Both the position numbers and the translations under genes were made by a program. This document shows, piece by piece, positions 1 through 64,000 of a stretch of DNA of 64,000 nucleotides (position 1 is its first letter; every line of letters starts with the position of its first letter). The notes beneath the pieces were generated by a model. The model had not been told where the DNA came from, made no database searches, and saw nothing but the letters and a program-made list of their open reading frames with translations. The stretch spans positions 1-64,000 of the forward strand of contig NZ_WFLM01000001.1 in assembly GCF_009208775.1 (NCBI RefSeq), read 5' to 3'. The DNA comes from Silvanigrella paludirubra. Its GTDB lineage: Bacteria; Bdellovibrionota_B; Oligoflexia; Silvanigrellales; Silvanigrellaceae.

Positions 1-33
1 GGTACAAGCTCTAAGTCTTTAAAGCCTAGTTTT

Positions 34-147
34 GGCTGTGCTGATTGCGGCGGGGAAATACCGGATCCCATTCCGAACTCCGAAGTCAAGCCCGCCTGCG
101 GCAATGGTACTGCACCCTTAGGTGTGGGAGAGTAGCTCTGCGCAGCC
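34..147 (+). rRNA. rrf: 5S ribosomal RNA
   Basis: The sequence has the 5S layout. The ends pair (GGCUGUG at 34-40 with CGCAGCC at 141-147). The conserved loop region CCGAACTCCGAAGTCAAGC lies in the middle, and a GGTACTGCACCCTTAGGTG arm lies in the 3' half. The length of about 114 nt is normal. It is followed directly by an intrinsic terminator, so this is the distal end of an rRNA operon whose 16S and 23S genes lie upstream of the window. Confidence 0.95.
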
Positions 148-159
148 TTTTAATCTTAA

Positions 160-191
160 ATCCCACTTCAATAGAAGTGGGATTTTTTTTT
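160..191 (+). terminator. Rho-independent terminator of the rRNA operon
   Basis: A perfect 10-bp stem (ATCCCACTTC at 160-169 with GAAGTGGGAT at 174-183) closes a 4-nt loop and is followed by a run of nine T residues. It sits 12 bases after the 5S gene. Confidence 0.93.
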
Positions 192-394
192 CTAATTTTA
201 AAAATGTTATGAAAAATTTCTTACCGCATTGATAGAGAATTTTTAATAGTTAAATTGACATGCTTAAAAAAACTAAATTTGTACATTAATAAAGCTAAAG
301 ATACAGTTTAAGTTGTATTAAATAACTTTTTTGAGTTTATAAAGAAAAAAAGATTAATTAATTGATTAAATTCATCTTTATCTAATGGGGATAT

Positions 395-1090
395 ATGAAA
401 TATTTTATTTTTTTGCTGTTTTTGAATTTTATTTTAATACAAAAAATTTATTCACAAAATTTTGATGATCTCAAGATATATACAGAAAATAATCCACCTT
501 ATGTTACGGTTGATGATAAAAATCAAATTTCAGGTCACGTTGGAAATAAAGTTTTAAAAATTCTTAAAAAGACAAATATTAATTCAAATCGTATTGAGAT
601 TTTACCATGGGCAAGAGCCTTGTTAGACGCCAAAAAAAGAAAAAATGTTATGATTTTTCCATTTGTGAAAACAAAAGAAAGAAATGGAATATTCAATTTT
701 GCTATTTTAGCTTACAAACAATCCTTAAATTTTTATAAATTAAAAACATCTAAAGATATACAAGTTAAGAATTTGGAAGATGCAAAAAAATATTCAACAT
801 GCGTTGTTAGAAATGATTATAAACACGAGCATTTATTATCTGAAAATTTCACAAATTTTGAAGAGACAACACATCAAAATGTAAATGTACAAAAATTTTT
901 AAACCATAGATGTGATTTAATTATTTCTGCTGAAGAAGGTCTTGTTGCTAAATTAAAAGAGTTTAATACAGATATAAATACAGTTGAAAAAGTATTAGAA
1001 GTGAAAAACTTTGATGCGAATATATATATTGCTTTTAGTCCAGGAACAGATCAAGATATTATTGATGCTTTTATTAATGCTGATAAATAA
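395..1090 (+). CDS. Periplasmic solute-binding protein (SBP_bac_3-like)
   Basis: A 231-residue protein with a cleavable signal peptide (residues 1 to about 20, ending in IYSQ). The body resembles the extracellular solute-binding family 3: an early TENNPPYV strand, the GHVGNKVLKIL stretch and a later EILPWARALLDAKKR segment. This family usually binds amino acids for ABC importers, but many stand-alone members in predatory or environmental bacteria have no transporter beside them. None is found here, so the ligand is unknown and a sensory or scavenging role is equally possible. It follows the rRNA operon after about 200 bases that include a TTGACA box at 255-260. The gene converges with a hydrolase gene. 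Confidence 0.72.
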   Translation: MKYFIFLLFLNFILIQKIYSQNFDDLKIYTENNPPYVTVDDKNQISGHVGNKVLKILKKTNINSNRIEILPWARALLDAKKRKNVMIFPFVKTKERNGIFNFAILAYKQSLNFYKLKTSKDIQVKNLEDAKKYSTCVVRNDYKHEHLLSENFTNFEETTHQNVNVQKFLNHRCDLIISAEEGLVAKLKEFNTDINTVEKVLEVKNFDANIYIAFSPGTDQDIIDAFINADK

Positions 1091-1138
1091 ACTATCAATT
1101 TGCTCTTGTATATTCTCTTTAATTAAAAGTAAAAAGGA

Positions 1139-2152
1139 CTATCTAGGAATTTTTTGCAAAATAAAATTTTTTATGCTTTCTAAGGCTTTGTTTCTTATAA
1201 AATCTATTTCCATTAAAATTTCATGTTTAGCACACTCCAATATAACTTTTTCAGTATTAGTGCTATTTTTATGAAAAAAATCTTGCGCTGAGTTTCTTAC
1301 TACAGTGTCATTTTCGGCTTGTAGAAGCAATATAGGTATATTATTTTGTTTACTTAGTTTGCGTGCTCTGCGTGAAGCTTTAATTGATTCTTTCATCCAT
1401 AAAAATGTTGGACCACCTAATTGCATATCTTCAATTTCAGAGATGTGTTTTCTCCAGACAGTGTATCTTGATTTACAATGAGTCACATCATTATTTTCAA
1501 AAGGTCTAAATGGAATACAATCTGTCTGACCAAAAACATATTCTTTTTCTAATTTTAATTTACATAAAAATGCTGATAAAAGATAAATAGGAAGTTCAAA
1601 AAAATGATAGGGAGCTAACATAATTTCAAACATAGGAGCGCATAGAATAACAGCATTTGGATTTATCTTTTTTTCACTAATGGCTAGAGAACAAATTGCT
1701 CCTCCCATAGAATGAGCTATAATAAAAATAGGCAATTGATGATTATTGCTAGATACCTGTTCAAAAAAATAGCAAAGATCATCAACATAATTTTCAAATT
1801 TATCTACAAATCCTTTTTTTTCTTGATCAGGAAATCGACTTGAAAATCCTTGTCCTCTATGATCGTAACAATAAACTGAAAATCCCATTTCGCAGAGATT
1901 CATGATAAGTTCTGAATATTTTAAATAAGATTCATTATAGCCAGTGCATAAAATTATTTTTGCAATAGCATTTGGTGAATGAAATGTTCTACAGGCTATT
2001 GTGATATCGCCAACTCCGTTAAATAGTTCGGAGACGCCTTTTGATTTATAAAATGGAATAATAACTTCATTATATCTAGAAATACTTTTTTCTACATTTT
2101 GATCTAAATTTTCTTTTTTTATTTCTTCAATAAATAAGTTATTATAAAGCAC
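1139..2152 (-). CDS. Alpha/beta hydrolase, lysophospholipase-like (S33 family)
   Basis: A 337-residue cytosolic-looking hydrolase of the Hydrolase_4/lysophospholipase L2 (PldB) type. It has the oxyanion-side YDHRGQGFSSR motif near residue 96, the nucleophile elbow AHSMGG near residue 147 (G/A-x-S-x-G), an acid in LQAENDTVV near residue 279 and a His in CAKHEILME near residue 309, so the full Ser-Asp-His triad is visible. Family members act on lysophospholipids or monoglycerides. The exact substrate cannot be read from the sequence. The start is a GTG preceded by AAGGA. A 64-residue gene ends 15 bases upstream and is probably cotranscribed. Confidence 0.85.
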   Translation of the reverse strand: MLYNNLFIEEIKKENLDQNVEKSISRYNEVIIPFYKSKGVSELFNGVGDITIACRTFHSPNAIAKIILCTGYNESYLKYSELIMNLCEMGFSVYCYDHRGQGFSSRFPDQEKKGFVDKFENYVDDLCYFFEQVSSNNHQLPIFIIAHSMGGAICSLAISEKKINPNAVILCAPMFEIMLAPYHFFELPIYLLSAFLCKLKLEKEYVFGQTDCIPFRPFENNDVTHCKSRYTVWRKHISEIEDMQLGGPTFLWMKESIKASRRARKLSKQNNIPILLLQAENDTVVRNSAQDFFHKNSTNTEKVILECAKHEILMEIDFIRNKALESIKNFILQKIPR

Positions 2153-2167
2153 AATCTTTCCTTAATA

Positions 2168-2362
2168 TTATCTATTTGCATGTATTAAGAATTTTCTTGG
2201 ATCAGAATACTTGCTAGTATATGTTCTATAAGTATAAAATTCTGCAAAAGTGGTAGCACCTTTGGTAGAATTTTTATTTAGCTCTTTATAAGCTTTTATA
2301 TATTTTATATATACTTCTTTTATCTTATTATACTCATTTCCTGTTACTTCAAAATTTGCCAT
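2168..2362 (-). CDS. Hypothetical 64-residue protein
   Basis: A small basic protein rich in Tyr, Lys and Thr (for example TFAEFYTYRTYTSKY). It has no signal peptide, membrane segment or recognisable motif. It lies 15 bases upstream of the lysophospholipase-like gene on the same strand, which suggests cotranscription. The Shine-Dalgarno is weak (GAGTGAG region about 9 bases before the ATG). I believe it is coding because of its position and start, but do not recognise it. Confidence 0.5.
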   Translation of the reverse strand: MANFEVTGNEYNKIKEVYIKYIKAYKELNKNSTKGATTFAEFYTYRTYTSKYSDPRKFLIHANR

Positions 2363-2511
2363 TTTTTAACTCACTCGCAAAAAAGTAAACATGTTATTAG
2401 CAAAAATTGGAACGTTTTTAAAACAAACCAATTAAAAGCCAAAAACTTTAACTTAATATTTGTTCGGCTAATTAAGAATAAATTATAAGTTATTTTCATA
2501 AATTATTAGAA

Positions 2512-2913
2512 TTAAAACAATTTATTTAACCTGTCAGGATCTTTGATTTTTAGGAATAGTCTTACTTGAATTTTAATTCGTATTTTTCCAATAAATTCAA
2601 TTTCTTCATCTAGTGGTGAGATTGTATAGAGATCTTGTAGTTTCTTTAACTGTGAGTGTGTTAAATAGTCAGCATCAATATGATAATAACATACTTTAAC
2701 CATTCCTATTTTTGCTAATTCTGCTCTTAATAGCTCCTCATCAGGATGATCCCAAAGTGTTTGGAGCTCTCTATTTTTATTTTTATTTTCAATGATATAT
2801 GGAATATCTTTTGCAGATTTGATGTGTTCCCATGGCTTGCATTCAATCCAATTGCCACATGGCAATAACCAACCGCTAATTCTAAAATGTGAGTTTAAGT
2901 ACATTTGTTCCAT
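2512..2913 (-). CDS. Hypothetical 133-residue protein
   Basis: An uncharacterised soluble protein. The N-terminal half contains a W/C-rich stretch (SGWLLPCGNWIECKPWEHI), and the middle is charged (DHPDEELLRAELAKIG). The end is basic and strand-like (IGKIRIKIQVRLFLKIKD). Nothing marks it as secreted. It stands alone between a short AT-rich spacer and a divergent pilin-like gene. No function is proposed. Confidence 0.55.
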   Translation of the reverse strand: MEQMYLNSHFRISGWLLPCGNWIECKPWEHIKSAKDIPYIIENKNKNRELQTLWDHPDEELLRAELAKIGMVKVCYYHIDADYLTHSQLKKLQDLYTISPLDEEIEFIGKIRIKIQVRLFLKIKDPDRLNKLF

Positions 2914-3060
2914 CCATTCATTTAATCATTTTAAATTAACAGAATTTCTTAATAAGTACAAATGGTTAATGCTTAGAAACTGAGAAATATACAAAATATG
3001 ATTAATATTATAGCAAAATTAGCGATAAGGAAATATGCAAAAGTTATTAAGTGGGAATAT

Positions 3061-3603
3061 ATGAATCAAAAAGAGAGAAAATTAAATTATAGAAAAATTT
3101 CTGGTTATACATCAATGAGTATATTATCCATTATTTCTTTAATTGCTCTTCTTTCTTTAATTGTAATTCCCAAAGTTTCTGTTTTTAAAGCTAAGGGACA
3201 GCAGTCTGAAGCAAGAATTAAATTGGTTAAAATTTATAATTCTATGTATGCTTATAAACTAGAAAATGGAAGTTTTGTAAATACACAAAAAAAAGTTTTT
3301 TCAATTGAAAATGTAAGCGAATTAGATCCATATTTAAAAGAAGAAGTTTCTTTATTAAATAATAAAAATGATAAAATATATTTAATAAGCACTCAAGATC
3401 AATTTGCGATTGCTTATGTAAAAGTTCTTAATAATGGAAAACTTGATGTTCAGAGAATTAATTCTAAAAAAATATTTTGTTATATGCTGAATGGAATTGA
3501 ACCAAACTCAGAAAATTGTCACCCTCAACAAAATTACAATTTAGAAAGCAATTCTAGTGATATTAAAGAAGTAAAAAAATTGTTATTGCTTGAAAATGAT
3601 TAA
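3061..3603 (+). CDS. Type IV pilin-like / pseudopilin-like protein
   Basis: An approximately 180-residue protein. It has a short charged leader (MNQKERKLNYRKISG), then a Gly-Tyr-Thr junction and a 20-residue hydrophobic helix (SILSIISLIALLSLIVIPKV) that runs into an amphipathic helix (SEARIKLVKIYNSMYAYKLENG). This is the architecture of a prepilin-peptidase substrate. The residue at mature position 5, normally Glu, is Ser here, so the processing or assembly behaviour may differ. An upstream in-frame ATG at 2998 would give a 21-residue longer leader. I prefer 3061 because the leader then has the usual length. No other pilus genes are nearby. Confidence 0.62.
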   Translation: MNQKERKLNYRKISGYTSMSILSIISLIALLSLIVIPKVSVFKAKGQQSEARIKLVKIYNSMYAYKLENGSFVNTQKKVFSIENVSELDPYLKEEVSLLNNKNDKIYLISTQDQFAIAYVKVLNNGKLDVQRINSKKIFCYMLNGIEPNSENCHPQQNYNLESNSSDIKEVKKLLLLEND

Positions 3604-3618
3604 TATAACAATTTATTC

Positions 3619-4395
3619 TTACTGCGAATCAATCAATTGATAACCAAATCCATGAATTGTTTCGATCATAGAGCCAGCAGTTCCGAGTTTTTGACGTAAA
3701 CGTTTTATATGTGTATCTACGGTGCGTGTGTTTACTTGTCCCTCATATCCCCAAACTTTTTGCAATAATGCTTCTCGGCTTTGGAGTTTTCCTACTCTCT
3801 CTGATAGAAAAACAAGCAGTTGATATTCAGTAGCAGTTAAAGAAACAGTTTCGTTATTTACTGTTACTTTAAATTCTTCTGGAAATATTTTAATAGAGCC
3901 AACAGATATTATTTTATGCTGTGAATTATCGCTTGTATCTGTATTTGAGAATGTAGTTTTATCATCATCTTTATTAAAATTATTTTGGTTTGAATTTATA
4001 AATTTAGGAGCATTCGAGCGCCGAAGAAGCGCATTTACACGAAGCATTAATTCTCTTGGAGAAAAAGGTTTGGTAATGTAGTCATCCGCACCAGCTTCAA
4101 AGCCTTCGACTTTATCTTTTTCTTGAGATCGCGCAGTTAAAAGTATGACAAAAATTCCCGATGTCGCTGCGTTTTCACGGACGTTTTTTAAAATTTCTGT
4201 TCCATATTTATTAGGTAACATGACATCGAGAAGAACTAAGTTTGGTTTGAATTGAGAAATAAGTTCAAAGGCGCCATTGCCATCAAAATGGGATTTTACT
4301 TCAAAATCCCTTGATGCTTCTAGTGTGTATTTGAGAAGGTTATTTAGATCGCGGTCATCCTCAATAATAAGAATGCGCAGCTTTTCATCCTTCAT
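3619..4395 (-). CDS. OmpR/PhoB-family response regulator
   Basis: A 258-residue two-domain regulator. The receiver domain (residues 1 to about 125) has the acidic pair IIEDDRD, the phospho-acceptor Asp in LVLLDVMLP, the LLTARSQ Thr and the switch Lys in ITKPFSPREL. A 35-residue polar Asn/Asp-rich linker follows. A winged-helix DNA-binding domain ends in TRTVDTHIKRLRQKL and TIHGFGYQL. No histidine kinase is adjacent. The ATG lies only 2 bases after the stop of the upstream nuoB with no clear Shine-Dalgarno of its own, so translation is probably coupled to nuoB. Confidence 0.93.
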   Translation of the reverse strand: MKDEKLRILIIEDDRDLNNLLKYTLEASRDFEVKSHFDGNGAFELISQFKPNLVLLDVMLPNKYGTEILKNVRENAATSGIFVILLTARSQEKDKVEGFEAGADDYITKPFSPRELMLRVNALLRRSNAPKFINSNQNNFNKDDDKTTFSNTDTSDNSQHKIISVGSIKIFPEEFKVTVNNETVSLTATEYQLLVFLSERVGKLQSREALLQKVWGYEGQVNTRTVDTHIKRLRQKLGTAGSMIETIHGFGYQLIDSQ

Positions 4396-4397
4396 AC

Positions 4398-4895
4398 TTA
4401 TTTATTTTCGCTTTCTTCTTTAATACTATCGAGAGCTTCTCTTTTAATTTTATCTTGTAATTGCATAAAACCATCAAGAACGGCTTCGGGAGTGGGAGGG
4501 CAACCTGGAACATAAACATCTACAGGAATGATTTTATCTACGCCTTGCATTACATGGTAAGCACGATAAAAACCTCCAGAAGAAGCACAAGCACCCATAG
4601 ATAAAACCCATTTTGGCTCTGGCATTTGATCATAAATGCGCTTAATTACAGGTCCCATTTTTTCTGTAATAGTCCCAGCAACAATGAGAAGATCGGCTTG
4701 TTTTGGGGAAAAGCGAACAACTTCGGCACCAAAACGAGCTAAGTCATATTTAGGTCCCATTACGGACATCAATTCAATACCGCAGCAAGCTGTACCAAAA
4801 GGATAAGGCCATAGTGAGTTCTTACGAGCCCATGCAACGAGTTCTTTTTGTTTTGTTGTAATATAAAATTCATTTCCATAATTATGGTGCTTCAT
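4398..4895 (-). CDS. nuoB: NADH-quinone oxidoreductase subunit B
   Basis: A 165-residue complex I subunit that carries iron-sulfur cluster N2 at the junction with the quinone site. The ligating cysteines are visible: the tandem pair in [10 protein letters not shown] (near residue 36), one in MGACASSGG and one in [10 protein letters not shown]. The [14 protein letters not shown] segment is typical. A strong AAAGGAGG precedes the ATG. No other nuo gene is in the window. NuoB normally sits between nuoA and nuoC, so this copy is dislocated and is coupled to a response regulator instead. Confidence 0.93.
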
Positions 4896-4934
4896 TTTTT
4901 AAAGCCCTCCTTTAACACTTTTAAACTAATCTTT

Positions 4935-5924
4935 TCACTCAGGCTTATCAAATGGAAAGGTCGGAACTTTGCCAAAAAAGTCGAGGATAAGTTTTATTGA
5001 ACATTCTTGCGGTAAACTCATGTGAACTGTATCGCCAAAACCTAAATGAGCGCAGGAGTCGGGACCATCTACACAGACAAGTCCTTGCCGCATGCGTGAA
5101 AAAAACAAAAGAGATTTTTCATTTCCATCTATATTAAATTTTTGCAAATTTAAAGATTCATTTCGTGGTGTGTATGGTTCACGAACTGCGACGTGGATAT
5201 CTGCAGAAGTGATATCAGTTTTGTCAAAACCATATGAAGAAATTGCAGCCGTGCTACCAGCTGAAGTTGATACCCATAGACCGCTAGATAATTGTTTTTC
5301 AGACTGCAGTTCTTGATTGCCCATAAGGGAACAAATTGATAATTGGTAGCGGCTTGTTGCTGCTGGGTGACGATTGCATAAAAGAACATCATTTAAAGCT
5401 AAAGGAAGACTTTGTTTTCGTGAAGCTTCTAATTTTAAACGGCGTACATTTTTTACTTTGTATTTATTATTAATAAAACATTCAATTGTCTTATCTATGT
5501 ATTTTGGAATCACTGGACACATATGACCGACGGAATGTTCTGGGCAAGAGTTTATACCAAGTAAACAAACATCACCACCAACATGATGGCTTGCATGTAA
5601 AAGAGTTCCATCGCCGCCTAATGAAATTACTAGATTTTTTTTTGGTCGTAACCCTGAATTATCGCATTTATCATTGTAGTAACAAATATTATTTTCATAT
5701 AATTCATCTAAATTAAAAACTTTATAACTTAGAGAATATTTTTCTAGGCTTTTAATTAATAACTCTCTGCTTTTAACGTGATCATTATGTGCTTGCTGAA
5801 GAGGAACAGGTGTTTGTTTGTCCCTTTCTAAATAATCAAAGAAATCAACATTTAACTTACTATGTGTATAGCGCTCAAGAGTTGTTTGTTTTTGAATAAT
5901 ATATACGTCAACTTCACTTTGCAA
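4935..5924 (-). CDS. nadK: NAD kinase
   Basis: A 329-residue NAD(+) kinase-family protein that makes NADP from NAD. The diagnostic GGDGT motif is in VISLGGDGTLLHASHH (near residue 103). The second conserved block is SSGLWVSTSAGSTAA, and it ends in a beta-rich C-terminal domain (CVDGPDSCAHLGFGD). The protein is somewhat longer than the usual ~290 residues because of an N-terminal extension of about 90 residues. The start is a TTG with AAAGG 8 bases upstream. It lies between the ppiD-like gene and nuoB on the same strand. Confidence 0.88.
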   Translation of the reverse strand: MQSEVDVYIIQKQTTLERYTHSKLNVDFFDYLERDKQTPVPLQQAHNDHVKSRELLIKSLEKYSLSYKVFNLDELYENNICYYNDKCDNSGLRPKKNLVISLGGDGTLLHASHHVGGDVCLLGINSCPEHSVGHMCPVIPKYIDKTIECFINNKYKVKNVRRLKLEASRKQSLPLALNDVLLCNRHPAATSRYQLSICSLMGNQELQSEKQLSSGLWVSTSAGSTAAISSYGFDKTDITSADIHVAVREPYTPRNESLNLQKFNIDGNEKSLLFFSRMRQGLVCVDGPDSCAHLGFGDTVHMSLPQECSIKLILDFFGKVPTFPFDKPE

Positions 5925-5980
5925 AATATTTACCTTTCACAATGATACGGTAGCGCTTTTGCCTCTTAAAATTGATTTTG

Positions 5981-7522
5981 TTAATTTAAAAGGGCAGGGT
6001 TGATTTTTATTTTATCATTTTTCTCATAATTCTTAAGAATAGATTTTTGGCTACTTGATGCGAACTCTTGGCTGCTAGATGCCATCATTTGTTTTTTTAA
6101 CGCTTCAATTTGATCTTTAGGAGTTACGGGCGAATTTTTAGAAACCAATTTTATAATTGCTTTTTTAGTTCCAAAATCTAATATTTTTGGAATAATATCA
6201 CCAGGATTTTTTAATGAAAATACATTTTGAGCAAGGCTTTTTGCCATGCCTAATTCATTAATAAATGAATCTGTAGTTTTATAGATTTTGCTAACATATT
6301 GCCAAGTAATTTTATTTTCTGCGAGAATTGAATTTAGTTTAGTTATATTTTTTGCAGAGATCGCATCATTTATTTCTTTTTGAAGATCAGTATCTAGCTT
6401 TTGTTTTATTTGATTTCCAACAAGTTGTTCTGCTAATTGCAACTTAACATCATCAAATGTTTTAGTAACTGCAGCTTTGCCTTCTGTAAATTTAAAAATA
6501 CGGTATCCAAAAGGAGTTTCCACAATAGGTGATAAAGGGTTTTTATCGTTTAATGCTAAAACAGCTTGAGCTGATTTGGGATCAATATTTGATTCATCAA
6601 TAAATCCAATGTTACCTTTGTTGTTTTTTGCGTTAAGATCATCATTTGTTTCTGAGGCTAATTTAGCAAAATCAGTTCCCGATTTTAATTTACTTTCAAT
6701 TTGTGCGGCAAGAGTTTTAGCTTCTTCTTGAGATCTTTTTAATGCATCGCCTTGAGCTCTTTGGGCTGTTTTATAAGATATTAAAATAGAAAGTGCTTTG
6801 ACCTGCGCTTTTTGTTGATATTGATTTTTAGAGTTTTGATAAAGCTCATTTAAATTAGATTGATTTGCTTTATCATCCGCATATTTTTTTGCTTGATCCG
6901 CTATTTTAGCTTTTAATGCAGCATCAGGTAAAGAAACAACGGCATATTGAAGGTTAAATTCTGTTGTATTTATTTTATCTTGAGCTTCAGCTAAAGAAGT
7001 GCTTACAGGAGTTGGAAGATATAATAAATTATTCATTTTTTGAATTTCGAGCTGTTGCTTTAAATAAGAGTAAAAGCTCAATTCTGACATTTGCTGAGAA
7101 GCAATATAGTTTTTAAATAATTGAAACTCAAACTGCTTTGTCTGAGGATTTTGAAACTGTGGAATGCTTTTAATAAGAACGGCCATTTCTTCATCGGTTG
7201 CAATCCAACCAATTGATTTTGCTTGTTCAGCAAGTACTTTTTCTTCGATCATACGTTGGATAACTTGTTGAACAATCGCTTTTCTTTGTTCTGGTGGGGT
7301 ATCTTGAGATAGTTGTGAAGAGATAACGGCAGCAAACTGCTGCATGTCAATTTTATCGGAACCAACTTGAGCAGCTGTATTTGGATCAAGTCCAAATAAA
7401 TTGCGTGGATTCAAGCTCCCAAAACCAGTGAAAATAAAGGCAGTACATGCCATTACAATTACAAAACCAAATACAAATGATTTGGTGCTTACGGATGAAA
7501 ATATTCTAGTGTTTAAACGCAC
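5981..7522 (-). CDS. ppiD: Periplasmic peptidyl-prolyl isomerase, PpiD/SurA-like
   Basis: A 513-residue membrane-anchored chaperone/isomerase. A single N-terminal helix (SFVFGFVIVMACTAFIF, about residues 15-32) anchors it in the inner membrane. A SurA_N-type chaperone region follows. A parvulin-type rotamase domain lies at about residues 240-350 (LSILISYKTAQRA, TDFAKLASETNDD, GNIGFIDES, ETPFGYRIFKFTEG). The C-terminus is a second chaperone-like lobe. PpiD-type proteins help outer-membrane and periplasmic proteins fold after Sec export. The start is a GTG with GAGGAG six bases upstream. It is divergent from mreC. Confidence 0.88.
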   Translation of the reverse strand: MRLNTRIFSSVSTKSFVFGFVIVMACTAFIFTGFGSLNPRNLFGLDPNTAAQVGSDKIDMQQFAAVISSQLSQDTPPEQRKAIVQQVIQRMIEEKVLAEQAKSIGWIATDEEMAVLIKSIPQFQNPQTKQFEFQLFKNYIASQQMSELSFYSYLKQQLEIQKMNNLLYLPTPVSTSLAEAQDKINTTEFNLQYAVVSLPDAALKAKIADQAKKYADDKANQSNLNELYQNSKNQYQQKAQVKALSILISYKTAQRAQGDALKRSQEEAKTLAAQIESKLKSGTDFAKLASETNDDLNAKNNKGNIGFIDESNIDPKSAQAVLALNDKNPLSPIVETPFGYRIFKFTEGKAAVTKTFDDVKLQLAEQLVGNQIKQKLDTDLQKEINDAISAKNITKLNSILAENKITWQYVSKIYKTTDSFINELGMAKSLAQNVFSLKNPGDIIPKILDFGTKKAIIKLVSKNSPVTPKDQIEALKKQMMASSSQEFASSSQKSILKNYEKNDKIKINPALLN

Positions 7523-7692
7523 AGCTAACTCCTCTGCAAAAAACCGTCAACATTATCTCGCACTTTTTGAGAACAATTTCAAACTTTAAAAGAAAAGATC
7601 TTTATTTTTGCGCTAAGAGGTCATATCATTTTAAGATAAATCTGATAAGTAGCAACTTGCTTTTATATTAGACAAATTTAAATGGGTTAAAA

Positions 7693-8592
7693 ATGATTCA
7701 ATTTAAAAGATATGGGTTTTGGCTTGTCTCTATCATAACATTGATTTTTACAATGTTTTTTTTCTCGACAACTCACCCGACTAAAAAAGAATTAAGTATT
7801 CTTGAAAAAATTGTTTATACACTAAGTAAACCAATTGAAGTCATATTTTTATCATCAAGTCATTATGTGTATTCTACTTATCATTCTTTTATTGATTTAA
7901 AAGATGCAAGAAAAGAAGCCGATGAATTACACAGAGAAAATGCGGAATTAAAAGTCAAATTGAGAACACTTGATGATATTGTTCTAGAAAATAATCGTTT
8001 AAGAAAACTTTTAAATTTATCGGACAGAACATCGGTTAAATTTGTTACTTGTGAAGTAACAAGTTCTGACCCTTCCTTTGTATATAAAAATGTTCGCATA
8101 AACCAAGGCTCTAAAAATGGACTACAACCAGGGATGGGTGTTGTTGCAGAAGAAGGTGTTGTTGGTGTGGTAATGCGTGTTTCGATAAATCATTCAGATG
8201 TTTTATTAATGGTAGATCCAAATAGTAACTTAGATGTTATTGTTGCAAGAAATAGAAGACGTGGTGTTTTGCAAGGAGGTACCGCGGGTTCTATGCAATT
8301 TAAATATTTAGAGAGAGGAAGTAGTATTTTAGTTGGAGATGAAATTGTAACGAGCGGATTAACAGGATCATTTCCAAGTGGTATTTTGGTCGGTAAAGTA
8401 ACAAATATCCGAGTGAACTCAGATGGGGTTACCCAGACAATTGAAGTAAAGCCAGCAGTAGATTTTTCAGATATATCTGAAGCTCTTGTTTTATTGAATC
8501 CAAATAGAGAAGTTGATGTTATACGTAAAGTTGGTGGAGTTGATTGGATGAAAAAATTATTAGAAGCTAATGCGGAGAAATCTGGTGGCTAA
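7693..8592 (+). CDS. mreC: Rod shape-determining protein MreC
   Basis: A 299-residue protein with one N-terminal membrane helix (GFWLVSIITLIFTMFFF), a periplasmic coiled coil (about residues 70-110: DARKEADELHRENAELKVK) and the paired beta-barrel MreC domain. Conserved blocks include VTSSDPSFVYKNVRINQGS, GVVAEEGVVGVV and DEIVTSGLTGSFPSGI. It links the cytoplasmic elongation complex to PBP2. It opens a plus-strand operon mreC-mreD-mrdA-rodA. No mreB precedes it, since the upstream gene is on the other strand. Confidence 0.96.
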   Translation: MIQFKRYGFWLVSIITLIFTMFFFSTTHPTKKELSILEKIVYTLSKPIEVIFLSSSHYVYSTYHSFIDLKDARKEADELHRENAELKVKLRTLDDIVLENNRLRKLLNLSDRTSVKFVTCEVTSSDPSFVYKNVRINQGSKNGLQPGMGVVAEEGVVGVVMRVSINHSDVLLMVDPNSNLDVIVARNRRRGVLQGGTAGSMQFKYLERGSSILVGDEIVTSGLTGSFPSGILVGKVTNIRVNSDGVTQTIEVKPAVDFSDISEALVLLNPNREVDVIRKVGGVDWMKKLLEANAEKSGG

Positions 8593-9133
8593 TCCTAATT
8601 TTTTAAGAAGTAAAACATCGCATTTTATATCATCATTGCTTTTATTAATTTTTTTAGTTTATTTGCAATCTTCATTGTTAGCAAAATTTCCTTCATTTTG
8701 GTTTCATATAGATATTGTTTCAATTGCAATTGTTTATATAAGTGTTCAACACTTTCTACCATTGGCTTTAATAAAAATATTATTTACAGCTGTTTTACTT
8801 CAAGTATGTTCTGCTGCTCCTTCTGGATTTTATGTAATGTATTTTTTATTAATCATTGTTTTTTCAAATATTTTATCAAAAGTATTTTTGTTTAATAGTT
8901 TTTTTGGACAATTTTTCATTTTCTTAAGTATTATTATTTTAAAATATTTTTTGTTTTATTTTTCAATTTTTCCAAGAGATTTAAATTCATTATTTGGAAT
9001 AATATCAATTTCATGGCAAGGATTTATCGTAACTATTTTGCTGTCATTACCATTTTTTAGATTATTTATTTTTATTGATTCTTTTTTTGAGTTTATCCCT
9101 TCTCATGATAAAAAGAAAGTAATTGATTTATAA
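8585..9133 (+). CDS. mreD: Rod shape-determining protein MreD
   Basis: An approximately 182-residue hydrophobic protein with five or six membrane segments, in the fixed position between mreC and mrdA. The conserved Phe-His-Ile-Asp (FWFHIDIV) near residue 40 is typical of MreD. An ATG at 8570 would add five residues. I prefer the GTG at 8585 because GGAG lies about 8 bases upstream of it. Either start overlaps the end of mreC, implying translational coupling. Confidence 0.88.
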   Translation: MANPNFLRSKTSHFISSLLLLIFLVYLQSSLLAKFPSFWFHIDIVSIAIVYISVQHFLPLALIKILFTAVLLQVCSAAPSGFYVMYFLLIIVFSNILSKVFLFNSFFGQFFIFLSIIILKYFLFYFSIFPRDLNSLFGIISISWQGFIVTILLSLPFFRLFIFIDSFFEFIPSHDKKKVIDL

Positions 9134-9158
9134 TTTAATTTTTCTATGGAGTTGGGTA

Positions 9159-11186
9159 ATGCTTGATAATAGATCAAAGCAAGAGTCCGTTTCAGATCCC
9201 AATAGAAGAAACATTATTGTTTCTTGTTTTCTTGGTATTACAGCTGCTATAACAGCAAGGCTATGGTACCTACAAATAATTAAAGGAACAGACTTTTCGG
9301 TTGCTTCTGCAAGAAATAGAGTGCGCGAAATTACTAGACCAGCTCCGAGGGGATTAATTTACGACCGTTATAGTAGAATATTATTATCTAATAGATTGTT
9401 TTTTGATCTTATCGTTATACCGCAATATCTTCAAAATAGACCAAAAACATTATCCATAGTTTCTGACTTATTTCATATTCCATTGGCACAAATTGAAAGA
9501 AAATTATTAGAATCTCAAGCAAACCCTAAATTTGTACCTGTACGTATTAAAAGAAATTTATCTTTGCATGAAGTGGCTACATTGGAGTCAAATAAATTCT
9601 TTTTACCAGGTGTGGATGTGGATTCAGCTCCAAGACGCGATTATTTAGGAAATGAATCTGCTCATTTATTTGGTTATTTAGGAGAAGTAACTTCTAAAGA
9701 ATTAGATATATTAAATTCTCAAGTAACAAATTATCAATATCGTGTTGGATCTATTATTGGTAAAACAGGAATAGAAAGAAAGTATGAGAGATATTTAAGA
9801 GGCGGTGAAGGAAGAGAAGCATTATTGGTCGATGCTTTAGGGCGTTTACAAGCAGATTCTTCCTTAGATATTTCTTTGAATTTAAGTAGGCCAGCTCAAA
9901 GAGGAAACGATGTTTATTTAACAATTGACTCTGATTTACAAAATGTAGCAACTGAAGCATTTAGAAATAAAAATGGAGCTGTTTGTGCAATCGATCCTAA
10001 TAATGGTGAAATTTTAGTTTATTTATCAAATCCAAATTATAAGTTAGCAATGTATCAAGATGGTTTAACCATGGAAGACTGGCAAAACTTAAGATCAAAT
10101 CCATTTAAACCTTTATTAGATAAAGTAACAGGGGGTGCTTATCCTCCAGGATCTACTTTTAAAATTATTGTTGCCATTGCTGCTCTTGAAGAAGGAATTG
10201 TGACTCCTGATCGAAAATTCAATTGTCCTGGCTATTTTGTTCTTGGAAATGGGCGTTGGAAATGTTGGAAACATACTGGTCATGGACCTGTAAATATGTC
10301 TTCTGCTTTATCTTTAAGTTGTGATGTTTATTTTTATAACGTTGGTAACTTAGTTGGTATTGATAGAATTGCAAAATGGGGAAGATTATTTGGATTAGGT
10401 GAAAGAACAGGCCTTGATTTAAATATGGAATTACCAGGAATATCTCCTTCCACAGAATGGAAATTAAGAACAAAAGGATTGCCATGGTTAAGTGGTGACA
10501 CGATAAATGCTTCGATTGGTCAAGGATTTAATCTTTGTACACCCATTCAAATATTAAATGCTTTTGCAGCTGTTGGTAATGGTGGTACTTTATATAAACC
10601 TCATTTCTTAAAAAAGATTATTGATAGCCAAGGAAAGACTATTTTTGAAGAAAAACAAACCGAAATTAGACAAATAAAAATGAATCCAACAAATTTAGCA
10701 GTTATTAAAAAAGGTTTACATGATGTTGTGGAAGCATCGGACGGTACCGCAAAAAAAGCTCGTGTACCTGGATTTACGGTTTCTGGAAAAACAGGAACAG
10801 CACAAACTTCAGCCTTAAAATTTACTAAAGGAATTAATCCAGAAGATGTTGCATTTAAAGCTTTAGATCATGCTTGGTTTGCAGCTTATAGTCCAAGTGA
10901 AAATCCAGAAATCGCTGTTGTTGTTTTTAGTGAATATGAAGGTGGTGGTGGTGGTGCAAATGCAGCGCCTATTGCCCAGCAAATTATAGAAGGGTATTGG
11001 CGTAAAAAGTTTCCAGAAAAATTTGCTAAACCTACAAAAATGGCAATCAATTCTCCTAAGGAAAAAGAGGTACCAGATAATAAAAAAAATGAGATAAATA
11101 AATTAGAAGATGAAATAAATATAAACCATGAACAAAATGAATCTGAGCTTGAGAAAATAAACATTCCGGATGAGTTGAGGCAATAA
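9159..11186 (+). CDS. mrdA: Penicillin-binding protein 2 (elongation transpeptidase)
   Basis: A 675-residue class B PBP. An N-terminal helix (IIVSCFLGITAAITARLWYL) is followed by the pedestal with the RGLIYDRYSRILLSNR motif, a GKTGIERKYERYLRG block, and the transpeptidase domain. The catalytic motifs are visible: SxxK in YPPGSTFKI, SxD/N in LSLSCDVYF and KTG in VSGKTGTAQT. It crosslinks lateral-wall peptidoglycan with RodA. The C-terminal 50 residues are a charged Lys/Glu/Asn-rich tail. The start at 9159 follows GGAGTTGGGTA. An in-frame ATG at 9123 lies inside mreD and has no Shine-Dalgarno. Confidence 0.96.
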   Translation: MLDNRSKQESVSDPNRRNIIVSCFLGITAAITARLWYLQIIKGTDFSVASARNRVREITRPAPRGLIYDRYSRILLSNRLFFDLIVIPQYLQNRPKTLSIVSDLFHIPLAQIERKLLESQANPKFVPVRIKRNLSLHEVATLESNKFFLPGVDVDSAPRRDYLGNESAHLFGYLGEVTSKELDILNSQVTNYQYRVGSIIGKTGIERKYERYLRGGEGREALLVDALGRLQADSSLDISLNLSRPAQRGNDVYLTIDSDLQNVATEAFRNKNGAVCAIDPNNGEILVYLSNPNYKLAMYQDGLTMEDWQNLRSNPFKPLLDKVTGGAYPPGSTFKIIVAIAALEEGIVTPDRKFNCPGYFVLGNGRWKCWKHTGHGPVNMSSALSLSCDVYFYNVGNLVGIDRIAKWGRLFGLGERTGLDLNMELPGISPSTEWKLRTKGLPWLSGDTINASIGQGFNLCTPIQILNAFAAVGNGGTLYKPHFLKKIIDSQGKTIFEEKQTEIRQIKMNPTNLAVIKKGLHDVVEASDGTAKKARVPGFTVSGKTGTAQTSALKFTKGINPEDVAFKALDHAWFAAYSPSENPEIAVVVFSEYEGGGGGANAAPIAQQIIEGYWRKKFPEKFAKPTKMAINSPKEKEVPDNKKNEINKLEDEININHEQNESELEKINIPDELRQ

Positions 11187-11189
11187 ATT

Positions 11190-12311
11190 ATGATTATATT
11201 TTCATTATTAAAAGATCGCTTTAAAGGAATGCCATGGGGAATTATTGTTACTTGTTATGCAATCATAGGTATAGGGCTTTATAATTTATATAGCGCCACA
11301 AATGCATCATATAATCCATCTCGATTTTATGATCAAATTATATTTGTTTTAATTGGAACAATAGCAGCTATTTTTTGGGGTGTTTTTCTTGATTTAAAAA
11401 ATTTAGAACGATTAAGTTTAATTGGATATATTTTAGTTTGTATCATGTTATTTGCAGTTGATATTTTTGGAAGAAGTGCAAAAGGTGCAGAAAGATGGCT
11501 TGTATTAGGTCCTATTCGTATACAGCCGAGTGAGTTTGTTAAGTTTGTTATTATTTTAATTGTGGCGCGAAGTTTTAATATTATGAAAGGGTTTTCTGAG
11601 TTCTCACTTTTAAGTCTTTGGCGACAAATATTTTATATAGGTTTGCCATTTTTATTAATATTAGCACAACCTGATCTTGGTACTGCTAGTTTAGTTCTTT
11701 TAATTTCTGGTCTTCAAATAGCAACAATTAAAGTAAGAGCAAAAAGTTTATTAACTGTTTTATTTATAACTGTTTCTTTATCAATAATGGCTTGGAATTT
11801 TATTTTATATGATTATCAAAAACAACGTGTGTTAACTTTTATAAATCCAATGCTAGATCCAAGAGGATCTGGCTATCATTCTATTCAAAGTATGATTGCT
11901 GTTGGAAGCGGGGGGCTTTGGGGGCAAGGATTTGGACAAGGAACCCAAGCTCGTTTAAATTTTTTGCCAGAGCGTCATACCGATTTTGCCTTTTCTGTTT
12001 GGGCTGAAGAACATGGATTTATAGGATGTCTTATTCTTATTTTTTTATTTGCTATTTTAATAATTCAAATTTTTCAAATTGCAGATAGAGCGAGAGACTC
12101 TTTTTCTTCATTAGCAGCTGTTGGGGTTGGTGCTTTTTTTCTTTTTCATTTTATAATTAATATCAGTATGGTATTGGGTGTATTTCCTGTTGTTGGTGTA
12201 CCTCTTTCTTTTATTAGCTATGGAGGAACACATATGGTAACAGCTTTAAGTTGCATTGGCATTGTAGTTGCCGTAGAACGAAAGAGACATTTGTCTACAA
12301 CATCTTTTTAA
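11190..12311 (+). CDS. rodA: Peptidoglycan glycosyltransferase RodA (SEDS family)
   Basis: A 373-residue integral membrane polymerase with about ten membrane helices. SEDS landmarks are present: GAERWLVLGPIRIQPSEFVK, ILAQPDLGTASL (catalytic Asp), GSGGLWGQGFGQGTQARL, LPERHTDFAFSVWAEEHG and GVPLSFISYGGTHM. It partners with the PBP2 encoded 3 bases upstream to build the lateral wall. Confidence 0.97.
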   Translation: MIIFSLLKDRFKGMPWGIIVTCYAIIGIGLYNLYSATNASYNPSRFYDQIIFVLIGTIAAIFWGVFLDLKNLERLSLIGYILVCIMLFAVDIFGRSAKGAERWLVLGPIRIQPSEFVKFVIILIVARSFNIMKGFSEFSLLSLWRQIFYIGLPFLLILAQPDLGTASLVLLISGLQIATIKVRAKSLLTVLFITVSLSIMAWNFILYDYQKQRVLTFINPMLDPRGSGYHSIQSMIAVGSGGLWGQGFGQGTQARLNFLPERHTDFAFSVWAEEHGFIGCLILIFLFAILIIQIFQIADRARDSFSSLAAVGVGAFFLFHFIINISMVLGVFPVVGVPLSFISYGGTHMVTALSCIGIVVAVERKRHLSTTSF

Positions 12312-12322
12312 GGAGAGCTCTC

Positions 12323-12520
12323 TTGTCTGAGAATAAAGCTGAAGTAAGTAAAATGAGATTAAAAGTGTTTTTTATAGGTAGCTTTATTGTTGCTTTTTTA
12401 GGTGCCTCTATATATTTATTTATTTCCGCCTATGATGATAAAGCGAGTTTAGCTACAGCCCCTGTAATGAATAATGATATAAATACACCAGCAAAAAATA
12501 ATTCCGAAAAGTGGCATTAA
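12323..12520 (+). CDS. Small single-pass membrane protein
   Basis: A 65-residue protein with a short charged N-terminus, one strong membrane helix (VFFIGSFIVAFLGASIYLFI) and a polar tail. I assign the start to TTG at 12323 because AAGGAGAG lies just ahead of it. An internal ATG at 12353 is an alternative but lacks a Shine-Dalgarno. It sits between rodA and ruvC, 11 bases after rodA. No family is recognised. Its place in the operon suggests a link to the elongation complex, but that is only inference. Confidence 0.6.
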   Translation: MSENKAEVSKMRLKVFFIGSFIVAFLGASIYLFISAYDDKASLATAPVMNNDINTPAKNNSEKWH

Positions 12521-12546
12521 ATTTCTATTGTTTCTATGGAGTTAAA

Positions 12547-13149
12547 ATGCGCATACTTGGAATTGATCCTGGAACGAGAATAGCAGGATATGGAGTAATT
12601 GATCTTTCTATTGAAGGTTCAATGAAAGCGGTTGCGGCAGGAGCGTGGAAATTAGATGAGAATAAAGATCTTGCTTGTCGATTAGCAACACTTGCGATTG
12701 AATTTAGAAGAGTTGTTGAAGCTTATTCCCCTACCCATATGTGCCTTGAACTTTCTTTTTTAGCAGACAATCCAAGAACTGCCTTGTTTTTGGGGCATGC
12801 GAGAGGTGTAGTTTTATCAGAAGCTCATCAAAGTGGATTAAAAATAAGTGAAATAAGTGCGACATCGGCAAAAAAAATTATTTCAGGAAACGGAAGAGCA
12901 GATAAATCCTCAATAGCAAAAATTATGAGCTCTATGCTTGGCTTTAAATTAGATATTCTTCCCTTTGATGCTACAGATGCCCTAGCTATTGCCTGTGCAG
13001 ATGCCGTCCGTATGAAAGAAACAAAAATAACTTTAAATATGAATGAAAAAAATAGGACACCTCTTCAGAATGAAATATTAACAAATTGGAAAAATAATAA
13101 AAAAAATAGCAAAAAAGGTATTTTTAATTTTTCTAGTTTATTGAAATAA
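12547..13149 (+). CDS. ruvC: Holliday junction resolvase RuvC
   Basis: A 200-residue endonuclease of the RNase H fold that cuts Holliday junctions. The first catalytic Asp is in MRILGIDPGTRIAGYGVID. The Glu is in HMCLELSFLADNPRTA. The two C-terminal acids are in PFDATDALAIACADA. The C-terminus carries an extra Asn/Lys-rich tail of about 45 residues (NNKKNSKKG) beyond the usual ~165-residue length. The start at 12547 has CTATGGAGTTAAA directly upstream, nearly the same leader as mrdA. No ruvA or ruvB is nearby. Confidence 0.94.
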   Translation: MRILGIDPGTRIAGYGVIDLSIEGSMKAVAAGAWKLDENKDLACRLATLAIEFRRVVEAYSPTHMCLELSFLADNPRTALFLGHARGVVLSEAHQSGLKISEISATSAKKIISGNGRADKSSIAKIMSSMLGFKLDILPFDATDALAIACADAVRMKETKITLNMNEKNRTPLQNEILTNWKNNKKNSKKGIFNFSSLLK

Positions 13150-13218
13150 ATGTACTTAGAAATTTTAATTATTTTAATTTTTAATACGAATGAATGAGAT
13201 AATTTTTTGGAGTAGTTT

Positions 13219-14406
13219 TTGAAAAAGTTAATCTGTAAATTTCAATTCATATTTGTTGTTTTTCTTCCGATCTTTATTCATATGAAAAGTTTTTCTAATG
13301 AAGAACAATTAAAAGAAGTGAATTATGCTCCTTTTAAGTTTACATTACTTTCTGATTATACTGATTTAAACTTAATTTCAACTAATAGAAATTCTGATAT
13401 TTCTGAAAATAATTTTGTACTTGGAATTTTATATGCAAAAACAAATTATTTATATGGATTAGGAATAAGTGCATTTTCTTTATATATTGAAAATAATATG
13501 TATGGAATGCAAATATCTCCTATAAATATTGCTACTGGTAATAGTATTGGTGTTCAGGCAGGATTATTTAATTATTCCAAAGATTTTTATGGAGCACAAC
13601 TTTCTTTATTAAATTATTCAGATGATTTTTATGGTGTCCAAATTGCTACTGTTAATACTTCACATGATTTATATGGAGCTCAATATGGTTTTTATAATAA
13701 ATCAAGAAATACTTATGGACTTCAGATTGGTGTTGTGAATAATTCTGATGATTTTGAAGGGGTTCAAATTGGTATTGTAAATATTGCAAAAAATATAAAA
13801 GGTTTTCAAGTAGGAATTATAAATGTAGCAGATGAACAAACGGGTTACTCATTTGGAATATTATCATTTTTGTTAAAATCAGGTTTTGCAAAAATGTATT
13901 TTCGATACGATACGGATATTCCATTAAATATTGGAATAAAGGCGGGAAGTAAATATTTTTATAGTATTGCAGAAATCAATATTCCAAAACCATTTTCTAA
14001 TACGGATCTTGCAAAATATGCATTAATTGGAGTTTATCCTAGTTTTGCTCAAATTTCTTTAATAGGAGGAAATTTTAGCACGAATTATAATCCAAATGGT
14101 TCTTATCTGACATATGGAATTGGTTCACAAATTTCTTTTGATCCCGTTATGTTTGCTCTAGAAGCAAGGTGGGTTGATATATTTGATAAAACAAGCGAGA
14201 TAAATTCTTTTAAATTAGGTTATACTTTTTTAGTTGGTACGAAAATAAATCGAGAATTTGAAATTTTTCTTGATGCATCGTTAAATAGTAATGAAATTCC
14301 AGGAAAAATAACCGATTTTCAGATTGATAAATACATTCCTAGTAAAAATTATAATTTTGCTTATGGTGCTGGTGTGAGTCTTTGGATATTTGGAAATAAT
14401 GAATAA
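13219..14406 (+). CDS. Secreted surface-repeat protein (LA_2272-like repeats)
   Basis: A 395-residue exported protein with a signal peptide (residues 1 to about 26). Between residues ~97 and ~215 it holds seven or eight near-perfect 14-residue repeats with consensus G-x-Q-x-G-x-x-N-x-S-x-D-x-Y (for example GAQLSLLNYSDDFY, GVQIATVNTSHDLY, GLQIGVVNNSDDFE). Such repeats are known from LA_2272-family surface proteins of Leptospira and other bacteria. The C-terminal half looks like outer-membrane beta strands (MYFRYDTDIPLNIGIKAG and similar alternation). The start is TTG at 13219 with TTGGAG upstream. Its role is unknown. A surface or outer-membrane location is inferred. Confidence 0.7.
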   Translation: MKKLICKFQFIFVVFLPIFIHMKSFSNEEQLKEVNYAPFKFTLLSDYTDLNLISTNRNSDISENNFVLGILYAKTNYLYGLGISAFSLYIENNMYGMQISPINIATGNSIGVQAGLFNYSKDFYGAQLSLLNYSDDFYGVQIATVNTSHDLYGAQYGFYNKSRNTYGLQIGVVNNSDDFEGVQIGIVNIAKNIKGFQVGIINVADEQTGYSFGILSFLLKSGFAKMYFRYDTDIPLNIGIKAGSKYFYSIAEINIPKPFSNTDLAKYALIGVYPSFAQISLIGGNFSTNYNPNGSYLTYGIGSQISFDPVMFALEARWVDIFDKTSEINSFKLGYTFLVGTKINREFEIFLDASLNSNEIPGKITDFQIDKYIPSKNYNFAYGAGVSLWIFGNNE

Positions 14407-14415
14407 ACTATATTT

Positions 14416-15171
14416 TTATTCTTTTACTGCATGAATAAATTTTAATTCCCAGTTTAACTTTACAGTCCCGCTTTCAGTTTTAAATCCTAAATACTCTTTT
14501 AATCCATTTAGTATTTCATAATTGCTACATTTATCAATTCCAAAAAGATTTTTGCAATACAATACCATCGAATCAATACAATCAAAATTCCATGAATAGC
14601 GAATGATGTCACTAAAAAGAATTTTAAATCCAGTTTTAGATATTAATTTATCAAAATTATTATCTAGAAATATCCCTTTATGTCCCAATGAATTGTTTGA
14701 TTCAATAAATTCATTTAACCATTTTGATACTTTTGAATTTACTTCAGCATCGGAAATTATAATCTCACCACTTCTTTTTAAAAGACGATACATTTCGGAA
14801 ATAATCCAGTCTTTATTTTCTAGGTGATGCAGACCAGCAATACTCATTATGCAATCAAAATATTCATTTTTAATTTGAATAGTTGAATTTGTGTCATATT
14901 TTAATTTTTGTTGATTTGGTAGTTCTTTGCAGACAGAATAGAAGTAATCTGTTTCCTCTGCACAAACTAGATTTTGATAAGTTGGTATAAATTTTCTTAA
15001 ATAACCTCCACCAGATGGAATATCTAATATATTTAAAGTTTTATTATTATCTAGAAATTGTATTGAATTTAGAAATTCTTGATCCCTAGCATGAGGACAT
15101 AATTCCATTGCATAATTATATTCTTTTCCTCTTTTATTAAATATATCTTTATAACTATTTAATTCAAACAT
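14416..15171 (-). CDS. Class I SAM-dependent methyltransferase
   Basis: A 251-residue Methyltransf_11-type enzyme. Motif I is LDIPSGGGYLRKF. An acidic residue follows in CAEETDYFY. The central DCIMSIAGLHHLENKD and LLKRSGEIIISDAE blocks match the post-I and motif II/III positions. The substrate is not evident. It lies alone between the repeat protein (convergent, 9 bases apart) and the M1 aminopeptidase. The start at 15171 has GGAG six bases upstream. The in-frame ATG at 15183 overlaps that Shine-Dalgarno. Confidence 0.82.
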   Translation of the reverse strand: MFELNSYKDIFNKRGKEYNYAMELCPHARDQEFLNSIQFLDNNKTLNILDIPSGGGYLRKFIPTYQNLVCAEETDYFYSVCKELPNQQKLKYDTNSTIQIKNEYFDCIMSIAGLHHLENKDWIISEMYRLLKRSGEIIISDAEVNSKVSKWLNEFIESNNSLGHKGIFLDNNFDKLISKTGFKILFSDIIRYSWNFDCIDSMVLYCKNLFGIDKCSNYEILNGLKEYLGFKTESGTVKLNWELKFIHAVKE

Positions 15172-15315
15172 AGTTATCTCCATATAATATTAATTATTTA
15201 AGTATATTTTTTGTTACCATATTTTTTATTTTTTTACAAGGTATATTTTGATTATTGATTAATATGTAAAATTGGGTATCAATTTTACATATTTAAAACA
15301 AAGAAATTTTATTAC

Positions 15316-18036
15316 TTACTTTTTATCTTTTAAAATTTGTTTTAATTCGTCAAGATCTTTTTGTATAATTGATAATTTATCTTTTAGCTCAGATATTTCT
15401 AGAATTTTCTCGTTAAAATTCTTGCTATCAAGGTTTTTATGAAATCGTATTTGAGATCTTCTTGCCCTAGGAATTAACATAGAAAGAATGCCATAGTTTT
15501 TTCTATTAATAAATTTTGTATATGAGGATTCGTAGTAGGGATCGAGAGACTGGGACCATAATTCGGGAAGAGATGCTGATATTCTAATGGGAAACAAAGT
15601 TTCTGTATAGCGGTTTAAAGCAGGCCGTATATCAGGTCTAGAATTTATATTTCTTGCCGAAAGCTTTGCTAAAGCACCAAGCGCACCAATATTTATTCTC
15701 CAGTGTTGGGTAATATTTTCTGTATAAGGAATTAAAGTTTTAAGATGACTTATTTCACAAAACTCACCTATTAGAGCAAATGCTGCATTTTCAATAATTC
15801 CATTAAAAGATTCTTTCTCTAATAAAGAAAATGCAAAAAGAAGGGTTTTTTTCTTCATTTCTTCTGTTCTAAATAAAGAATATTTCTGACTTAACTTCAA
15901 TATTCCGCGTATAGCGGCATCTCTAATATTTAAAACTTCTTTCTCATTCAAAGCTATTTTTAAATATTTATCATAAGTAGCTATTGGATTTAAATGATTT
16001 GATTCTGATATTGCAAAAAGGAAATTCGATTTTGCTAATGGATTTTTTTCTTCTAATGAATTTAATATATCATAAGCATATTGAGATGCTTTTTCAGATA
16101 ATAATTCATATGTTGCTGCTCTTGCTCTAAAACTTTCTTCATTACTTAGCCATTCTTTAATTAATTTAAAATTTTCAATAGTGTTATATTGGTTACAAAT
16201 GCATTTACTTGCTAAATATTTGAAAAATGAATCATTTTTGTTATTTAATTGAAAAATATCTTTAATAAAACTTTCAGGAAATTTAATTTGAATTTCTGCG
16301 GGTAGAGATGATCTTGGATCAAAAATACAAAAAGAAATTTTATGCTTTAAAGGTATTGTTAATTTCTTTGATTTTTCATCTACAATTATTTTAATTTCCT
16401 CTCTTGTTCCATTTTTGTATTGAATTAAAATATAGGTTTCAAAATTAAAAAGAGGAAATTCTTTAGAAATTGTTTGCTTTTGTAATATATTTATATTTAA
16501 AAAGTTTTGATCATAATTTGAAAATTCAAAGGTAACATCAAGTTCAGGATGTCCAGCTCTAAAGACAAAATTATCAAAATATATAGAAGGATTTACTCCT
16601 GTGATATATTGAATAGAATTCATTAAGTCTTTGGTTTCAACTGGTTTGTATGAATATTCTGTTAAATAGTAGTTTATAGATTTTTGAAAGGAGGATTCAC
16701 CTAAAATATCTCTCAAATAATTTAAAAACAAAGCGCCTTTTTCATATAAATGAGCATCAAAAATTTCGGAAGGAAATTCATATTGATTGCACACAAGAGG
16801 TCGAATATAAGTTTTAGATTCACTTAAATAACCTTTTAAATAGTTTTCTCTTGCATAAAAAATGCCACTTGTTTTACCATTAATATGTTCATCCCAGAGC
16901 ATTTCACTTTGTGTTGCAAAGCCTTCATTTAACCAGCCTTCACTCCAAGATTTACAAGTTAATAGATCTCCAAACCATTGGTGTGCCATTTCATGCATAA
17001 CAAGATAAGATCTTCTTTCGCTTCCTTGAGAAAAAAGTTTAGGTCCTAAAACCTCATCTGTATTTATTGTAATACTGGTATTTTCCATGCCACCGTATAG
17101 AAAGTCAGCTACAAATGCTTGGCCATATTTTTCCCAAACAAATTCAAAGTCCCAGTAGTTAGAATAAAACTCTAACATTTCTTTTGTTTCATTAAGTATT
17201 TCGTCTTTTTGATTTTCATATTTATAAGGTAATAAAAGGCTTACTTCTTTTCCGCGCCAACGATCTTTACAATAAAACATATCTCCAGCAGCAAATGCGA
17301 CCAAATAAGGAGAATGTGGCTTTGACATTTCCCAAATTTGGGTTTTGTTTTTTCCAGAATTTTTTTCAGAAGTTTTTATGCCATTTGACATGGCATTCCA
17401 ATCTTTTGGGAAAGTCATTTGTATGGAGGTTGTTATTTTTAACCTTGGATCATCTTGACATGGAAACCAAAAAGGAGAATCGGAATCCTGGCCTTGGGTC
17501 CATACACAATTATAAGAGGCATGACTTTTTTTCTTTGAATGAACAAAATAAAATCCTGATCTTGGATTTGCTATTTTATAGTTTAATTTCAATAAAAACC
17601 AATTATCTTTTGATACTTTTTTAGGTAAATAGATATTGATTTCATCTGTTTCAATTTCAAAATCGCATTTTTCAAGTTTAGTTTGTTCGATAGTATTGAT
17701 ATTTGGAATTGTTTTTTTATTAGAAGAGTATAAATCTTCAAATTTGATTTTAGAAAAAGATATATCATGAATTTGCATTTCTTTTGCATTAATTACTATT
17801 TGATTTAAATTATCTATTTTGGATTTAAATATAATAAAGCAATCAGCTATTAAAGTTTCTTTGTCAAAAAGAATTTCTGCTTTTAAATAGATATGTTTTT
17901 GCTCAGCTGGTCTTGATGCATCATAGTTTTTTTTAGATTTATTATAAGCAGGAAAATTGCTTAAGCCCATAGTTGAAGATTCTTGATCTAAAAAATTTAA
18001 ATGAATCCATTTTTCTAAATGTGAACCTAGTATCAT
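15316..18036 (-). CDS. pepN: M1-family zinc aminopeptidase (aminopeptidase N-like)
   Basis: A 906-residue gluzincin. The substrate-binding motif is GGMEN (YGGMENTSITIN). The zinc site is HEMAHQWFGD (HExxH) with the third ligand Glu in NEGFATQSEMLW. The N-terminal beta domain precedes the catalytic domain. The C-terminal third is an alpha-helical repeat domain like the ERAP/tricorn-type C-terminus, ending in a short coiled coil (SELKDKLSIIQKDLDELKQ). No signal peptide is visible, so it should be cytosolic and trim peptides. The start at 18036 follows GGAGGACTCTCTT. Confidence 0.93.
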   Translation of the reverse strand: MILGSHLEKWIHLNFLDQESSTMGLSNFPAYNKSKKNYDASRPAEQKHIYLKAEILFDKETLIADCFIIFKSKIDNLNQIVINAKEMQIHDISFSKIKFEDLYSSNKKTIPNINTIEQTKLEKCDFEIETDEINIYLPKKVSKDNWFLLKLNYKIANPRSGFYFVHSKKKSHASYNCVWTQGQDSDSPFWFPCQDDPRLKITTSIQMTFPKDWNAMSNGIKTSEKNSGKNKTQIWEMSKPHSPYLVAFAAGDMFYCKDRWRGKEVSLLLPYKYENQKDEILNETKEMLEFYSNYWDFEFVWEKYGQAFVADFLYGGMENTSITINTDEVLGPKLFSQGSERRSYLVMHEMAHQWFGDLLTCKSWSEGWLNEGFATQSEMLWDEHINGKTSGIFYARENYLKGYLSESKTYIRPLVCNQYEFPSEIFDAHLYEKGALFLNYLRDILGESSFQKSINYYLTEYSYKPVETKDLMNSIQYITGVNPSIYFDNFVFRAGHPELDVTFEFSNYDQNFLNINILQKQTISKEFPLFNFETYILIQYKNGTREEIKIIVDEKSKKLTIPLKHKISFCIFDPRSSLPAEIQIKFPESFIKDIFQLNNKNDSFFKYLASKCICNQYNTIENFKLIKEWLSNEESFRARAATYELLSEKASQYAYDILNSLEEKNPLAKSNFLFAISESNHLNPIATYDKYLKIALNEKEVLNIRDAAIRGILKLSQKYSLFRTEEMKKKTLLFAFSLLEKESFNGIIENAAFALIGEFCEISHLKTLIPYTENITQHWRINIGALGALAKLSARNINSRPDIRPALNRYTETLFPIRISASLPELWSQSLDPYYESSYTKFINRKNYGILSMLIPRARRSQIRFHKNLDSKNFNEKILEISELKDKLSIIQKDLDELKQILKDKK

Positions 18037-18167
18037 AAGAGAGTCCTCCAAGAGAATATAAGTTTATTATGTATTTTTATAAGAAATGGCAATATAAGAT
18101 TTCAGGTATGTTTCAAACGAGTTGTAAGTTACTTTTTATTTTTTTTATATTTTTTAAAATAAAATGT

Positions 18168-18932
18168 TTAAGGTATTGTCCACTCTACCCAGCGGTTTAA
18201 ATTTCCATGATCAATTAAGTCGTTTTTTGTTTTTTCAAAATTGCGGCACCATACAGCATTTATATTGTCACTAATGGATTCTATGCCCCAACTTTTTATA
18301 TATTTTTTTGAAATGTCTTCTTCATTCGCAATTTTTAGTGGATTTTTAAATAATAAAGAATGATGTTTGTCACCTTGCACCAACAAGAGTTTTTTGTTTT
18401 CAGGTGTTTTAATATGTTGTGATCTATAAATTATATGCTCATTACAATTTTTTTCAAAACCTTCTACATCTTTATCAGATAATGGTCCATTAAATTCATG
18501 AATGTTATTTTTTACATCATTTATAATAAAATAACCCATAATATAAATATTGGGCTCTCCACTGAGCACAAAATTTTCTTTTTTTGAGTTATATTTTTGC
18601 AATAGTATGCTAAAAATAAGAATATCACCGTCTTTTAATTTTTTTAGTTGAGAAATATATGGATTTCTTGTCTCACCATAAGTAAACGTATAAAACTCGG
18701 GGTCTACATGCCCTGTTTCCTCTTCAACAAAAGAACTCATATGCATTTCTTTTAAATTTATATTTTGGCAATTCATTTTTGAATAGTGTTTATGATTATG
18801 ATGTTTACTTACATTAAATGCAGGTTCTAGCGGCGAGGGTATATATTCATATGTGTTATCTTTAAATATTGGTGAAAGACCTTTGTTTTCTTTAAGATTT
18901 GCGCCAATTCTAATCATCAAAGCGTTATTCAT
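18168..18932 (-). CDS. Nmad3-like protein (nucleotide modification associated domain 3)
   Basis: A 254-residue soluble protein. The pattern matches what I know of Nmad3: an N-terminal RIGAN...GLSPIFKDNTYEYIP strand pair, then HVDPEFYTFTYGE, a QLKKLKDGDILIF block, IYIMGYFIINDV and a C-terminal WC..F..W region. Nmad domains were predicted by comparative genomics to act in hypermodified-DNA pathways of phages and bacteria. The biochemical activity is not established. Here it stands alone between M1 peptidase and a terminator, with no obvious DNA-modification partner. Family assignment is by motif memory only. Confidence 0.6.
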   Translation of the reverse strand: MNNALMIRIGANLKENKGLSPIFKDNTYEYIPSPLEPAFNVSKHHNHKHYSKMNCQNINLKEMHMSSFVEEETGHVDPEFYTFTYGETRNPYISQLKKLKDGDILIFSILLQKYNSKKENFVLSGEPNIYIMGYFIINDVKNNIHEFNGPLSDKDVEGFEKNCNEHIIYRSQHIKTPENKKLLLVQGDKHHSLLFKNPLKIANEEDISKKYIKSWGIESISDNINAVWCRNFEKTKNDLIDHGNLNRWVEWTIP

Positions 18933-18955
18933 TTTCCACCTATCATTTTTGATAT

Positions 18956-18990
18956 AAAAAAAGCCTACATATATTATGTAGGCTTTTTTT
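18956..18990 (-). terminator. Bidirectional intrinsic terminator
   Basis: A perfect 15-bp stem (18956-18970 with 18976-18990) around a 5-nt loop. The GC-containing core is AGCCTACAT/ATGTAGGCT. A or T runs on both sides make it functional in either direction. It lies 28 bases downstream of the Lys-rich secreted peptide gene and 24 bases before the Nmad3-like start, so it separates these two minus-strand genes. Confidence 0.9.
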
Positions 18991-19017
18991 TAATTTTAAA
19001 AGTGGGATGTTACAAAA

Positions 19018-19215
19018 TTATTTTGCTTCACCTTCTTTTTTAGCTTTTTTGCTTTTTTTAGCTTTTTTAGCTTTCTTTTCTTTTTTGCCAGCAGGAGCTG
19101 GAGCTGCTTCAGCAGGCGCAGCCGCTGGAGTTGCTGGATTTGGAGTTTGAGCTAAAACTGGAGTGGAAAGAGAAAGGACAAGTGCGGAAGATAATAAAGC
19201 TGGAATCAATTTCAT
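19018..19215 (-). CDS. Small secreted Ala/Pro- and Lys-rich protein
   Basis: A 65-residue protein with a clear signal peptide (MKLIPALLSSALVLSLSTPV, cleaved after LAQ). A Pro/Ala-rich stretch of about 20 residues follows, and the C-terminus is composed of Lys-rich KKAKK-type repeats. The mature peptide is about 40 residues and strongly basic, similar in style to histone H1 tails. The start at 19215 is set by AAGGGAG. It is monocistronic with its own terminator. Function unknown; a nucleic-acid, LPS or peptidoglycan-binding role is conceivable but not shown. Confidence 0.75.
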   Translation of the reverse strand: MKLIPALLSSALVLSLSTPVLAQTPNPATPAAAPAEAAPAPAGKKEKKAKKAKKSKKAKKEGEAK

Positions 19216-19408
19216 AATAAGCTCCCTTAAATCCGGGCGGATTGCCAACGGATGAAGTCCAAAAATATTGAGCTGCCTACATTCTTCGATTAAGAAGGAA
19301 TATAATTTAGTAGACTCTCATAATATTAAAACTTTACACTTAAGATTTTTATTCCATGCCTAAAAAAAAGTTTTTAAAAGAAGGAGTCAAAAAAATGTTT
19401 GGAACAAA
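19216..19408 (-). other. 5' leader of the Lys-rich peptide gene
   Basis: About 190 bases lie between hpt and the small peptide gene. On the minus strand the last 40 bases before the start can fold (ATCCG pairing with CGGAT around a C-rich loop just before the Shine-Dalgarno AAGGGAG). I see no open frame in it. A regulatory leader is possible but no known riboswitch motif was recognised. Confidence 0.3.
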
Positions 19409-19954
19409 TTATGCTTTCGTAAGATTTGCGATATAAGGAAGGTTTCTAAATTTACCGTTAAGATCTAAACCATATCCAATGACAAAGTTTTTTTGAATTG
19501 TAAAACCGATATAATTTGCCTTAACAGGAAATTCGTGAGCTTCTGGTTTGTCTAATAAGGAACAAATTTTAACAGAGAGCGCTTTTGTTTTTTGTAATTC
19601 TTTTAAAAGAAAATCAATGGAGCGTCCAGTATCAACAATGTCTTCTATAACTAAAACATGTTTTCCATCAAGAGAGCTTGGCAATGGTGTAACTAATGTA
19701 ACATTTCCTGTACTGGAAGTTCCTTCGTAACTCTTAATGCGAATGGTTTCAATTTCAGTAGGCATTTCTAAATTTCGAACTAAATCGGAACCAAATATAA
19801 GCGCACCGTGAAGAACAATAAGGACAACTAGTGTTTCTTTTGTTCCATAGTCTTGATTAATTTGTTGTGCGATAACTTTGGTACGTTCCCGAATGTCTAT
19901 TTCGCTAAATAGAACACCAACATTCATTAAAGTACCATCCACATTAATTTGCAT
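19409..19954 (-). CDS. hpt: Hypoxanthine phosphoribosyltransferase
   Basis: A 181-residue type I phosphoribosyltransferase that salvages hypoxanthine or guanine to IMP/GMP. The PRPP-binding motif VLVIEDIVDTGRSIDFLL is present near residues 95-112. The flexible-loop region follows IRIKSYEGTSSTGNV. KPEAHEFPVKANYIGF and FVIGYGLDLNGKFRNLPYI are typical of the family's C-terminus. It lies 23 bases downstream of pnp, and together they form a purine salvage pair. Confidence 0.93.
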   Translation of the reverse strand: MQINVDGTLMNVGVLFSEIDIRERTKVIAQQINQDYGTKETLVVLIVLHGALIFGSDLVRNLEMPTEIETIRIKSYEGTSSTGNVTLVTPLPSSLDGKHVLVIEDIVDTGRSIDFLLKELQKTKALSVKICSLLDKPEAHEFPVKANYIGFTIQKNFVIGYGLDLNGKFRNLPYIANLTKA

Positions 19955-19977
19955 TATAAAATTACTCCAATTAAAAA

Positions 19978-20838
19978 CTAAATCTCAAGCGTTACTGCTG
20001 CTTTGAGAACAATATTTGCCATGTCATGTGAAAAGCGATTTCCCATATCCATTACTTCATTATGGGAAAGTTGCTCATGTTTTAAGCCTGCGCCATAATT
20101 TGTTAGACAACTTAGTCCTGCAACTTTTGCACCCATTTGTCTAGCAGCAATGGTTTCAAGAACAGTGCTCATTCCAACTGCGCCAGCACCAAAAGATTTA
20201 AACATTCTTATTTCAGCAGGAGTTTCATAATGAGCTCCAAGAACTCCGTAATATATTCCGCTATAAATTTTTTGATCCAACGAGTGTGCTATGTCTTCAA
20301 ATTGCTTTTGCCATTTTTTGTCATAGCTTGATGACATATCAACAAATTGAGCACCAAATCCTTCACCAAATTCACCGTTAAGTGGGCTAAGAGCAGTAGA
20401 ATTGATATGATCTGTAATAATCATCATTTTTCCCAATTCCCACTCTGTATTCAGACAGCCTGCTGCGTTTGTCAATATAATTCCTTTAACCCCCCAAGAT
20501 ATTAGACTTCTAATATTATGAACGACTTCGCCAGCATCATTTCCTTCGTAAGCATGATTTCTTCCGCGCAGAAAAGCGATTTCACGTGATTTTTTAAATC
20601 CATCAGGCATAGTTACTTTAATTTCACCTATGCGAAGATCTCCTTTATGGCCTTGGACTGTGGAACCTTTAAATCCTGGAATTTCTGAATATTTAGCTGA
20701 TTTCATTTCATTGATACCAGGAATGGCATCAGAGAGGCCAGAACCCAAAACAATTGCTATTTCGGGAGCTTTGCCATGCCAGTTTTTTAAAAAATCAACA
20801 CTTTGAATTACTTTTTTCATATATTTACTTTGTGACAT
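19978..20838 (-). CDS. punA: Purine nucleoside phosphorylase
   Basis: A 286-residue trimeric-type PNP (family 2) that splits inosine/guanosine with phosphate. Motifs: IVLGSGLSDA near residue 30, VQGHKGDL with the phosphate-site His, RNHAYEG, LTNAAGCLN, and GAHYETPAEIRMFKSFGA followed by VGMSTVLETIAAR. The Glu in YETPAE and an Asn in LTNYGAG line the purine site. It supplies hypoxanthine to the Hpt encoded next. Confidence 0.92.
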   Translation of the reverse strand: MSQSKYMKKVIQSVDFLKNWHGKAPEIAIVLGSGLSDAIPGINEMKSAKYSEIPGFKGSTVQGHKGDLRIGEIKVTMPDGFKKSREIAFLRGRNHAYEGNDAGEVVHNIRSLISWGVKGIILTNAAGCLNTEWELGKMMIITDHINSTALSPLNGEFGEGFGAQFVDMSSSYDKKWQKQFEDIAHSLDQKIYSGIYYGVLGAHYETPAEIRMFKSFGAGAVGMSTVLETIAARQMGAKVAGLSCLTNYGAGLKHEQLSHNEVMDMGNRFSHDMANIVLKAAVTLEI

Positions 20839-20846
20839 ATTTTTCT

Positions 20847-21683
20847 CTATTCTTTGTTTTGTATTTTCCCATTGTGATTTAAAAGCTCAATAGTACCAAT
20901 GGCAAATAAGATGATAATAGGGATTAAAAGGATTAAAAAATGAAATTTAATAAATCCAAATGTACCTAAAACAGCCCCAATACCAAATGATGTGAGGGTA
21001 ATCACATGAAGGAAAAGATGTTCAACTCTCGACTTTATATAAACTACCTTAATGGAGTCGACAAGGATTTCTCTTGTATGGAGTTTATCTTTATTTTGTA
21101 TCCAATGTTTAATATGATTGAAGGCAGAAGTGAATCCCCAAGCAATTGCGCTTCCTATGGCAACACCAATATCTGTAGCAGTTCCCGTCATATGGGTCGT
21201 TCTTATATGGGATCCGTGTTTTTTTCTTAAAACGGCGTTTTGTAATCCCATAGCAAAACTTAAAATAAAAAAATAATTAGCATGTCCATAAGAGTCATAA
21301 GTTAATTGAAGGTCAGTATAATAAAATGAACCTAAAGTAACATAGCTTAATAAAATGGCTTCTATGTAGATGGGAAAAGAAATATAGACACTAAAGTCTT
21401 CAATTGTTTTTCCTTTAAGCAAAAGGGCTGTGGACATGGCTCCTAAAATAAAAAAGAATAAAGCACTAAATGAGGTCAACGCTAATAAATAATAATGTTT
21501 TGAATATTCAACGGCAGCAAAGGTTGCATGGCCAGAAACGTGGGAGACAAATTGACCAAAACCTAAAAAGCCAACTGAATTTACAATTCCTGCAACAAAG
21601 GCAAGAACAGCACCAAGTCCTAGTTTTCTAGAAAAACTTAATATCATTGCTTTTGTATAAGTTGTTGGAAAATGTAAACTCAT
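20847..21683 (-). CDS. DUF1275 (YoaK-type) membrane protein
   Basis: A 278-residue inner-membrane protein with about six helices. The DUF1275 hallmarks are GIVNSVGFLGFGQFVSHVSG near the N-terminus and GLQNAVLRKKHGSHIRTTHMTGT in the middle. The family's function is unsettled. It lies between pepF and pnp with gaps of 3 and 8 bases, so it is certainly in their operon. Confidence 0.88.
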   Translation of the reverse strand: MSLHFPTTYTKAMILSFSRKLGLGAVLAFVAGIVNSVGFLGFGQFVSHVSGHATFAAVEYSKHYYLLALTSFSALFFFILGAMSTALLLKGKTIEDFSVYISFPIYIEAILLSYVTLGSFYYTDLQLTYDSYGHANYFFILSFAMGLQNAVLRKKHGSHIRTTHMTGTATDIGVAIGSAIAWGFTSAFNHIKHWIQNKDKLHTREILVDSIKVVYIKSRVEHLFLHVITLTSFGIGAVLGTFGFIKFHFLILLIPIIILFAIGTIELLNHNGKIQNKE

Positions 21684-21686
21684 ATT

Positions 21687-23501
21687 TTAAAAAAGTTCCT
21701 CTTCTGCCCTTTGAATATTCTTTTGATAATTTTGAAATGCATTTGTTACGGGAGCTGGAGTAAGAAAATCTATTCCTGCGTCTTTTAATATTTCAAGTGG
21801 TGATTTTGATCCACCTGCTTTTAATATTTTAAAAACTTGTTCTCTAGCTTTATTTTCATCAACAAAAAATGCTTCTGATAGTGCTAAAGAAGCACAATAA
21901 CTTGTCGCATATTTATAAACATAAAATGCAGAATAAAAATGCGGAATACGCATCCACTCATATTTAGTAAACTCAGGAAAAGTAGATTCAGATCCATACC
22001 ATTCTTTATTTAAGTCTAAATAAATACTTTCTAGTTTATCAGGAGTAAAAGTTTCATCTTGATCTACTATTTTAGAAGCTTCTCTTTCAAATGCAGCAAA
22101 TAATGTTTGTCTTAAAACAGTTCCTTCAAAATTTTCTAAATTTTCTGATAAAACAGATTTCGCTAAATCACTACCTTTCATATGAGTGATAATATAGTTA
22201 CTTAATAATGCTTCGTTTAAAGTACTTGCTACTTCTGCAACAAAAATCGTATAATGAGCCTTATGATAAGGTTGGTTTTTGTTACTATAGTATGTATGCA
22301 TGGAGTGACCTAATTCATGTGCTAAAGTATAGACATCTCCTAAAGTACCATTCCAAGTTTGTAAAATATAGGGACGAGAATCAAACGTTCCCCAGGAGAA
22401 TGCACCTGATCTTTTTCCTTCGTTTTCTGCTCTATCAATCCAACGATCTTTTGTAAGACCTTTTGTTGCTATTTCAACATATTCTTTTCCTAATGGGGCA
22501 ATTGCTTTTAAAACAAGATCTCTTCCTTCTTCCCAAGAAAATGTAGGGTTTTGTTTACTTTCATATAAAGAAACAGCTCTATCATATGGATAAACAGAAT
22601 CTATTTTTAAAATATTTTTTCTTAATTTCATACTTCTATGTAAAAGTTTGATATTTTTTTTCACTTCTGAAATTAAACCATCATATAATTCGAGAGGAAT
22701 ATTATCATCAAATAATTCTCCTTCTAAAAAGCCAGAAAAATTTCTTATTTTAGAAATATTAGAACCTGAAACCATATTTCCATAATAATTGGATGTTATT
22801 GTATTACGCCATTTTGCAATTTCAGTATAATAAGAATTAAAGGTATTTGTTCTTAAAGTTCTATCTTGTGATTGTAAATTCAGCGAATATCTAGAATTAG
22901 AAACAATATGAGAATTTCCATGGGAATCTAAAACGGGTAAAAATTTAAGATCGGCATTATTCCATTTACTATGTATTTCATCAAATATTCTTAAAGGAAC
23001 AGATACACGTGCTAATATAGCTTCTTCTTTTTCGCTTAATATATGTTTTTTACTTCGAATAAGTTCACTTAAATTAAATTTATAATCCTTTAAAGGTTCT
23101 AGTTGTATCCATTCATCTAGATTTTTTATTGTTAATATTTCAGGATTCATAAATGCAAATTTAGAAGTTAATAAAGACATTTTATTTTCAATTTTTCCTA
23201 CAGCTTCTGTAGCTTGTGTATTTGATGTGTCTTCTGTACTTCTTAATGAAGCATAAACAAATAAATTTTCTAGTTTTCGAGATAATTCTTCTTTGAAAAG
23301 AAGACAGTTTAACAATATTTTTGGAGATTCAGATAATTTATTTTTAAAATTTTGTTGTATTGTCTTTTCGATTTCTTCTTCTTTTGGCAATGCCATAAAG
23401 TTTTTTTCCCAGTCTCCAAAATCTTTAAATAAATCTGTTAAATCCCAGGTTTCTTCATGAGGTACTTCAGTTCTATTTTTTATTTTTTGTGCTTCTTTCA
23501 T
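21687..23501 (-). CDS. pepF: Oligoendopeptidase F (M3B family)
   Basis: A 604-residue cytosolic zinc peptidase that degrades short peptides. The metal site is LAHELGHSMHTYYS (HExxH) near residue 393, with the Glu ligand downstream in FVAEVASTLNEALL. The N-terminal helical domain and the C-terminal FPEFTKYEWMRIPHFYSAFYVY-type region follow family order. The start at 23501 follows AAAGGAATTAAA. It is the first gene of the pepF-DUF1275-pnp-hpt run. Confidence 0.94.
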   Translation of the reverse strand: MKEAQKIKNRTEVPHEETWDLTDLFKDFGDWEKNFMALPKEEEIEKTIQQNFKNKLSESPKILLNCLLFKEELSRKLENLFVYASLRSTEDTSNTQATEAVGKIENKMSLLTSKFAFMNPEILTIKNLDEWIQLEPLKDYKFNLSELIRSKKHILSEKEEAILARVSVPLRIFDEIHSKWNNADLKFLPVLDSHGNSHIVSNSRYSLNLQSQDRTLRTNTFNSYYTEIAKWRNTITSNYYGNMVSGSNISKIRNFSGFLEGELFDDNIPLELYDGLISEVKKNIKLLHRSMKLRKNILKIDSVYPYDRAVSLYESKQNPTFSWEEGRDLVLKAIAPLGKEYVEIATKGLTKDRWIDRAENEGKRSGAFSWGTFDSRPYILQTWNGTLGDVYTLAHELGHSMHTYYSNKNQPYHKAHYTIFVAEVASTLNEALLSNYIITHMKGSDLAKSVLSENLENFEGTVLRQTLFAAFEREASKIVDQDETFTPDKLESIYLDLNKEWYGSESTFPEFTKYEWMRIPHFYSAFYVYKYATSYCASLALSEAFFVDENKAREQVFKILKAGGSKSPLEILKDAGIDFLTPAPVTNAFQNYQKNIQRAEEELF

Positions 23502-23604
23502 TTTAATTCCTTTCAAAGTAAATTCGCAAATGTTTAAACTTGCAAGGCAAGTATATCACAATAAGATTTATTATTCCTGAGGGATACAAATTGAGGTTCT
23601 ATTT

Positions 23605-24309
23605 ATGAATTTAAAAAAGAGTGAGAATAATCGGGGTTGTGTCATTTTCGATATGGATGGCGTTCTTATAGATTCAGAACCTTATTGGAAAGAAGCGATA
23701 CTTTCTGTTTTTACAAAACTTGGAATTCCGTTAACTCGCGAAATGGCGGAACAAACAATGGGTCTGAGACTTGATAATGTCGTTGAATATTGGTTTAAAC
23801 GTTATCCTTGGAAATTAAAATCAAAACAAGAAGTTGCATTTGATATCAAAGATATTGTGCGAACAATCATTTTAGAAAAAGGAACAGCTAAGCCTGGGGC
23901 AATTGAACTCATTCAAGAACTTTCTCAATTAAATGTTCCAATGGCCATTTGTTCTTCTTCGGCTATGTCAATAATAGAGGCGGTAACTGAAAAAATTGGT
24001 TTGAACAATGAAATTAAAATTCTGCAAACAGGAGATGATTGTTTTTATGGAAAACCGCATCCCGAACCTTATTTGACTACAGCAAAAAGATTAAATGAGA
24101 CTCCCCCCTCTTTTTGTGTAGTTATTGAAGACTCTTTAAATGGTGCCATTTCAGGAAAAGCGGCAGGAATGAATGTAATTGCAGTGCCTGAAGAACATAA
24201 TTATGAAAAAAGAATTTTTGATTTTTGTGATGCAAAATTTAAATCTTTAGAAGATATTACACCTGAATTTATTTTTAATTTAATTAAAATAAAAAATGGA
24301 ATTAATTAA
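23605..24309 (+). CDS. HAD-superfamily sugar phosphatase
   Basis: A 234-residue HAD hydrolase of the beta-phosphoglucomutase/2-deoxyglucose-6-phosphatase (HxpB-like) group. The catalytic Asp pair is in VIFDMDGVLIDSEPYWKEA. Motif II is AICSSSA. The Lys of motif III is in FYGKPHPEPYL. The motif IV acids are in CVVIEDSLNGAISGKAAGM. It likely dephosphorylates hexose or hexitol phosphates. It is divergent from pepF and convergent with a barrel-protein gene. Confidence 0.85.
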   Translation: MNLKKSENNRGCVIFDMDGVLIDSEPYWKEAILSVFTKLGIPLTREMAEQTMGLRLDNVVEYWFKRYPWKLKSKQEVAFDIKDIVRTIILEKGTAKPGAIELIQELSQLNVPMAICSSSAMSIIEAVTEKIGLNNEIKILQTGDDCFYGKPHPEPYLTTAKRLNETPPSFCVVIEDSLNGAISGKAAGMNVIAVPEEHNYEKRIFDFCDAKFKSLEDITPEFIFNLIKIKNGIN

Positions 24310-24313
24310 ATTA

Positions 24314-25078
24314 CTATAATGAATATGACATAATAAATCTAGCAGAAACTTCTGCAAAAGTTGAATTTTGATTGATATTTTGGGAAAAACCAGTTGCATA
24401 AGTAGAAGTACCCGATGCAGAAAAACTATGGCTATTGATATCAAGTCCTGCGCCAATTCCAATATCATTGGTTAATTCATATAGACAAATTCCTGTAAAA
24501 CCATATTTTTGATGGTTTTTAACTGTATAGGAGTTATTCAGGCTACTTTTAATAGTTAAACCTGAGTTTAAGTAAATATTGAAGTTTTCTGATTGAGATG
24601 CTTTGTCATAAATAGAATAACCATAGTTAAAAAGAGTAAATATTTTTAGTTGCTCAATGAATGTAAAATTAAATCCTGCATATAAATCAATAAATAGAGA
24701 AGAAGTATTACCTGTTTTTGAATTTGAAGTATATCCATCTGTATAGTATTTGGTTTTGCTTTGATCCGTTGTAGCGTAAACATAACTTAATCCACCGCCA
24801 ACAACAGGATATCCAATACTTGTCTTATAAAAGGAATATAGTGCACTTGCTCCTACATTAACACCATAATATGGTGCTGTGCTTTCGCTTCCATCTACAT
24901 TAACTCCAATACTTTTGAAATAGTCATTTAAACTGTTTAATGCAGGATAATTTGTATAATTTGTAAATCCAATAGAACCTAAAATATCTAAATTTAATTT
25001 TCCGTTATCCGATTTTTTTTCTTGTGAATATGCTAAAGGAAATGCAAATAAACTAAATAAAATTAATGTTTTTTTCAC
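24314..25078 (-). CDS. Predicted outer-membrane beta-barrel protein
   Basis: A 254-residue protein with a signal peptide (residues 1-18, ending AYSQ). The mature part alternates polar and aromatic residues with Gly-rich turns (GVNVGASALYSFY, LYAGFNFTFIEQLKIFTLF, NIYLNSGLTIKSSL), which suits an eight-strand OmpA/OmpW-type barrel. It ends in a strand-like EVSARFIMSYSL rather than the canonical terminal Phe. The start is a GTG with GGAGG upstream. No specific family was recognised. Confidence 0.6.
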   Translation of the reverse strand: MKKTLILFSLFAFPLAYSQEKKSDNGKLNLDILGSIGFTNYTNYPALNSLNDYFKSIGVNVDGSESTAPYYGVNVGASALYSFYKTSIGYPVVGGGLSYVYATTDQSKTKYYTDGYTSNSKTGNTSSLFIDLYAGFNFTFIEQLKIFTLFNYGYSIYDKASQSENFNIYLNSGLTIKSSLNNSYTVKNHQKYGFTGICLYELTNDIGIGAGLDINSHSFSASGTSTYATGFSQNINQNSTFAEVSARFIMSYSL

Positions 25079-25209
25079 GAATCATCCTCCTGTTATTTTA
25101 ATCAATTATAATTTAGTTTAATATTAAAAAATTAAAGATATAATTAAAAGGAGACATCTAAATGACAATAGGTAAATTTGTTTAATTTATTTAATAAAAG
25201 GAAAACTTT

Positions 25210-26259
25210 TTATGATTTAAAATTATTTACTGTATTTACTAAACAAGAAATATTTTCAATTGGTGTATGTTGAGTGCAACCATGACCTAAATTAAAAATA
25301 TAACCATGTGGATGTGCGGAACCTATTGTTAAACAATGTTCAATTTTTTCAATTAAGCGATTTTGAGGTGCATAAAGCAACAAGGGATCTAGGTTTCCTT
25401 GTAGTGCAATACCAGAACCATTAAGAGCGCTCGAAACATAAGAAAGATCTTGTCTCCAATCAACGCTATGGACATTTGGATTTATTTTTAAAGCTTCTGG
25501 TATTAGAGATGCCCCTTGTCCAAAAAAATGAATTACGGGAATTTGTTTTTTAATTTCATCTACAATTTTTTTAGTATAAGGCAAACAAAATTCATTATAT
25601 TGATCAGGTGATAATGCTCCAGACCAACTTTCAAAAAGTTGAACAATTTCTGCCCCGAATTTAATTTGCATTTTTAAATAAGCGATCGTTGCATTTGTAA
25701 TGAGATCCATAAGTTTATGAAAGGCTTTAGGTTCCGTAAACATAAATTTTTTACATTCAAAAAAATCGCCTTTCGAACTACTTCCACCTTCTATCATATA
25801 ACTTGCAACTGTAAATGGCGCACCAGCAAATCCAAGAAGAGTTGTTTCTTTAGATAGATTTTGTTTAACACGATCCAGAGTTTCACTAACGTAACTTAAT
25901 TTCTCTAAAAGCTTGTCTGTATTTTCAGCTAAAGAAATAATTTGATTCAAGTCTGTTTCTGAGCGGATAGTTTTTGAAAAACGAGGACCTTCTTTTTCTA
26001 CAAAAAATAAATCTAATCCCATAGCATCAGGAATAAGTAATATATCTGCATAAAGAATAGCACCATCTAAATTAAATCTTTTTAATGGTTGTAAAGTAAT
26101 TTCAGCGGCGATAGAGGGTGTTTTAAACATTTCCAAAGTATTATGTCTTTTTCTAATTTCTCGATATTCGGGAAGATAGCGGCCTGCTTGGCGCATTAAC
26201 CATAAAGGTATTTTATTTGTTTTTTTACCTTGTGCCGCTTCAAGAAGAATTTTGCTCAT
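25210..26259 (-). CDS. hemE: Uroporphyrinogen decarboxylase
   Basis: A 349-residue cytosolic enzyme of heme synthesis that decarboxylates uroporphyrinogen III to coproporphyrinogen III. Signature 1 PLWLMRQAGRYLPEYR is near residue 18. The DAILYADIL-type segment (AILYADILLIPDAMG) has the catalytic Asp. Signature 2 is GFAGAPFTVASYMIEGG. The GHGCTQHTPIEN block near the end is also typical. No other heme gene is in the window. Confidence 0.96.
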   Translation of the reverse strand: MSKILLEAAQGKKTNKIPLWLMRQAGRYLPEYREIRKRHNTLEMFKTPSIAAEITLQPLKRFNLDGAILYADILLIPDAMGLDLFFVEKEGPRFSKTIRSETDLNQIISLAENTDKLLEKLSYVSETLDRVKQNLSKETTLLGFAGAPFTVASYMIEGGSSSKGDFFECKKFMFTEPKAFHKLMDLITNATIAYLKMQIKFGAEIVQLFESWSGALSPDQYNEFCLPYTKKIVDEIKKQIPVIHFFGQGASLIPEALKINPNVHSVDWRQDLSYVSSALNGSGIALQGNLDPLLLYAPQNRLIEKIEHCLTIGSAHPHGYIFNLGHGCTQHTPIENISCLVNTVNNFKS

Positions 26260-26284
26260 ATAATTTCCCAGAAATAAATTTTAC

Positions 26285-27391
26285 TTAAAGTAACTTTTGA
26301 TTTTTTGTTTCGAGATATTGGATTGTCTTTTTTACGTCTTGGCTTCGATTGAGAGGCATAACAAGAACGGCATCATTCGTAGCAACAACCGCAACATTTT
26401 CCATACCAATAACAGAGACGAAAGGTCCAGTAGTGTGAATTATACTATTTTTTGTTTCCAAATGAAAAACATCACCAGAAACATTGTTACCTTGATTGTC
26501 TTGTTCAAAACATTCTCTAACAGCTGACCAAGACCCTACATCATTCCAGTCAAAATTTGCAGGTACACAAGCGACATGACTTGTTTGCTCAATAAAAGCG
26601 ATGTCAATTGGAGAATTTTCAATTTTCGAATAAACTTCTGCTAAATTATCAGGAGTAATAGACTCAATTAAACTAGCAGTTTCTGCTTGAATATGGGAAA
26701 AAGCATTCCAAAATGTTTTTGTTTTCCAAACAAAAATACCAGCGTTCCAAAGATATTTTTGAGTTCTCAAAAATTGCTCTGCTGCTGCTTGGTTTGGTTT
26801 TTCTCTAAAACTGCGGACGCTATAACCTGTAGCGGATGTTTCGGTTAATTTTTGAGGAGAAAGAATGTTTCCTTCTATATCTAAAGGTAAACCTTGTTCA
26901 ATATAACCAAATCCTGTTGCGGGGTAGGTTGGTTGAATGCCAACTGTTACGAAAAAGTTCTGTTTTGCTAAATGTACGGCATCATAAATGGTTTGCTCAA
27001 AGGAGCGGACATTTTGTATAGAATGATCTGATGAAAGGATAACCATAATAGACTCAGGGTCTTCTTTCATAAGTTGCCATGCTGTTAAAGCAATAGCAGG
27101 TGCTGTATTTCTAGCTTCAGGTTCAATAATGATTCTATCTGCATTCGATCCTACTTGTTTACTGCATATATCTTCTTGCCCTTTCGCAGTGACGATCCAG
27201 CGATTTTTGGGAGGTGAAATATTTTTAACTCTATCTAAGGAAAGTTGGAGTAAAGACTTTTTATCTGAACCCAGAGAAAGGAACTGTTTTGGAAACGATT
27301 TTCTTGATAATGGCCAGAGTCTTGTTCCAGAACCACCGCATAAAATTATGGAATAAATATTAAGATTTTTTTCAAATATATCATTTTTCAA
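26285..27391 (-). CDS. manC: Mannose-1-phosphate guanylyltransferase
   Basis: A 368-residue nucleotidyltransferase that makes GDP-mannose. The activation motif is GGSGTRLWPLSRKSFPKQF. Also present are VTAKGQEDIC, IIEPEARNTAPAIAL, VILSSDHSI, GYIEQG, FREKPNQAAAEQFL and LWNAGIFVWK. It is the short form without a fused isomerase domain. It supplies GDP-mannose for surface glycans. The start is a TTG with GGAGG seven bases upstream. It is divergent from pgk. Confidence 0.93.
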   Translation of the reverse strand: MKNDIFEKNLNIYSIILCGGSGTRLWPLSRKSFPKQFLSLGSDKKSLLQLSLDRVKNISPPKNRWIVTAKGQEDICSKQVGSNADRIIIEPEARNTAPAIALTAWQLMKEDPESIMVILSSDHSIQNVRSFEQTIYDAVHLAKQNFFVTVGIQPTYPATGFGYIEQGLPLDIEGNILSPQKLTETSATGYSVRSFREKPNQAAAEQFLRTQKYLWNAGIFVWKTKTFWNAFSHIQAETASLIESITPDNLAEVYSKIENSPIDIAFIEQTSHVACVPANFDWNDVGSWSAVRECFEQDNQGNNVSGDVFHLETKNSIIHTTGPFVSVIGMENVAVVATNDAVLVMPLNRSQDVKKTIQYLETKNQKLL

Positions 27392-27445
27392 AGGAAGCCT
27401 CCTACTGAGGTAAATAAAAGGAATTCACGAACTCCTATATGTTGA

Positions 27446-27472
27446 CTTGTTGTCGCACAACAAGCGTTTTTT
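27446..27472. promoter_or_regulatory. Palindrome between manC and pgk
   Basis: A perfect 8-bp inverted repeat CTTGTTGT-CGC-ACAACAAG (27446-27453 and 27457-27464), followed on the plus strand by CG and six T residues. It lies between divergent manC and pgk, 10 bases before the pgk -35 box. It could be an operator or a hairpin with terminator character. Confidence 0.45.
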
Positions 27473-27481
27473 CTCAACTAT

Positions 27482-27510
27482 TTGACAAAGCCGTTTAAGA
27501 GTTCTTTACT
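27482..27510 (+). promoter_or_regulatory. Sigma70-type promoter of pgk-tpiA
   Basis: TTGACA at 27482-27487, a 17-bp spacer and TTTACT at 27505-27510, about 45 bases before the pgk start. The -35 box is perfect and the -10 box matches four of six positions. Confidence 0.65.
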
Positions 27511-27554
27511 TTGCAAGGATTTGTGAATTTAACCTGCTTCAGAAAGGAATTCCA

Positions 27555-28763
27555 GTGGCAAAACGTATACGTACTTTGGAAGATCTTGATTTTTCTTCAA
27601 ATACTCAACCCGTTGTATTATTAAGACTCGATTTAAACGTTCCTATCAAAAAGGGAAAAATCTCAGACGAAACAAGAATTAAAGCAGCACTGCCAACCAT
27701 AAAATGGCTTCTTGAAAAAAATGCAAAAATCATTGCTTGCTCTCATTTAGGCCGTCCAAAAGGAATTGGCTTTGAAGAAGAATTTTCAATTGCTCCTGTT
27801 GGAACAAGACTTGCCGAATTATTAAATCTTGAAGTTGTTCTTGCTCATGACTTTGTAGAAGATGGTTTTGGTAAAATTGTATATGATTTAAAACCAGGTC
27901 AAATTATTTTACTTGAAAACCTCCGTTTTCATAAAGAAGAGCAAGCTGGTAATGAAAATTTTGCAAACAAATTAGCTCAATATGCTGAATTTTATGTGAA
28001 CGATGCTTTTGGAACTTGTCATAGAGCAGATGCTTCTATTTATGCCGCTGCAGAATGTTTTCCGCTTGAAAAAAGAGCTGCAGGATTTTTAGTAGCAAAA
28101 GAAATGCAATTTTTAGAAGATGCATTCCGTGCTCCAAAAGCACCTGTTACCGCTATTTTTGGTGGTTCCAAAGTTTCCGATAAAATCGAGATTCTTCGTA
28201 AGTTTACAACAATTGCGAATAATATGATTATTGGCGGTGCTATGGCCTATACCTTTTTAAAATGTAAAGGTAAAAATGTTGGAAAATCTCGTGTTGAAGA
28301 AGATAAATTAGCTCTTGTTGAAGAAATTTTTAAAGCAGCTGAAAAACGAAATGTTAAAATATATCTCCCTGAAGATCATTTATGCGGATCTGAGTTTTCT
28401 GAAAATGTAACCCCTGTTGTTGTGAATTCAGCAGATATTCCAGATGGATTAATGGGATTAGATATTGGTGAACACTCTGCAAAAGTTTTTAAAAATGTAA
28501 TTGAAAATAGTAAAGTTGTTGTTTGGAATGGTCCAATGGGAGTATTTGAGTTTGAAGCCTTTGCAAAAGGAACAAAAGCAGTTGCTGAAGCCATGTCTCA
28601 TTGTGAAGGAACAACAATTGTGGGGGGCGGAGATTCTGCTGCGGCTATTGTAAAATTTAATTTACAAGATAAAGTAACGCATGTTTCCACTGGTGGTGGA
28701 GCGAGTATGGAGCTTTTAGAAGGAAAAGAACTTCCTGGTATAAAAGTTTTAAGAATGAAATAA
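27555..28763 (+). CDS. pgk: Phosphoglycerate kinase
   Basis: A 402-residue glycolytic kinase. The N-terminal substrate site is LLRLDLNVPIKKGKISDETR. The CSHLGRPKG and LLENLRFHKEEQ blocks follow. The hinge/nucleotide domain has FGGSKVSDKIEIL, VWNGPMGVFEFEAF and the C-terminal GGGDSAAAI and STGGGASMELLEG motifs. The start is a GTG with GAAAGGAAT upstream. tpiA follows after 35 bases. Confidence 0.97.
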   Translation: MAKRIRTLEDLDFSSNTQPVVLLRLDLNVPIKKGKISDETRIKAALPTIKWLLEKNAKIIACSHLGRPKGIGFEEEFSIAPVGTRLAELLNLEVVLAHDFVEDGFGKIVYDLKPGQIILLENLRFHKEEQAGNENFANKLAQYAEFYVNDAFGTCHRADASIYAAAECFPLEKRAAGFLVAKEMQFLEDAFRAPKAPVTAIFGGSKVSDKIEILRKFTTIANNMIIGGAMAYTFLKCKGKNVGKSRVEEDKLALVEEIFKAAEKRNVKIYLPEDHLCGSEFSENVTPVVVNSADIPDGLMGLDIGEHSAKVFKNVIENSKVVVWNGPMGVFEFEAFAKGTKAVAEAMSHCEGTTIVGGGDSAAAIVKFNLQDKVTHVSTGGGASMELLEGKELPGIKVLRMK

Positions 28764-28798
28764 GAAATTCAAAAACTTTTAAAAATACAGAGGCATTT

Positions 28799-29593
28799 AT
28801 GCAAACAACTAGAAAAAAAATAATTATTGGTAATTGGAAAATGTTTAAAGATGTAACAAGTGCAAGTGCAGATTTTTCAAACTTTTCAAATTTGATAGCA
28901 AATCAAAATTTAAATATTGAAGTTGGAATAGCTGCTCCAAGTGTTTTTCTTTCTGAATTGAGTGGAAGAACTCAAAATGTTGTTACTTTATTTGCGCAAA
29001 ATGCACATTGGGCAAATGATGGCGCATTTACTGGGGAAATATCTGTCCCTATGTTGAAAAGTATTCGTGTTAAGGGAAGCTTAGTTGCTCATAGTGAACG
29101 TAGACAAATGTTTGGTGAAACAAATATATCTTCAGGTGCTAGAGTGGGGGCATTAATCCGTTCAGGAATGAAAGCCGTTTTATGTATTGGGGAAACATTA
29201 GAGCAACGAGAAAAAGGAAAATTGCACGAAGTTTTAACAACACAGTTAGAAGAAGCTTTTATTGCATCAGAAATTAAGAGTGCATCCGAATTTTTGGGAT
29301 CAGATCCTAAAAATCCTCTTTTATCTATTGCATACGAACCTGTTTGGGCTATTGGAACAGGTAAAGCGGCAACTTCTGTCGAAGCTCAAGAGGCTCATTC
29401 CATTATCAGAGAGTTTTTATCAAGTTATTTTGATAAAGAAACAAGCTCTAAACTACAAATTTTATACGGTGGAAGTGTTAAGTTAAATAATGTTCAAGAA
29501 TATATGTCTTGTCCAGATATTGATGGAGCTTTAGTAGGTGGTGCAAGTTTAAATCCAAAAGATTTTTATGATCTTTGTATGAAATGTAATTAA
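28799..29593 (+). CDS. tpiA: Triosephosphate isomerase
   Basis: A 264-residue TIM-barrel enzyme that interconverts DHAP and glyceraldehyde-3-phosphate. Lys is in IIGNWKMFKD, the catalytic His in VAHSERRQMFGE, the catalytic Glu in AYEPVWAIGTGKAA (loop 6), and the phosphate site in YGGSVKLNN and GALVGGASL. It would also process the DHAP expected from the inositol operon, with which it converges. Confidence 0.97.
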   Translation: MQTTRKKIIIGNWKMFKDVTSASADFSNFSNLIANQNLNIEVGIAAPSVFLSELSGRTQNVVTLFAQNAHWANDGAFTGEISVPMLKSIRVKGSLVAHSERRQMFGETNISSGARVGALIRSGMKAVLCIGETLEQREKGKLHEVLTTQLEEAFIASEIKSASEFLGSDPKNPLLSIAYEPVWAIGTGKAATSVEAQEAHSIIREFLSSYFDKETSSKLQILYGGSVKLNNVQEYMSCPDIDGALVGGASLNPKDFYDLCMKCN

Positions 29594-29614
29594 ATATATT
29601 TCTTGAATTTACGA

Positions 29615-30412
29615 CTAGGAGTTTAACATCCATTCATGGTCAGGATCATTTCTAAACTTCCATTCGCGAATGGGGCCAGCCATAACGTTTAAATAATACG
29701 AATGATATCCATGTGGGACAACAACAGGATGGTATCCATAGGGAACTAAAACAACATCCCCATCTTCTGCAGAGACACTTTGATCCAAGGATCGATCGTC
29801 TGTGTAGATGCGTTGAAAAACCCAACCCTGATTTGGAGCAATCCGATGATAATAAATCTCTTCCAATTGGCTTTCTTCCTGTGGAAAATTCATGTCGTGT
29901 TTATGTGGTGGATAGCTAGAGCTATGACTTGAAGGTGTCCTTACTTCAACAACAATTAAAGATTCTGCTTTGGCGCTAGCTGGCAAAATATCAGTAACAA
30001 ATCTTTGATTTGTCCCTGTTCCTCGAACTGTTTTTTCCATTTCCTCAGGTTTAATCCATCTTGGAGGATAAATTCCTTTTGCAGGAGCGCTACATAATGC
30101 ACACAAAGTATTTTCTTTTGTTGCTGTTACTTTAATAAATTTTGCAGGAGGAATATACACAGCATGTGGAGGTAAATCATCAAAAACATTTTGGCGTTTT
30201 CCGATTCCTTCCCATATTTGTTGATCTAAATGTATTGTAACTTCTCCATTAAGAATAATTAAACAAAGTTCACGTTTTGAATCAAACCATGATATTGTCT
30301 GATCAAATTTTATTTCAGTAATGATAAACCCAATATACTGCCAACCTGCAGATTCTGGAGTTATAATAATATGCTCATTTGATTTACGGTTTGACTTAAT
30401 TAATAAATCCAT
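29615..30412 (-). CDS. iolB: 5-deoxyglucuronate isomerase
   Basis: A 265-residue bicupin-fold isomerase that turns 5-deoxy-D-glucuronate into 5-keto-2-deoxygluconate in inositol breakdown. Family blocks seen: PESAGWQYIGF, LPPHAVYIPP, GTGTNQRFVTDILP, the metal-binding YPPHKHDMNFPQEESQLEEI-like region (His, His and Glu ligands), FQRIYTDDRSLD and DVVLVPYGYHPVVVPHGY. It is the last gene of the inositol operon, 45 bases after iolD. Confidence 0.94.
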   Translation of the reverse strand: MDLLIKSNRKSNEHIIITPESAGWQYIGFIITEIKFDQTISWFDSKRELCLIILNGEVTIHLDQQIWEGIGKRQNVFDDLPPHAVYIPPAKFIKVTATKENTLCALCSAPAKGIYPPRWIKPEEMEKTVRGTGTNQRFVTDILPASAKAESLIVVEVRTPSSHSSSYPPHKHDMNFPQEESQLEEIYYHRIAPNQGWVFQRIYTDDRSLDQSVSAEDGDVVLVPYGYHPVVVPHGYHSYYLNVMAGPIREWKFRNDPDHEWMLNS

Positions 30413-30457
30413 ACCAAATTCCTTAATGGATGACCTCGTTGTTTTGCTTGAATTTAA

Positions 30458-32323
30458 TTATAATCTTTTATTACGTGTATCTTGATAATTTTGTCTAGCA
30501 TGATTTACTTTTTGATATTGAGATGTTTCTGGTATGCTCACCTCCCACCAGCAACCACCCAATTCAGTAGTACGTCGATAATCTGTATCAATTACAATAA
30601 CGTAACTATGAGAGCTTTTTCTGGCACGAAGCATGGCATGCTCAAAATCAAAAATTGAGGTAACATGTTCTGATACAGCACCTAAAGATTTTGCATGAAG
30701 AGCAAAATCTATATTTGGATTTTCTAATGAATTTATATTGCAATCTTTTAACATATTATTAAATGGCTCATTGCCACATGATTTTTGCAAACGATGAATA
30801 CAACCATAACCTTTATTATCTAAGATGACTAATATTATTTTAAGATCTAACATTATACTTGTGGCAAGCTCTGAATTAAGCATTAAATAGGATCCATCTC
30901 CTACCATGACAATCACTTCTTTATTAGGATTAGCCATTTTAACACCAAGGCCACCTGCTATTTCATATCCCATACAAGAAAAACCATATTCACAATGATA
31001 ACCGCCTGGTTCAGAAGATCGCCATAATTTATGAAGTTCTGCAGGTATCCCACCCGCTGCACTCACAATAATATCATCTTTAAAAGAATTTTGAGATGAT
31101 CTTTGAATGGCTCCAATAATTTCTCCTTCATAAGGAAGAAAATCACTAGAAGGTGGAAGAGTTTTACTTGTTATTTCTGTTACGGAATCACGCCATTTTT
31201 TTCCTAACTCACAAGAGTTTAGAGTCCAATTATCTTCCATTTGCCAATTATTTTCAGAGAGAATTTTTGAAAGTTGTAGTAATGCCCAATTAGCATCTGC
31301 ATTTAATGAATGGCTGTTAAATTTAATGCTATCAAAAGCATTTACATTAATAGATAAACAAGATGCATTTTGAAATAATAAATTTGAACCAGTAGTAAAG
31401 TCTTGCAAACGAGTGCCAATAGCAATTATCAAATCAGCATTTTTTGCTATAGTATTAGCAGCATGAGATCCTGTTACTCCAATGGAACCCATTTGTAATG
31501 GATGGTCCCATTTTAATGCGCTTTTTCCTGATTGTGTTTCACAGACAGGAATTCCAAATTGTTCTGCAAATATTTGCAGATTATTTGATGCTTTACTATA
31601 TAAAACACCACCTCCAGCAATAATTAATGGTTTTTTATATTTTTTAATAAATTGAATTGCAGAATTTAACTCTTCATTTCCTGATATTTTAAGGTAAAAA
31701 TGATGAATTTTTTCATCAAAAAAAGATAATGGAAAAGAATAGGCTTCTGATTGAACATCTTGAGGTAATGATAAAGTTACAGGTCCACAATTGGAATCAT
31801 CTGTAAGAATGGAAAGTGCACGTGGTAAAGCTGTTAGTAATTGCTCTGGTCGCACGATCCGATCAAAATATCTTGAAACAGGACGAAAACAATCATTTAC
31901 GGAAACAGTCCCATCTTGTGGGTATTCTAGTTGTTGTAGAACAGGATCTGGACCGCGATAAGTAAACACATCTCCTGGTAAAAGTAACAATGGCAGTCGA
32001 TTCACATGAGCCAATGCTGCTGCAGTTACTAAATTTGTTGCTCCAGGTCCAATACTACTTGTTACTGCCATCATTCGTCTACGAAAATTACTTTTTGCAA
32101 ATGCAATGGCTGCATGGGCCATACTTTGTTCATTATGACCTCGGTAAGTTGGAAAAATATTTTTAACAGAAAAAAGAGCTTCTCCAATTCCAGAAACATT
32201 TCCATGTCCAAATATGGCAAAACAGCCACCAAATAAAGGTATTTTCTGGTTTTCATGTTCTATAAATTGGGCTGTTAAATATCGAATTAAAGCTTGTGAC
32301 ATGGTCAGGCGAATTGTTTTCAT
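30458..32323 (-). CDS. iolD: 3D-trihydroxycyclohexane-1,2-dione hydrolase (ThDP-dependent)
   Basis: A 621-residue ThDP enzyme that opens the inositol ring. The N-terminal Pyr domain includes FGHGNVSGIGEAL and the Glu-bearing YRGHNEQSMAH. The PP domain has the Mg-ThDP motif VGDGSYLML...N. GPVTLSLPQDVQSEAY and ANPNKEVIVMVGDGSYLM fit the family. The ATG at 32323 overlaps the iolC stop as ATGA and has AAAGGA upstream, so it is translationally coupled. Confidence 0.94.
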   Translation of the reverse strand: MKTIRLTMSQALIRYLTAQFIEHENQKIPLFGGCFAIFGHGNVSGIGEALFSVKNIFPTYRGHNEQSMAHAAIAFAKSNFRRRMMAVTSSIGPGATNLVTAAALAHVNRLPLLLLPGDVFTYRGPDPVLQQLEYPQDGTVSVNDCFRPVSRYFDRIVRPEQLLTALPRALSILTDDSNCGPVTLSLPQDVQSEAYSFPLSFFDEKIHHFYLKISGNEELNSAIQFIKKYKKPLIIAGGGVLYSKASNNLQIFAEQFGIPVCETQSGKSALKWDHPLQMGSIGVTGSHAANTIAKNADLIIAIGTRLQDFTTGSNLLFQNASCLSINVNAFDSIKFNSHSLNADANWALLQLSKILSENNWQMEDNWTLNSCELGKKWRDSVTEITSKTLPPSSDFLPYEGEIIGAIQRSSQNSFKDDIIVSAAGGIPAELHKLWRSSEPGGYHCEYGFSCMGYEIAGGLGVKMANPNKEVIVMVGDGSYLMLNSELATSIMLDLKIILVILDNKGYGCIHRLQKSCGNEPFNNMLKDCNINSLENPNIDFALHAKSLGAVSEHVTSIFDFEHAMLRARKSSHSYVIVIDTDYRRTTELGGCWWEVSIPETSQYQKVNHARQNYQDTRNKRL

Positions 32324-34254
32324 ATCGTATTCCTTTTTTCGTTTTGCCATATTTGGATTAAATTTTTAAAAATATCGCCCGTTTTTTTTATAACTTCTCT
32401 ATTGCTTATTTCATTATTAAACCATTGTTTACTTGCTTCATAAAAAATAGTTCGGCCTATCGCAAATCCTCGGCATGTTTTGGAATGATGAGCAGCTTTA
32501 AAACCTTTACTAATAACAGTTAAAGGCTCATTTAATCCCAATAAGACGACACCACGGCAATAAGAATCTTTTTTTGCAATTAATTCATCTATAAATGGCC
32601 ATATTTCAATGCTAGGTTGTTCTAATTTCCACCATTCAGGAAAAATTCCTAAGTTATATAAATTTTTCATGGAGCGGTAAACGGTGTCTTGAGCATGTGG
32701 AAATATTTTTGGTGGAATGATTTCAATTAATAAATCATGACCTGAAATTTGTGCTGCATGATAAAGTGACAAGAGTCTTTTTTCTTGTTTTATTCTATTT
32801 TGGACTTCATCATCTGGATGATATTGAATAAGGCATTTAATAATATGATCTTTTGGCCAGCTTAATAAGTGGGAGCCAATTGAACTTCCTTTTTCAAATT
32901 GCAATGGATTGGATAAAGAAAGTTCGACGGGACGCCCTATCCACCAGCCTCTACCTGTTGCTAAGTTTAAAGCTTCTTGGCCAAATTGATCATCTGCCAA
33001 AATACCTATTTTTCCTTGAAGATTTAATTCAGATTCCGTTTCTATTACAGCGCTTACAAATAGTTTTTTTAATTCTGAAATTTTTACTTCTGGTTGATTT
33101 GCATTATGTGCAAGTTCCATAAATTGAATTCGATGATCAAATGCAAAGATAAAAAGTTCATCCCATTTTTGCTTGGCTATTGTAACACGGTGCAATCTAT
33201 TTAATTCAACATCTAACGAAGGTTTTAAAATTTTATGATTTAAAAAGTAATTTATTTCCTTCCAAGTGGGCATAGCAGGAGCACAGGAATGACGACTTAC
33301 TACTAAAGCACCACAAGCATTAGCAATATGACAACAAGTTTTTAAATCTTTGTTACGTAAAAAATTTGCCAAAAATCCAGATAAAAAAGCATCACCGGCA
33401 CCTAAAACATTTAAAATATCTACTTTAACTCCTTCATAGATTTCGCATTCAGCAAATGAATTCGGAATTTTGTTTTCAAAAATAGTACAACCTTTTTCTC
33501 CTAGTTTTAATACAAATATTCCATTATTTATATTTCGAATTAATTTTAAACTTTCAAAAAGATTTTCATTTCCTCCTAGTATACAAAATTCTTCTTCTGT
33601 ACCAACAATTAAATCAAATAAGGGGGCTATTGATTGTAAATGTTCTGTTACATTATTGTTAGCAATAAATCGAGTTTCTCCATCGCTTTTATTTGTCAAA
33701 CCCCAAAGGACTGGTCGATAATCAATATCTAGTATTTTTAAAACATCATTTTTTTGAGCATAATCTAACGCTTTTAAAGAAGCTTTATAAACATTTTTTT
33801 GAGAGAAATGAGTTCCAGTTATAGCAAGTGAATGCGATGAAGCTATAAAATTTTCATCAATGTCATTTTCAGTTAAAGACATATCTGCACAATTTTCACG
33901 ATAAAATAATAATGGAAAGGTATTTTTGTCTTTAATTCCAAGTAATGTTATAGCTGTTAAATGTTCTTTTGTTTTTTTTATTTGAGAGACATCGCAACCT
34001 TCTTTGGAAAGTGAATTTAATAAAAAGCTTCCCATTTGATCATCACCAACACAGGATAGCATTGCTGTTTTTAAGCCAAGGCGTGCTGTTCCAAAGGCGA
34101 CATTTCCTGAAGATCCCCCAAGGTATTTCGCAAAACTACTAACTTCTTCAAGAGGGGCTCCAATTTGTTGAGAATATAAATCGACTGCAAGCCTTCCTAA
34201 GCAAATTAAATCAAATTTTCTATCTTTTTTTAAGTAACAATTTTTATCAAGCAT
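32320..34254 (-). CDS. iolC: Fused 5-dehydro-2-deoxygluconokinase / DUF2090 (aldolase-type) protein
   Basis: A 644-residue two-domain protein. Residues 1 to about 330 are a PfkB-family kinase (LGRLAVDLYSQQIGAP, GGSSGNVAFGTARLGL, LGAGDAFLSGFLANFL with catalytic Asp) that phosphorylates 5-keto-2-deoxygluconate. Residues ~360-640 are DUF2090 (FIFAFDHRIQFMELA, GILADDQFGQEAL, RGVVLLGLNEPLT), a TIM-barrel aldolase-like domain thought to cleave the product to DHAP and malonate semialdehyde. No separate iolJ is present, which agrees with the fusion doing both steps. Confidence 0.92.
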   Translation of the reverse strand: MLDKNCYLKKDRKFDLICLGRLAVDLYSQQIGAPLEEVSSFAKYLGGSSGNVAFGTARLGLKTAMLSCVGDDQMGSFLLNSLSKEGCDVSQIKKTKEHLTAITLLGIKDKNTFPLLFYRENCADMSLTENDIDENFIASSHSLAITGTHFSQKNVYKASLKALDYAQKNDVLKILDIDYRPVLWGLTNKSDGETRFIANNNVTEHLQSIAPLFDLIVGTEEEFCILGGNENLFESLKLIRNINNGIFVLKLGEKGCTIFENKIPNSFAECEIYEGVKVDILNVLGAGDAFLSGFLANFLRNKDLKTCCHIANACGALVVSRHSCAPAMPTWKEINYFLNHKILKPSLDVELNRLHRVTIAKQKWDELFIFAFDHRIQFMELAHNANQPEVKISELKKLFVSAVIETESELNLQGKIGILADDQFGQEALNLATGRGWWIGRPVELSLSNPLQFEKGSSIGSHLLSWPKDHIIKCLIQYHPDDEVQNRIKQEKRLLSLYHAAQISGHDLLIEIIPPKIFPHAQDTVYRSMKNLYNLGIFPEWWKLEQPSIEIWPFIDELIAKKDSYCRGVVLLGLNEPLTVISKGFKAAHHSKTCRGFAIGRTIFYEASKQWFNNEISNREVIKKTGDIFKNLIQIWQNEKRNTI

Positions 34255-34305
34255 GATTAATCCGTAAAATTGAAATAGTAAATAATTTTTTTTAATTTAA
34301 AATGT

Positions 34306-35394
34306 TTATTTAATGTTTGCGGTTAAATTTGCTATAAGCTGCATATCTAATTTTGCATCCTCAATTGTATTTCGAATGGGTTCTCCTAAGGTGACACTTG
34401 CCCAAAATCCTTGAAGCTCTCTAATAAAAGCCTCTTCATATCCTGAGCAATATTCTGTATTTTGTAATGATTCATTATTTGAAATAGATACACTTAATTT
34501 AGTAGGAAAATGATTTAAATAAGGTGAGGGGAATTCTAAATGATAAACAGAATCATCAAAGTATAAACTTATTCTTTCACGGTATTCTGCAAGTTTAGGT
34601 ATTGAGACAAAAGACATTTGCCAGAGAGCATCACAATCTTTAATTCGAACACTTCCATTTGCACAAGTTCCATCAGCAAAAAAGGCGGCTCCAGTAACTT
34701 CAGATGTTTTTAAATTCATGGTTTCTAATAATCCATGGACAGCATTTATATCATGAACTAAACTTGATGAATATGGTCCTGTAAATCCTCTTAAGATATC
34801 TGAATTAATATTTTTTCCATTTGCTAAAATAACTTGCTGATAACGTAACTTTCTTGATTCAAGAATTAAATCAGCTGGAATATCATTTGCTAAAATCAAT
34901 TCTCCTTGATGCTGATTAAATGGCCATGCTCCTGGATCTTGCACTTCCACACTAATTAATCTAAGTCCTAATCCATTTTTAGGAAGTAATTTTCTCAGTA
35001 ATTCATAATTTGGATCAAAACGTTTCATATATCCAACTTGCACAACTTTTTTCGATTTATCGCGTGCTTTAATTAAATTATCTGCTTCAGTTATAGAGTA
35101 ACAAAGAGGTTTTTCAGAAAAAACATGTAAACCACGATCCAAAGCAGCATGTGCAATTTCAGCATGATAGCTATCTGGAGAAGCAATTAAAACAGCATCT
35201 AATTGTTGTGAAAATAATTCGCCATAATCAGAAAATGTTTTGATCCCACGATCAGAAAAATAACTTCTTGCATTCTTTGATGGATCTGCAACACCAACAA
35301 GTTCAAATAATTTATTTAGTCGCAGTAAATTTGGAATATGCTCTATTTGTGAAATCAATCCAGCACCAACGACACAAATTTTTATTTTTTTCAT
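34306..35394 (-). CDS. Gfo/Idh/MocA-family dehydrogenase, probable inositol dehydrogenase
   Basis: A 362-residue NAD(P)-dependent oxidoreductase. The Rossmann dinucleotide motif is CVVGAGLISQIEHIP. Also present are LIASPDSYHAEIAHAA, HVFSEKPLCYSI with the catalytic EKP Lys, and VGYMKRFDPNYELL. Its place between iolE and iolC points to the first oxidation, myo-inositol to inosose. Sequence is more divergent than a textbook IolG, and another Gfo/Idh/MocA role on inositol isomers cannot be excluded. Confidence 0.78.
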   Translation of the reverse strand: MKKIKICVVGAGLISQIEHIPNLLRLNKLFELVGVADPSKNARSYFSDRGIKTFSDYGELFSQQLDAVLIASPDSYHAEIAHAALDRGLHVFSEKPLCYSITEADNLIKARDKSKKVVQVGYMKRFDPNYELLRKLLPKNGLGLRLISVEVQDPGAWPFNQHQGELILANDIPADLILESRKLRYQQVILANGKNINSDILRGFTGPYSSSLVHDINAVHGLLETMNLKTSEVTGAAFFADGTCANGSVRIKDCDALWQMSFVSIPKLAEYRERISLYFDDSVYHLEFPSPYLNHFPTKLSVSISNNESLQNTEYCSGYEEAFIRELQGFWASVTLGEPIRNTIEDAKLDMQLIANLTANIK

Positions 35395-35407
35395 TTGGAT
35401 TCCTTAT

Positions 35408-36310
35408 TTAATTTGCCACAATTAAACCAGCTTCTAATGCAAGTTTTTTTAAATTTTGATAACCCATTTTTGCATAAGTAAGAGGATGTGCTTTATTTGG
35501 ATCTTGTTCCGCTTCTACTACAAGCCATCCCTGATAATTTTGAGCTGCCAGAACTGACAAAATATCAGCAAAATTGATAAATCCATCACCAGGTACTGTA
35601 AAAATGCCATCGTGAATAGATTCCATAAAACTTGTTTTATTTAAAATAATTTTTTCAAGTTTTGATTTTCTAATGTCTTTGCAGTGAACATGATTTATTC
35701 TTTTAGCATGTTTTATAACAATTTCTTTAGGGCTTCCTCCAGAAAATACACAATGACCAGTATCTAATAATAATCCAACAGAGGAACCTGTATTTTCTAT
35801 TAATAAATCAATTTCTTTATCAGTTTCAATAATTGTTCCCATATGATGATGGAATGACATATTTAATCCAAAATCTTTTATTAGATTTGCTAATTTAGTA
35901 ATTTTATTTCCATATATTTCCCATTCATTTGTTTTTAATTTAGGGCGTTCAGAGATGGGTTCAAATAACCAATCTTTTTGTCTATAGCTAACATCTGCAT
36001 AGACAACTACATTTGCATTTAATTCTTTTAATAAATAAAGGTGAGGCATAATCGCATCAAATTCTGCTTCTACATTGCGTTCGGCAATATGACCGTCAAA
36101 CCAACCAGAAACCAGTTCTAAATCAAATTCAGCTAAAATATTTTTTAATTCATTTGGTTTTCTTGGGAATTTACCACCAAGTTCTGTACCAGAAAATCCT
36201 GCTTTTTTCGTTTCTTCTAAACAAGTTGTAAGAGGTGTATGTCCACCTAATGTGGGATCATCATCATTACTCCAAGTAATTGGATTTATGCCAAGTCTTA
36301 TTTTGCTCAT
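35408..36310 (-). CDS. iolE: Inosose dehydratase
   Basis: A 300-residue xylose-isomerase-like TIM barrel that dehydrates 2-keto-myo-inositol to the dione used by IolD. Typical start LGINPITWSNDDDPTLGG. FSGTELGGKFPR, FHHHMGTIIE, LLLDTGHCVFSGG, NHVHCKDIR and VPGDGFINFADIL include the expected metal ligands (Glu, Asp, His). It lies 13 bases ahead of the dehydrogenase gene. Confidence 0.94.
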   Translation of the reverse strand: MSKIRLGINPITWSNDDDPTLGGHTPLTTCLEETKKAGFSGTELGGKFPRKPNELKNILAEFDLELVSGWFDGHIAERNVEAEFDAIMPHLYLLKELNANVVVYADVSYRQKDWLFEPISERPKLKTNEWEIYGNKITKLANLIKDFGLNMSFHHHMGTIIETDKEIDLLIENTGSSVGLLLDTGHCVFSGGSPKEIVIKHAKRINHVHCKDIRKSKLEKIILNKTSFMESIHDGIFTVPGDGFINFADILSVLAAQNYQGWLVVEAEQDPNKAHPLTYAKMGYQNLKKLALEAGLIVAN

Positions 36311-36341
36311 ATAGTTCCTTTTAATTCATTTATTAAAAGAT

Positions 36342-37148
36342 TTAATGAAATTCTTTAATGTTACTTTGTGAATTTATTTTTTCTATTTCTAATTGAACCT
36401 TCTGTAATTCTTCACCACCAGCCATAACTTGCAAAACTTCTTCTTGAGAGATTTCTGTTTTTTTAAAAGTTCCTTGACTTGTTCCCCTATTTAATAAAGT
36501 AAATCGATCTCCAATTGTAAAAGCATGCTGAATATTATGAGTAATAAAAACTACTCCTAAATTTCTTGATCTTGCTTGAGCAATGTATTTAAGAACAAGA
36601 GAGGCTTGATGCACTCCTAAGGCAGAAGTTGGTTCATCTAAAATTAAAACGCGAGCACCAAAATGAACAGCTCTGGCAATAGCAACACACTGTCTTTCGC
36701 CACCTGATAAAGTACCAACAGATTGACTAGGATCTCGAATGTCAATTCCTATTTCAGATAAAGCCTGTAATGCGATTTGATTAGCTTTTAACATATCAAT
36801 TCTTTGCAAAATTCCTCTGCCCTTAACAGGTTCTCTACCCATAAAAAAATTACGAGTAATGCTCATTAAAGGGGACATTGCTAAATCTTGAAAAACGGTT
36901 GCAATTCCTAAGTCAATAGCGTCTCTAGGGGAGGATAAAAGGATAGGTGTTCCATCAATAAATAATTTACCTCCTGTTGGTTGATGAACTCCGGATAATA
37001 TTTTAATTAATGTAGATTTTCCTGCGCCATTATCACCAAGTAAACAATGAACTTCTCCTTTTTTTATATCAAAAGTAATATCAGTTAAAGCAACTATAGA
37101 TCCGAATGTTTTATAAATATTTTTTAATTCAATAATAGACTGAAGCAT
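36342..37148 (-). CDS. Sugar ABC transporter ATP-binding protein
   Basis: A 268-residue single ATPase domain. Walker A is [16 protein letters not shown], the Q-loop is VFQDLAMSP, the signature is [18 protein letters not shown], Walker B is [13 protein letters not shown], and the switch His is in VVFITHNI. A one-domain ATPase is the fructose (FrcA)/inositol-type arrangement, in contrast to the two-domain RbsA form. The start at 37148 follows GGAGTGCATTTA. The membrane partner is encoded just upstream. Confidence 0.93.
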
Positions 37149-37159
37149 TAAATGCACTC

Positions 37160-38293
37160 CTAATGAGATAAAAGAGCGCGACGACGAACATATGTATTAA
37201 ATAAAACAGCAACTAGAATCATGATTCCTAAAAAAACTTTAAACCAATCATTGTCAATTCCTGTATAAAAAATTCCAATTTGAACTGTACCAAATATAAG
37301 AGCTCCTAACATTGCTCCAATAGTTGTGCCATAACCTCCTGTTAATAATGTTCCGCCAATGACAACAGCAATTATGGCTTCAAATTCTTTTTGCATTCCT
37401 CTTAAAGTGTCAGCTGAACCTGATTCTGTTACCTGAATTGTCGCAAAAAGAGTTGAAGCTAAGGCTGTTATAATGAATAAAATAATTTTTACTTTTTGGA
37501 CTGGTATACCCATGTTTCTTGCTGCATTAATATCTCCACCAACGGCAAATATCCAATTTCCAAAACGTGTTTTTAATAATACCCATGATGCAATAATAGT
37601 TACAAAAATCCACCATAATAATGATATTGGAATACCTTCAATGACAGGAGATCCATCAGAATGAGTTGCTAATAAATGATTTTCAGAAAGCCAAATAAAC
37701 AATGGTTTTCCAACATGGCCACTAAATAAAAATACGCTAAAACTTTCTTCCGCGCCTTCTGTTATGTAAGGTATTTGCGTGCTTCCCGTAAATGATCTCG
37801 CTAAACCAACGGAAAGTCCTCTTAAAATAAACATAGAAGCTAAGGTAACTATAAATGAAGGTAATCCTGTTTTAACGACAAGCCAACCATTGAAGCAACC
37901 AATTAAAATAGCAAGAGTAAAAGTGAGTGCTATTGAAATAGAAAGAGGGATTTGAAATTGATTAACACAAATCCCAATACAAATACTTGCAAATGCAATC
38001 ATGGATCCCATGGATAGATCAAACTCTCCTGAAATCATTAATAAAGCAGCGGCTGCTGCAAGAATGCCAAGCTCGGCTGAAACTTGAAAAATATTAATCA
38101 TTCCTTCAGCACTAAACATTCCACTAGAGCCAGCAAGTATAAAAAATATAAAATAAACAAATATGATTGATGAAGTAACTCCTAGCTCGGGTCTTCTGAG
38201 TAATTTAATTATCGATGAGGTTTTGTGAATACGTTTTGTATCACTTCCCAATCCTTTATTTATTAATTTTATTGAAGTTGATTTTGAACCCAT
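37160..38293 (-). CDS. Sugar ABC transporter permease (BPD_transp_2)
   Basis: A 377-residue inner-membrane protein with eight to ten helices of the RbsC/FrcC type. Visible family features: [78 protein letters not shown] and [18 protein letters not shown]. Surrounding iol genes point to myo-inositol as substrate. Confidence 0.93.
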
Positions 38294-38344
38294 TTAAAAA
38301 CTCCGATAAGAAAATATTTTATTTACCACATTTTTGTTACTTTA

Positions 38345-39316
38345 TTACCGTAATCCTTTTTTACTTAATTCAAGAATTTTTTCGGAATCTGTTTTAGTTA
38401 TAAAATTGGGTCCAGTATAAATATTGCTAACGGGTAAGGTTCCATACATTGCATTCTGTGCCAGAAGGGTTACAGGAAGATAACCCATTAAATATTGCTG
38501 AGAATCAATTCCAAAAAGAATTTCATCTTTTGATATGGCATTTAATATTTCAGATGATAAATCAAATGTACCAAATATGTATTTATTTAAAATTTTTTTT
38601 TGTTTTAAAATTTTTAATATTGTTATTGCTGGAACGGGTCCTAAAGTAATTATTCCATTAATGTCTTTATGCGTATCTAAATAAACGGAAACTCTTTTAC
38701 TTGTTTCTGTTGGGTCTAAATTCACCGAAACAATGGATACATTTTTCCCCAATCCTTTAGCAAAACCTTCACATCTTTCGTCTAAATTATGATTTCCAAC
38801 TTCATGGTTAATGCAAATTGCTTTTTTAACTCCGGCTTGAGCCATTTTTATACCAGCTTGTTTTCCCGAATCAAAATTAGAAGAACCTCCTACAAAAAAT
38901 TTGGCTCCTAATTTTTCACCTTCTTCTTTTCCTGCATCAATAGTTACGACGGGTATACCTGCTGCAACTGCAGATTTAATAGATTTACTTAATGCATTTG
39001 CATCAGGAATAGATACAACAAGTCCATCTACTTTTGCAGCAATAGCGGCATCAATCATTCTTGACATAGCTATCCCATCAAATTGATTTGGTGCTTGATA
39101 GCTAACATGAATCCCCAAATTTTTTCCTGCTGCATCGACCCCTTTTTTCACTGCTGTCCAGTAGGCATCAGAAGATTCTCCATGGGTAACAACAGCAATT
39201 TTAATATCTTTATTTTTTTTTGTTTCATTAGAATAAGAATTCATTGAAATAAAAAAAGTACTAATTATTAAGTTAGAAAATATTATTTTACTAGAAATAT
39301 ATTTTTTATGAAACAT
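38345..39316 (-). CDS. Periplasmic sugar-binding protein (Peripla_BP_4), probable inositol receptor
   Basis: A 323-residue protein with a signal peptide (residues 1 to about 29, ending NSYSN). It belongs to the ribose/galactose-binding fold: IAVVTHGESSDAYWTAVKKGVDAAG, then VDGLVVSIPDANAL, AAGIPVVTIDAG and NHEVGNHNLDERCEG. It is the first gene of the uptake and catabolism operon, so the ligand is most likely myo-inositol. Confidence 0.9.
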   Translation of the reverse strand: MFHKKYISSKIIFSNLIISTFFISMNSYSNETKKNKDIKIAVVTHGESSDAYWTAVKKGVDAAGKNLGIHVSYQAPNQFDGIAMSRMIDAAIAAKVDGLVVSIPDANALSKSIKSAVAAGIPVVTIDAGKEEGEKLGAKFFVGGSSNFDSGKQAGIKMAQAGVKKAICINHEVGNHNLDERCEGFAKGLGKNVSIVSVNLDPTETSKRVSVYLDTHKDINGIITLGPVPAITILKILKQKKILNKYIFGTFDLSSEILNAISKDEILFGIDSQQYLMGYLPVTLLAQNAMYGTLPVSNIYTGPNFITKTDSEKILELSKKGLR

Positions 39317-39339
39317 TTTTCCATCCTAGATAGAAGTTA

Positions 39340-39368
39340 TTTAAATCCTATTTAGACAAGATATTCAA
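39340..39368 (-). promoter_or_regulatory. Candidate promoter of the inositol operon
   Basis: On the minus strand TTGAAT (39363-39368), a 17-bp spacer and TTTAAA (39340-39345), about 23 bases before the binding-protein ATG. The -35 box lies in a short direct repeat (two ATTGAAT copies) that could be a regulator contact. Both boxes are imperfect. Confidence 0.35.
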
Positions 39369-39392
39369 TATTCAATGTTGAGTTTTTACTTA

Positions 39393-39426
39393 AAAAATCA
39401 TTCAGTAGAACACTGATGTGATTTTT
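39393..39426 (-). terminator. Probable terminator downstream of the OmpA-like gene
   Basis: A hairpin with an 8-bp AAAAATCA/TGATTTTT lower stem, a small bulge and a TCAGT/ACTGA upper stem with a 5-nt loop. On the minus strand T residues follow. It lies 174 bases after the OmpA-like stop and just upstream of the inositol promoter, so it insulates the two units. Confidence 0.5.
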
Positions 39427-39599
39427 GAAATGGACTGTTAAAATTCATAATTAAATTCATACTTCATGGCCAAAAGATAATCAAGTATGTGAGGCATAGT
39501 TTTTTTAGTAATTGCGTTATTTTATAAACTAGAACAGAGTGGATTATAGAAATTTTCAGCTATGAATTGGAATATTGAATTTTTTTTAAATGAAAATAA

Positions 39600-40145
39600 T
39601 TATTCTAGTTTTCGATCTAAAGTATAATTTTTTGTTTCAGAATAATTTTCAGTTGTTTTTCTATAAATAGGTTTATTATAATTATTATTTAAATTATTTT
39701 GATTATTGCTTTGTATAGAAGATTGATCCGTAATTACGGGAGTAATTTTCTCTTCTTTTTCGGTTATAATTAATATATTTGCCCGTTTTCCTAATTTCTC
39801 ATTTTTTCCAACTGCAAGTAATTTTACATCCTGAGCTTTTATTTTTTGACTAACATAGGAGTATATTTTATCAAGACGTTCCTCAGTTAATTTTTTGTTA
39901 AATGGATAGGAACCTTTGTGATCGGCAGAAGAAATAATTTGTAAAAAAATAATTTTTTCATTTTTTGGAATTTGTTCTAAGCAAAGATCTATTTTAGGAT
40001 GATTAATTGAAGATTTTCCGGAATCAAAATCAATATTACATTCAAATTTATTTTGCTTGTTACTATCGCTTGAAATCGCAAAGGTATATCCGGAAGACAA
40101 GATAGAGAACGGTATCAATGGAGCAATGATTTTTTTTAGATACAT
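39600..40145 (-). CDS. OmpA-like periplasmic protein (divergent)
   Basis: A 181-residue protein with a signal peptide (residues 1-24, ending YTFA). Residues ~35-130 resemble an OmpA C-terminal domain: a FDSGKSSIN start, ISSADHKGSYPFNKKLTEER in place of the usual GHTD...N..LS..R block, a helix, and AVGKNEKLGKRANILI at the end. The peptidoglycan-binding Asp and Arg positions are only partly kept. A polar Asn/Gln-rich tail follows. A cell-envelope structural role is inferred. The start has AAAGGA upstream. Confidence 0.62.
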   Translation of the reverse strand: MYLKKIIAPLIPFSILSSGYTFAISSDSNKQNKFECNIDFDSGKSSINHPKIDLCLEQIPKNEKIIFLQIISSADHKGSYPFNKKLTEERLDKIYSYVSQKIKAQDVKLLAVGKNEKLGKRANILIITEKEEKITPVITDQSSIQSNNQNNLNNNYNKPIYRKTTENYSETKNYTLDRKLE

Positions 40146-40287
40146 TGACGAGTCCTTTCTGGTGAATGAGAACAGCGTGATTAAGTCATAAAAGTTCTTT
40201 TAAGTCAAGATGTTGGTTATTATGTTATTTATTTCAATAATTTATAAATTTTAAAATATTACAATAAAATCATATAATTAAAATATA

Positions 40288-40324
40288 TTGACAAAAATAT
40301 CTAAATTAGATTATATTTTCTAAT
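40288..40324 (+). promoter_or_regulatory. Promoter with overlapping inverted repeat (candidate operator)
   Basis: TTGACA (40288-40293), an 18-bp spacer and TATATT (40312-40317) lie 24 bases before the regulator's start. An inverted repeat ATTAGA-N8-TCTAAT (40305-40310 and 40319-40324) is centred on the -10 box, the position expected for an autorepressor site. Confidence 0.6.
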
Positions 40325-40340
40325 ACTAGGAGTTTAGGTT

Positions 40341-40937
40341 ATGATTCAACAGTATCTCAATATAGCAAAAGCATTAGAACAACTTTTTTATCCACAATTG
40401 GAAGTTGTGATTCATGATATTAAGCAAAAAAAAGTGGTATACATTGGCAATAACTTTTCCAATCGTGAATTAGGTGATGACTCAGTTTTAGATGACATTT
40501 CATTTGAAAAATCAAAAAAAATTATAGGACCCTATGAAAAAATTAATTATGATGGAAAAATTTTAAAATCAATTAGTATTGTTCTTGAAGAAAAAAATGA
40601 AAAAAAATATTTAATGTGCCTAAATTTTGATATTTCAGTTTTAAACCAATTATCAAATTTTATTGAAATATTTATTGGAAAATCCGAATATGATCGCTCA
40701 GCTTCTTTTATATTTAAAGATGATTGGAGAGAAAAAATAAATATTTATATAAATAATAATTTAAAAGAAAAAGGTAAAATCATTGATAATATCAATAAAG
40801 AAGAAAAAAAAGAACTTATTATTGACTTACAAAATAAAGGTGCTTTTAATGGAAAAAATTCAAAAGATTATGTTGCAAAAATATTAAAAATATCAAGAGC
40901 AACTGTTTATAATTATTTAAATGAAAAGGATGAATAA
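40341..40937 (+). CDS. YheO-like PAS/HTH transcriptional regulator
   Basis: A 198-residue regulator of the YheO family. The N-terminal PAS-like sensor domain (residues ~1-115) begins with IAKALEQLFYPQLEVVIHD. A C-terminal HTH (residues ~155-195) includes LQNKGAFNGKNSKDYVAKIL and a recognition helix ISRATVYNYL. Members often sit beside amino-acid catabolic genes. Here it is 6 bases upstream of an aminotransferase and likely controls the three-gene operon in response to its substrate. Confidence 0.85.
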   Translation: MIQQYLNIAKALEQLFYPQLEVVIHDIKQKKVVYIGNNFSNRELGDDSVLDDISFEKSKKIIGPYEKINYDGKILKSISIVLEEKNEKKYLMCLNFDISVLNQLSNFIEIFIGKSEYDRSASFIFKDDWREKINIYINNNLKEKGKIIDNINKEEKKELIIDLQNKGAFNGKNSKDYVAKILKISRATVYNYLNEKDE

Positions 40938-40943
40938 ATTAAA

Positions 40944-42071
40944 ATGAAGTTACCAATTTTTAAATTAGAAGATTATCTTTCAGAAAGAGAATTTTTTTGT
41001 GATATCATGTTTTCGGGTTCAGACATGGAATCTTTTTTAATGCAAGATATTATAAAGCTAGCGAATCCAGATGTTTTAAATATTTGGAATAATTTAAAAT
41101 TGGAATATACTCTTCCTCTTGGAAATCCTTTATTATTAGAGGAATTAAATAAAAAGTATAAGCTAAATTCAGCTTTTGAGAATATTTGTACTTTTACAGG
41201 TGCAGAAGAAGCTATTTATGCTGCTTTAAATACAATTATTGATAAAAATGATCATGTTATTGTTTTAACACCTTGTTATCAATCTTTAAGAGATATTCCT
41301 AAACAACTTTGTGAAATAAGCGAATTAAAAATTAAATTTGAAAATGGAAAGTCTTTTTTTGATTTGTCAGAGGTTTCTTCTCTTATTAAATCAAATACAA
41401 AATTAATTATTATTAACTTCCCTCATAATCCAACTGGTGCTCTCATTTCAATAAATGAATTAAATAGTTTAATTGAATTATCAAGAAAACATGGTATTTA
41501 TATATTCTCTGATGAAGTTTATAGAGGACTTGAGCATAATAAAGAAGATAAGCTTCCTTATGTCGCATCAATTTATGAAAAGGGAATTAGTTTAGGTGTA
41601 ATGTCTAAATCCTATGGTATGCCTGGACTTCGTATTGGATGGCTTGCTATGCAGGATAAAAAAACTTTAAAAAATATTTCAAACATGAAGCATTATTTAT
41701 CGATATGTAATAGTGCTCCTAGTGAAATTTTATCTTTAATTGCTCTACAAAATGAAGATGATATCAATTCAAGAAACTTAAATATTTTAAATAAAAATTT
41801 AATTCTTTTAAAACATTTTTTTCAAGAACACAAACGCATTTTTGAATGGTTTGAACCTAAGGGTGGCTGTATTGCATTTCCTAAATTAAAATTAGATCTT
41901 CCCATTTATGATTTTTGTGAAAAACTAAGATTAAAAGAAGGCGTTGTTTTATTACCTGGAAATATATTTGATAATAATGAAAATCATTTTAGAGTTGGCT
42001 ATGGTCGTTTAAATATGTCAGAAGCACTAATAAGATTAAAAAGATTCCTTCATTCGGAAAATTTAGTATGA
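40944..42071 (+). CDS. PLP-dependent aminotransferase, class I/II
   Basis: A 375-residue fold-type I enzyme. Cofactor-site features: FTGAEEAIYAAL, NFPHNPTGALIS with the PLP-binding Asn, YIFSDEVYRGL with the ring-contacting Asp, the Schiff-base Lys in VMSKSYGMPGLRIGWL, and the carboxylate-binding Arg in HFRVGYGRLNM. The amino-acid substrate is not clear. It overlaps the next gene by ATGA and likely works with it and the upstream regulator. Confidence 0.88.
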   Translation: MKLPIFKLEDYLSEREFFCDIMFSGSDMESFLMQDIIKLANPDVLNIWNNLKLEYTLPLGNPLLLEELNKKYKLNSAFENICTFTGAEEAIYAALNTIIDKNDHVIVLTPCYQSLRDIPKQLCEISELKIKFENGKSFFDLSEVSSLIKSNTKLIIINFPHNPTGALISINELNSLIELSRKHGIYIFSDEVYRGLEHNKEDKLPYVASIYEKGISLGVMSKSYGMPGLRIGWLAMQDKKTLKNISNMKHYLSICNSAPSEILSLIALQNEDDINSRNLNILNKNLILLKHFFQEHKRIFEWFEPKGGCIAFPKLKLDLPIYDFCEKLRLKEGVVLLPGNIFDNNENHFRVGYGRLNMSEALIRLKRFLHSENLV

Positions 42072-43021
42072 AAATAATTTCATTAGAAGAAATAAAAAAC
42101 TGTTTCGATTTCAATAAAATCATTTTAGAAATTGAAAAATCTTTTATTGAGTATTCTAATAATAATATTGAATCTTTACCTATATCTCATTATCAATTTA
42201 ATGATAAAAAAGCAGATATTCATATAAAATCAGGAATGATTAAATCAGATAATTATTTTTTTATTAAAATTGCATCTGGTTTTTATGATAATGCTTCTAA
42301 ATATTCTATTTCCAACAGCCAAGGAGCTATTGTTGTTATAAATGCAAATACAGGTATACCTGAATTTATTTTAAATGATCAAGGTTACCTTACGGATATT
42401 AGAACCGCAATTGCTGGCGTGATTTGTGCAAAGTATTTAGCACCAAAAAATATAAATTCTGTTGGAATATTTGGCTATGGAATACAATCTTTTTTGCAGG
42501 CAAAATTTTTAAAAATCCAAATTCCACAGTTAAAAAATTTATATTTATATGGAAGAAATAAGTTTAAATTTGATAAAATAAAACAAAAATTTGATAATTT
42601 AGGTTATCAAGTACATATTTCAGATTCCGCCAATTTTGTAGCACAAAATTGTAATTTATTAGTGACCACAACTCCAGCATGTGAGCCCATTTTGTTTGGT
42701 GATTTTATTCTTCCAGGAACTCATATAACAGCTATTGGTGCTGATGATGGAATAAAACAAGAATTAGATATTTCTGTATTTAAAAAAGCATCACATGTTT
42801 TTGCAGATTCCATTGAGCAATGTCTAAAATATGGTGATTCTTCTCATGCTGAAAAAGCAAATGTAACTTTAAGAAACAAGATTACAGAAATAGGTAAATT
42901 AATTAAAACAACAAATCATTATGAAAGAAATGAATCTGATATTACAATTTCAGATTTAACTGGTTTAGCAGCTCAGGATATATTTATTTCAAAATATATT
43001 TTAGAAACATTAATTAAATAA
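42068..43021 (+). CDS. Ornithine cyclodeaminase/mu-crystallin family enzyme
   Basis: A 317-residue NAD(H)-binding protein. Seen: IHIKSGMI with substrate Lys, SNSQGAIVVINANTGIPEFIL, LTDIRTAIAGVICAKYLAP, the Rossmann GIFGYGIQSFLQAKFL, and LPGTHITAIGADDGIKQELD. Family members include ornithine cyclodeaminase, ketimine reductase and alanine dehydrogenase. Coupling to an aminotransferase suggests conversion of a cyclic imine or diamino acid, but the substrate cannot be named from sequence. Confidence 0.87.
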   Translation: MKIISLEEIKNCFDFNKIILEIEKSFIEYSNNNIESLPISHYQFNDKKADIHIKSGMIKSDNYFFIKIASGFYDNASKYSISNSQGAIVVINANTGIPEFILNDQGYLTDIRTAIAGVICAKYLAPKNINSVGIFGYGIQSFLQAKFLKIQIPQLKNLYLYGRNKFKFDKIKQKFDNLGYQVHISDSANFVAQNCNLLVTTTPACEPILFGDFILPGTHITAIGADDGIKQELDISVFKKASHVFADSIEQCLKYGDSSHAEKANVTLRNKITEIGKLIKTTNHYERNESDITISDLTGLAAQDIFISKYILETLIK

Positions 43022-43063
43022 AAATAAATATATTTACTATAAAAGTAAATATATTTATTTTTT
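43022..43063 (+). terminator. Terminator of the aminotransferase operon
   Basis: A perfect 17-bp inverted repeat (43022-43038 and 43044-43060) with a 5-nt loop starts one base after the cyclodeaminase stop and is followed by T residues. The stem is almost purely A/T. It probably also ends the convergent lipoprotein transcript. Confidence 0.75.
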
Positions 43064-43077
43064 AAGCAGTCAAAGAA

Positions 43078-44022
43078 TTATTTGAATAATCCCTTGATAA
43101 ATTTTCCAACAAAACTAATTGTGTCTATGATACCTTTTCCAATTTCAACTGCTACTTGGCCAGCAGCTTCAAATCCTGCGACAATTTTTTCTCCAACATC
43201 ATTTGTTGCTTTTACTTTTTGATCTGTTTGTTTAACAATATCAATAATATTTTTAACAGTAGAGACGATTGGTGTGCTTGGTTTTGCTGGTTCAGGTTTT
43301 ACAGGATCTGGTTTTACAGGATCTGGTTTTACAGGATCTGGTTTTACAGGATCTGGTTTTACAGGATCCGGTTTTGTAGGATCCGGCTTTGTAGGATCTG
43401 GTTTTGTAGGATCTGGTTTTGTAGGATCTGGTTTTGTAGGATCTGGGAAACATAATTTTAATTGATCTGTTTCAGCAGCTGTTTCTTTAGCAATAAATTT
43501 TGTACTGACAGAACTACTTGCCGTTGTCGTTGCGCTAGCACTTGCTGAAGCTGATGCCGTTGTAGAAGATGCGGATTGTTCGGAAGCAGTTGTGCTGCTT
43601 TGCTCAGTCGACTTTTCAAGGTACTTGCTAGAGTTTGATTCAGAGTAATTATAAGTCTCTAAAACTTTTTGTTTATCTTCGGAAAGTCTTTGGAATGAGC
43701 CTGAATTCAATGGGTTGATTGAAAATTCTTCCGCTTTTGGTTTTTCTTCGGGTTTACTTCCTAAAGTACAGGATTGAGCTGTTGTTTCTGTTACCTTAAT
43801 AACCGTTTTTAATTCTTTTCCATCCTTATCTATTTCTCTCCAAACACCTAAATAAGAAGCTTTTTGTTGAGGAGGGGTTGGAGTTGCTGAAGCGGCAGCT
43901 GGATTTGTATCAGCTGATTGTGGTTGGCTATTTGATGAATTGGTTTTACCACAAGAAGCGGCTAAAAAGCTTATTAAAGTACCAGTTGCCACTAACTTAA
44001 CAAGACGATTTTGTAAATACAT
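43078..44022 (-). CDS. Lipoprotein with (PDPTK/PDPVK) tandem repeats
   Basis: A 314-residue lipoprotein. The signal peptide ends in the lipobox LAASC, so it should be lipidated at Cys-25. A GVWREIDKDGKELK domain of about 80 residues follows, then a Ser/Ala/Thr-rich low-complexity stretch (residues ~135-185). Next come five PDPTK and five PDPVK pentapeptides plus one PEPAK, and a helical C-terminus (IVDIIKQTDQKVKATNDVG-like). The Pro-Lys repeat resembles a periplasm-spanning or wall-spanning stalk. The start at 44022 has AGGAGAG upstream. Function unknown. Confidence 0.78.
   Translation of the reverse strand: MYLQNRLVKLVATGTLISFLAASCGKTNSSNSQPQSADTNPAAASATPTPPQQKASYLGVWREIDKDGKELKTVIKVTETTAQSCTLGSKPEEKPKAEEFSINPLNSGSFQRLSEDKQKVLETYNYSESNSSKYLEKSTEQSSTTASEQSASSTTASASASASATTTASSSVSTKFIAKETAAETDQLKLCFPDPTKPDPTKPDPTKPDPTKPDPTKPDPVKPDPVKPDPVKPDPVKPDPVKPEPAKPSTPIVSTVKNIIDIVKQTDQKVKATNDVGEKIVAGFEAAGQVAVEIGKGIIDTISFVGKFIKGLFK
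43293..43446. repeat. 15-bp tandem repeat (pentapeptide-coding)
   Basis: About ten copies of a 15-bp unit, plus-strand form GGTTTTACAGGATCT, with a variant block GGTTTTGTAGGATCT. The second block encodes PDPTK and the first PDPVK on the minus strand. The two sub-blocks of five nearly identical copies suggest recent slippage or unequal exchange. Confidence 0.93.
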
Positions 44023-44028
44023 ATACAA

Positions 44029-44436
44029 CTCTCCTATGAGGTTTATGAAAAATTACTATGTAATTTTTATGCTTTTAGATGGCATTCGCTGCCGAATATT
44101 CTTTGAACTTTTTTTATATCATGAGGAAAAATTTTAAAAAAGGTAAATATAAAAGTGCCTTTCTTTCTTAATTTTATCTTAACCAATATGTAATATCGAT
44201 TGTTTTGATATAATTCAGAATGAAATTATGAAAGGCTAATTTTTTGTATATATAATAATTCATCTTATAAATTTAAAAAATAAATACATATATTATTATA
44301 AAACATTTATTAATTTATAATAATATATGTATTTTGTTAATAAGTTACATGGTTTATTGATTGTTTTATTTAATTATGTAATTAAAAATAAGTTCAATTT
44401 TGTTTTCTTTGAAATTCATGTAGGGGGTTGTATTTT
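44029..44436. other. Intergenic region between divergent lipoprotein genes
   Basis: About 410 bases with no plausible gene. It is extremely A/T-rich and must hold two divergent promoters. It contains the perfect 21-bp inverted repeat listed separately. I see no tRNA, riboswitch or small open frame with a good ribosome site. Confidence 0.6.
44282..44334. repeat. Perfect 21-bp inverted repeat
   Basis: Left arm 44282-44302 and right arm 44314-44334 are exact reverse complements around an 11-nt loop. The arms are A/T-rich (they begin AAATACATATATTATT). No T-run follows, so it is not a standard terminator. It lies about 100 bases before the start of the plus-strand lipoprotein. Confidence 0.9.
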
Positions 44437-44922
44437 ATGCTTAAAAAAAAATTCATATATATTTTAGCCGTTTTGGCTTTTATTTCTTGTGGAAAAAAAG
44501 ACAATAATAGCAACGCTAATAAAAATAATAATATAAAAACGAAAGAAAAAAATACTTCTTTATTTGCTATTTGGGAAAAGGAAAAAGAGGATATTCAATA
44601 TAAATTAGATTTATCTTCTGTTTCTTTAAATAAAGATTCATCTGTAAAGTATTTTTATACAGATAAAAAGAATAACTTTACTTTTAAGTGTTCTGGTGAA
44701 ATGAAATTTGTAGGTACTCAATTTTCAGGAAAAATAGAAGATCCCAGTTTTAAATTTTCTTATGATAATGAATCAAGCGATGTATTTAAAATTAAAGAAA
44801 GAAATAAAGCGTATTTTTTTTGTTTTGGAGTAAAAAGTTTATTTAAAAACACATATTATCATTTTGAAAATGGTCAATTATCATTCTGTGATAGTGAAAG
44901 TAAATGCTTAGAATATAAATAA
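44437..44922 (+). CDS. Small lipoprotein, uncharacterised
   Basis: A 161-residue lipoprotein: signal peptide with lipobox AFISC (Cys at about residue 18), then an Asn/Lys-rich linker and a domain starting LFAIWEKEKEDIQ. The mature part has several Cys residues (TFKCSGEMKF, YFFCFG, SFCDSESKC). The domain opening resembles the GVWREIDKDG region of the divergent lipoprotein, so they may be distant paralogues. The ATG at 44437 follows a GGGGG Shine-Dalgarno. Confidence 0.72.
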   Translation: MLKKKFIYILAVLAFISCGKKDNNSNANKNNNIKTKEKNTSLFAIWEKEKEDIQYKLDLSSVSLNKDSSVKYFYTDKKNNFTFKCSGEMKFVGTQFSGKIEDPSFKFSYDNESSDVFKIKERNKAYFFCFGVKSLFKNTYYHFENGQLSFCDSESKCLEYK

Positions 44923-44957
44923 AAAAAACTCTCAAATCAAAAAATGAATTGAGAGTA
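44921..44957 (-). terminator. Terminator of the FKBP-type isomerase gene
   Basis: An 8-bp stem (ACTCTCAA at 44928-44935 with TTGAGAGT at 44949-44956) is followed on the minus strand by eight T residues. It lies 22 bases beyond the isomerase stop and can also act on the convergent lipoprotein gene. Confidence 0.8.
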
Positions 44958-44978
44958 TATTATCTAAAAAATAAAAAA

Positions 44979-45776
44979 TTATTTTTTATCAGCTTCAGCC
45001 GTTTTTGCAGGAGCTGGTGTTGTTGCGGGAGCTGGTTTTGCAATAGAAACAAGATTCACTTTAAATACTAAAGTTGAGTTTGGACCGATTGCAGGTGAAG
45101 GAGCTTGCGCGCCATAAGCAAGGTTAGCAGGGATATAAAGCATCCAAGTAGAACCTTCTGGCATAAGTTGTAGAGCTTCAGTCCAGCCTTTAATTACACC
45201 ATTTACTGGGAAAGAAACTGGCTGTCCACGTTGGTAAGAGCTATCAAATACTTTACCGTTAATGAGTGTGCCTTCGTAATTTACTGTAACTGTATCTGTT
45301 GCTTTAGGTTTTGGACCTTTGCCTTCAGTTACGATTTTGTATTGAAGACCGCTTGGTAATGTAACAATTCCTTTTTCCGCTTTTTTCGCTTTTAAGTAAG
45401 CTTCGCCTTCTTTTAAGTTTTTATCGCCACGGATTTTTTGTTGCTCAGTCATATATTTTTGCATAAACGCTTGAGAGTCTTGTTGACTAATTTCAGACTC
45501 TTTTCCATTTAAACCATCTTCAATTGCTTTTAAAAGTACTGTTTTATTTACTTTAAATTCGCCGCCCTTGAGACTAGAAGAGATTTCATGTCCAATGATG
45601 TAACTTGCTTTGTCTTCATCGTTTTTAAAAGTCATAGAACCCTTCTTGCTTGTTGTGGCAGAAGGTGTGTCTTTTTTAGCTGCAGCAGGTTCCGCAGCGC
45701 TTGCAGAGATAGCGAGCAATGGTGAACATGCAAGAGCTGCAATGAGTGCCCATTTTTTTGTTGAAGCAAAGTTCAT
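44979..45776 (-). CDS. fkpA: FKBP-type peptidyl-prolyl isomerase (FkpA/Mip-like)
   Basis: A 265-residue periplasmic isomerase. A signal peptide (residues 1 to about 25, SASAA) is followed by a helical dimerisation domain with KASYIIGHEISSSLKGG. The FKBP domain (LPSGLQYKIVTEGKGPKPKA, VNYEGTLINGKVFDSSYQRG, VIKGWTEALQLMPEGSTWML, LAYGAQAPSPAIGPNSTLVF) comes next. The C-terminus is a Pro/Ala/Lys tail. The start at 45776 follows AAGGAACT. It assists folding of exported proteins. Confidence 0.94.
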   Translation of the reverse strand: MNFASTKKWALIAALACSPLLAISASAAEPAAAKKDTPSATTSKKGSMTFKNDEDKASYIIGHEISSSLKGGEFKVNKTVLLKAIEDGLNGKESEISQQDSQAFMQKYMTEQQKIRGDKNLKEGEAYLKAKKAEKGIVTLPSGLQYKIVTEGKGPKPKATDTVTVNYEGTLINGKVFDSSYQRGQPVSFPVNGVIKGWTEALQLMPEGSTWMLYIPANLAYGAQAPSPAIGPNSTLVFKVNLVSIAKPAPATTPAPAKTAEADKK

Positions 45777-45931
45777 AACAGAGTTCCTTCTAGTGATTAG
45801 AAATATAGCATTCGTCAACAAAACGAATGGTCGCACAACTGTATTACTGTTATATATAAGTGTCAAGCACTAGGAAGACTCTATTTTTTATTATACATCT
45901 AAATTGTATGTTAAAAGTACGAGGTTTAAAA

Positions 45932-46951
45932 ATGACAAATTCAAAAGAATATCCTTATGCAGCAAGCGTTTATATTGGGAGGTTCCAGCCTTTTCATAAT
46001 GGGCATTTAAACAGCATTAAATCTGCATTACAAAAATCGCATCGACTTATCCTTGTATTAGGTGGAGCTTATCTATCTCCATCAATAAGAGGGCCATGGA
46101 GTATCGAAGAGCGAATTCAAATGATTAAGACTTGTTTAACAAAACAACAATTAAATAGAATTGATTTTGTGTATGTCAGAGATAGATTATACTGTGAACA
46201 ATTATGGATCCAAAATGTAAAAGGCGAAGTTGCAAAATTAATTGATACAAATCTTCCCATTGCGATAATTGGTCATGAAAAAGATTCTTCTTCTTATTAT
46301 TTAAAAGTATTTCCGCAATGGTTTTTTTTGGAAACGGGAAACTTTAAAGGAATAAATGCAACAGATATTAGAAAAGCTTATTTTTTATCAGAAAATTTAA
46401 AATCAGCCTATGATAAAACCCCTAAACCTATATCAAACTGGCTTAAGAATTATCGGAAAAAAAATGCTTTTAAAATAATAAAAGAAAAATACAACTATAT
46501 TCAAAAAATGTTATCAAATACTAAATTAAATATGAATAATGATGTTTTTAATGTTTTTATAATTTGTAATAATTATGTATTATTGTTGAAAAGTAAACAA
46601 ACATTAAGAAAACATTTATTTTCTATGCCAGAAATTGAAGAGTTAAATCAAAATGATCCTAAAAATAGTATATTAAGTGAAATTATTTTTAAAAATTCCA
46701 GTATTAAATTAAATTTTGAATTATTGAATCATCGTATTTTTGATTATTCTGGGCGATATCCAATTGGAGTTCAAAAATCAAATACATTTTATTTTAAATT
46801 AAATCATGAAAATTTACCAGTCGTGTTACCTGGAAAAAATTCTGAGCATGTTGAATGGATATTATTAGATGATATTCATTTATTAGAAAATCAAATATAT
46901 TCAGATCATTTTCAAATTATGAGTTGGTTTTTAAATACTACTTCTTCATAA
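45932..46951 (+). CDS. nadM: NMN adenylyltransferase with C-terminal degenerate Nudix domain
   Basis: A 339-residue protein. The N-terminal adenylyltransferase (to about residue 180) has YIGRFQPFHNGHLNSI (HxGH-type), GGAYLSPSIRGPWSIEERI and the C-terminal INATDIRKAY motif, and makes NAD from NMN. The C-terminal half is laid out like the Nudix domain of two-domain NadM proteins, but the Nudix box is decayed: SMPEIEEL stands where LPGG... is expected and SEIIFKN where RExxEE should be. Hydrolase activity is therefore doubtful. The start at 45932 follows GAGG. Its 3' end overlaps the convergent bufC by 14 bases. Confidence 0.85.
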   Translation: MTNSKEYPYAASVYIGRFQPFHNGHLNSIKSALQKSHRLILVLGGAYLSPSIRGPWSIEERIQMIKTCLTKQQLNRIDFVYVRDRLYCEQLWIQNVKGEVAKLIDTNLPIAIIGHEKDSSSYYLKVFPQWFFLETGNFKGINATDIRKAYFLSENLKSAYDKTPKPISNWLKNYRKKNAFKIIKEKYNYIQKMLSNTKLNMNNDVFNVFIICNNYVLLLKSKQTLRKHLFSMPEIEELNQNDPKNSILSEIIFKNSSIKLNFELLNHRIFDYSGRYPIGVQKSNTFYFKLNHENLPVVLPGKNSEHVEWILLDDIHLLENQIYSDHFQIMSWFLNTTSS

Positions 46952-47774
46952 ATGCGGAGTGTTTTGTCATTAAAGACATCCATTCTGATAGTTTTGAAAT
47001 ATCAAAAAGATCTTCATTAATATCTGCATTTTCTATTGCGTTTTCTAAGTTTTGTTTTTTTGACAAGCCATGCATAATAGAAATAAAATCTTCTGGGATT
47101 AAAATAGTTTCTAAACTCCATTCACAACTCTTAAAAATTAAAATAGATTCATTTGTATTTTTTATAGAGCTTAATTCTTCAATTCTTTTTTCTTCTAATA
47201 TTTCTTCTGTTGTACTTTTTAATTCTGATAATTCGGAAAGATTTTTTGCAGAGCAATACATTTGAAAAATAGGCCACTGTGATTGCAAAAATATATGTTC
47301 CTCTTGCAGAAAAATTTCATTTGGCTGAGGAACAGTTGTTGAATTTTTTATGAGTAAAGACTCTTTTGGATTTGGGGCAGCTAAAATATCAGAAATATTT
47401 ATGCAAAGTTTTATAAAATCGGGAACAAATGGGCATTCTTGAATTTCATCTAATTTTTCAAGAAAGTATGGAAACTCCCGAATAGATTCTTCCATGTGGC
47501 TTGGTGTTGGGTTTTGATAAAAGTATTCTATTAGAAAACTTTTAATTAAGTCTTTGCCAAATAGTAAACTTGCTAATTTAAATATAGTTTCTGAAAAAAC
47601 AGATGAAATTCTGCTATAATAAGAAACCCGATACGCTTCAAGTCTATGAGCCGTTTTTTTCTCAAAAATATCCATTTCTTTTTTTTCAAGAATTTCGTGA
47701 ATATTTATATTTGGATTAGATGTTATGGTTTCTAAAAAAAAGTTTTGAATTTTTTTAAGATCATTTATTGTCAT
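46938..47774 (-). CDS. bufC: DUF2063 (BufC/HvfC-type) partner protein
   Basis: A 278-residue protein of the DUF2063 family, recognised by the N-terminal helical domain: LEAYRVSYYSRISSVFSETI and KSFLIEYFYQNPTPSHMEES. In characterised bufferin and related MNIO systems this protein binds the precursor leader or core and presents it to the DUF692 enzyme. The start overlaps the upstream bufB stop as ATGA, so both are made together. The C-terminal third is less typical and rich in Glu/Ser. Confidence 0.85.
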   Translation of the reverse strand: MTINDLKKIQNFFLETITSNPNINIHEILEKKEMDIFEKKTAHRLEAYRVSYYSRISSVFSETIFKLASLLFGKDLIKSFLIEYFYQNPTPSHMEESIREFPYFLEKLDEIQECPFVPDFIKLCINISDILAAPNPKESLLIKNSTTVPQPNEIFLQEEHIFLQSQWPIFQMYCSAKNLSELSELKSTTEEILEEKRIEELSSIKNTNESILIFKSCEWSLETILIPEDFISIMHGLSKKQNLENAIENADINEDLFDISKLSEWMSLMTKHSAFMKK

Positions 47775-48613
47775 GATATTCTATTTCCATAATTAATTTC
47801 ATAAATAATTTCATGAAAAGGAGCAATATCATCATCTCTTTCTATAATAACAGGGCGACTTCCAATATTTTTTAATGCCCATTTCATAAGATCCCAAACA
47901 GGATCGCATACTAATGAATCGTGCGTATCAAATAAATAATCATCCATTTTTGAATGGCCAGCAATGTGGTATTGATTTACGTAGTCTGGATTTATTTTTT
48001 CAATTTCTTTCTTATGATCATAGCCATGATTAAATGCGGAAACGTAAATATTATTAACATCTAATAAAACGCCACATCCTGTTCTCTTACATATCTCGTT
48101 TATAAATTCAATTTCTGAATATGTACTTTCATTATATGAAATATAAGAAGAAATATTTTCTATAGAAAATTGTCTTTTTAGAATATCTTGAATAATATTT
48201 ACATTTTCACAAAGTAAATTTAAAGAAACAGATGTAAATGGAATTGGTAAAAGATCAAAACTATTATGAGTCGGATTCGCAGAAAAACAAAGATGATCAG
48301 AAACGACTTTAGGTTGAATAGAATCACATAGATTTTTTAATAAATAACAATATTCTTTATTTAAGCCGAAAGCAGAAGCTAAATTTAAACCAACTCCGTG
48401 AACAACAGTACTTGTTCTTTCTGTAATACGACGCATATGGTATAAACCAGGTCCTCCTTTTAAATACATATAATTATCTGCCATAATTTCTAAAGTTGGG
48501 AGCTCTTTTATTTCATGCCAAAAAGAATAATGGGCTGCACGAAGGCCAGCCCCAAATATTCCTATTTTTTCAATACTTAATGTTTCATCAGAGTTACTTT
48601 GAGGAAAAGACAC
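47771..48613 (-). CDS. bufB: DUF692 multinuclear nonheme iron enzyme (MNIO, BufB-type)
   Basis: A 280-residue TIM-barrel iron enzyme. Metal-site blocks of DUF692 are visible: GAGLRAAHY near residue 22, an acidic LEIMADNY, VVSDHLCFSA near residue 105, LLDVNNIYVSAFNHGYD near 185, YHIAGH and DTHDSLV, and PVIIERDDDIAPFHE near the end. MNIO enzymes turn precursor cysteines into thiooxazole- or oxazolone-type heterocycles. Two Cys-rich precursors lie directly upstream (5-base gap). The start is a GTG with AAAGG upstream. Confidence 0.92.
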   Translation of the reverse strand: MSFPQSNSDETLSIEKIGIFGAGLRAAHYSFWHEIKELPTLEIMADNYMYLKGGPGLYHMRRITERTSTVVHGVGLNLASAFGLNKEYCYLLKNLCDSIQPKVVSDHLCFSANPTHNSFDLLPIPFTSVSLNLLCENVNIIQDILKRQFSIENISSYISYNESTYSEIEFINEICKRTGCGVLLDVNNIYVSAFNHGYDHKKEIEKINPDYVNQYHIAGHSKMDDYLFDTHDSLVCDPVWDLMKWALKNIGSRPVIIERDDDIAPFHEIIYEINYGNRIS

Positions 48614-48618
48614 ATTAA

Positions 48619-48975
48619 TTAACCTTTATCGACTATTTTTTTCCCATTTGAGTCTTTTTTTATTAAAAACCCACCTTCAATTTTATGACAAGAACCTTTA
48701 GCAACATAGACCCAAGCAAGATGCCCCTTTTTATCTGATCCAGGGACATTGCCGGCGCATTCAAAAGTTGTACTTTTTTTGTATTTATTTTTGAATGCAG
48801 CGTTAGCTGCGGCAATTTCTTCTTTATCAATAGAGCATCCATTTTGTTCTTTTTTTTGAATTCCATAACATTTTTCAACTTCTTGGGTAACAATTGTTTC
48901 AGCTGGAGAATCTGCCTTTGCACTTAAAAAAATACCATTTAATGCAGCGGCTAATATAATTTCTCTTTTTTTCAT
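48619..48975 (-). CDS. bufA: Cys-rich secreted precursor 2 (DUF2282/BufA1-like bufferin)
   Basis: A 118-residue precursor. A short signal peptide (residues 1 to about 21, ending AKA) precedes a mature part with four Cys (36, 47, 73, 96). VEKCYGIQKKEQNGC and WVYVAKGSCHKIEGG match the DUF2282/BufA1 pattern (EKCYG...C, W-V-x-V-x-x-x-x-C-x-x-x-x-G-G). Residues 48-72 between Cys-47 and Cys-73 form an extra helix-like stretch (AAANAAFKNKYKKST) absent from typical DUF2282. It is expected to be modified by the DUF692 enzyme, exported and to bind copper. The ATG at 48975 follows GGGGGC. Confidence 0.82.
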   Translation of the reverse strand: MKKREIILAAALNGIFLSAKADSPAETIVTQEVEKCYGIQKKEQNGCSIDKEEIAAANAAFKNKYKKSTTFECAGNVPGSDKKGHLAWVYVAKGSCHKIEGGFLIKKDSNGKKIVDKG

Positions 48976-49010
48976 AACTGCCCCCAAAAGTTAAAAATTG
49001 AAATTTAAAA

Positions 49011-49361
49011 TTAAAGTTTTTCTATTTTGCCTTCTTTATCCATTAAAAACCCGCCAAGTTTTTTACAATCTTCTTTTGTTTTTACTTTTGTCCAATTTAA
49101 ATTTCCGCCTTTTCCAGCGCATTTAGCTTCAGCACCGCATTTATGAGCAGTTGCTTTTGCATATTTGTCACCAAATTCTTTTTTCGCAGCTTCTACATGT
49201 TTTGCATCTACAGCGCATTGTGCTTTATCTTTACCCGCAGATTTCCCACCGCAGCTATTAACTCCCCAGCAATTCACTTCTGCAGCACTTGCAGCAGAAA
49301 CTATACCAACAGAAAGACCAGCAACAGCAGCGCATACTAATAGCTTATTCTTACTTGACAT
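49011..49361 (-). CDS. bufA: Cys-rich secreted precursor 1 (BufA2-like bufferin)
   Basis: A 116-residue precursor with a strong signal peptide (residues 1-26, VSAASA). The mature part has six Cys (31, 37, 49, 75, 81, 99). CWGVNSCGGKSAG and TKVKTKEDCKKLGGFL follow the BufA2-type pattern. The region between Cys-49 and Cys-75 (AAKKEFGDKYAKATA) has exactly the same 26-residue spacing and similar residues as in the other precursor, and Trp-90 also aligns. The ATG at 49361 is seven bases after AAAGGAGG, the best ribosome site in the operon, consistent with high expression of a metallophore. Confidence 0.82.
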   Translation of the reverse strand: MSSKNKLLVCAAVAGLSVGIVSAASAAEVNCWGVNSCGGKSAGKDKAQCAVDAKHVEAAKKEFGDKYAKATAHKCGAEAKCAGKGGNLNWTKVKTKEDCKKLGGFLMDKEGKIEKL

Positions 49362-49413
49362 ATACATTCCTCCTTTAGGAAATAAAATAAATTAGGACAT
49401 TATCATAACAGAT

Positions 49414-50067
49414 TTATTTAACAGAACGTGAACCTTCGCAAGAAATATTTATCGTAACAGTATCTCCTACAACGGGACCCGCTTCAACAATATTTTGGAA
49501 ATTGACTCCAAAATCTTTTCTATTTATTTCTGTTGTTGCCTTAAAGGCTTGCATTACTTTATCTTTTGATTTGATTTGTCCTTTATGAGTTACTTTAAAA
49601 GTAGCTTGTTTTGTAACTCCACGTATTGTTAAGTCACCAACTAATTCAAAAGAATTGTCACCTGTTTTTTTAGCTGACGTTGATTTAAATGACATAGTAG
49701 GGAATTTTTTGACATCGAAAAAATCGGCACTTTTAAGATGGTCATCACGTTTTTTTACAGATGTATCCACTGATGCTGCTTCAGCTGTTGCTTCAATTTG
49801 AGTTTGAGATAGATCTTCTGGATTAAATTTAAATGTTCCTTTAAATTTTTTGAACTCTCCTGTTACTGTACTAATAACAAGATGCGCTACTTCAAAAGAA
49901 ACTTTTGAATGATCTTGATCTATAACATAGTTTTGTAGACTTTCTGCAGCCGCTACAATAGTACCTTGTTTTTGAGAATCAGGACTTTTTGTTTCTGCAA
50001 GCGCATAAAAAGGAAAAGCTAAGAGTGTTGAAAACAAGTATACCTTTGTAACTTTATTAGCGATCAT
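49414..50067 (-). CDS. yceI: YceI-family periplasmic protein
   Basis: A 217-residue exported lipocalin-like protein. A signal peptide (residues 1 to about 23, ending YALA) is followed after a 25-residue linker by the YceI fold: YVIDQDHSKVSFEVAHLV, FKGTFKFNPEDL, KRDDHLKSADFFDVKKFP, DLTIRGVTKQATFKV and FGVNFQNIVEAGPVVGD. YceI proteins bind long isoprenoid chains. It lies 52 bases upstream of the bufferin genes on the same strand and may share their transcript. The ATG at 50067 is set by AAGGAG. Confidence 0.92.
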   Translation of the reverse strand: MIANKVTKVYLFSTLLAFPFYALAETKSPDSQKQGTIVAAAESLQNYVIDQDHSKVSFEVAHLVISTVTGEFKKFKGTFKFNPEDLSQTQIEATAEAASVDTSVKKRDDHLKSADFFDVKKFPTMSFKSTSAKKTGDNSFELVGDLTIRGVTKQATFKVTHKGQIKSKDKVMQAFKATTEINRKDFGVNFQNIVEAGPVVGDTVTINISCEGSRSVK

Positions 50068-50109
50068 TAACATCTCCTTAGTAAAAAATTCATTAGTATG
50101 CAAAGTATC

Positions 50110-50138
50110 AAAATAGATTTCAAAAATAAACATGTCAA
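50110..50138 (-). promoter_or_regulatory. Sigma70-type promoter of yceI (and possibly the bufferin operon)
   Basis: Minus-strand TTGACA (50133-50138), a 17-bp spacer and TATTTT (50110-50115), about 43 bases before the yceI ATG. The -35 box is perfect and the -10 box matches four of six. No clear terminator lies between yceI and the bufferin genes. Confidence 0.6.
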
Positions 50139-50159
50139 ATTTTATTTCTATTTTTCTGT

Positions 50160-51116
50160 TTAGTTTAAATTAACAGAATCTTTTGCCCTATCTAAAAAAA
50201 CTTTTAAAGATGGATATCTTTCTCTTGCTTTTAAAGCCCAATATAGTTGTTTTCGAGGTTGTTCATGTCTTATTAATATATGAAGTAATAATTCTTCGTC
50301 CGCAGATATATTTTTTTTCTCTTTTTGAATTTTTTTTAATTCAAATGATGCAAGGTTTCTTATTTTTTCATCAAACACTTCGTGTTTTTTTCTAAAAGCA
50401 TTAAGATCATCAACTTCAGAAGTTTCTTCTCTATATTTGTTCATATAATGAAACCAAGCACCGACCAACATAGATAGAGAAGGAATTTCTTTTGAAAAAA
50501 ATTGAATGAGTGAAATAATTTGATCTGTTGGATGATTTTCTAATAATAGCTTAGCAAAATTTGTTTCTTTATTTAAATCTATTTTTTCTTTGTGGTATTT
50601 TCCGAAAATATCTAAAATTTTATTTACATCTTCATCTAAAATTTTATTATTTTCATTCATTTTTTTATTTTTTGATTCCATTTTTTTTGGGAAAATAAGC
50701 GCTTCTTCACTTGATAGGGAAACTTTTACAGGACGAACCTTAGAATTTATTTTCTTTTGTGGAATAAGAGAATGTAGATTTTTAGCATCCCCAAGAATTC
50801 TTTTATTAGGTTCGGGAGTACTTCTTAGATTTTTCCATTTTTCGGGATCGAGATTCATTTTTAGAACTAAAGTTTTTTCATGTTTTTTTGTTACGCTTAG
50901 AATGTTACTTTCTGACAACTCTTCAACCGCTAATTTTACTTGTCTTTCGGGAACTCCTAGTAATATAGAAAGTTCAACTGTGCTTGATACAATTTCATCA
51001 ATTCCAGCTGCATAACAATTTAAGATATAAAATACGAGCGAGTAACTGCAGGAGCCTAATCTTGCAACGGCAAGTACTTTAAATCCGCCTCTTTCCCAAA
51101 AGTTTCTTAAATTCAC
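50160..51116 (-). CDS. Hypothetical protein with N-terminal winged-helix-like region
   Basis: A 318-residue soluble protein. Residues ~20-95 look like a winged helix (VSSTVELSILLGVPERQVKL, then a helix EELSESNILSV). Residues ~165-230 are helical with a FHYMNKYREE segment, loosely like replication-initiator or DnaD-type helical parts. The C-terminus is helical and charged. The start is a GTG with GGAGG seven bases upstream. It is divergent from an 86-residue gene. I do not recognise the family; DNA binding is likely but the target is unknown. Confidence 0.6.
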   Translation of the reverse strand: MNLRNFWERGGFKVLAVARLGSCSYSLVFYILNCYAAGIDEIVSSTVELSILLGVPERQVKLAVEELSESNILSVTKKHEKTLVLKMNLDPEKWKNLRSTPEPNKRILGDAKNLHSLIPQKKINSKVRPVKVSLSSEEALIFPKKMESKNKKMNENNKILDEDVNKILDIFGKYHKEKIDLNKETNFAKLLLENHPTDQIISLIQFFSKEIPSLSMLVGAWFHYMNKYREETSEVDDLNAFRKKHEVFDEKIRNLASFELKKIQKEKKNISADEELLLHILIRHEQPRKQLYWALKARERYPSLKVFLDRAKDSVNLN

Positions 51117-51209
51117 AGCAATCCTCCAAAATCAAATTTCTTCCATATTAAATACTAACGTAAATTATCCGAAAGGTAAGGCAAACCCCATTTTAATGAG
51201 GTATTTGAA

Positions 51210-51470
51210 ATGATACAAAGATTTTTAACCATTGCAGATATACCAGAATTAAGACCAGATCCTATACAAGCAGACAAAACGATACCAGAACTTGAAGTTT
51301 TTATTCCTGTTGATGTTTATTGGATAATTCAAGATATTATTAAAAATATGAGATATGCACGAACCGTCGATTTATCTATTGATAAGTATTGGCGAGACTT
51401 CAATCGTTTAATCTATCCTTGTCTTATTTTTGAAAAGGATAGAATGTGGTTTCGAAGAAATGTTGGATAA
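51210..51470 (+). CDS. Hypothetical 86-residue protein
   Basis: A small soluble protein with a regular pattern (FIPVDVYWIIQDIIKNM, then TVDLSIDKYWRDFNRLIYP and an aromatic end RMWFRRN). It has no signal peptide. GAGG lies 11 bases before the ATG. It stands divergent from the winged-helix-like gene, with about 90 bases between them that must hold both promoters, so it could be its partner or target. No family recognised. Confidence 0.6.
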   Translation: MIQRFLTIADIPELRPDPIQADKTIPELEVFIPVDVYWIIQDIIKNMRYARTVDLSIDKYWRDFNRLIYPCLIFEKDRMWFRRNVG

Positions 51471-51476
51471 GCTTTT

Positions 51477-53993
51477 TTATTCTAACAAAAATACAAATCC
51501 ACCTTGGAGTAATAATCCGGTAGAAGATAATGCTTGGCTAGGATTGACATTATAAGAAGCAGAAACTCTAAATAAAATATCTGTTAATAAAATACCTAAT
51601 TCACCAGGATAAACATCAAATATGGGAACTAAACTAATATCTAAATTTCCACCAAATTCAAAAATAGGACTAAATTGAGTTATTCCTAATGGCTTGTTTG
51701 TTGTATTATTTGATGCATCTGTTGATGCGTCTTCTCTAAAACGGGTACCACCTACACCGACAAATATTCCTGGTTGAATATAAGACCAACTTGGATTCCG
51801 GTACCTTATTCCTAATAAGGCTTCGGCAGTTAATGCATAAAATTTTCTTGTGTAGGTTTGCTGTGTGCCAAGCATTATTGTGCTGCTTGTGCTTGTATTG
51901 AATAAATAGCGTCCTAAAATTCCTGTAGATAAGCCAAAATTTCCGAACCAAAATAAATAATTTGAGCCTATTTCAAAATGTCCGGTTGGTTGAGAATTAT
52001 AGTATTTATCATAATAAACTTTATCGTCAGTAGGAATTAAAATACCACCTGATAAAAATAGATCATAATTTGGTTGTTTATCTTTATTTGAAACCGCATT
52101 TGATTTATATGTTTCTTTATCTTTTTTGGGTTTATCAATAGATGGAGGCATAATATTTTTATTTATGACATCTTTTTTAGCTGGGTCTTCTTCTTTAGAA
52201 TTGTCACTTGTGTTACTTAAGTTTTCTTTTTTAGCAGGTTCTTCTAATTTAACTGACTCATCAGTTTTAGTTTTATCGCTTGAATTACTTAAATTCTCTT
52301 GCTTAGCAGGTTCTTCTAATTTAGTAGGTTCTTCAGTTTTAGCTTTATCGTTTGTGTTACTTAAATTCTCTTGTTTAGTTGGTTCTTCTGTTTTTATATT
52401 TGGGTTTTCTTTTATCTCGTTTTGCAAAGGAGACTCCGGAATTTCTTGTGCAGAAGCTTCTTGATTCCAAATAGAACCTGCCTTTTGTAATAGAGATTCT
52501 AAGAATTCACCTGATTTTTTTGCATATCCTGATAGTCGATAAAGTGCTTTACCAGAATATTCAAAAAACAAATTAAACGCAGGTTTTAATTTTGGATTTT
52601 CATCTAGCCAATTTGCCCAAACCTGAGCATGTTTATAATAAAATGGAGTAATTCCCATAGGAGTAAGATAAGTATCTCTTAATATACGCCAATAAAAAAC
52701 AGAATCACTGTTAATATCACCAGAAGCTGCTGTTACAACAAAACAATCTTTTGTTTTTGGAAGATTAGGGGATTTATCTGTGCTTGCTAAGGGAAGGCTT
52801 ATTCCTGTAACGTAACTAATATTAGAATGAGCAAGGCTGTAATTCGGACTTAGTGTTTTTGAACTTGAGTCATAAGCGTTATTAAGAGCCCAAGCCATAA
52901 CTCCGTAAATCGCTCCATTGCTGATATTGCCTTTACTCCAAGAGCTTTGTGAACCAGGAACATAAACAACATTGTAACAACCTGAAGGTGTTCCATTACT
53001 ATCACTTGAAATTTGTGAAGGATTGGTAATACCGGGAGTATAGGGAATTGCTGCTAAATCTCCTGTTAATGAAATTGAATTTGTTGCAAAAAGACTTGAA
53101 GGGGCAACGGATGAACAACCGATTGCACTTGATGATCCTCCAGACATAAAACTGGATTGATAAGGTGTGTAGGTGCAAGTATAAGGTGTGGTAGAAGCCG
53201 TTTTTAAAGAAACAGAATTCATAGCAAACTGCCAATTTCCAGGACTGGCGCCACAACCTGTCGATTTTCCATTAGCGTCTTTATCAAGCCAATAAACAAT
53301 AACGTAACCAGATAAAGTGTTTGGATTGGCTGTAGCTGTTAATGTTCCTGCTGTAGCTTGCTCAACGGCATTTAAACTCGAAGGCGCAGATAACGTAACA
53401 ACAAAAGCGCTGTCTTGAGCTTTTACAGAAATGCTTGGAGCATTTACCATTGCACCTGTGTCTGCCTGCCAATAAAAGCTTGTGCCCCCAGGAGTTGAGA
53501 TTCCATTATAAAATGGCGTAAATTGTATGCCGCCATTTGAAATGGCGCCAATGATATCGTTTGGTAAAATATTATTTGCTTTGGTAAAATCAATTGTAAC
53601 TTTAATCGAGCCTTTATAAGTAGAAGTATTAAATCCTCCTACATCAGAGGTTACTGTTACCCCATTTGAAAAAGTAGCTGCTTGATAGTACTTAAGATAA
53701 TTCCCAGTTGTTGCTCCAATGGCAACACCCCATTGTGTTGGGTCATGTTTAAACGTAATTCCACTTGGAATGCTTATCGATATTGGATAAGTTAGAACTA
53801 ATTTGCCTATTGAACCTGCTGTTTGGTATTGTGAGGGAGGTGCAAAAGTTGAAGTAGTGCTATTAGGAGCATAAATTTCAATCGTTGCTGCCGATGGCGT
53901 ACAATCCGAACACGGTGCTAAACTTTGAGCATACGTAAAACTCGTAAATAAACAGACAACTGCTATATATATCAATGAAAATATATTTTTCAT
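51477..53993 (-). CDS. Large secreted protein with CFI-box-like domain, charged repeats and C-terminal barrel
   Basis: An 838-residue exported protein. A signal peptide (residues 1-23, FTYAQ) is followed by a 400-residue Ser/Thr/Gly-rich region. Next comes a CFI-box-like block: CFVVTAASGDINSDSVFYW then ILRDTYLT, with a helical tail (SGKALYRLSGY), as in CFI-box-CTERM proteins. A Pro/Lys/Glu region has three copies of a repeat around EEPAKQENLSN. The last ~200 residues read as outer-membrane strands (GHFEIGSNYLFWFGNFGLST, YIQPGIFVGVGGTRF). The start at 53993 has GAAAGAAA upstream. It is encoded 17 bases after asd. Function unknown. Confidence 0.72.
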   Translation of the reverse strand: MKNIFSLIYIAVVCLFTSFTYAQSLAPCSDCTPSAATIEIYAPNSTTSTFAPPSQYQTAGSIGKLVLTYPISISIPSGITFKHDPTQWGVAIGATTGNYLKYYQAATFSNGVTVTSDVGGFNTSTYKGSIKVTIDFTKANNILPNDIIGAISNGGIQFTPFYNGISTPGGTSFYWQADTGAMVNAPSISVKAQDSAFVVTLSAPSSLNAVEQATAGTLTATANPNTLSGYVIVYWLDKDANGKSTGCGASPGNWQFAMNSVSLKTASTTPYTCTYTPYQSSFMSGGSSSAIGCSSVAPSSLFATNSISLTGDLAAIPYTPGITNPSQISSDSNGTPSGCYNVVYVPGSQSSWSKGNISNGAIYGVMAWALNNAYDSSSKTLSPNYSLAHSNISYVTGISLPLASTDKSPNLPKTKDCFVVTAASGDINSDSVFYWRILRDTYLTPMGITPFYYKHAQVWANWLDENPKLKPAFNLFFEYSGKALYRLSGYAKKSGEFLESLLQKAGSIWNQEASAQEIPESPLQNEIKENPNIKTEEPTKQENLSNTNDKAKTEEPTKLEEPAKQENLSNSSDKTKTDESVKLEEPAKKENLSNTSDNSKEEDPAKKDVINKNIMPPSIDKPKKDKETYKSNAVSNKDKQPNYDLFLSGGILIPTDDKVYYDKYYNSQPTGHFEIGSNYLFWFGNFGLSTGILGRYLFNTSTSSTIMLGTQQTYTRKFYALTAEALLGIRYRNPSWSYIQPGIFVGVGGTRFREDASTDASNNTTNKPLGITQFSPIFEFGGNLDISLVPIFDVYPGELGILLTDILFRVSASYNVNPSQALSSTGLLLQGGFVFLLE
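52190..52400 (-). repeat. Imperfect ~66-bp coding repeats in the CFI-box/barrel protein
   Basis: Three imperfect copies of a sequence coding for K-(L/x)-EEPAKQENLSN(T/S)(N/S)DK-type units. They encode a charged flexible linker between the CFI-box-like block and the C-terminal barrel. The copies differ by several substitutions, so the expansion is older than that of the 15-bp repeat near 43.3 kb. Confidence 0.75.
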
Positions 53994-54010
53994 TTTATTT
54001 CTTTCAAAAA

Positions 54011-55093
54011 TTATTTTGCTAAAATTGATTGAATTGTACCATTTAATGCGCAAGTATTTATGACTTGAATTGCATTTAATGCAGCGCCTTTGCGAAGATT
54101 ATCCGAAACAATCCAAAGAGAAATTCCGTTATCAAACACATCTGTTTTACGAATTCGGCTTACAAAAACTTCGTCTTTTCCATGAGCTTCGCGAGGAGTC
54201 ACAAACATGCCAAAATGATTTAAATCTTCATTTAACATTGATTTTTCATCGATTACACAAATTCCTGGAAAATGGGAAAGCTCTTCTTTAATTTGTGATG
54301 CTGTTACTTTTGAAGAGAATTCTAAAGTAACAGATTCGCCGTGGCCTACAAATGTTGGAACTCGAACGCTGGTTGCTGCAACAGGTAAATTAGGAGAAGC
54401 AAGAATTTTTCTTGTCTCAGCTATGATTTTAGATTCTTCATCGGTATCCCCGTTTTCTAAAATACCAGCTACATAAGGCATTACATTAAATGCAATAGAC
54501 TTTGGGAAGAGTTCCGATTTACCGCATGTTAGATCATGATTGACAAAAAAGTTTTTAGATTCATCGGTTAAAATGTCAATTGCTGGTTTTCCAGCTCCTG
54601 ATACACTTTGATAAGTCGAAACAATAACTCGTTTTAATCCAAATTTTTCTTGTAAAGGCTTTAAAGCCATAACAAGTGGAATGGTACAGCAGTTTGGACT
54701 TGCGACTACTGGAAATTTTGAAAGATTTTCTGGGCTTAATAAATTTCCGTTTACTTCTGGAACAACTAATGGAACAGAAGGGTGCGCTCTAAAAGCAGAC
54801 GATTTATCAATACAAAGAATGCCTTTTTCTGCTAATTTAGGAATATATTCACTTGAAATAGCGGCATCTGTTGCAAATAAAAGTGCGTTGCATTCTAGCA
54901 TTGAAGAAAGCGATGGTTCTTCTATTGTTACTTTATTATTTTTAAAAGAAATTGTTTTTCCCGCTGAAGCACGAGAAGCATATAATTTTAATTTTTTAAC
55001 TTTAAATCCAGAAAAATCATCGGTAAGAATATCTAATGCGGTTTGTCCCACAACTCCTGTTGCACCCACAATTCCAATTGTTAACTCTAGCAT
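54011..55093 (-). CDS. asd: Aspartate-semialdehyde dehydrogenase
   Basis: A 360-residue cytosolic enzyme that makes aspartate semialdehyde for lysine/DAP, threonine and methionine. N-terminal NADP motif IGIVGATGVVGQTALDIL, catalytic Cys in VASPNCCTIPLVMAL, STYQSVSGAGKPAIDIL, and the substrate Arg and His region RVPTFVGHGESVTLEF. It also feeds DAP to the peptidoglycan made by the rod complex encoded elsewhere in the window. Confidence 0.95.
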   Translation of the reverse strand: MLELTIGIVGATGVVGQTALDILTDDFSGFKVKKLKLYASRASAGKTISFKNNKVTIEEPSLSSMLECNALLFATDAAISSEYIPKLAEKGILCIDKSSAFRAHPSVPLVVPEVNGNLLSPENLSKFPVVASPNCCTIPLVMALKPLQEKFGLKRVIVSTYQSVSGAGKPAIDILTDESKNFFVNHDLTCGKSELFPKSIAFNVMPYVAGILENGDTDEESKIIAETRKILASPNLPVAATSVRVPTFVGHGESVTLEFSSKVTASQIKEELSHFPGICVIDEKSMLNEDLNHFGMFVTPREAHGKDEVFVSRIRKTDVFDNGISLWIVSDNLRKGAALNAIQVINTCALNGTIQSILAK

Positions 55094-55117
55094 AATGAAA
55101 ACCTCAACTTGAAAATA

Positions 55118-56017
55118 TTACTCCGAATTATTTCCTGCCTCAAATAGTTCCTCTTCCTCTTCTGCTTTATCTTTTCTTGTGAAAATCCATAAAACAGGGC
55201 CATGAAAACAGTATATTATTAAAAACAGAGCTAAGGAAACAACAAATTGTAAAATAAATATAATGGCGCATATAATTAAGACGGCAGATAAAACACGAAA
55301 TGGTCTTTTTCTTGGTAACCGCATAGATTTATGACTTAAATATTCAAAAGTAGATACCATTCCGAGAGCAAGTAAAAACATAATAATTAATAAAGTAATA
55401 TTTCTTACTTCAGGAATTGTAAGGGTCTGTGCAAGTAGAACTTCCCATTTAGAATGATCGGCAAGAGTCCAAGAAGCAAGCTCGTTTTGTGCCATAATAA
55501 ATACGGCTAAAGGAGCAGCGGCCATTGGAATTGGAAGACCTGTAAAATTACCACTTGTTTTGCCCATTTCACTTTGCACATTAAAGCGTGCTAAACGCAA
55601 AGCACCACACGCTGCAAAAATAAAGGCAACACAAAATCCAAGTCTAAAAAAATCATTTAGTGCGTAGTTATAAATGACAATGGCTGGGGCAATTCCAAAT
55701 GAAACGAGATCACATAATGAGTCTAATTGGACTCCAAAAGAGCTTTGAGTATGCGTTAAGCGCGCTACGCTACCATCTAGACCATCACATAATCCAGCAG
55801 CCAAAATAGCATACGCAGCAAAAACAAATTCTTGCATGTTGCCATTCATCCTACCATCTATTGAATATTTTATGGCAAGTAAACCAAAAAATAGAGAGGC
55901 AGAAGTGATTAAGTTAGGTAACAAATAAATACTAGATTTAACTTTACGCTTTTTATCTATAAGGTGAGATACATTATTTTCTTTATTATTTAAATTTTCG
56001 TGTAGTTCTGGATTCAT
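55118..56017 (-). CDS. pssA: CDP-diacylglycerol-serine O-phosphatidyltransferase
   Basis: A 299-residue membrane enzyme that makes phosphatidylserine, the precursor of phosphatidylethanolamine. The CDP-alcohol phosphotransferase motif is GLCDGLDGSVARLTHTQSSF running into GVQLDSLCDLVSFGIAPA (D-G-x2-A-R-x8-G-x3-D-x3-D). About eight membrane helices and a polar N-terminus (residues 1-27) with an acidic tail are visible. The start overlaps the tsaB stop (ATGA), so they are coupled. Confidence 0.92.
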   Translation of the reverse strand: MNPELHENLNNKENNVSHLIDKKRKVKSSIYLLPNLITSASLFFGLLAIKYSIDGRMNGNMQEFVFAAYAILAAGLCDGLDGSVARLTHTQSSFGVQLDSLCDLVSFGIAPAIVIYNYALNDFFRLGFCVAFIFAACGALRLARFNVQSEMGKTSGNFTGLPIPMAAAPLAVFIMAQNELASWTLADHSKWEVLLAQTLTIPEVRNITLLIIMFLLALGMVSTFEYLSHKSMRLPRKRPFRVLSAVLIICAIIFILQFVVSLALFLIIYCFHGPVLWIFTRKDKAEEEEELFEAGNNSE

Positions 56018-56655
56018 AAATTGTTTCCTTCTCTTAATTTTAAGACAGGACCTGGCTCTTTTCCGTATTCGGGAGAGAGTGATTCAACATAATTCCGTTT
56101 GTCTTCCCATGCTTTTTTAAGACTAAAATATAGATCAAAAAAGGTGATAAACCCTGTTGATTCATCATCTAAATCAAAATCACCTAATTGTTGTTTACAT
56201 TCAAATTCACAATGATTTATTTTACAAATGTCTAATAATTCATTTGTTAAATATGTAGAGACAGGTAATAAATTTAATTGATTTGCCCCTGTTTTAAGCC
56301 CATTTACAAAAGCACATCCTAATCTTAAGCCTGTAAAAGAGCCAGGGCCTACTCCAACAATAATTGTTTTTATATCTTGAGAAGTTAAAGAAACAATTTC
56401 AAGTGATCTCTGATAGACTGTAAATAAATTTTCTGCCGTTTTTCCAATGACTCTAGAAAATAAAGTTTTTTCTTTTAAAAAATATTCTATATTGGAGTCA
56501 ATTAAATTTATTTTTGAATTTAATATATTCGTAAAACCAGATTTGTTTTGTATTAAAGATTTTAATTCTGAATTATTTTTACAAATTATTATACCAACAC
56601 CTCGTCTATGGGTAAGAATAAGTGCAAATGGAAACTGTAACTGGTCTGTGAACAC
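56014..56655 (-). CDS. tsaB: tRNA threonylcarbamoyladenosine synthesis protein TsaB
   Basis: A 213-residue ASKHA-fold protein, partner of TsaD in t6A37 modification of tRNA. The signature GVGPGSFTGLRLGCAFVNGL is near residue 102. The N-terminal strand region (FALILTHRRGVGIIIC) diverges from the usual DTS start. The protein is close to the usual length. The start is a GTG with AAAGGAAC. The frame ends four bases into pssA. Confidence 0.85.
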   Translation of the reverse strand: MFTDQLQFPFALILTHRRGVGIIICKNNSELKSLIQNKSGFTNILNSKINLIDSNIEYFLKEKTLFSRVIGKTAENLFTVYQRSLEIVSLTSQDIKTIIVGVGPGSFTGLRLGCAFVNGLKTGANQLNLLPVSTYLTNELLDICKINHCEFECKQQLGDFDLDDESTGFITFFDLYFSLKKAWEDKRNYVESLSPEYGKEPGPVLKLREGNNL

Positions 56656-56671
56656 AAACTGTTCCTTTAAA

Positions 56672-58459
56672 TTAAAAACGAATTAATCTTAATATATCAT
56701 TGTAAAAAACAATAATAAAAAGACCTAATATAATAAATATTCCAATTCGTTGGACTGTTATCTGAACAGACTTTGGCAATGGTTTTCCAAAAGCAGCTTC
56801 AACAGCATTTAGAAATAAATAACCGCCATCAAGTGCAGGTAATGGAAGTAAATTCATCATTCCAATATTAGTACTTATAAAAGCCATAGTCATTAGAAAA
56901 ATAATGAAACCGCCTTTTGCTGCTTCACCTGCCACATTTGCAATTGCAATTGGGCCACCTAAATTAGATAAAGGGATTGATCCTGTAAATAACATTTTAA
57001 TTGCATTATATGTCAAATAGAGTTGATTTAAAACAGCATTATATCCTTTTTGTACTGCTTCAGAAAATGAAATTGCTTTTGAAATTTCATTTGGCATTGT
57101 AACACTTTGTGACATAAACTGGATTGGGAAATCCATAAAGACTTGAGCACGGTTTAAATGATCAAATCCGTTTCTTAATGGAATGGAGCATTTTAAATTT
57201 TCTAAATTTCCATTTTTATTAAAAACTTGCATTTGAACATTCAATTTATCTGTTTTATTTTGATTTAATTGCAATGACTTTGGAGCGGTATCGAGCCATG
57301 AATATATTTGCAATATAGAAAAAATACGACCAACACCCTCAATAGAATAAATAGTATCACCCGTTTTTAGTCCACAATTTTTCCATGCTTCTATCGCGGG
57401 AATGAGTTTGTCATTGTTAGGCACTGCTTGATAATTTGAAATTGTTTGATCTGAAGAAATAAGATCTTTTGACCAATCTATTTTTTGATTTGATTTATTT
57501 ATTAAATAATTTTCAGACCATTTTTTTATATTAGGGTCATTTAAAGAAACATGAATTGTTTCTTTTTTATTTAATCTTAAGAACTCAATTTCAAATTTTT
57601 CATTTACTATTTTATTAAGATGAATTTTTTCGGCAAGAGAATAATCCGATTGAGATTGTGTAATTGACTCTAATTTCTGAGTTATTTCATAAAAAAATTG
57701 AATATTTTTATCTTGAATTCTAGTGATTTGATCGCCATTTTGTAACCCGATAGCTTGAAAAAAACTATTTTTACTAATGTGAACATGGGAAGAATTAAAA
57801 AGGGCTGATATTCCAATTCGACCAGAAGATTGTTTGTTACCTAATGCTGTTTCAATTTCTTCTTTAGAAGGAGTGATTTTTAGCTCTTTTTTTAATCCAT
57901 TGCTTTCAATTTGAAGTGATAAATTTTTTTCAGGTGAAGAATTAATTTTAGCAGATAGATCAGACCAATTTTCAATTTTTTTATTATCAATAGCTAAAAT
58001 TTTATCACCAGTTTTTAAACCAGACTTTTCTGCAACAGAATTAGGTAAAACATAGATTGTTGCTGGTTTAAAAGGAAGACCATGAAAGTAGATAAACGTC
58101 ATTACAATAAAACTTAATACAAAATTAGCAAAAGGTCCTGCGAAAGAGACGATAGCTCTTTTATGAACTTTTGCATGTAAAAAAGATTTTTCTCTTTTTT
58201 CTAAAGGAACTATTTGTTCAATGTCGGAACCATAAAATCGAACATATCCACCTAGTGGAAGCCAATTAATTCGATAATCTGTGTTTCCCTTACGTATAGA
58301 AAATGCTTTTGGTCCAAATCCAATACTAAATTCTTCCACTTCAATTCCAAAGGCTTTACCTGCTATAAAATGACCTAATTCATGGACAAAAACAACAACG
58401 CCTATTAAAATAATAAATGCAATAATTGTATTAGAAAAAATAGATTGAAGAATTTCCAT
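56672..58459 (-). CDS. rseP: Site-2 zinc metalloprotease RseP
   Basis: A 595-residue intramembrane protease that cuts anti-sigma factors and signal-peptide remnants. The zinc motif is in VFVHELGHFIAGKAFG near residue 27. The GFGPKAFSIRKGNTDYRI and LPLGGYVRFYG blocks follow. There are two or more PDZ-like regions (NSVAEKSGLKTGDKIL, GLQNGDQITRIQDK, CGLKTGDTIYSIEGVG). The third ligand Asp is in LLPLPALDGGYLF. It is about 140 residues longer than a typical RseP, the extra length lying in the periplasmic PDZ region. It is 10 bases downstream of uppS. Confidence 0.93.
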   Translation of the reverse strand: MEILQSIFSNTIIAFIILIGVVVFVHELGHFIAGKAFGIEVEEFSIGFGPKAFSIRKGNTDYRINWLPLGGYVRFYGSDIEQIVPLEKREKSFLHAKVHKRAIVSFAGPFANFVLSFIVMTFIYFHGLPFKPATIYVLPNSVAEKSGLKTGDKILAIDNKKIENWSDLSAKINSSPEKNLSLQIESNGLKKELKITPSKEEIETALGNKQSSGRIGISALFNSSHVHISKNSFFQAIGLQNGDQITRIQDKNIQFFYEITQKLESITQSQSDYSLAEKIHLNKIVNEKFEIEFLRLNKKETIHVSLNDPNIKKWSENYLINKSNQKIDWSKDLISSDQTISNYQAVPNNDKLIPAIEAWKNCGLKTGDTIYSIEGVGRIFSILQIYSWLDTAPKSLQLNQNKTDKLNVQMQVFNKNGNLENLKCSIPLRNGFDHLNRAQVFMDFPIQFMSQSVTMPNEISKAISFSEAVQKGYNAVLNQLYLTYNAIKMLFTGSIPLSNLGGPIAIANVAGEAAKGGFIIFLMTMAFISTNIGMMNLLPLPALDGGYLFLNAVEAAFGKPLPKSVQITVQRIGIFIILGLFIIVFYNDILRLIRF

Positions 58460-58469
58460 TCTTGTTACT

Positions 58470-59255
58470 TTACCTCTTTAAATAAATAGCGGATTCATTT
58501 TGTTTTAATGATACTTGCTCTGGAGTCATTCCAAAACGTCTTTCTCTTAACGAGTATTGTTTTAATAATTCAATCAACTTTTCTGTATCAAAATCAGGCC
58601 ACAATACTTCATTGAAAAAAAGCTCAGCATAAGCAAGTTGCCAAAGTAAAAAATTGCTAACACGATATTCTCCACTAGTTCTGATAAACATATCTAGAGG
58701 AGGGAGTCCTTGAGTATCTAAACAACTTTCGAAAATTTGCTCATCAATGTCATCAGGATAAATTAGATTCTCTTTTACTTTTTCAACAATTTTTCTTACT
58801 GCTCTTAGAATTTCACCATGAGAACCATAACTTAAAGCAACACATAGATGCATCCCTGTATTATGATAAGTGTCTTTTTCAAGTGCTGAGATTAATTCTA
58901 TGATATCTGAAGAAAGTTTTCTACGATCTCCGATAACCCTAAATCTAACATTATTTTCGGTAATTCTTTTATGCTCTTTTCGGATGTACCATCTTAATAA
59001 GCCCATTATACCGCCTACCTCTTCTTCTGGACGGCGCCAGTTTTCATCAGAAAAAGCAAACAAGGTTAGTGCTTCAATGCCAATATTTCCACAAAACTCA
59101 GTTATTTCTTGGACGCGTTCCACACCTTTGCGATGTCCTGCAATTCTTGGTAAGTGTTTTTTTGAAGCCCATCTTCCATTTCCATCCATAACTATTCCTA
59201 TGTGACGGGGTAGTTTCAGAGGATTAAGTTTCGATTTATCACAATATATATTCAT
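58470..59255 (-). CDS. uppS: Undecaprenyl diphosphate synthase
   Basis: A 261-residue cis-prenyltransferase that makes the C55 lipid carrier for peptidoglycan and O-antigen. The catalytic region is HIGIVMDGNGRWASKKHLPR. GHRKGVERVQEIT, LTLFAFSDENWRRP, and FIRTSGEYRVSNFLLWQLAY running into AELFFNEVLWPDF match the family. It is the first gene of the run to tsaB/pssA. It is divergent from hisS. Confidence 0.96.
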   Translation of the reverse strand: MNIYCDKSKLNPLKLPRHIGIVMDGNGRWASKKHLPRIAGHRKGVERVQEITEFCGNIGIEALTLFAFSDENWRRPEEEVGGIMGLLRWYIRKEHKRITENNVRFRVIGDRRKLSSDIIELISALEKDTYHNTGMHLCVALSYGSHGEILRAVRKIVEKVKENLIYPDDIDEQIFESCLDTQGLPPLDMFIRTSGEYRVSNFLLWQLAYAELFFNEVLWPDFDTEKLIELLKQYSLRERRFGMTPEQVSLKQNESAIYLKR

Positions 59256-59404
59256 AGTTTTGCCTGTATTATAACTGCCTTGATAAATAAATACACATTT
59301 CTTAATTACCGAGCTTGAAGGCTAGATAATTATCCTAATTACAATTGTGCAATCTGGCACAACTAAAGACTTAAGATCAAGCTTCCTTATGAGTTGATTT
59401 AGAA

Positions 59405-59433
59405 TTGACAGCACTTATCTATCGCATTACCTT
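59405..59433 (+). promoter_or_regulatory. Candidate promoter of hisS
   Basis: TTGACA at 59405-59410, a 17-bp spacer and TACCTT at 59428-59433, about 50 bases before the preferred hisS start. The -35 box is perfect but the -10 box is weak. Confidence 0.45.
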
Positions 59434-59484
59434 AGCATGCTCTGTTGAGAACTTTAAATGCCTTTATCTAAAGCAGGATTAAAT

Positions 59485-60822
59485 ATGTCTTCTAATCTCT
59501 CCCAAAATAAAAAAACCGTATTAAGCACACAAGGATATAGAGGGACAAGAGATTTTTTCCCTAATGACCAACGCCTACAAAATTATGTATACTCGAAAAT
59601 TCATAAATTAATGCACTCCTTCGGATACGAAGAATATAATGGTCCCATTGTTGAACATCTTGAATTATATGCGGCAAAATCAAGTGAAGAAATTGTGAGA
59701 GAACAGCTCTATTCTTTTAAAGATAAAGGGGATAGAACTCTCGCTATTCGCCCTGAAATGACTCCTACTTTGGCAAGAATGGTTGCTTCAAAACAAAAAG
59801 AATTATTAAAACCAATACGCTGGTATAGTATTCCAACATGTATGCGTTTTGAACGTCCGCAAAGAGGACGTCTTCGTGAGTTTGATCAATTAAATGTTGA
59901 TATTTTTGGTGGTAATTCTTTAGATGAAGACATAGAAATTATTTTATCAGCAGTAGATGTTCTTAAATGTGTTGGTGCAAAATATGAAGATTTTGAAGTA
60001 AAAATAAATCATAGGGGAATTATTAATTCATTTTTAAGCAATATTATGAATGTACCAGAAGGTAACATATCTTCTCTTTTAAGACTTTTAGATAAAAAAG
60101 ATAAATTAAGTTCTGATGAGTTTAGTGTTGAATGTAAAAAATTAAATTTAACTCAAGACCAAACAAATAATTTAGATCAATTCTTAAATTCATCTATTGA
60201 AGAAATCATTTCTTTATTAGGCGATTATGCCGCTCCTGCAAAAGAATTAAAAAATAGAATTGATTCTTTAATAGAACTTACTTCTGAAAAAGTGATTAAA
60301 TTTTCGCCTGAAATTATGCGTGGGTTTGATTATTATACAGGAATGGTCTTTGAAGTATTTGATAAACATCCAGATAATCAAAGAGCATTATTTGGTGGTG
60401 GCCGTTACGATAATTTAATTGCTGCTTTTGGTGGTGATGATTTAGCAGGTGTAGGCTATGGAATGGGCGATGTCGCTATCATAAATTTTATGGAAGTACA
60501 TGGTTATCTTCCTGAATTAAAAAAAGAGACAGATGTTTGTGTAATCCGTTTTTCTGAATCTGATCGTATTTCTGCATTAAAATTGTCGAAAGAATTAAGA
60601 GCTCTAGGATTAAACACAGAATCTCCAGTTACTTTAAGTAAATTTGGAAAACAAATTCAAAATGCCGAAAAAGTAGGAGCAAAGGCTGTAGCATTTCGTG
60701 GAAATGATGAAATGGTCAATAATACTTTTTGTGTAAAATGGTTATTAACTGGCGAGCAAGAGATTTATAATTATGAAAAGGAAGGCTTTGATCTTTTTTA
60801 TAAAAAACTAAAAATGAATTGA
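59485..60822 (+). CDS. hisS: Histidyl-tRNA synthetase
   Basis: An approximately 445-residue class II aminoacyl-tRNA synthetase. Motif 1 region STQGYRGTRDFFP, motif 2 in CMRFERPQRGRLREFDQLNVD, the histidine-specific RGFDYYTGMVFEVF loop, motif 3 in ALFGGGRYDNLIAAFGG and a C-terminal anticodon-binding domain. The ATG at 59458 would add nine residues. I chose 59485 because AGGATTAAAT precedes it. A terminator follows. Confidence 0.94.
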   Translation: MSSNLSQNKKTVLSTQGYRGTRDFFPNDQRLQNYVYSKIHKLMHSFGYEEYNGPIVEHLELYAAKSSEEIVREQLYSFKDKGDRTLAIRPEMTPTLARMVASKQKELLKPIRWYSIPTCMRFERPQRGRLREFDQLNVDIFGGNSLDEDIEIILSAVDVLKCVGAKYEDFEVKINHRGIINSFLSNIMNVPEGNISSLLRLLDKKDKLSSDEFSVECKKLNLTQDQTNNLDQFLNSSIEEIISLLGDYAAPAKELKNRIDSLIELTSEKVIKFSPEIMRGFDYYTGMVFEVFDKHPDNQRALFGGGRYDNLIAAFGGDDLAGVGYGMGDVAIINFMEVHGYLPELKKETDVCVIRFSESDRISALKLSKELRALGLNTESPVTLSKFGKQIQNAEKVGAKAVAFRGNDEMVNNTFCVKWLLTGEQEIYNYEKEGFDLFYKKLKMN

Positions 60823-60857
60823 TATTTATTATAATGTTAAATTATTTTAATTTGTAT

Positions 60858-60880
60858 AAATGTAAGATATTACATTTTTT
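60858..60880 (+). terminator. Terminator of hisS
   Basis: An 8-bp stem AAATGTAA/TTACATTT (60858-60865 and 60870-60877) with a 4-nt loop, ending in six T residues, 36 bases after the hisS stop. Confidence 0.75.
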
Positions 60881-61262
60881 ACTGATCTAATAAAAATGTA
60901 TAATCATATCATCTTGCATTGCAGCCAGAATTTTTTGTTTAAATATATAGGATATTTGAATTTTAGAGTCATTTCTTCAATGTAATAAAGAATTATAAAA
61001 TCATAGATGTTTTCACATATTTTTTTTATAAAAATTTACTTATATTTAAAATTAATTATTTTGGAATATTTAGAATTAATAAAATTTCTTTATTGACAAG
61101 ATTATATTCCATAAAGGTTTCATATGAGCTATCTTTTATTTCTTGCAAATTAAGCAAGTAGCTTAAATTCTATTTTGAATTTTCTTCAAAATAGAATTTA
61201 AAAATAGATAAAATTCTTCAAATTATTTATTCAATATTTTATAGTATTTTTTTCATAAAAAT
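60881..61262. other. AT-rich intergenic region
   Basis: About 380 bases between the hisS terminator and the convergent thioesterase gene. I see no protein-coding frame. It contains a TTGACA box (61093-61098), a CTTGC/GCAAG stem with flanking AGCTA/TAGCT, and a perfect 16-bp inverted repeat. A small RNA is possible but no clear -10 box was found. Confidence 0.45.
61164..61200. repeat. Perfect 16-bp inverted repeat
   Basis: TAAATTCTATTTTGAA (61164-61179) pairs exactly with 61185-61200 around a 5-nt loop. No T-run follows on either strand, so terminator function is uncertain. It lies 63 bases past the thioesterase stop. Confidence 0.85.
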
Positions 61263-62033
61263 TTAATTGGAAATGCTTATTTTATTTAAGCTATTTAAGA
61301 TGCTGTTCACTAAAATTTTTTCTTTTCCTTGAAAATAAAAATGACCACCCTCATATTCATTTTGTGAAAATTCATTTTCTGTAAAGTTTCTCCAATTTGA
61401 CATTTCAATTGGTGAAGCTTTCATATCTTTCATTCCTGAAAAAATTGAAATTGGAATTTTAAGTTTTTCAAAATAAATAGGATTGTTATTTAGATTATGA
61501 AATAGAGTTAAATCATTTTTTATAACAGGCAAAAATAAATTTAAAAGTTCAGATGAGTTAAAAAATTCATCAGGTGTTCCCCCTATATCTTTCATCCATT
61601 TGATTAATTGTTCAGATGAATTTAGATATTCAGGTAAAGAAACATCTTTTTTTATTAAATTGGGAGGTTTTGTTGCTGATATTCCAAGCCATATCAGTGA
61701 GTTTTCTTTTTGGAAAGATAATTGATGTGCAATTTCATATGAAATATAACCGCCTAAGCTGTGTCCAAAAAGAGCAAGAGGTACATCATTTAAATTTTTT
61801 AAATATTTATCAACAAAATTTTGTAATTCATCTCTATTTCTAACAAAATCTTCTGAAAAATCTATCCCTCGATTTGGAAGATCTAAAAAACAGATATCCC
61901 AATTTTCTGGAAAAAAATTGCAAAAATTAAAATAAGTTGTAGAAGAACCACCTGCATGATGATTGATTAAAAGTCTTAATTTTGGATCTTTAATTTCATT
62001 TTTTTTATAAATATATTTATTGTATTTTATCAT
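61263..62033 (-). CDS. Type II thioesterase-like alpha/beta hydrolase
   Basis: A 256-residue serine hydrolase of the thioesterase family that edits carrier proteins in NRPS/PKS systems. Seen: LINHHAGGSSTTYFNF, ICFLDLPNRGIDF, the nucleophile elbow ALFGHSLGGYISYEIA near residue 91, an acid in FSGMKDMKAS and the His in EGGHFYFQGK. There is no NRPS, PKS or carrier gene here, so its acyl substrate is unclear. It follows a fatty-acid desaturase by 55 bases and may be cotranscribed. Confidence 0.82.
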   Translation of the reverse strand: MIKYNKYIYKKNEIKDPKLRLLINHHAGGSSTTYFNFCNFFPENWDICFLDLPNRGIDFSEDFVRNRDELQNFVDKYLKNLNDVPLALFGHSLGGYISYEIAHQLSFQKENSLIWLGISATKPPNLIKKDVSLPEYLNSSEQLIKWMKDIGGTPDEFFNSSELLNLFLPVIKNDLTLFHNLNNNPIYFEKLKIPISIFSGMKDMKASPIEMSNWRNFTENEFSQNEYEGGHFYFQGKEKILVNSILNSLNKISISN

Positions 62034-62088
62034 AAAATCTCCAAAGAATAATTTTTAATAATTATTCATTAAAATTAAATTTGAAGAA

Positions 62089-63084
62089 TTAGGTAAAATC
62101 ACTTTTCTTTCGATGAATTACCCAATTCATTATCACAGATTTTCTACCAAAAAAATATCTTTTGGGAAAACAAGCTTTTTGGTAATTATCCCACTCAATT
62201 AATATTTTATGGGCTTTTCTTAATTTAATAGTTGGGATTTTTGGAAGAAGATGGTGTGTTAAATGATAGTTATCTCCAAAAGGAAAAAAAATCATACTTG
62301 ATAATTTATTTGGCATTGATCTTGTACTTTTTATAATTCCATTGATTTCAAGTCCAGCATGATCTGAAATTTCCATAAATACTTTTAAAAAATGATATAA
62401 TGTTGCTTTTGATACAAACCAAAGTATTAAGAATATAATTACTTTTTTTAATGAAAAAATATAAATTAAAGTAACTAAAAAAATAAACCACCAGAAAAAA
62501 ACTTCTAAAATTTCTTTATAATTAAAATAATATAAATTTCCAAAATTAGAACTTTTAAGCCATTTTTTATTTCGAATTGCCATTATATAAATTTGGTAAC
62601 AACTTTTTTTTTGAGTTGGATCAAGTTCATTTATAAAAACAAAGTCTGGATCTTTGTTTTTTATTCCTAAATAACGATGATGTGCTAAATGAGATTTTCT
62701 AAAATATTTTGTTTTTTCAAATAGTGGATATCCTGCAAAAAAATTTGATAAATATTCATTTAATTTTTGATTGGAATATAAATTATTATGCGAAGCGTCA
62801 TGTAAAATATTGCGAAGAGTTCTTTGATTAATACTAATTATAACTATAGATATAGGAAAAAATAAAAAGTGAATCCCTGCGGTTAAATACCAGCCAATGA
62901 AAATGCCACTCCAAAGATACAAAATTAAAAATGTTGAAAAAAGAGAAGATGGGTTTTCCAATTTTTTAAAATATTTTATTTTTTCTTTTGAATGAATAAA
63001 GTTTAAAGTATCAGAAATATCTTTTATATTTTTATGAAGAATGTTTTTTTCTAATTCAGCATTAGAACAATTTTGCTCATTCAT
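62089..63084 (-). CDS. Membrane fatty-acid desaturase family protein
   Basis: A 331-residue diiron membrane enzyme. The three His boxes are visible: HDASHNN near residue 93, HLAHHRYLG near 130 and HLTHHLLP near 275. The hydrophobic pairs (LYLWSGIFIGWYLTAG, FFWWFIFLVTLIYIF) fit four membrane passes. The family introduces double bonds or hydroxylations in acyl or sphingoid chains. Regioselectivity cannot be told. The upstream Shine-Dalgarno is AAAGG. Confidence 0.88.
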   Translation of the reverse strand: MNEQNCSNAELEKNILHKNIKDISDTLNFIHSKEKIKYFKKLENPSSLFSTFLILYLWSGIFIGWYLTAGIHFLFFPISIVIISINQRTLRNILHDASHNNLYSNQKLNEYLSNFFAGYPLFEKTKYFRKSHLAHHRYLGIKNKDPDFVFINELDPTQKKSCYQIYIMAIRNKKWLKSSNFGNLYYFNYKEILEVFFWWFIFLVTLIYIFSLKKVIIFLILWFVSKATLYHFLKVFMEISDHAGLEINGIIKSTRSMPNKLSSMIFFPFGDNYHLTHHLLPKIPTIKLRKAHKILIEWDNYQKACFPKRYFFGRKSVIMNWVIHRKKSDFT

Positions 63085-63170
63085 TTTATTTAACCTTTTA
63101 ATATTATATATAATTTTGTTTATTATATTTAATTAAAAGAGTCAAATCCTTTTTTTGAATGAATCCTGGA

Positions 63171-63638
63171 TTAGTCAAAATGACTTCTTAACATCCAGGC
63201 TGTTTTTTCATGTTCTTCAATGCGAGCGGTTAGAAAATCGCTTGTTCCTGCATCTCCAGCTTTATTTGTTTCTTCGATCCAAGATCTTAAGTTGCGAATG
63301 ATAGTTTCGTGATCTTCTAATAATATTTTGATCATTTCTCTATCTTTTGGAACTTCTTTTGTTTCTTTAAGACAAGTTAATTCTTTTAATTGGGAATATG
63401 TTGCAGGAACAAATTCTCCCAAAGAACGAATACGTTCTGCTATTTCATCTAAGCTATCGAATAGAGCATTATATTGTGTATCAAATAACTTGTGAAGGTT
63501 TTCAAAATACATTCCCGTCACATTCCAATGGAAATTGTGAGTTTTTAAATATAAATAGTACGAGTCTGCTAAGTAGTGAGAAAGTATTTCTACAATTTTA
63601 GCGCTATCCGATTTATTTATTCCTATATTTGCTTTCAT
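63171..63638 (-). CDS. dps: Dps-family ferritin-like protein
   Basis: A 155-residue protein forming a 12-mer that stores iron and protects DNA. The ferroxidase ligands are in THNFHWNVTGMYFENLHKLF and DSLDEIAERIRSLGE. The C-terminus matches (EEHEKTAWMLRSHF). The short N-terminus lacks the long Lys-rich tail of E. coli Dps, so DNA binding may be weak. The start has AAAGGAAA upstream. Confidence 0.95.
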   Translation of the reverse strand: MKANIGINKSDSAKIVEILSHYLADSYYLYLKTHNFHWNVTGMYFENLHKLFDTQYNALFDSLDEIAERIRSLGEFVPATYSQLKELTCLKETKEVPKDREMIKILLEDHETIIRNLRSWIEETNKAGDAGTSDFLTARIEEHEKTAWMLRSHFD

Positions 63639-63812
63639 ACGTTTTCCTTTCAGAAATGAAGTTTATTTTCCTTCAATATTTTCAGGCTAGCATACTTTTT
63701 GGGGAGTTACTAGTAATTTAGACTAATTCTAAATATATAATTAGTATTATTTATATTTTTGTTATTGGTTTTATGAAGTTAAGTAGGGTAAGAGTATTAA
63801 TATCGATCTCAG

Positions 63813-63998
63813 CTATTTATCTGGGCGAACGTAATCTAATAATCTTTTTTTGATATGTTTTGGCTTTAAGGCATGAATCTCAGGAACAATTCCGGCAAGT
63901 GGCATAGCATATTGATAAAATTCTTCTGTAACCCCATTTTCTTCACTATTAATCATACTCTTAGGCATTAATTTTGTTTTTTGAGCAACAAGTTTTAA
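63813..63998 (-). CDS. C-terminal part of an unidentified gene (cut by window edge)
   Basis: A minus-strand frame open to the right edge of the window ends at 63813-63815. The last 61 residues are visible and include FYQYAMPLAGIVPEIHALK and KKRLLDYVRPDK. The start and most of the protein lie outside, so no family can be given. Coding character and its stop-free run support a real gene. Confidence 0.55.
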   Translation of the reverse strand, partial: LKLVAQKTKLMPKSMINSEENGVTEEFYQYAMPLAGIVPEIHALKPKHIKKRLLDYVRPDK

Positions 63999-64000
63999 AT

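Follow-up and report, generated by a model that had tools for sequence, protein, structure and literature searches.

A bufferin-type operon encoding six-cysteine and four-cysteine precursors in Silvanigrella paludirubra

The window, the whole stretch of 64,000 nucleotides of the Silvanigrella paludirubra genome that was analysed, contains a real operon encoding small exported peptides, which probably trap copper. Two precursor genes, A2 and A1, are followed by the genes of a DUF692 (MNIO) enzyme, B, and of its partner, C. The reading that we favour, and consider fairly likely, is that this operon, of the bufferin (captophorin) type, serves to buffer copper in the periplasm, that the MNIO/partner complex modifies both precursors, and that the four-Cys precursor A1 derives from a six-Cys copy.

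Results

Organization and conservation of the operon

The initial annotation had described four genes on one strand, separated by 5-35 bases and ending in an ATGA overlap, with six and four mature Cys in two exported small proteins. Positions, strand (minus) and spacing were all as described (Table 1), and six mature Cys were counted in A2 and four in A1. The intervals are 35 nt (A2-A1), 5 nt (A1-B) and -4 nt (B-C, the overlap). The annotated operon lacked yceI, whose stop codon is 52 nt upstream of A2. The sequence AAAGGAGG is located 7 nt ahead of the ATG at 49361, therefore an ATG at 49367 is not likely to be the start of A2. Both precursor ORFs precede the MNIO gene, and both products have Sec signal peptides as judged by inspection, with the cleavage sites ASA-AE and AKA-DS. 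The G+C content is low (30.5%).

Table 1. Genes and candidate promoter of the operon (window coordinates)
Feature	Position	Strand	Evidence
yceI, exported lipocalin-like protein of the YceI family; opens the conserved block	49414..50067	-	PF04264, 167.6 bits
A2, six-Cys exported bufferin-type precursor (insert subgroup)	49011..49361	-	Cys pattern, insert; BufA2 model just 16.3 bits
A1, four-Cys exported bufferin-type precursor, putative A2 paralogue	48619..48975	-	DUF2282, 39.3 bits
B, MNIO (DUF692, BufB-like) enzyme, GTG start	47771..48613	-	PF05114, 284 bits; NF050167 MNIO_BufB, 285.3 bits
C, BufC-like partner (DUF2063/PME-type)	46938..47774	-	DUF2063 matches of relatives; AlphaFold2 fold
Candidate sigma-70-like promoter TTGACA-17-TATTTT, upstream of yceI	50110..50138	-	consensus match alone

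The promoter-like site is 42 bases upstream of yceI, around a TTTGAC element common to all seven genus members (7/7); sigma-70-like consensus sites numbered 12 in the region, with 18.7 expected by chance. No sigma-factor gene was found beside the operon, and such a gene is usually missing next to Buf2 clusters (PMC12452194).

All seven genomes of the genus in which the locus occurs have its genes in the order YceI-A2-A1-B-C; the eighth genome, 72% complete, is without the locus. Operon proteins are 47-100% identical between the measured pairs. All operon genes are under purifying selection, with dN/dS values of 0.05-0.33 for every gene in all pairs (0.05-0.11 for A1, 0.08-0.33 for A2); the values for A1 show that the four-Cys gene is not decaying. 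In these calculations and in the family scans yceI was taken from 50076, three codons upstream of the ATG at 50067, which does not affect the conclusions. Conservation and dN/dS ruled out chance or mis-called ORFs. The A1 gene of one draft genome (G007, 130 contigs) is frameshifted by a single additional A within a run of A, which is most likely due to faulty assembly.

The MNIO enzyme and its partner

The product of gene B scored 284 bits on PF05114 (cut-off 25) and 285.3 bits on the NCBIfam MNIO_BufB model, which is under the equivalog cut-off of 310 and is still the best by far among the MNIO models. Family-invariant residues are kept, including the DTH and ERD motifs. The DTH motif should match the essential residues D242/H244 of HvfB (PMC13419390), and the ERD motif holds the proposed catalytic Asp (D249 in FonB, PMC13097082). 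The residue following ERD is Asp here and likewise in 59 of the 73 neighbour enzymes that were read, mostly Buf2-linked; an Asp in this position has been linked to Cys-Lys (Buf2) substrates (PMC13097082). The nearest MNIO relatives are Buf2-linked in 70 of 80 loci.

A partner gene of the DUF2063/PME-type 1 kind follows the MNIO gene. Its annotation as DUF2063 was weak at the level of the single protein, whose Pfam score (16.1 bits) is below the cut-off of 27.2, but it gained support from 12 of 13 relatives, which match DUF2063 with E values down to 2.7e-15, and from the fold. The best solved matches of the AlphaFold2 model (pLDDT 88.6) were 8hi7_A (TglHI chain A, E 1.2e-5) and 3dee (NGO1945, E 2.2e-3). 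The latter has been named as the typical MNIO partner, and TglI as the partner of TglH (PMC12452194). A search of solved structures by sequence, using the precursor and partner profiles, returned nothing.

Relationship of the two precursors

The domain search proposed in the initial annotation had a split outcome. A1 matched DUF2282 (Buf1) with 39.3 bits, above the cut-off of 22.4, and with a bufferin model thus matched the description of the locus was upheld: an MNIO/partner operon of bufferin type, whose two precursors are rich in Cys and exported by Sec. A2 reached just 16.3 bits on the NCBIfam BufA2 model (equivalog cut-off 60), and was for this reason filed in a bufferin-like insert subgroup, not as BufA2. 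Its six Cys are conserved in 7/7 orthologues. The central Cys of A2 are followed by G, A, S or T at 27 of 28 positions, hence the Buf2 trait of Lys after Cys does not apply. When A1 and A2 are taken together, the only exceptions to a small residue (G/A/S/T) in this place are three Lys, each after Cys2, and the first Cys is followed by W, Y or F in 13/13 sequences.

The initial annotation had described the two precursors as different from one another. They are not two independent kinds: protein searches with A1 recover A2 and vice versa (E about 1e-9 to 1e-13), and both carry about 20 extra residues between Cys3 and Cys4 (six-Cys numbering), which are lacking in classic Buf1 and Buf2. Judged from their sequences, A1 and A2 are paralogues of the bufferin insert subgroup. 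Precursors from other families of the class have the insert of about 20 residues as well, including a third six-Cys precursor of the window genome, which is unlinked to the operon (G000:C5:452028-452372) and was missed in the initial annotation.

Another reading considered was that A1 is a true Buf1 (DUF2282) and A2 a true Buf2, which came together as in Pseudomonas with no duplication in this lineage. We regard this as unlikely. The shared insert argues against it, and so do the mean scores of A1, which were higher with insert-type precursors (57 bits) and A2 (37) than with Buf1 (22) or Buf2 (6), even though A1 passes the DUF2282 cut-off and classic Buf2-Buf1-MNIO clusters do exist. In a tree calculated without the insert and Cys columns Buf1 was split off (100/99), with A1 on the other side. 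Placing A1 with Buf1 was not rejected by an AU test lacking the same columns (p 0.42), and the origin proposed for A1 is therefore based chiefly on overall similarity and on the insert that it shares.

Further evidence against a genuine Buf1 comes from two congeners on a deep branch of the genus (G009 and G013), whose A1 orthologues keep Cys2 and have five mature Cys. They scored 25.6 and 23.1 bits on BufA2 and 18.8 and 20.8 bits on DUF2282, below its cut-off, whereas the four-Cys forms of A1 scored 34-39 bits on DUF2282 and gave nothing on BufA2. Because the five-Cys orthologues fail DUF2282 and lean towards BufA2, A1 most likely became Buf1-like through the loss of two Cys. A sister-genus locus (L030) has a single precursor, which has six Cys and resembles A1. 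With six Cys in the sister genus, five in A1 of the deep-branching congeners and four in the rest, the simplest account of these sequences would be duplication of a six-Cys gene followed by stepwise loss, Cys5 going first and Cys2 later.

A fold search with the A1 model (pLDDT 74) gave no meaningful match, and among 352 plasmid records with an MNIO relative there were just 3 weak matches to A1.

Number of enzymes and precursors per genome

The proposal that one enzyme pair modifies two substrates drew support from relatives of the organism and lost some in the window genome itself. The latter has three MNIO genes in all, two of them, besides that of the operon, overlooked in the initial annotation. 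In two single-contig relatives (G008 and G012) this MNIO and its partner were the only ones found, together with two and three precursors, respectively; if both precursors are modified in these genomes, one complex does both. A sister genus (g5) has an MNIO-partner pair without an adjacent precursor, and the precursor is on another contig, a layout that would fit an enzyme whose substrate is encoded far away. Whether one enzyme serves all tandem precursors is left open in PMC12452194.

The same paper names, for genomes with more precursors than enzymes, the option that only one precursor is a substrate. Applied to this operon, the other precursor would escape modification and be a periplasmic protein with a disulfide bond and a different task. 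We find this rather improbable: in A1 as in A2 the central Cys are followed by small residues, the signal peptide is conserved and purifying selection is strong, both genes are directly ahead of the enzyme gene in every genome of the genus with the locus, and mixed pairs recur elsewhere. What speaks for it is that the class holds unlinked six-Cys precursors without an adjacent MNIO; the two other MNIOs of the window genome, which could serve one of the precursors, likewise weaken the favoured reading of a shared enzyme.

Comparison with other bufferin clusters

As in the Buf1 system of Caulobacter vibrioides (BufA1-BufB-BufC), the MNIO and DUF2063 partner genes come directly after a Sec-exported precursor, and A1 shares with Buf1 the four-Cys pattern and the DUF2282 match. 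It differs from the Buf1 system in the Cys3-Cys4 insert, a second precursor in front and the YceI gene, and there are no sigma/anti-sigma genes alongside. With Buf2 (Buf_6/12Cys, NCBIfam BufA2) the operon has in common the six-Cys pattern of A2, the Buf2-linked MNIO relatives and the Asp after ERD; it differs in the low BufA2 score of A2, the insert, and the small residues in place of Lys after the central Cys.

Clusters that mix Buf2 and Buf1 share with it six-Cys and four-Cys genes on one strand and one adjacent MNIO-DUF2063 pair, but their precursors are classic ones without the insert, and most of these clusters carry DoxX. Three Pseudomonas loci (L046, L051, L082) and one of Caulobacter (L066) have the order Buf1-DoxX-(hydrolase)-Buf2-MNIO-partner. 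Two gammaproteobacterial loci were reached through a survey of 229 genomes: L171 (Buf2-Buf1-MNIO-partner-DoxX) has the A2-A1-MNIO-partner order with classic precursors, and L172, from a genome with one MNIO, has Buf2-MNIO-partner-Buf1 followed by two YceI genes. Of the 70 nearby Buf2 loci, seven have a Buf1 gene that lies up to about 3.2 kb upstream of the MNIO gene and shares its strand, and four have a tandem Buf2; among the seven mixed loci, at least L048 carries another MNIO following its Buf1. Six-Cys and four-Cys genes were direct neighbours in none of the 80 named loci. The possibility that the two-precursor layout is unique to the genus was ruled out by the Buf1-profile search of the Buf2 loci and by L171 and L172.

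Tandem-precursor bufferin clusters with more than one precursor gene per MNIO have been published (PMC12452194); the insert subgroup, the YceI link and this lineage are not described in the available text of that paper. Given these and the mixed clusters elsewhere, the layout is a recurrent variant. Novel are the insert subgroup, an apparent change from six to four Cys inside a single genus, the connection with YceI, and the genomes that have just one enzyme. YceI was not found near MNIO in any of the 80 named loci, and within the class it adjoins bufferin-type genes in three further genomes (G045, G017 and G016).

Discussion

In the mechanism that we propose, the MNIO/partner complex would bind A1 and A2 through the conserved signal-peptide region, which would double as a leader. 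The signal peptides of A2 and A1 are conserved nearly like the mature parts (0.58 vs 0.62 and 0.51 vs 0.68), unlike that of YceI (0.34 vs 0.70), and it is on this ground that a leader role is suggested; in bufferins and in oxazolin the signal peptide is the leader (PMC13419390 and its reference 38). The central Cys are predicted to become 5-thiooxazoles, four in A2 (C2-C5) and two in A1 (C3 and C4), while the first and last Cys would pair as a disulfide. This assignment follows from the small residues after the central Cys, the aromatic residues after the first, and the precedents of FonBC, a 5-thiooxazole-forming system in which just Gly or Ala is tolerated after the modified Cys (PMC13097082), and of Buf1, in which the central Cys are modified and the first and last are in a disulfide (PMC12452194). 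With FonBC, modification of two Cys lowered the mass by 8 Da (PMC13097082). The number of modified sites in A2 would thus be roughly double that in A1.

After export by Sec, the peptides would bind copper in the periplasm. The initial annotation spoke of a secreted peptide; the Sec signals and the literature (PMC13419390 and PMC12452194) point to a periplasmic location instead. YceI lipocalins bind isoprenoid quinones, and one of them, BcnA, counters lipid peroxyl radicals (PMC9113575). In view of these functions it is reasonable to guess that the peptides and YceI act jointly where copper damages the membrane, with YceI probably responsible for the part of this stress that concerns lipids or quinones.

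That the peptides are modified but chiefly counter oxidative stress or a metal other than copper, such as gold or mercury, a reading for which YceI with its lipid-peroxide and quinone biology (PMC9113575) would be the clue, appears quite unlikely to us, because those 5-thiooxazole peptides that have been characterised either bind copper or give protection against it (PMC13097082; PMC12452194), even if bufferin operons are also known as gold-induced genes, MerC-bufferin fusions exist (PMC12452194) and one 5-thiooxazole cluster was neither expressed nor copper-responsive (PMC12538549).

For the classification of bufferins, these results mean that the profile libraries, with their Buf1/Buf2 split, separate orthologues of a single gene from each other; YceI joins the genes linked to bufferins. 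A tentative extension of the copper-buffering reading, which we hold to be possible but doubtful, is that six-Cys and four-Cys bufferins form a functional pair made by one enzyme complex, with complementary roles such as copper storage and transfer or different affinities. If it were true, unrelated bacteria would place one of each by a single MNIO, Gammaproteobacteria by combining Buf2 with Buf1 and this genus by Cys loss in a second six-Cys copy. The G008 and G012 genomes, with a single enzyme and partner for two or three precursors, and the orthologous second precursors of the genus, with four or five mature Cys, make the one-enzyme question and the effect of Cys number directly testable.

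Operon structure and gene arrangement

In the sister genus g5, the genes encoding the MNIO and its DUF2063-type partner (L031, L033, L034) were found on contigs separate from those carrying the insert-type precursor gene (L149, L154, L155), and no precursor gene adjoined the MNIO gene at these MNIO loci. In genome G002 a single 605-aa ORF (L032) appears to fuse the MNIO with the DUF2063-type partner. This apparent fusion is a natural counterpart of HvfBC, the fusion described in PMC13419390, which is an artificial construct. In the five-Cys branch of the genus the operon extends into a gene for an exported Cys-rich TPR/Sel1-type protein, which overlaps the partner gene by 4 bases. At the gammaproteobacterial locus L172 the bufferin cluster is followed by a YceI gene, a cytochrome-b561-like gene and another YceI gene, in this order; L172 unites two known stress modules.

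Coordinates of the features discussed
Feature	Location	Remarks
Apparent MNIO-partner fusion, G002	L032 2700-4517
Exported Cys-rich TPR/Sel1-type protein gene, five-Cys branch	L024 5637-6383; L025 2889-3632
Bufferin cluster followed by YceI, cytochrome-b561-like gene, YceI	L172 1483-3210
MNIO of second cluster of G000 (L001)	G000:C3 494535-495335
Third MNIO of G000 (L003)	G000:C2:623920-624717	271 aa; divergent; PF05114, 143 bits
Unlinked six-Cys precursor and CHASE-Hpt-HATPase sensor genes	L146 3993-4373 and 4501-7053
15-base in-frame tandem repeat	window 43279-43446	~11 copies, (DPTKP)n; exported lipoprotein-like ORF
72-base in-frame tandem repeat	window 52213-52389	2.5 copies; 858-aa exported protein

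Other loci of the window genome

The second MNIO cluster of G000 comprises genes for a precursor with repeated KDGCGQK-like motifs, an MNIO, a DUF2063-type partner and a DoxX-like protein; a divergent gene at this locus resembles an ECF sigma factor and is followed by a possible regulator gene. The third MNIO gene, whose relatives are present in G010 and G013, is adjoined by no listed partner or precursor gene. The unlinked six-Cys precursor gene adjoins a gene for a CHASE-Hpt-HATPase sensor protein (L146, L147, L148, L150). The two genes are divergent in the genus, and in the distant genome G046 one stands directly downstream of the other, at 10 bp. Precursor and CHASE-Hpt-HATPase protein may constitute a metal- or redox-sensing pair.
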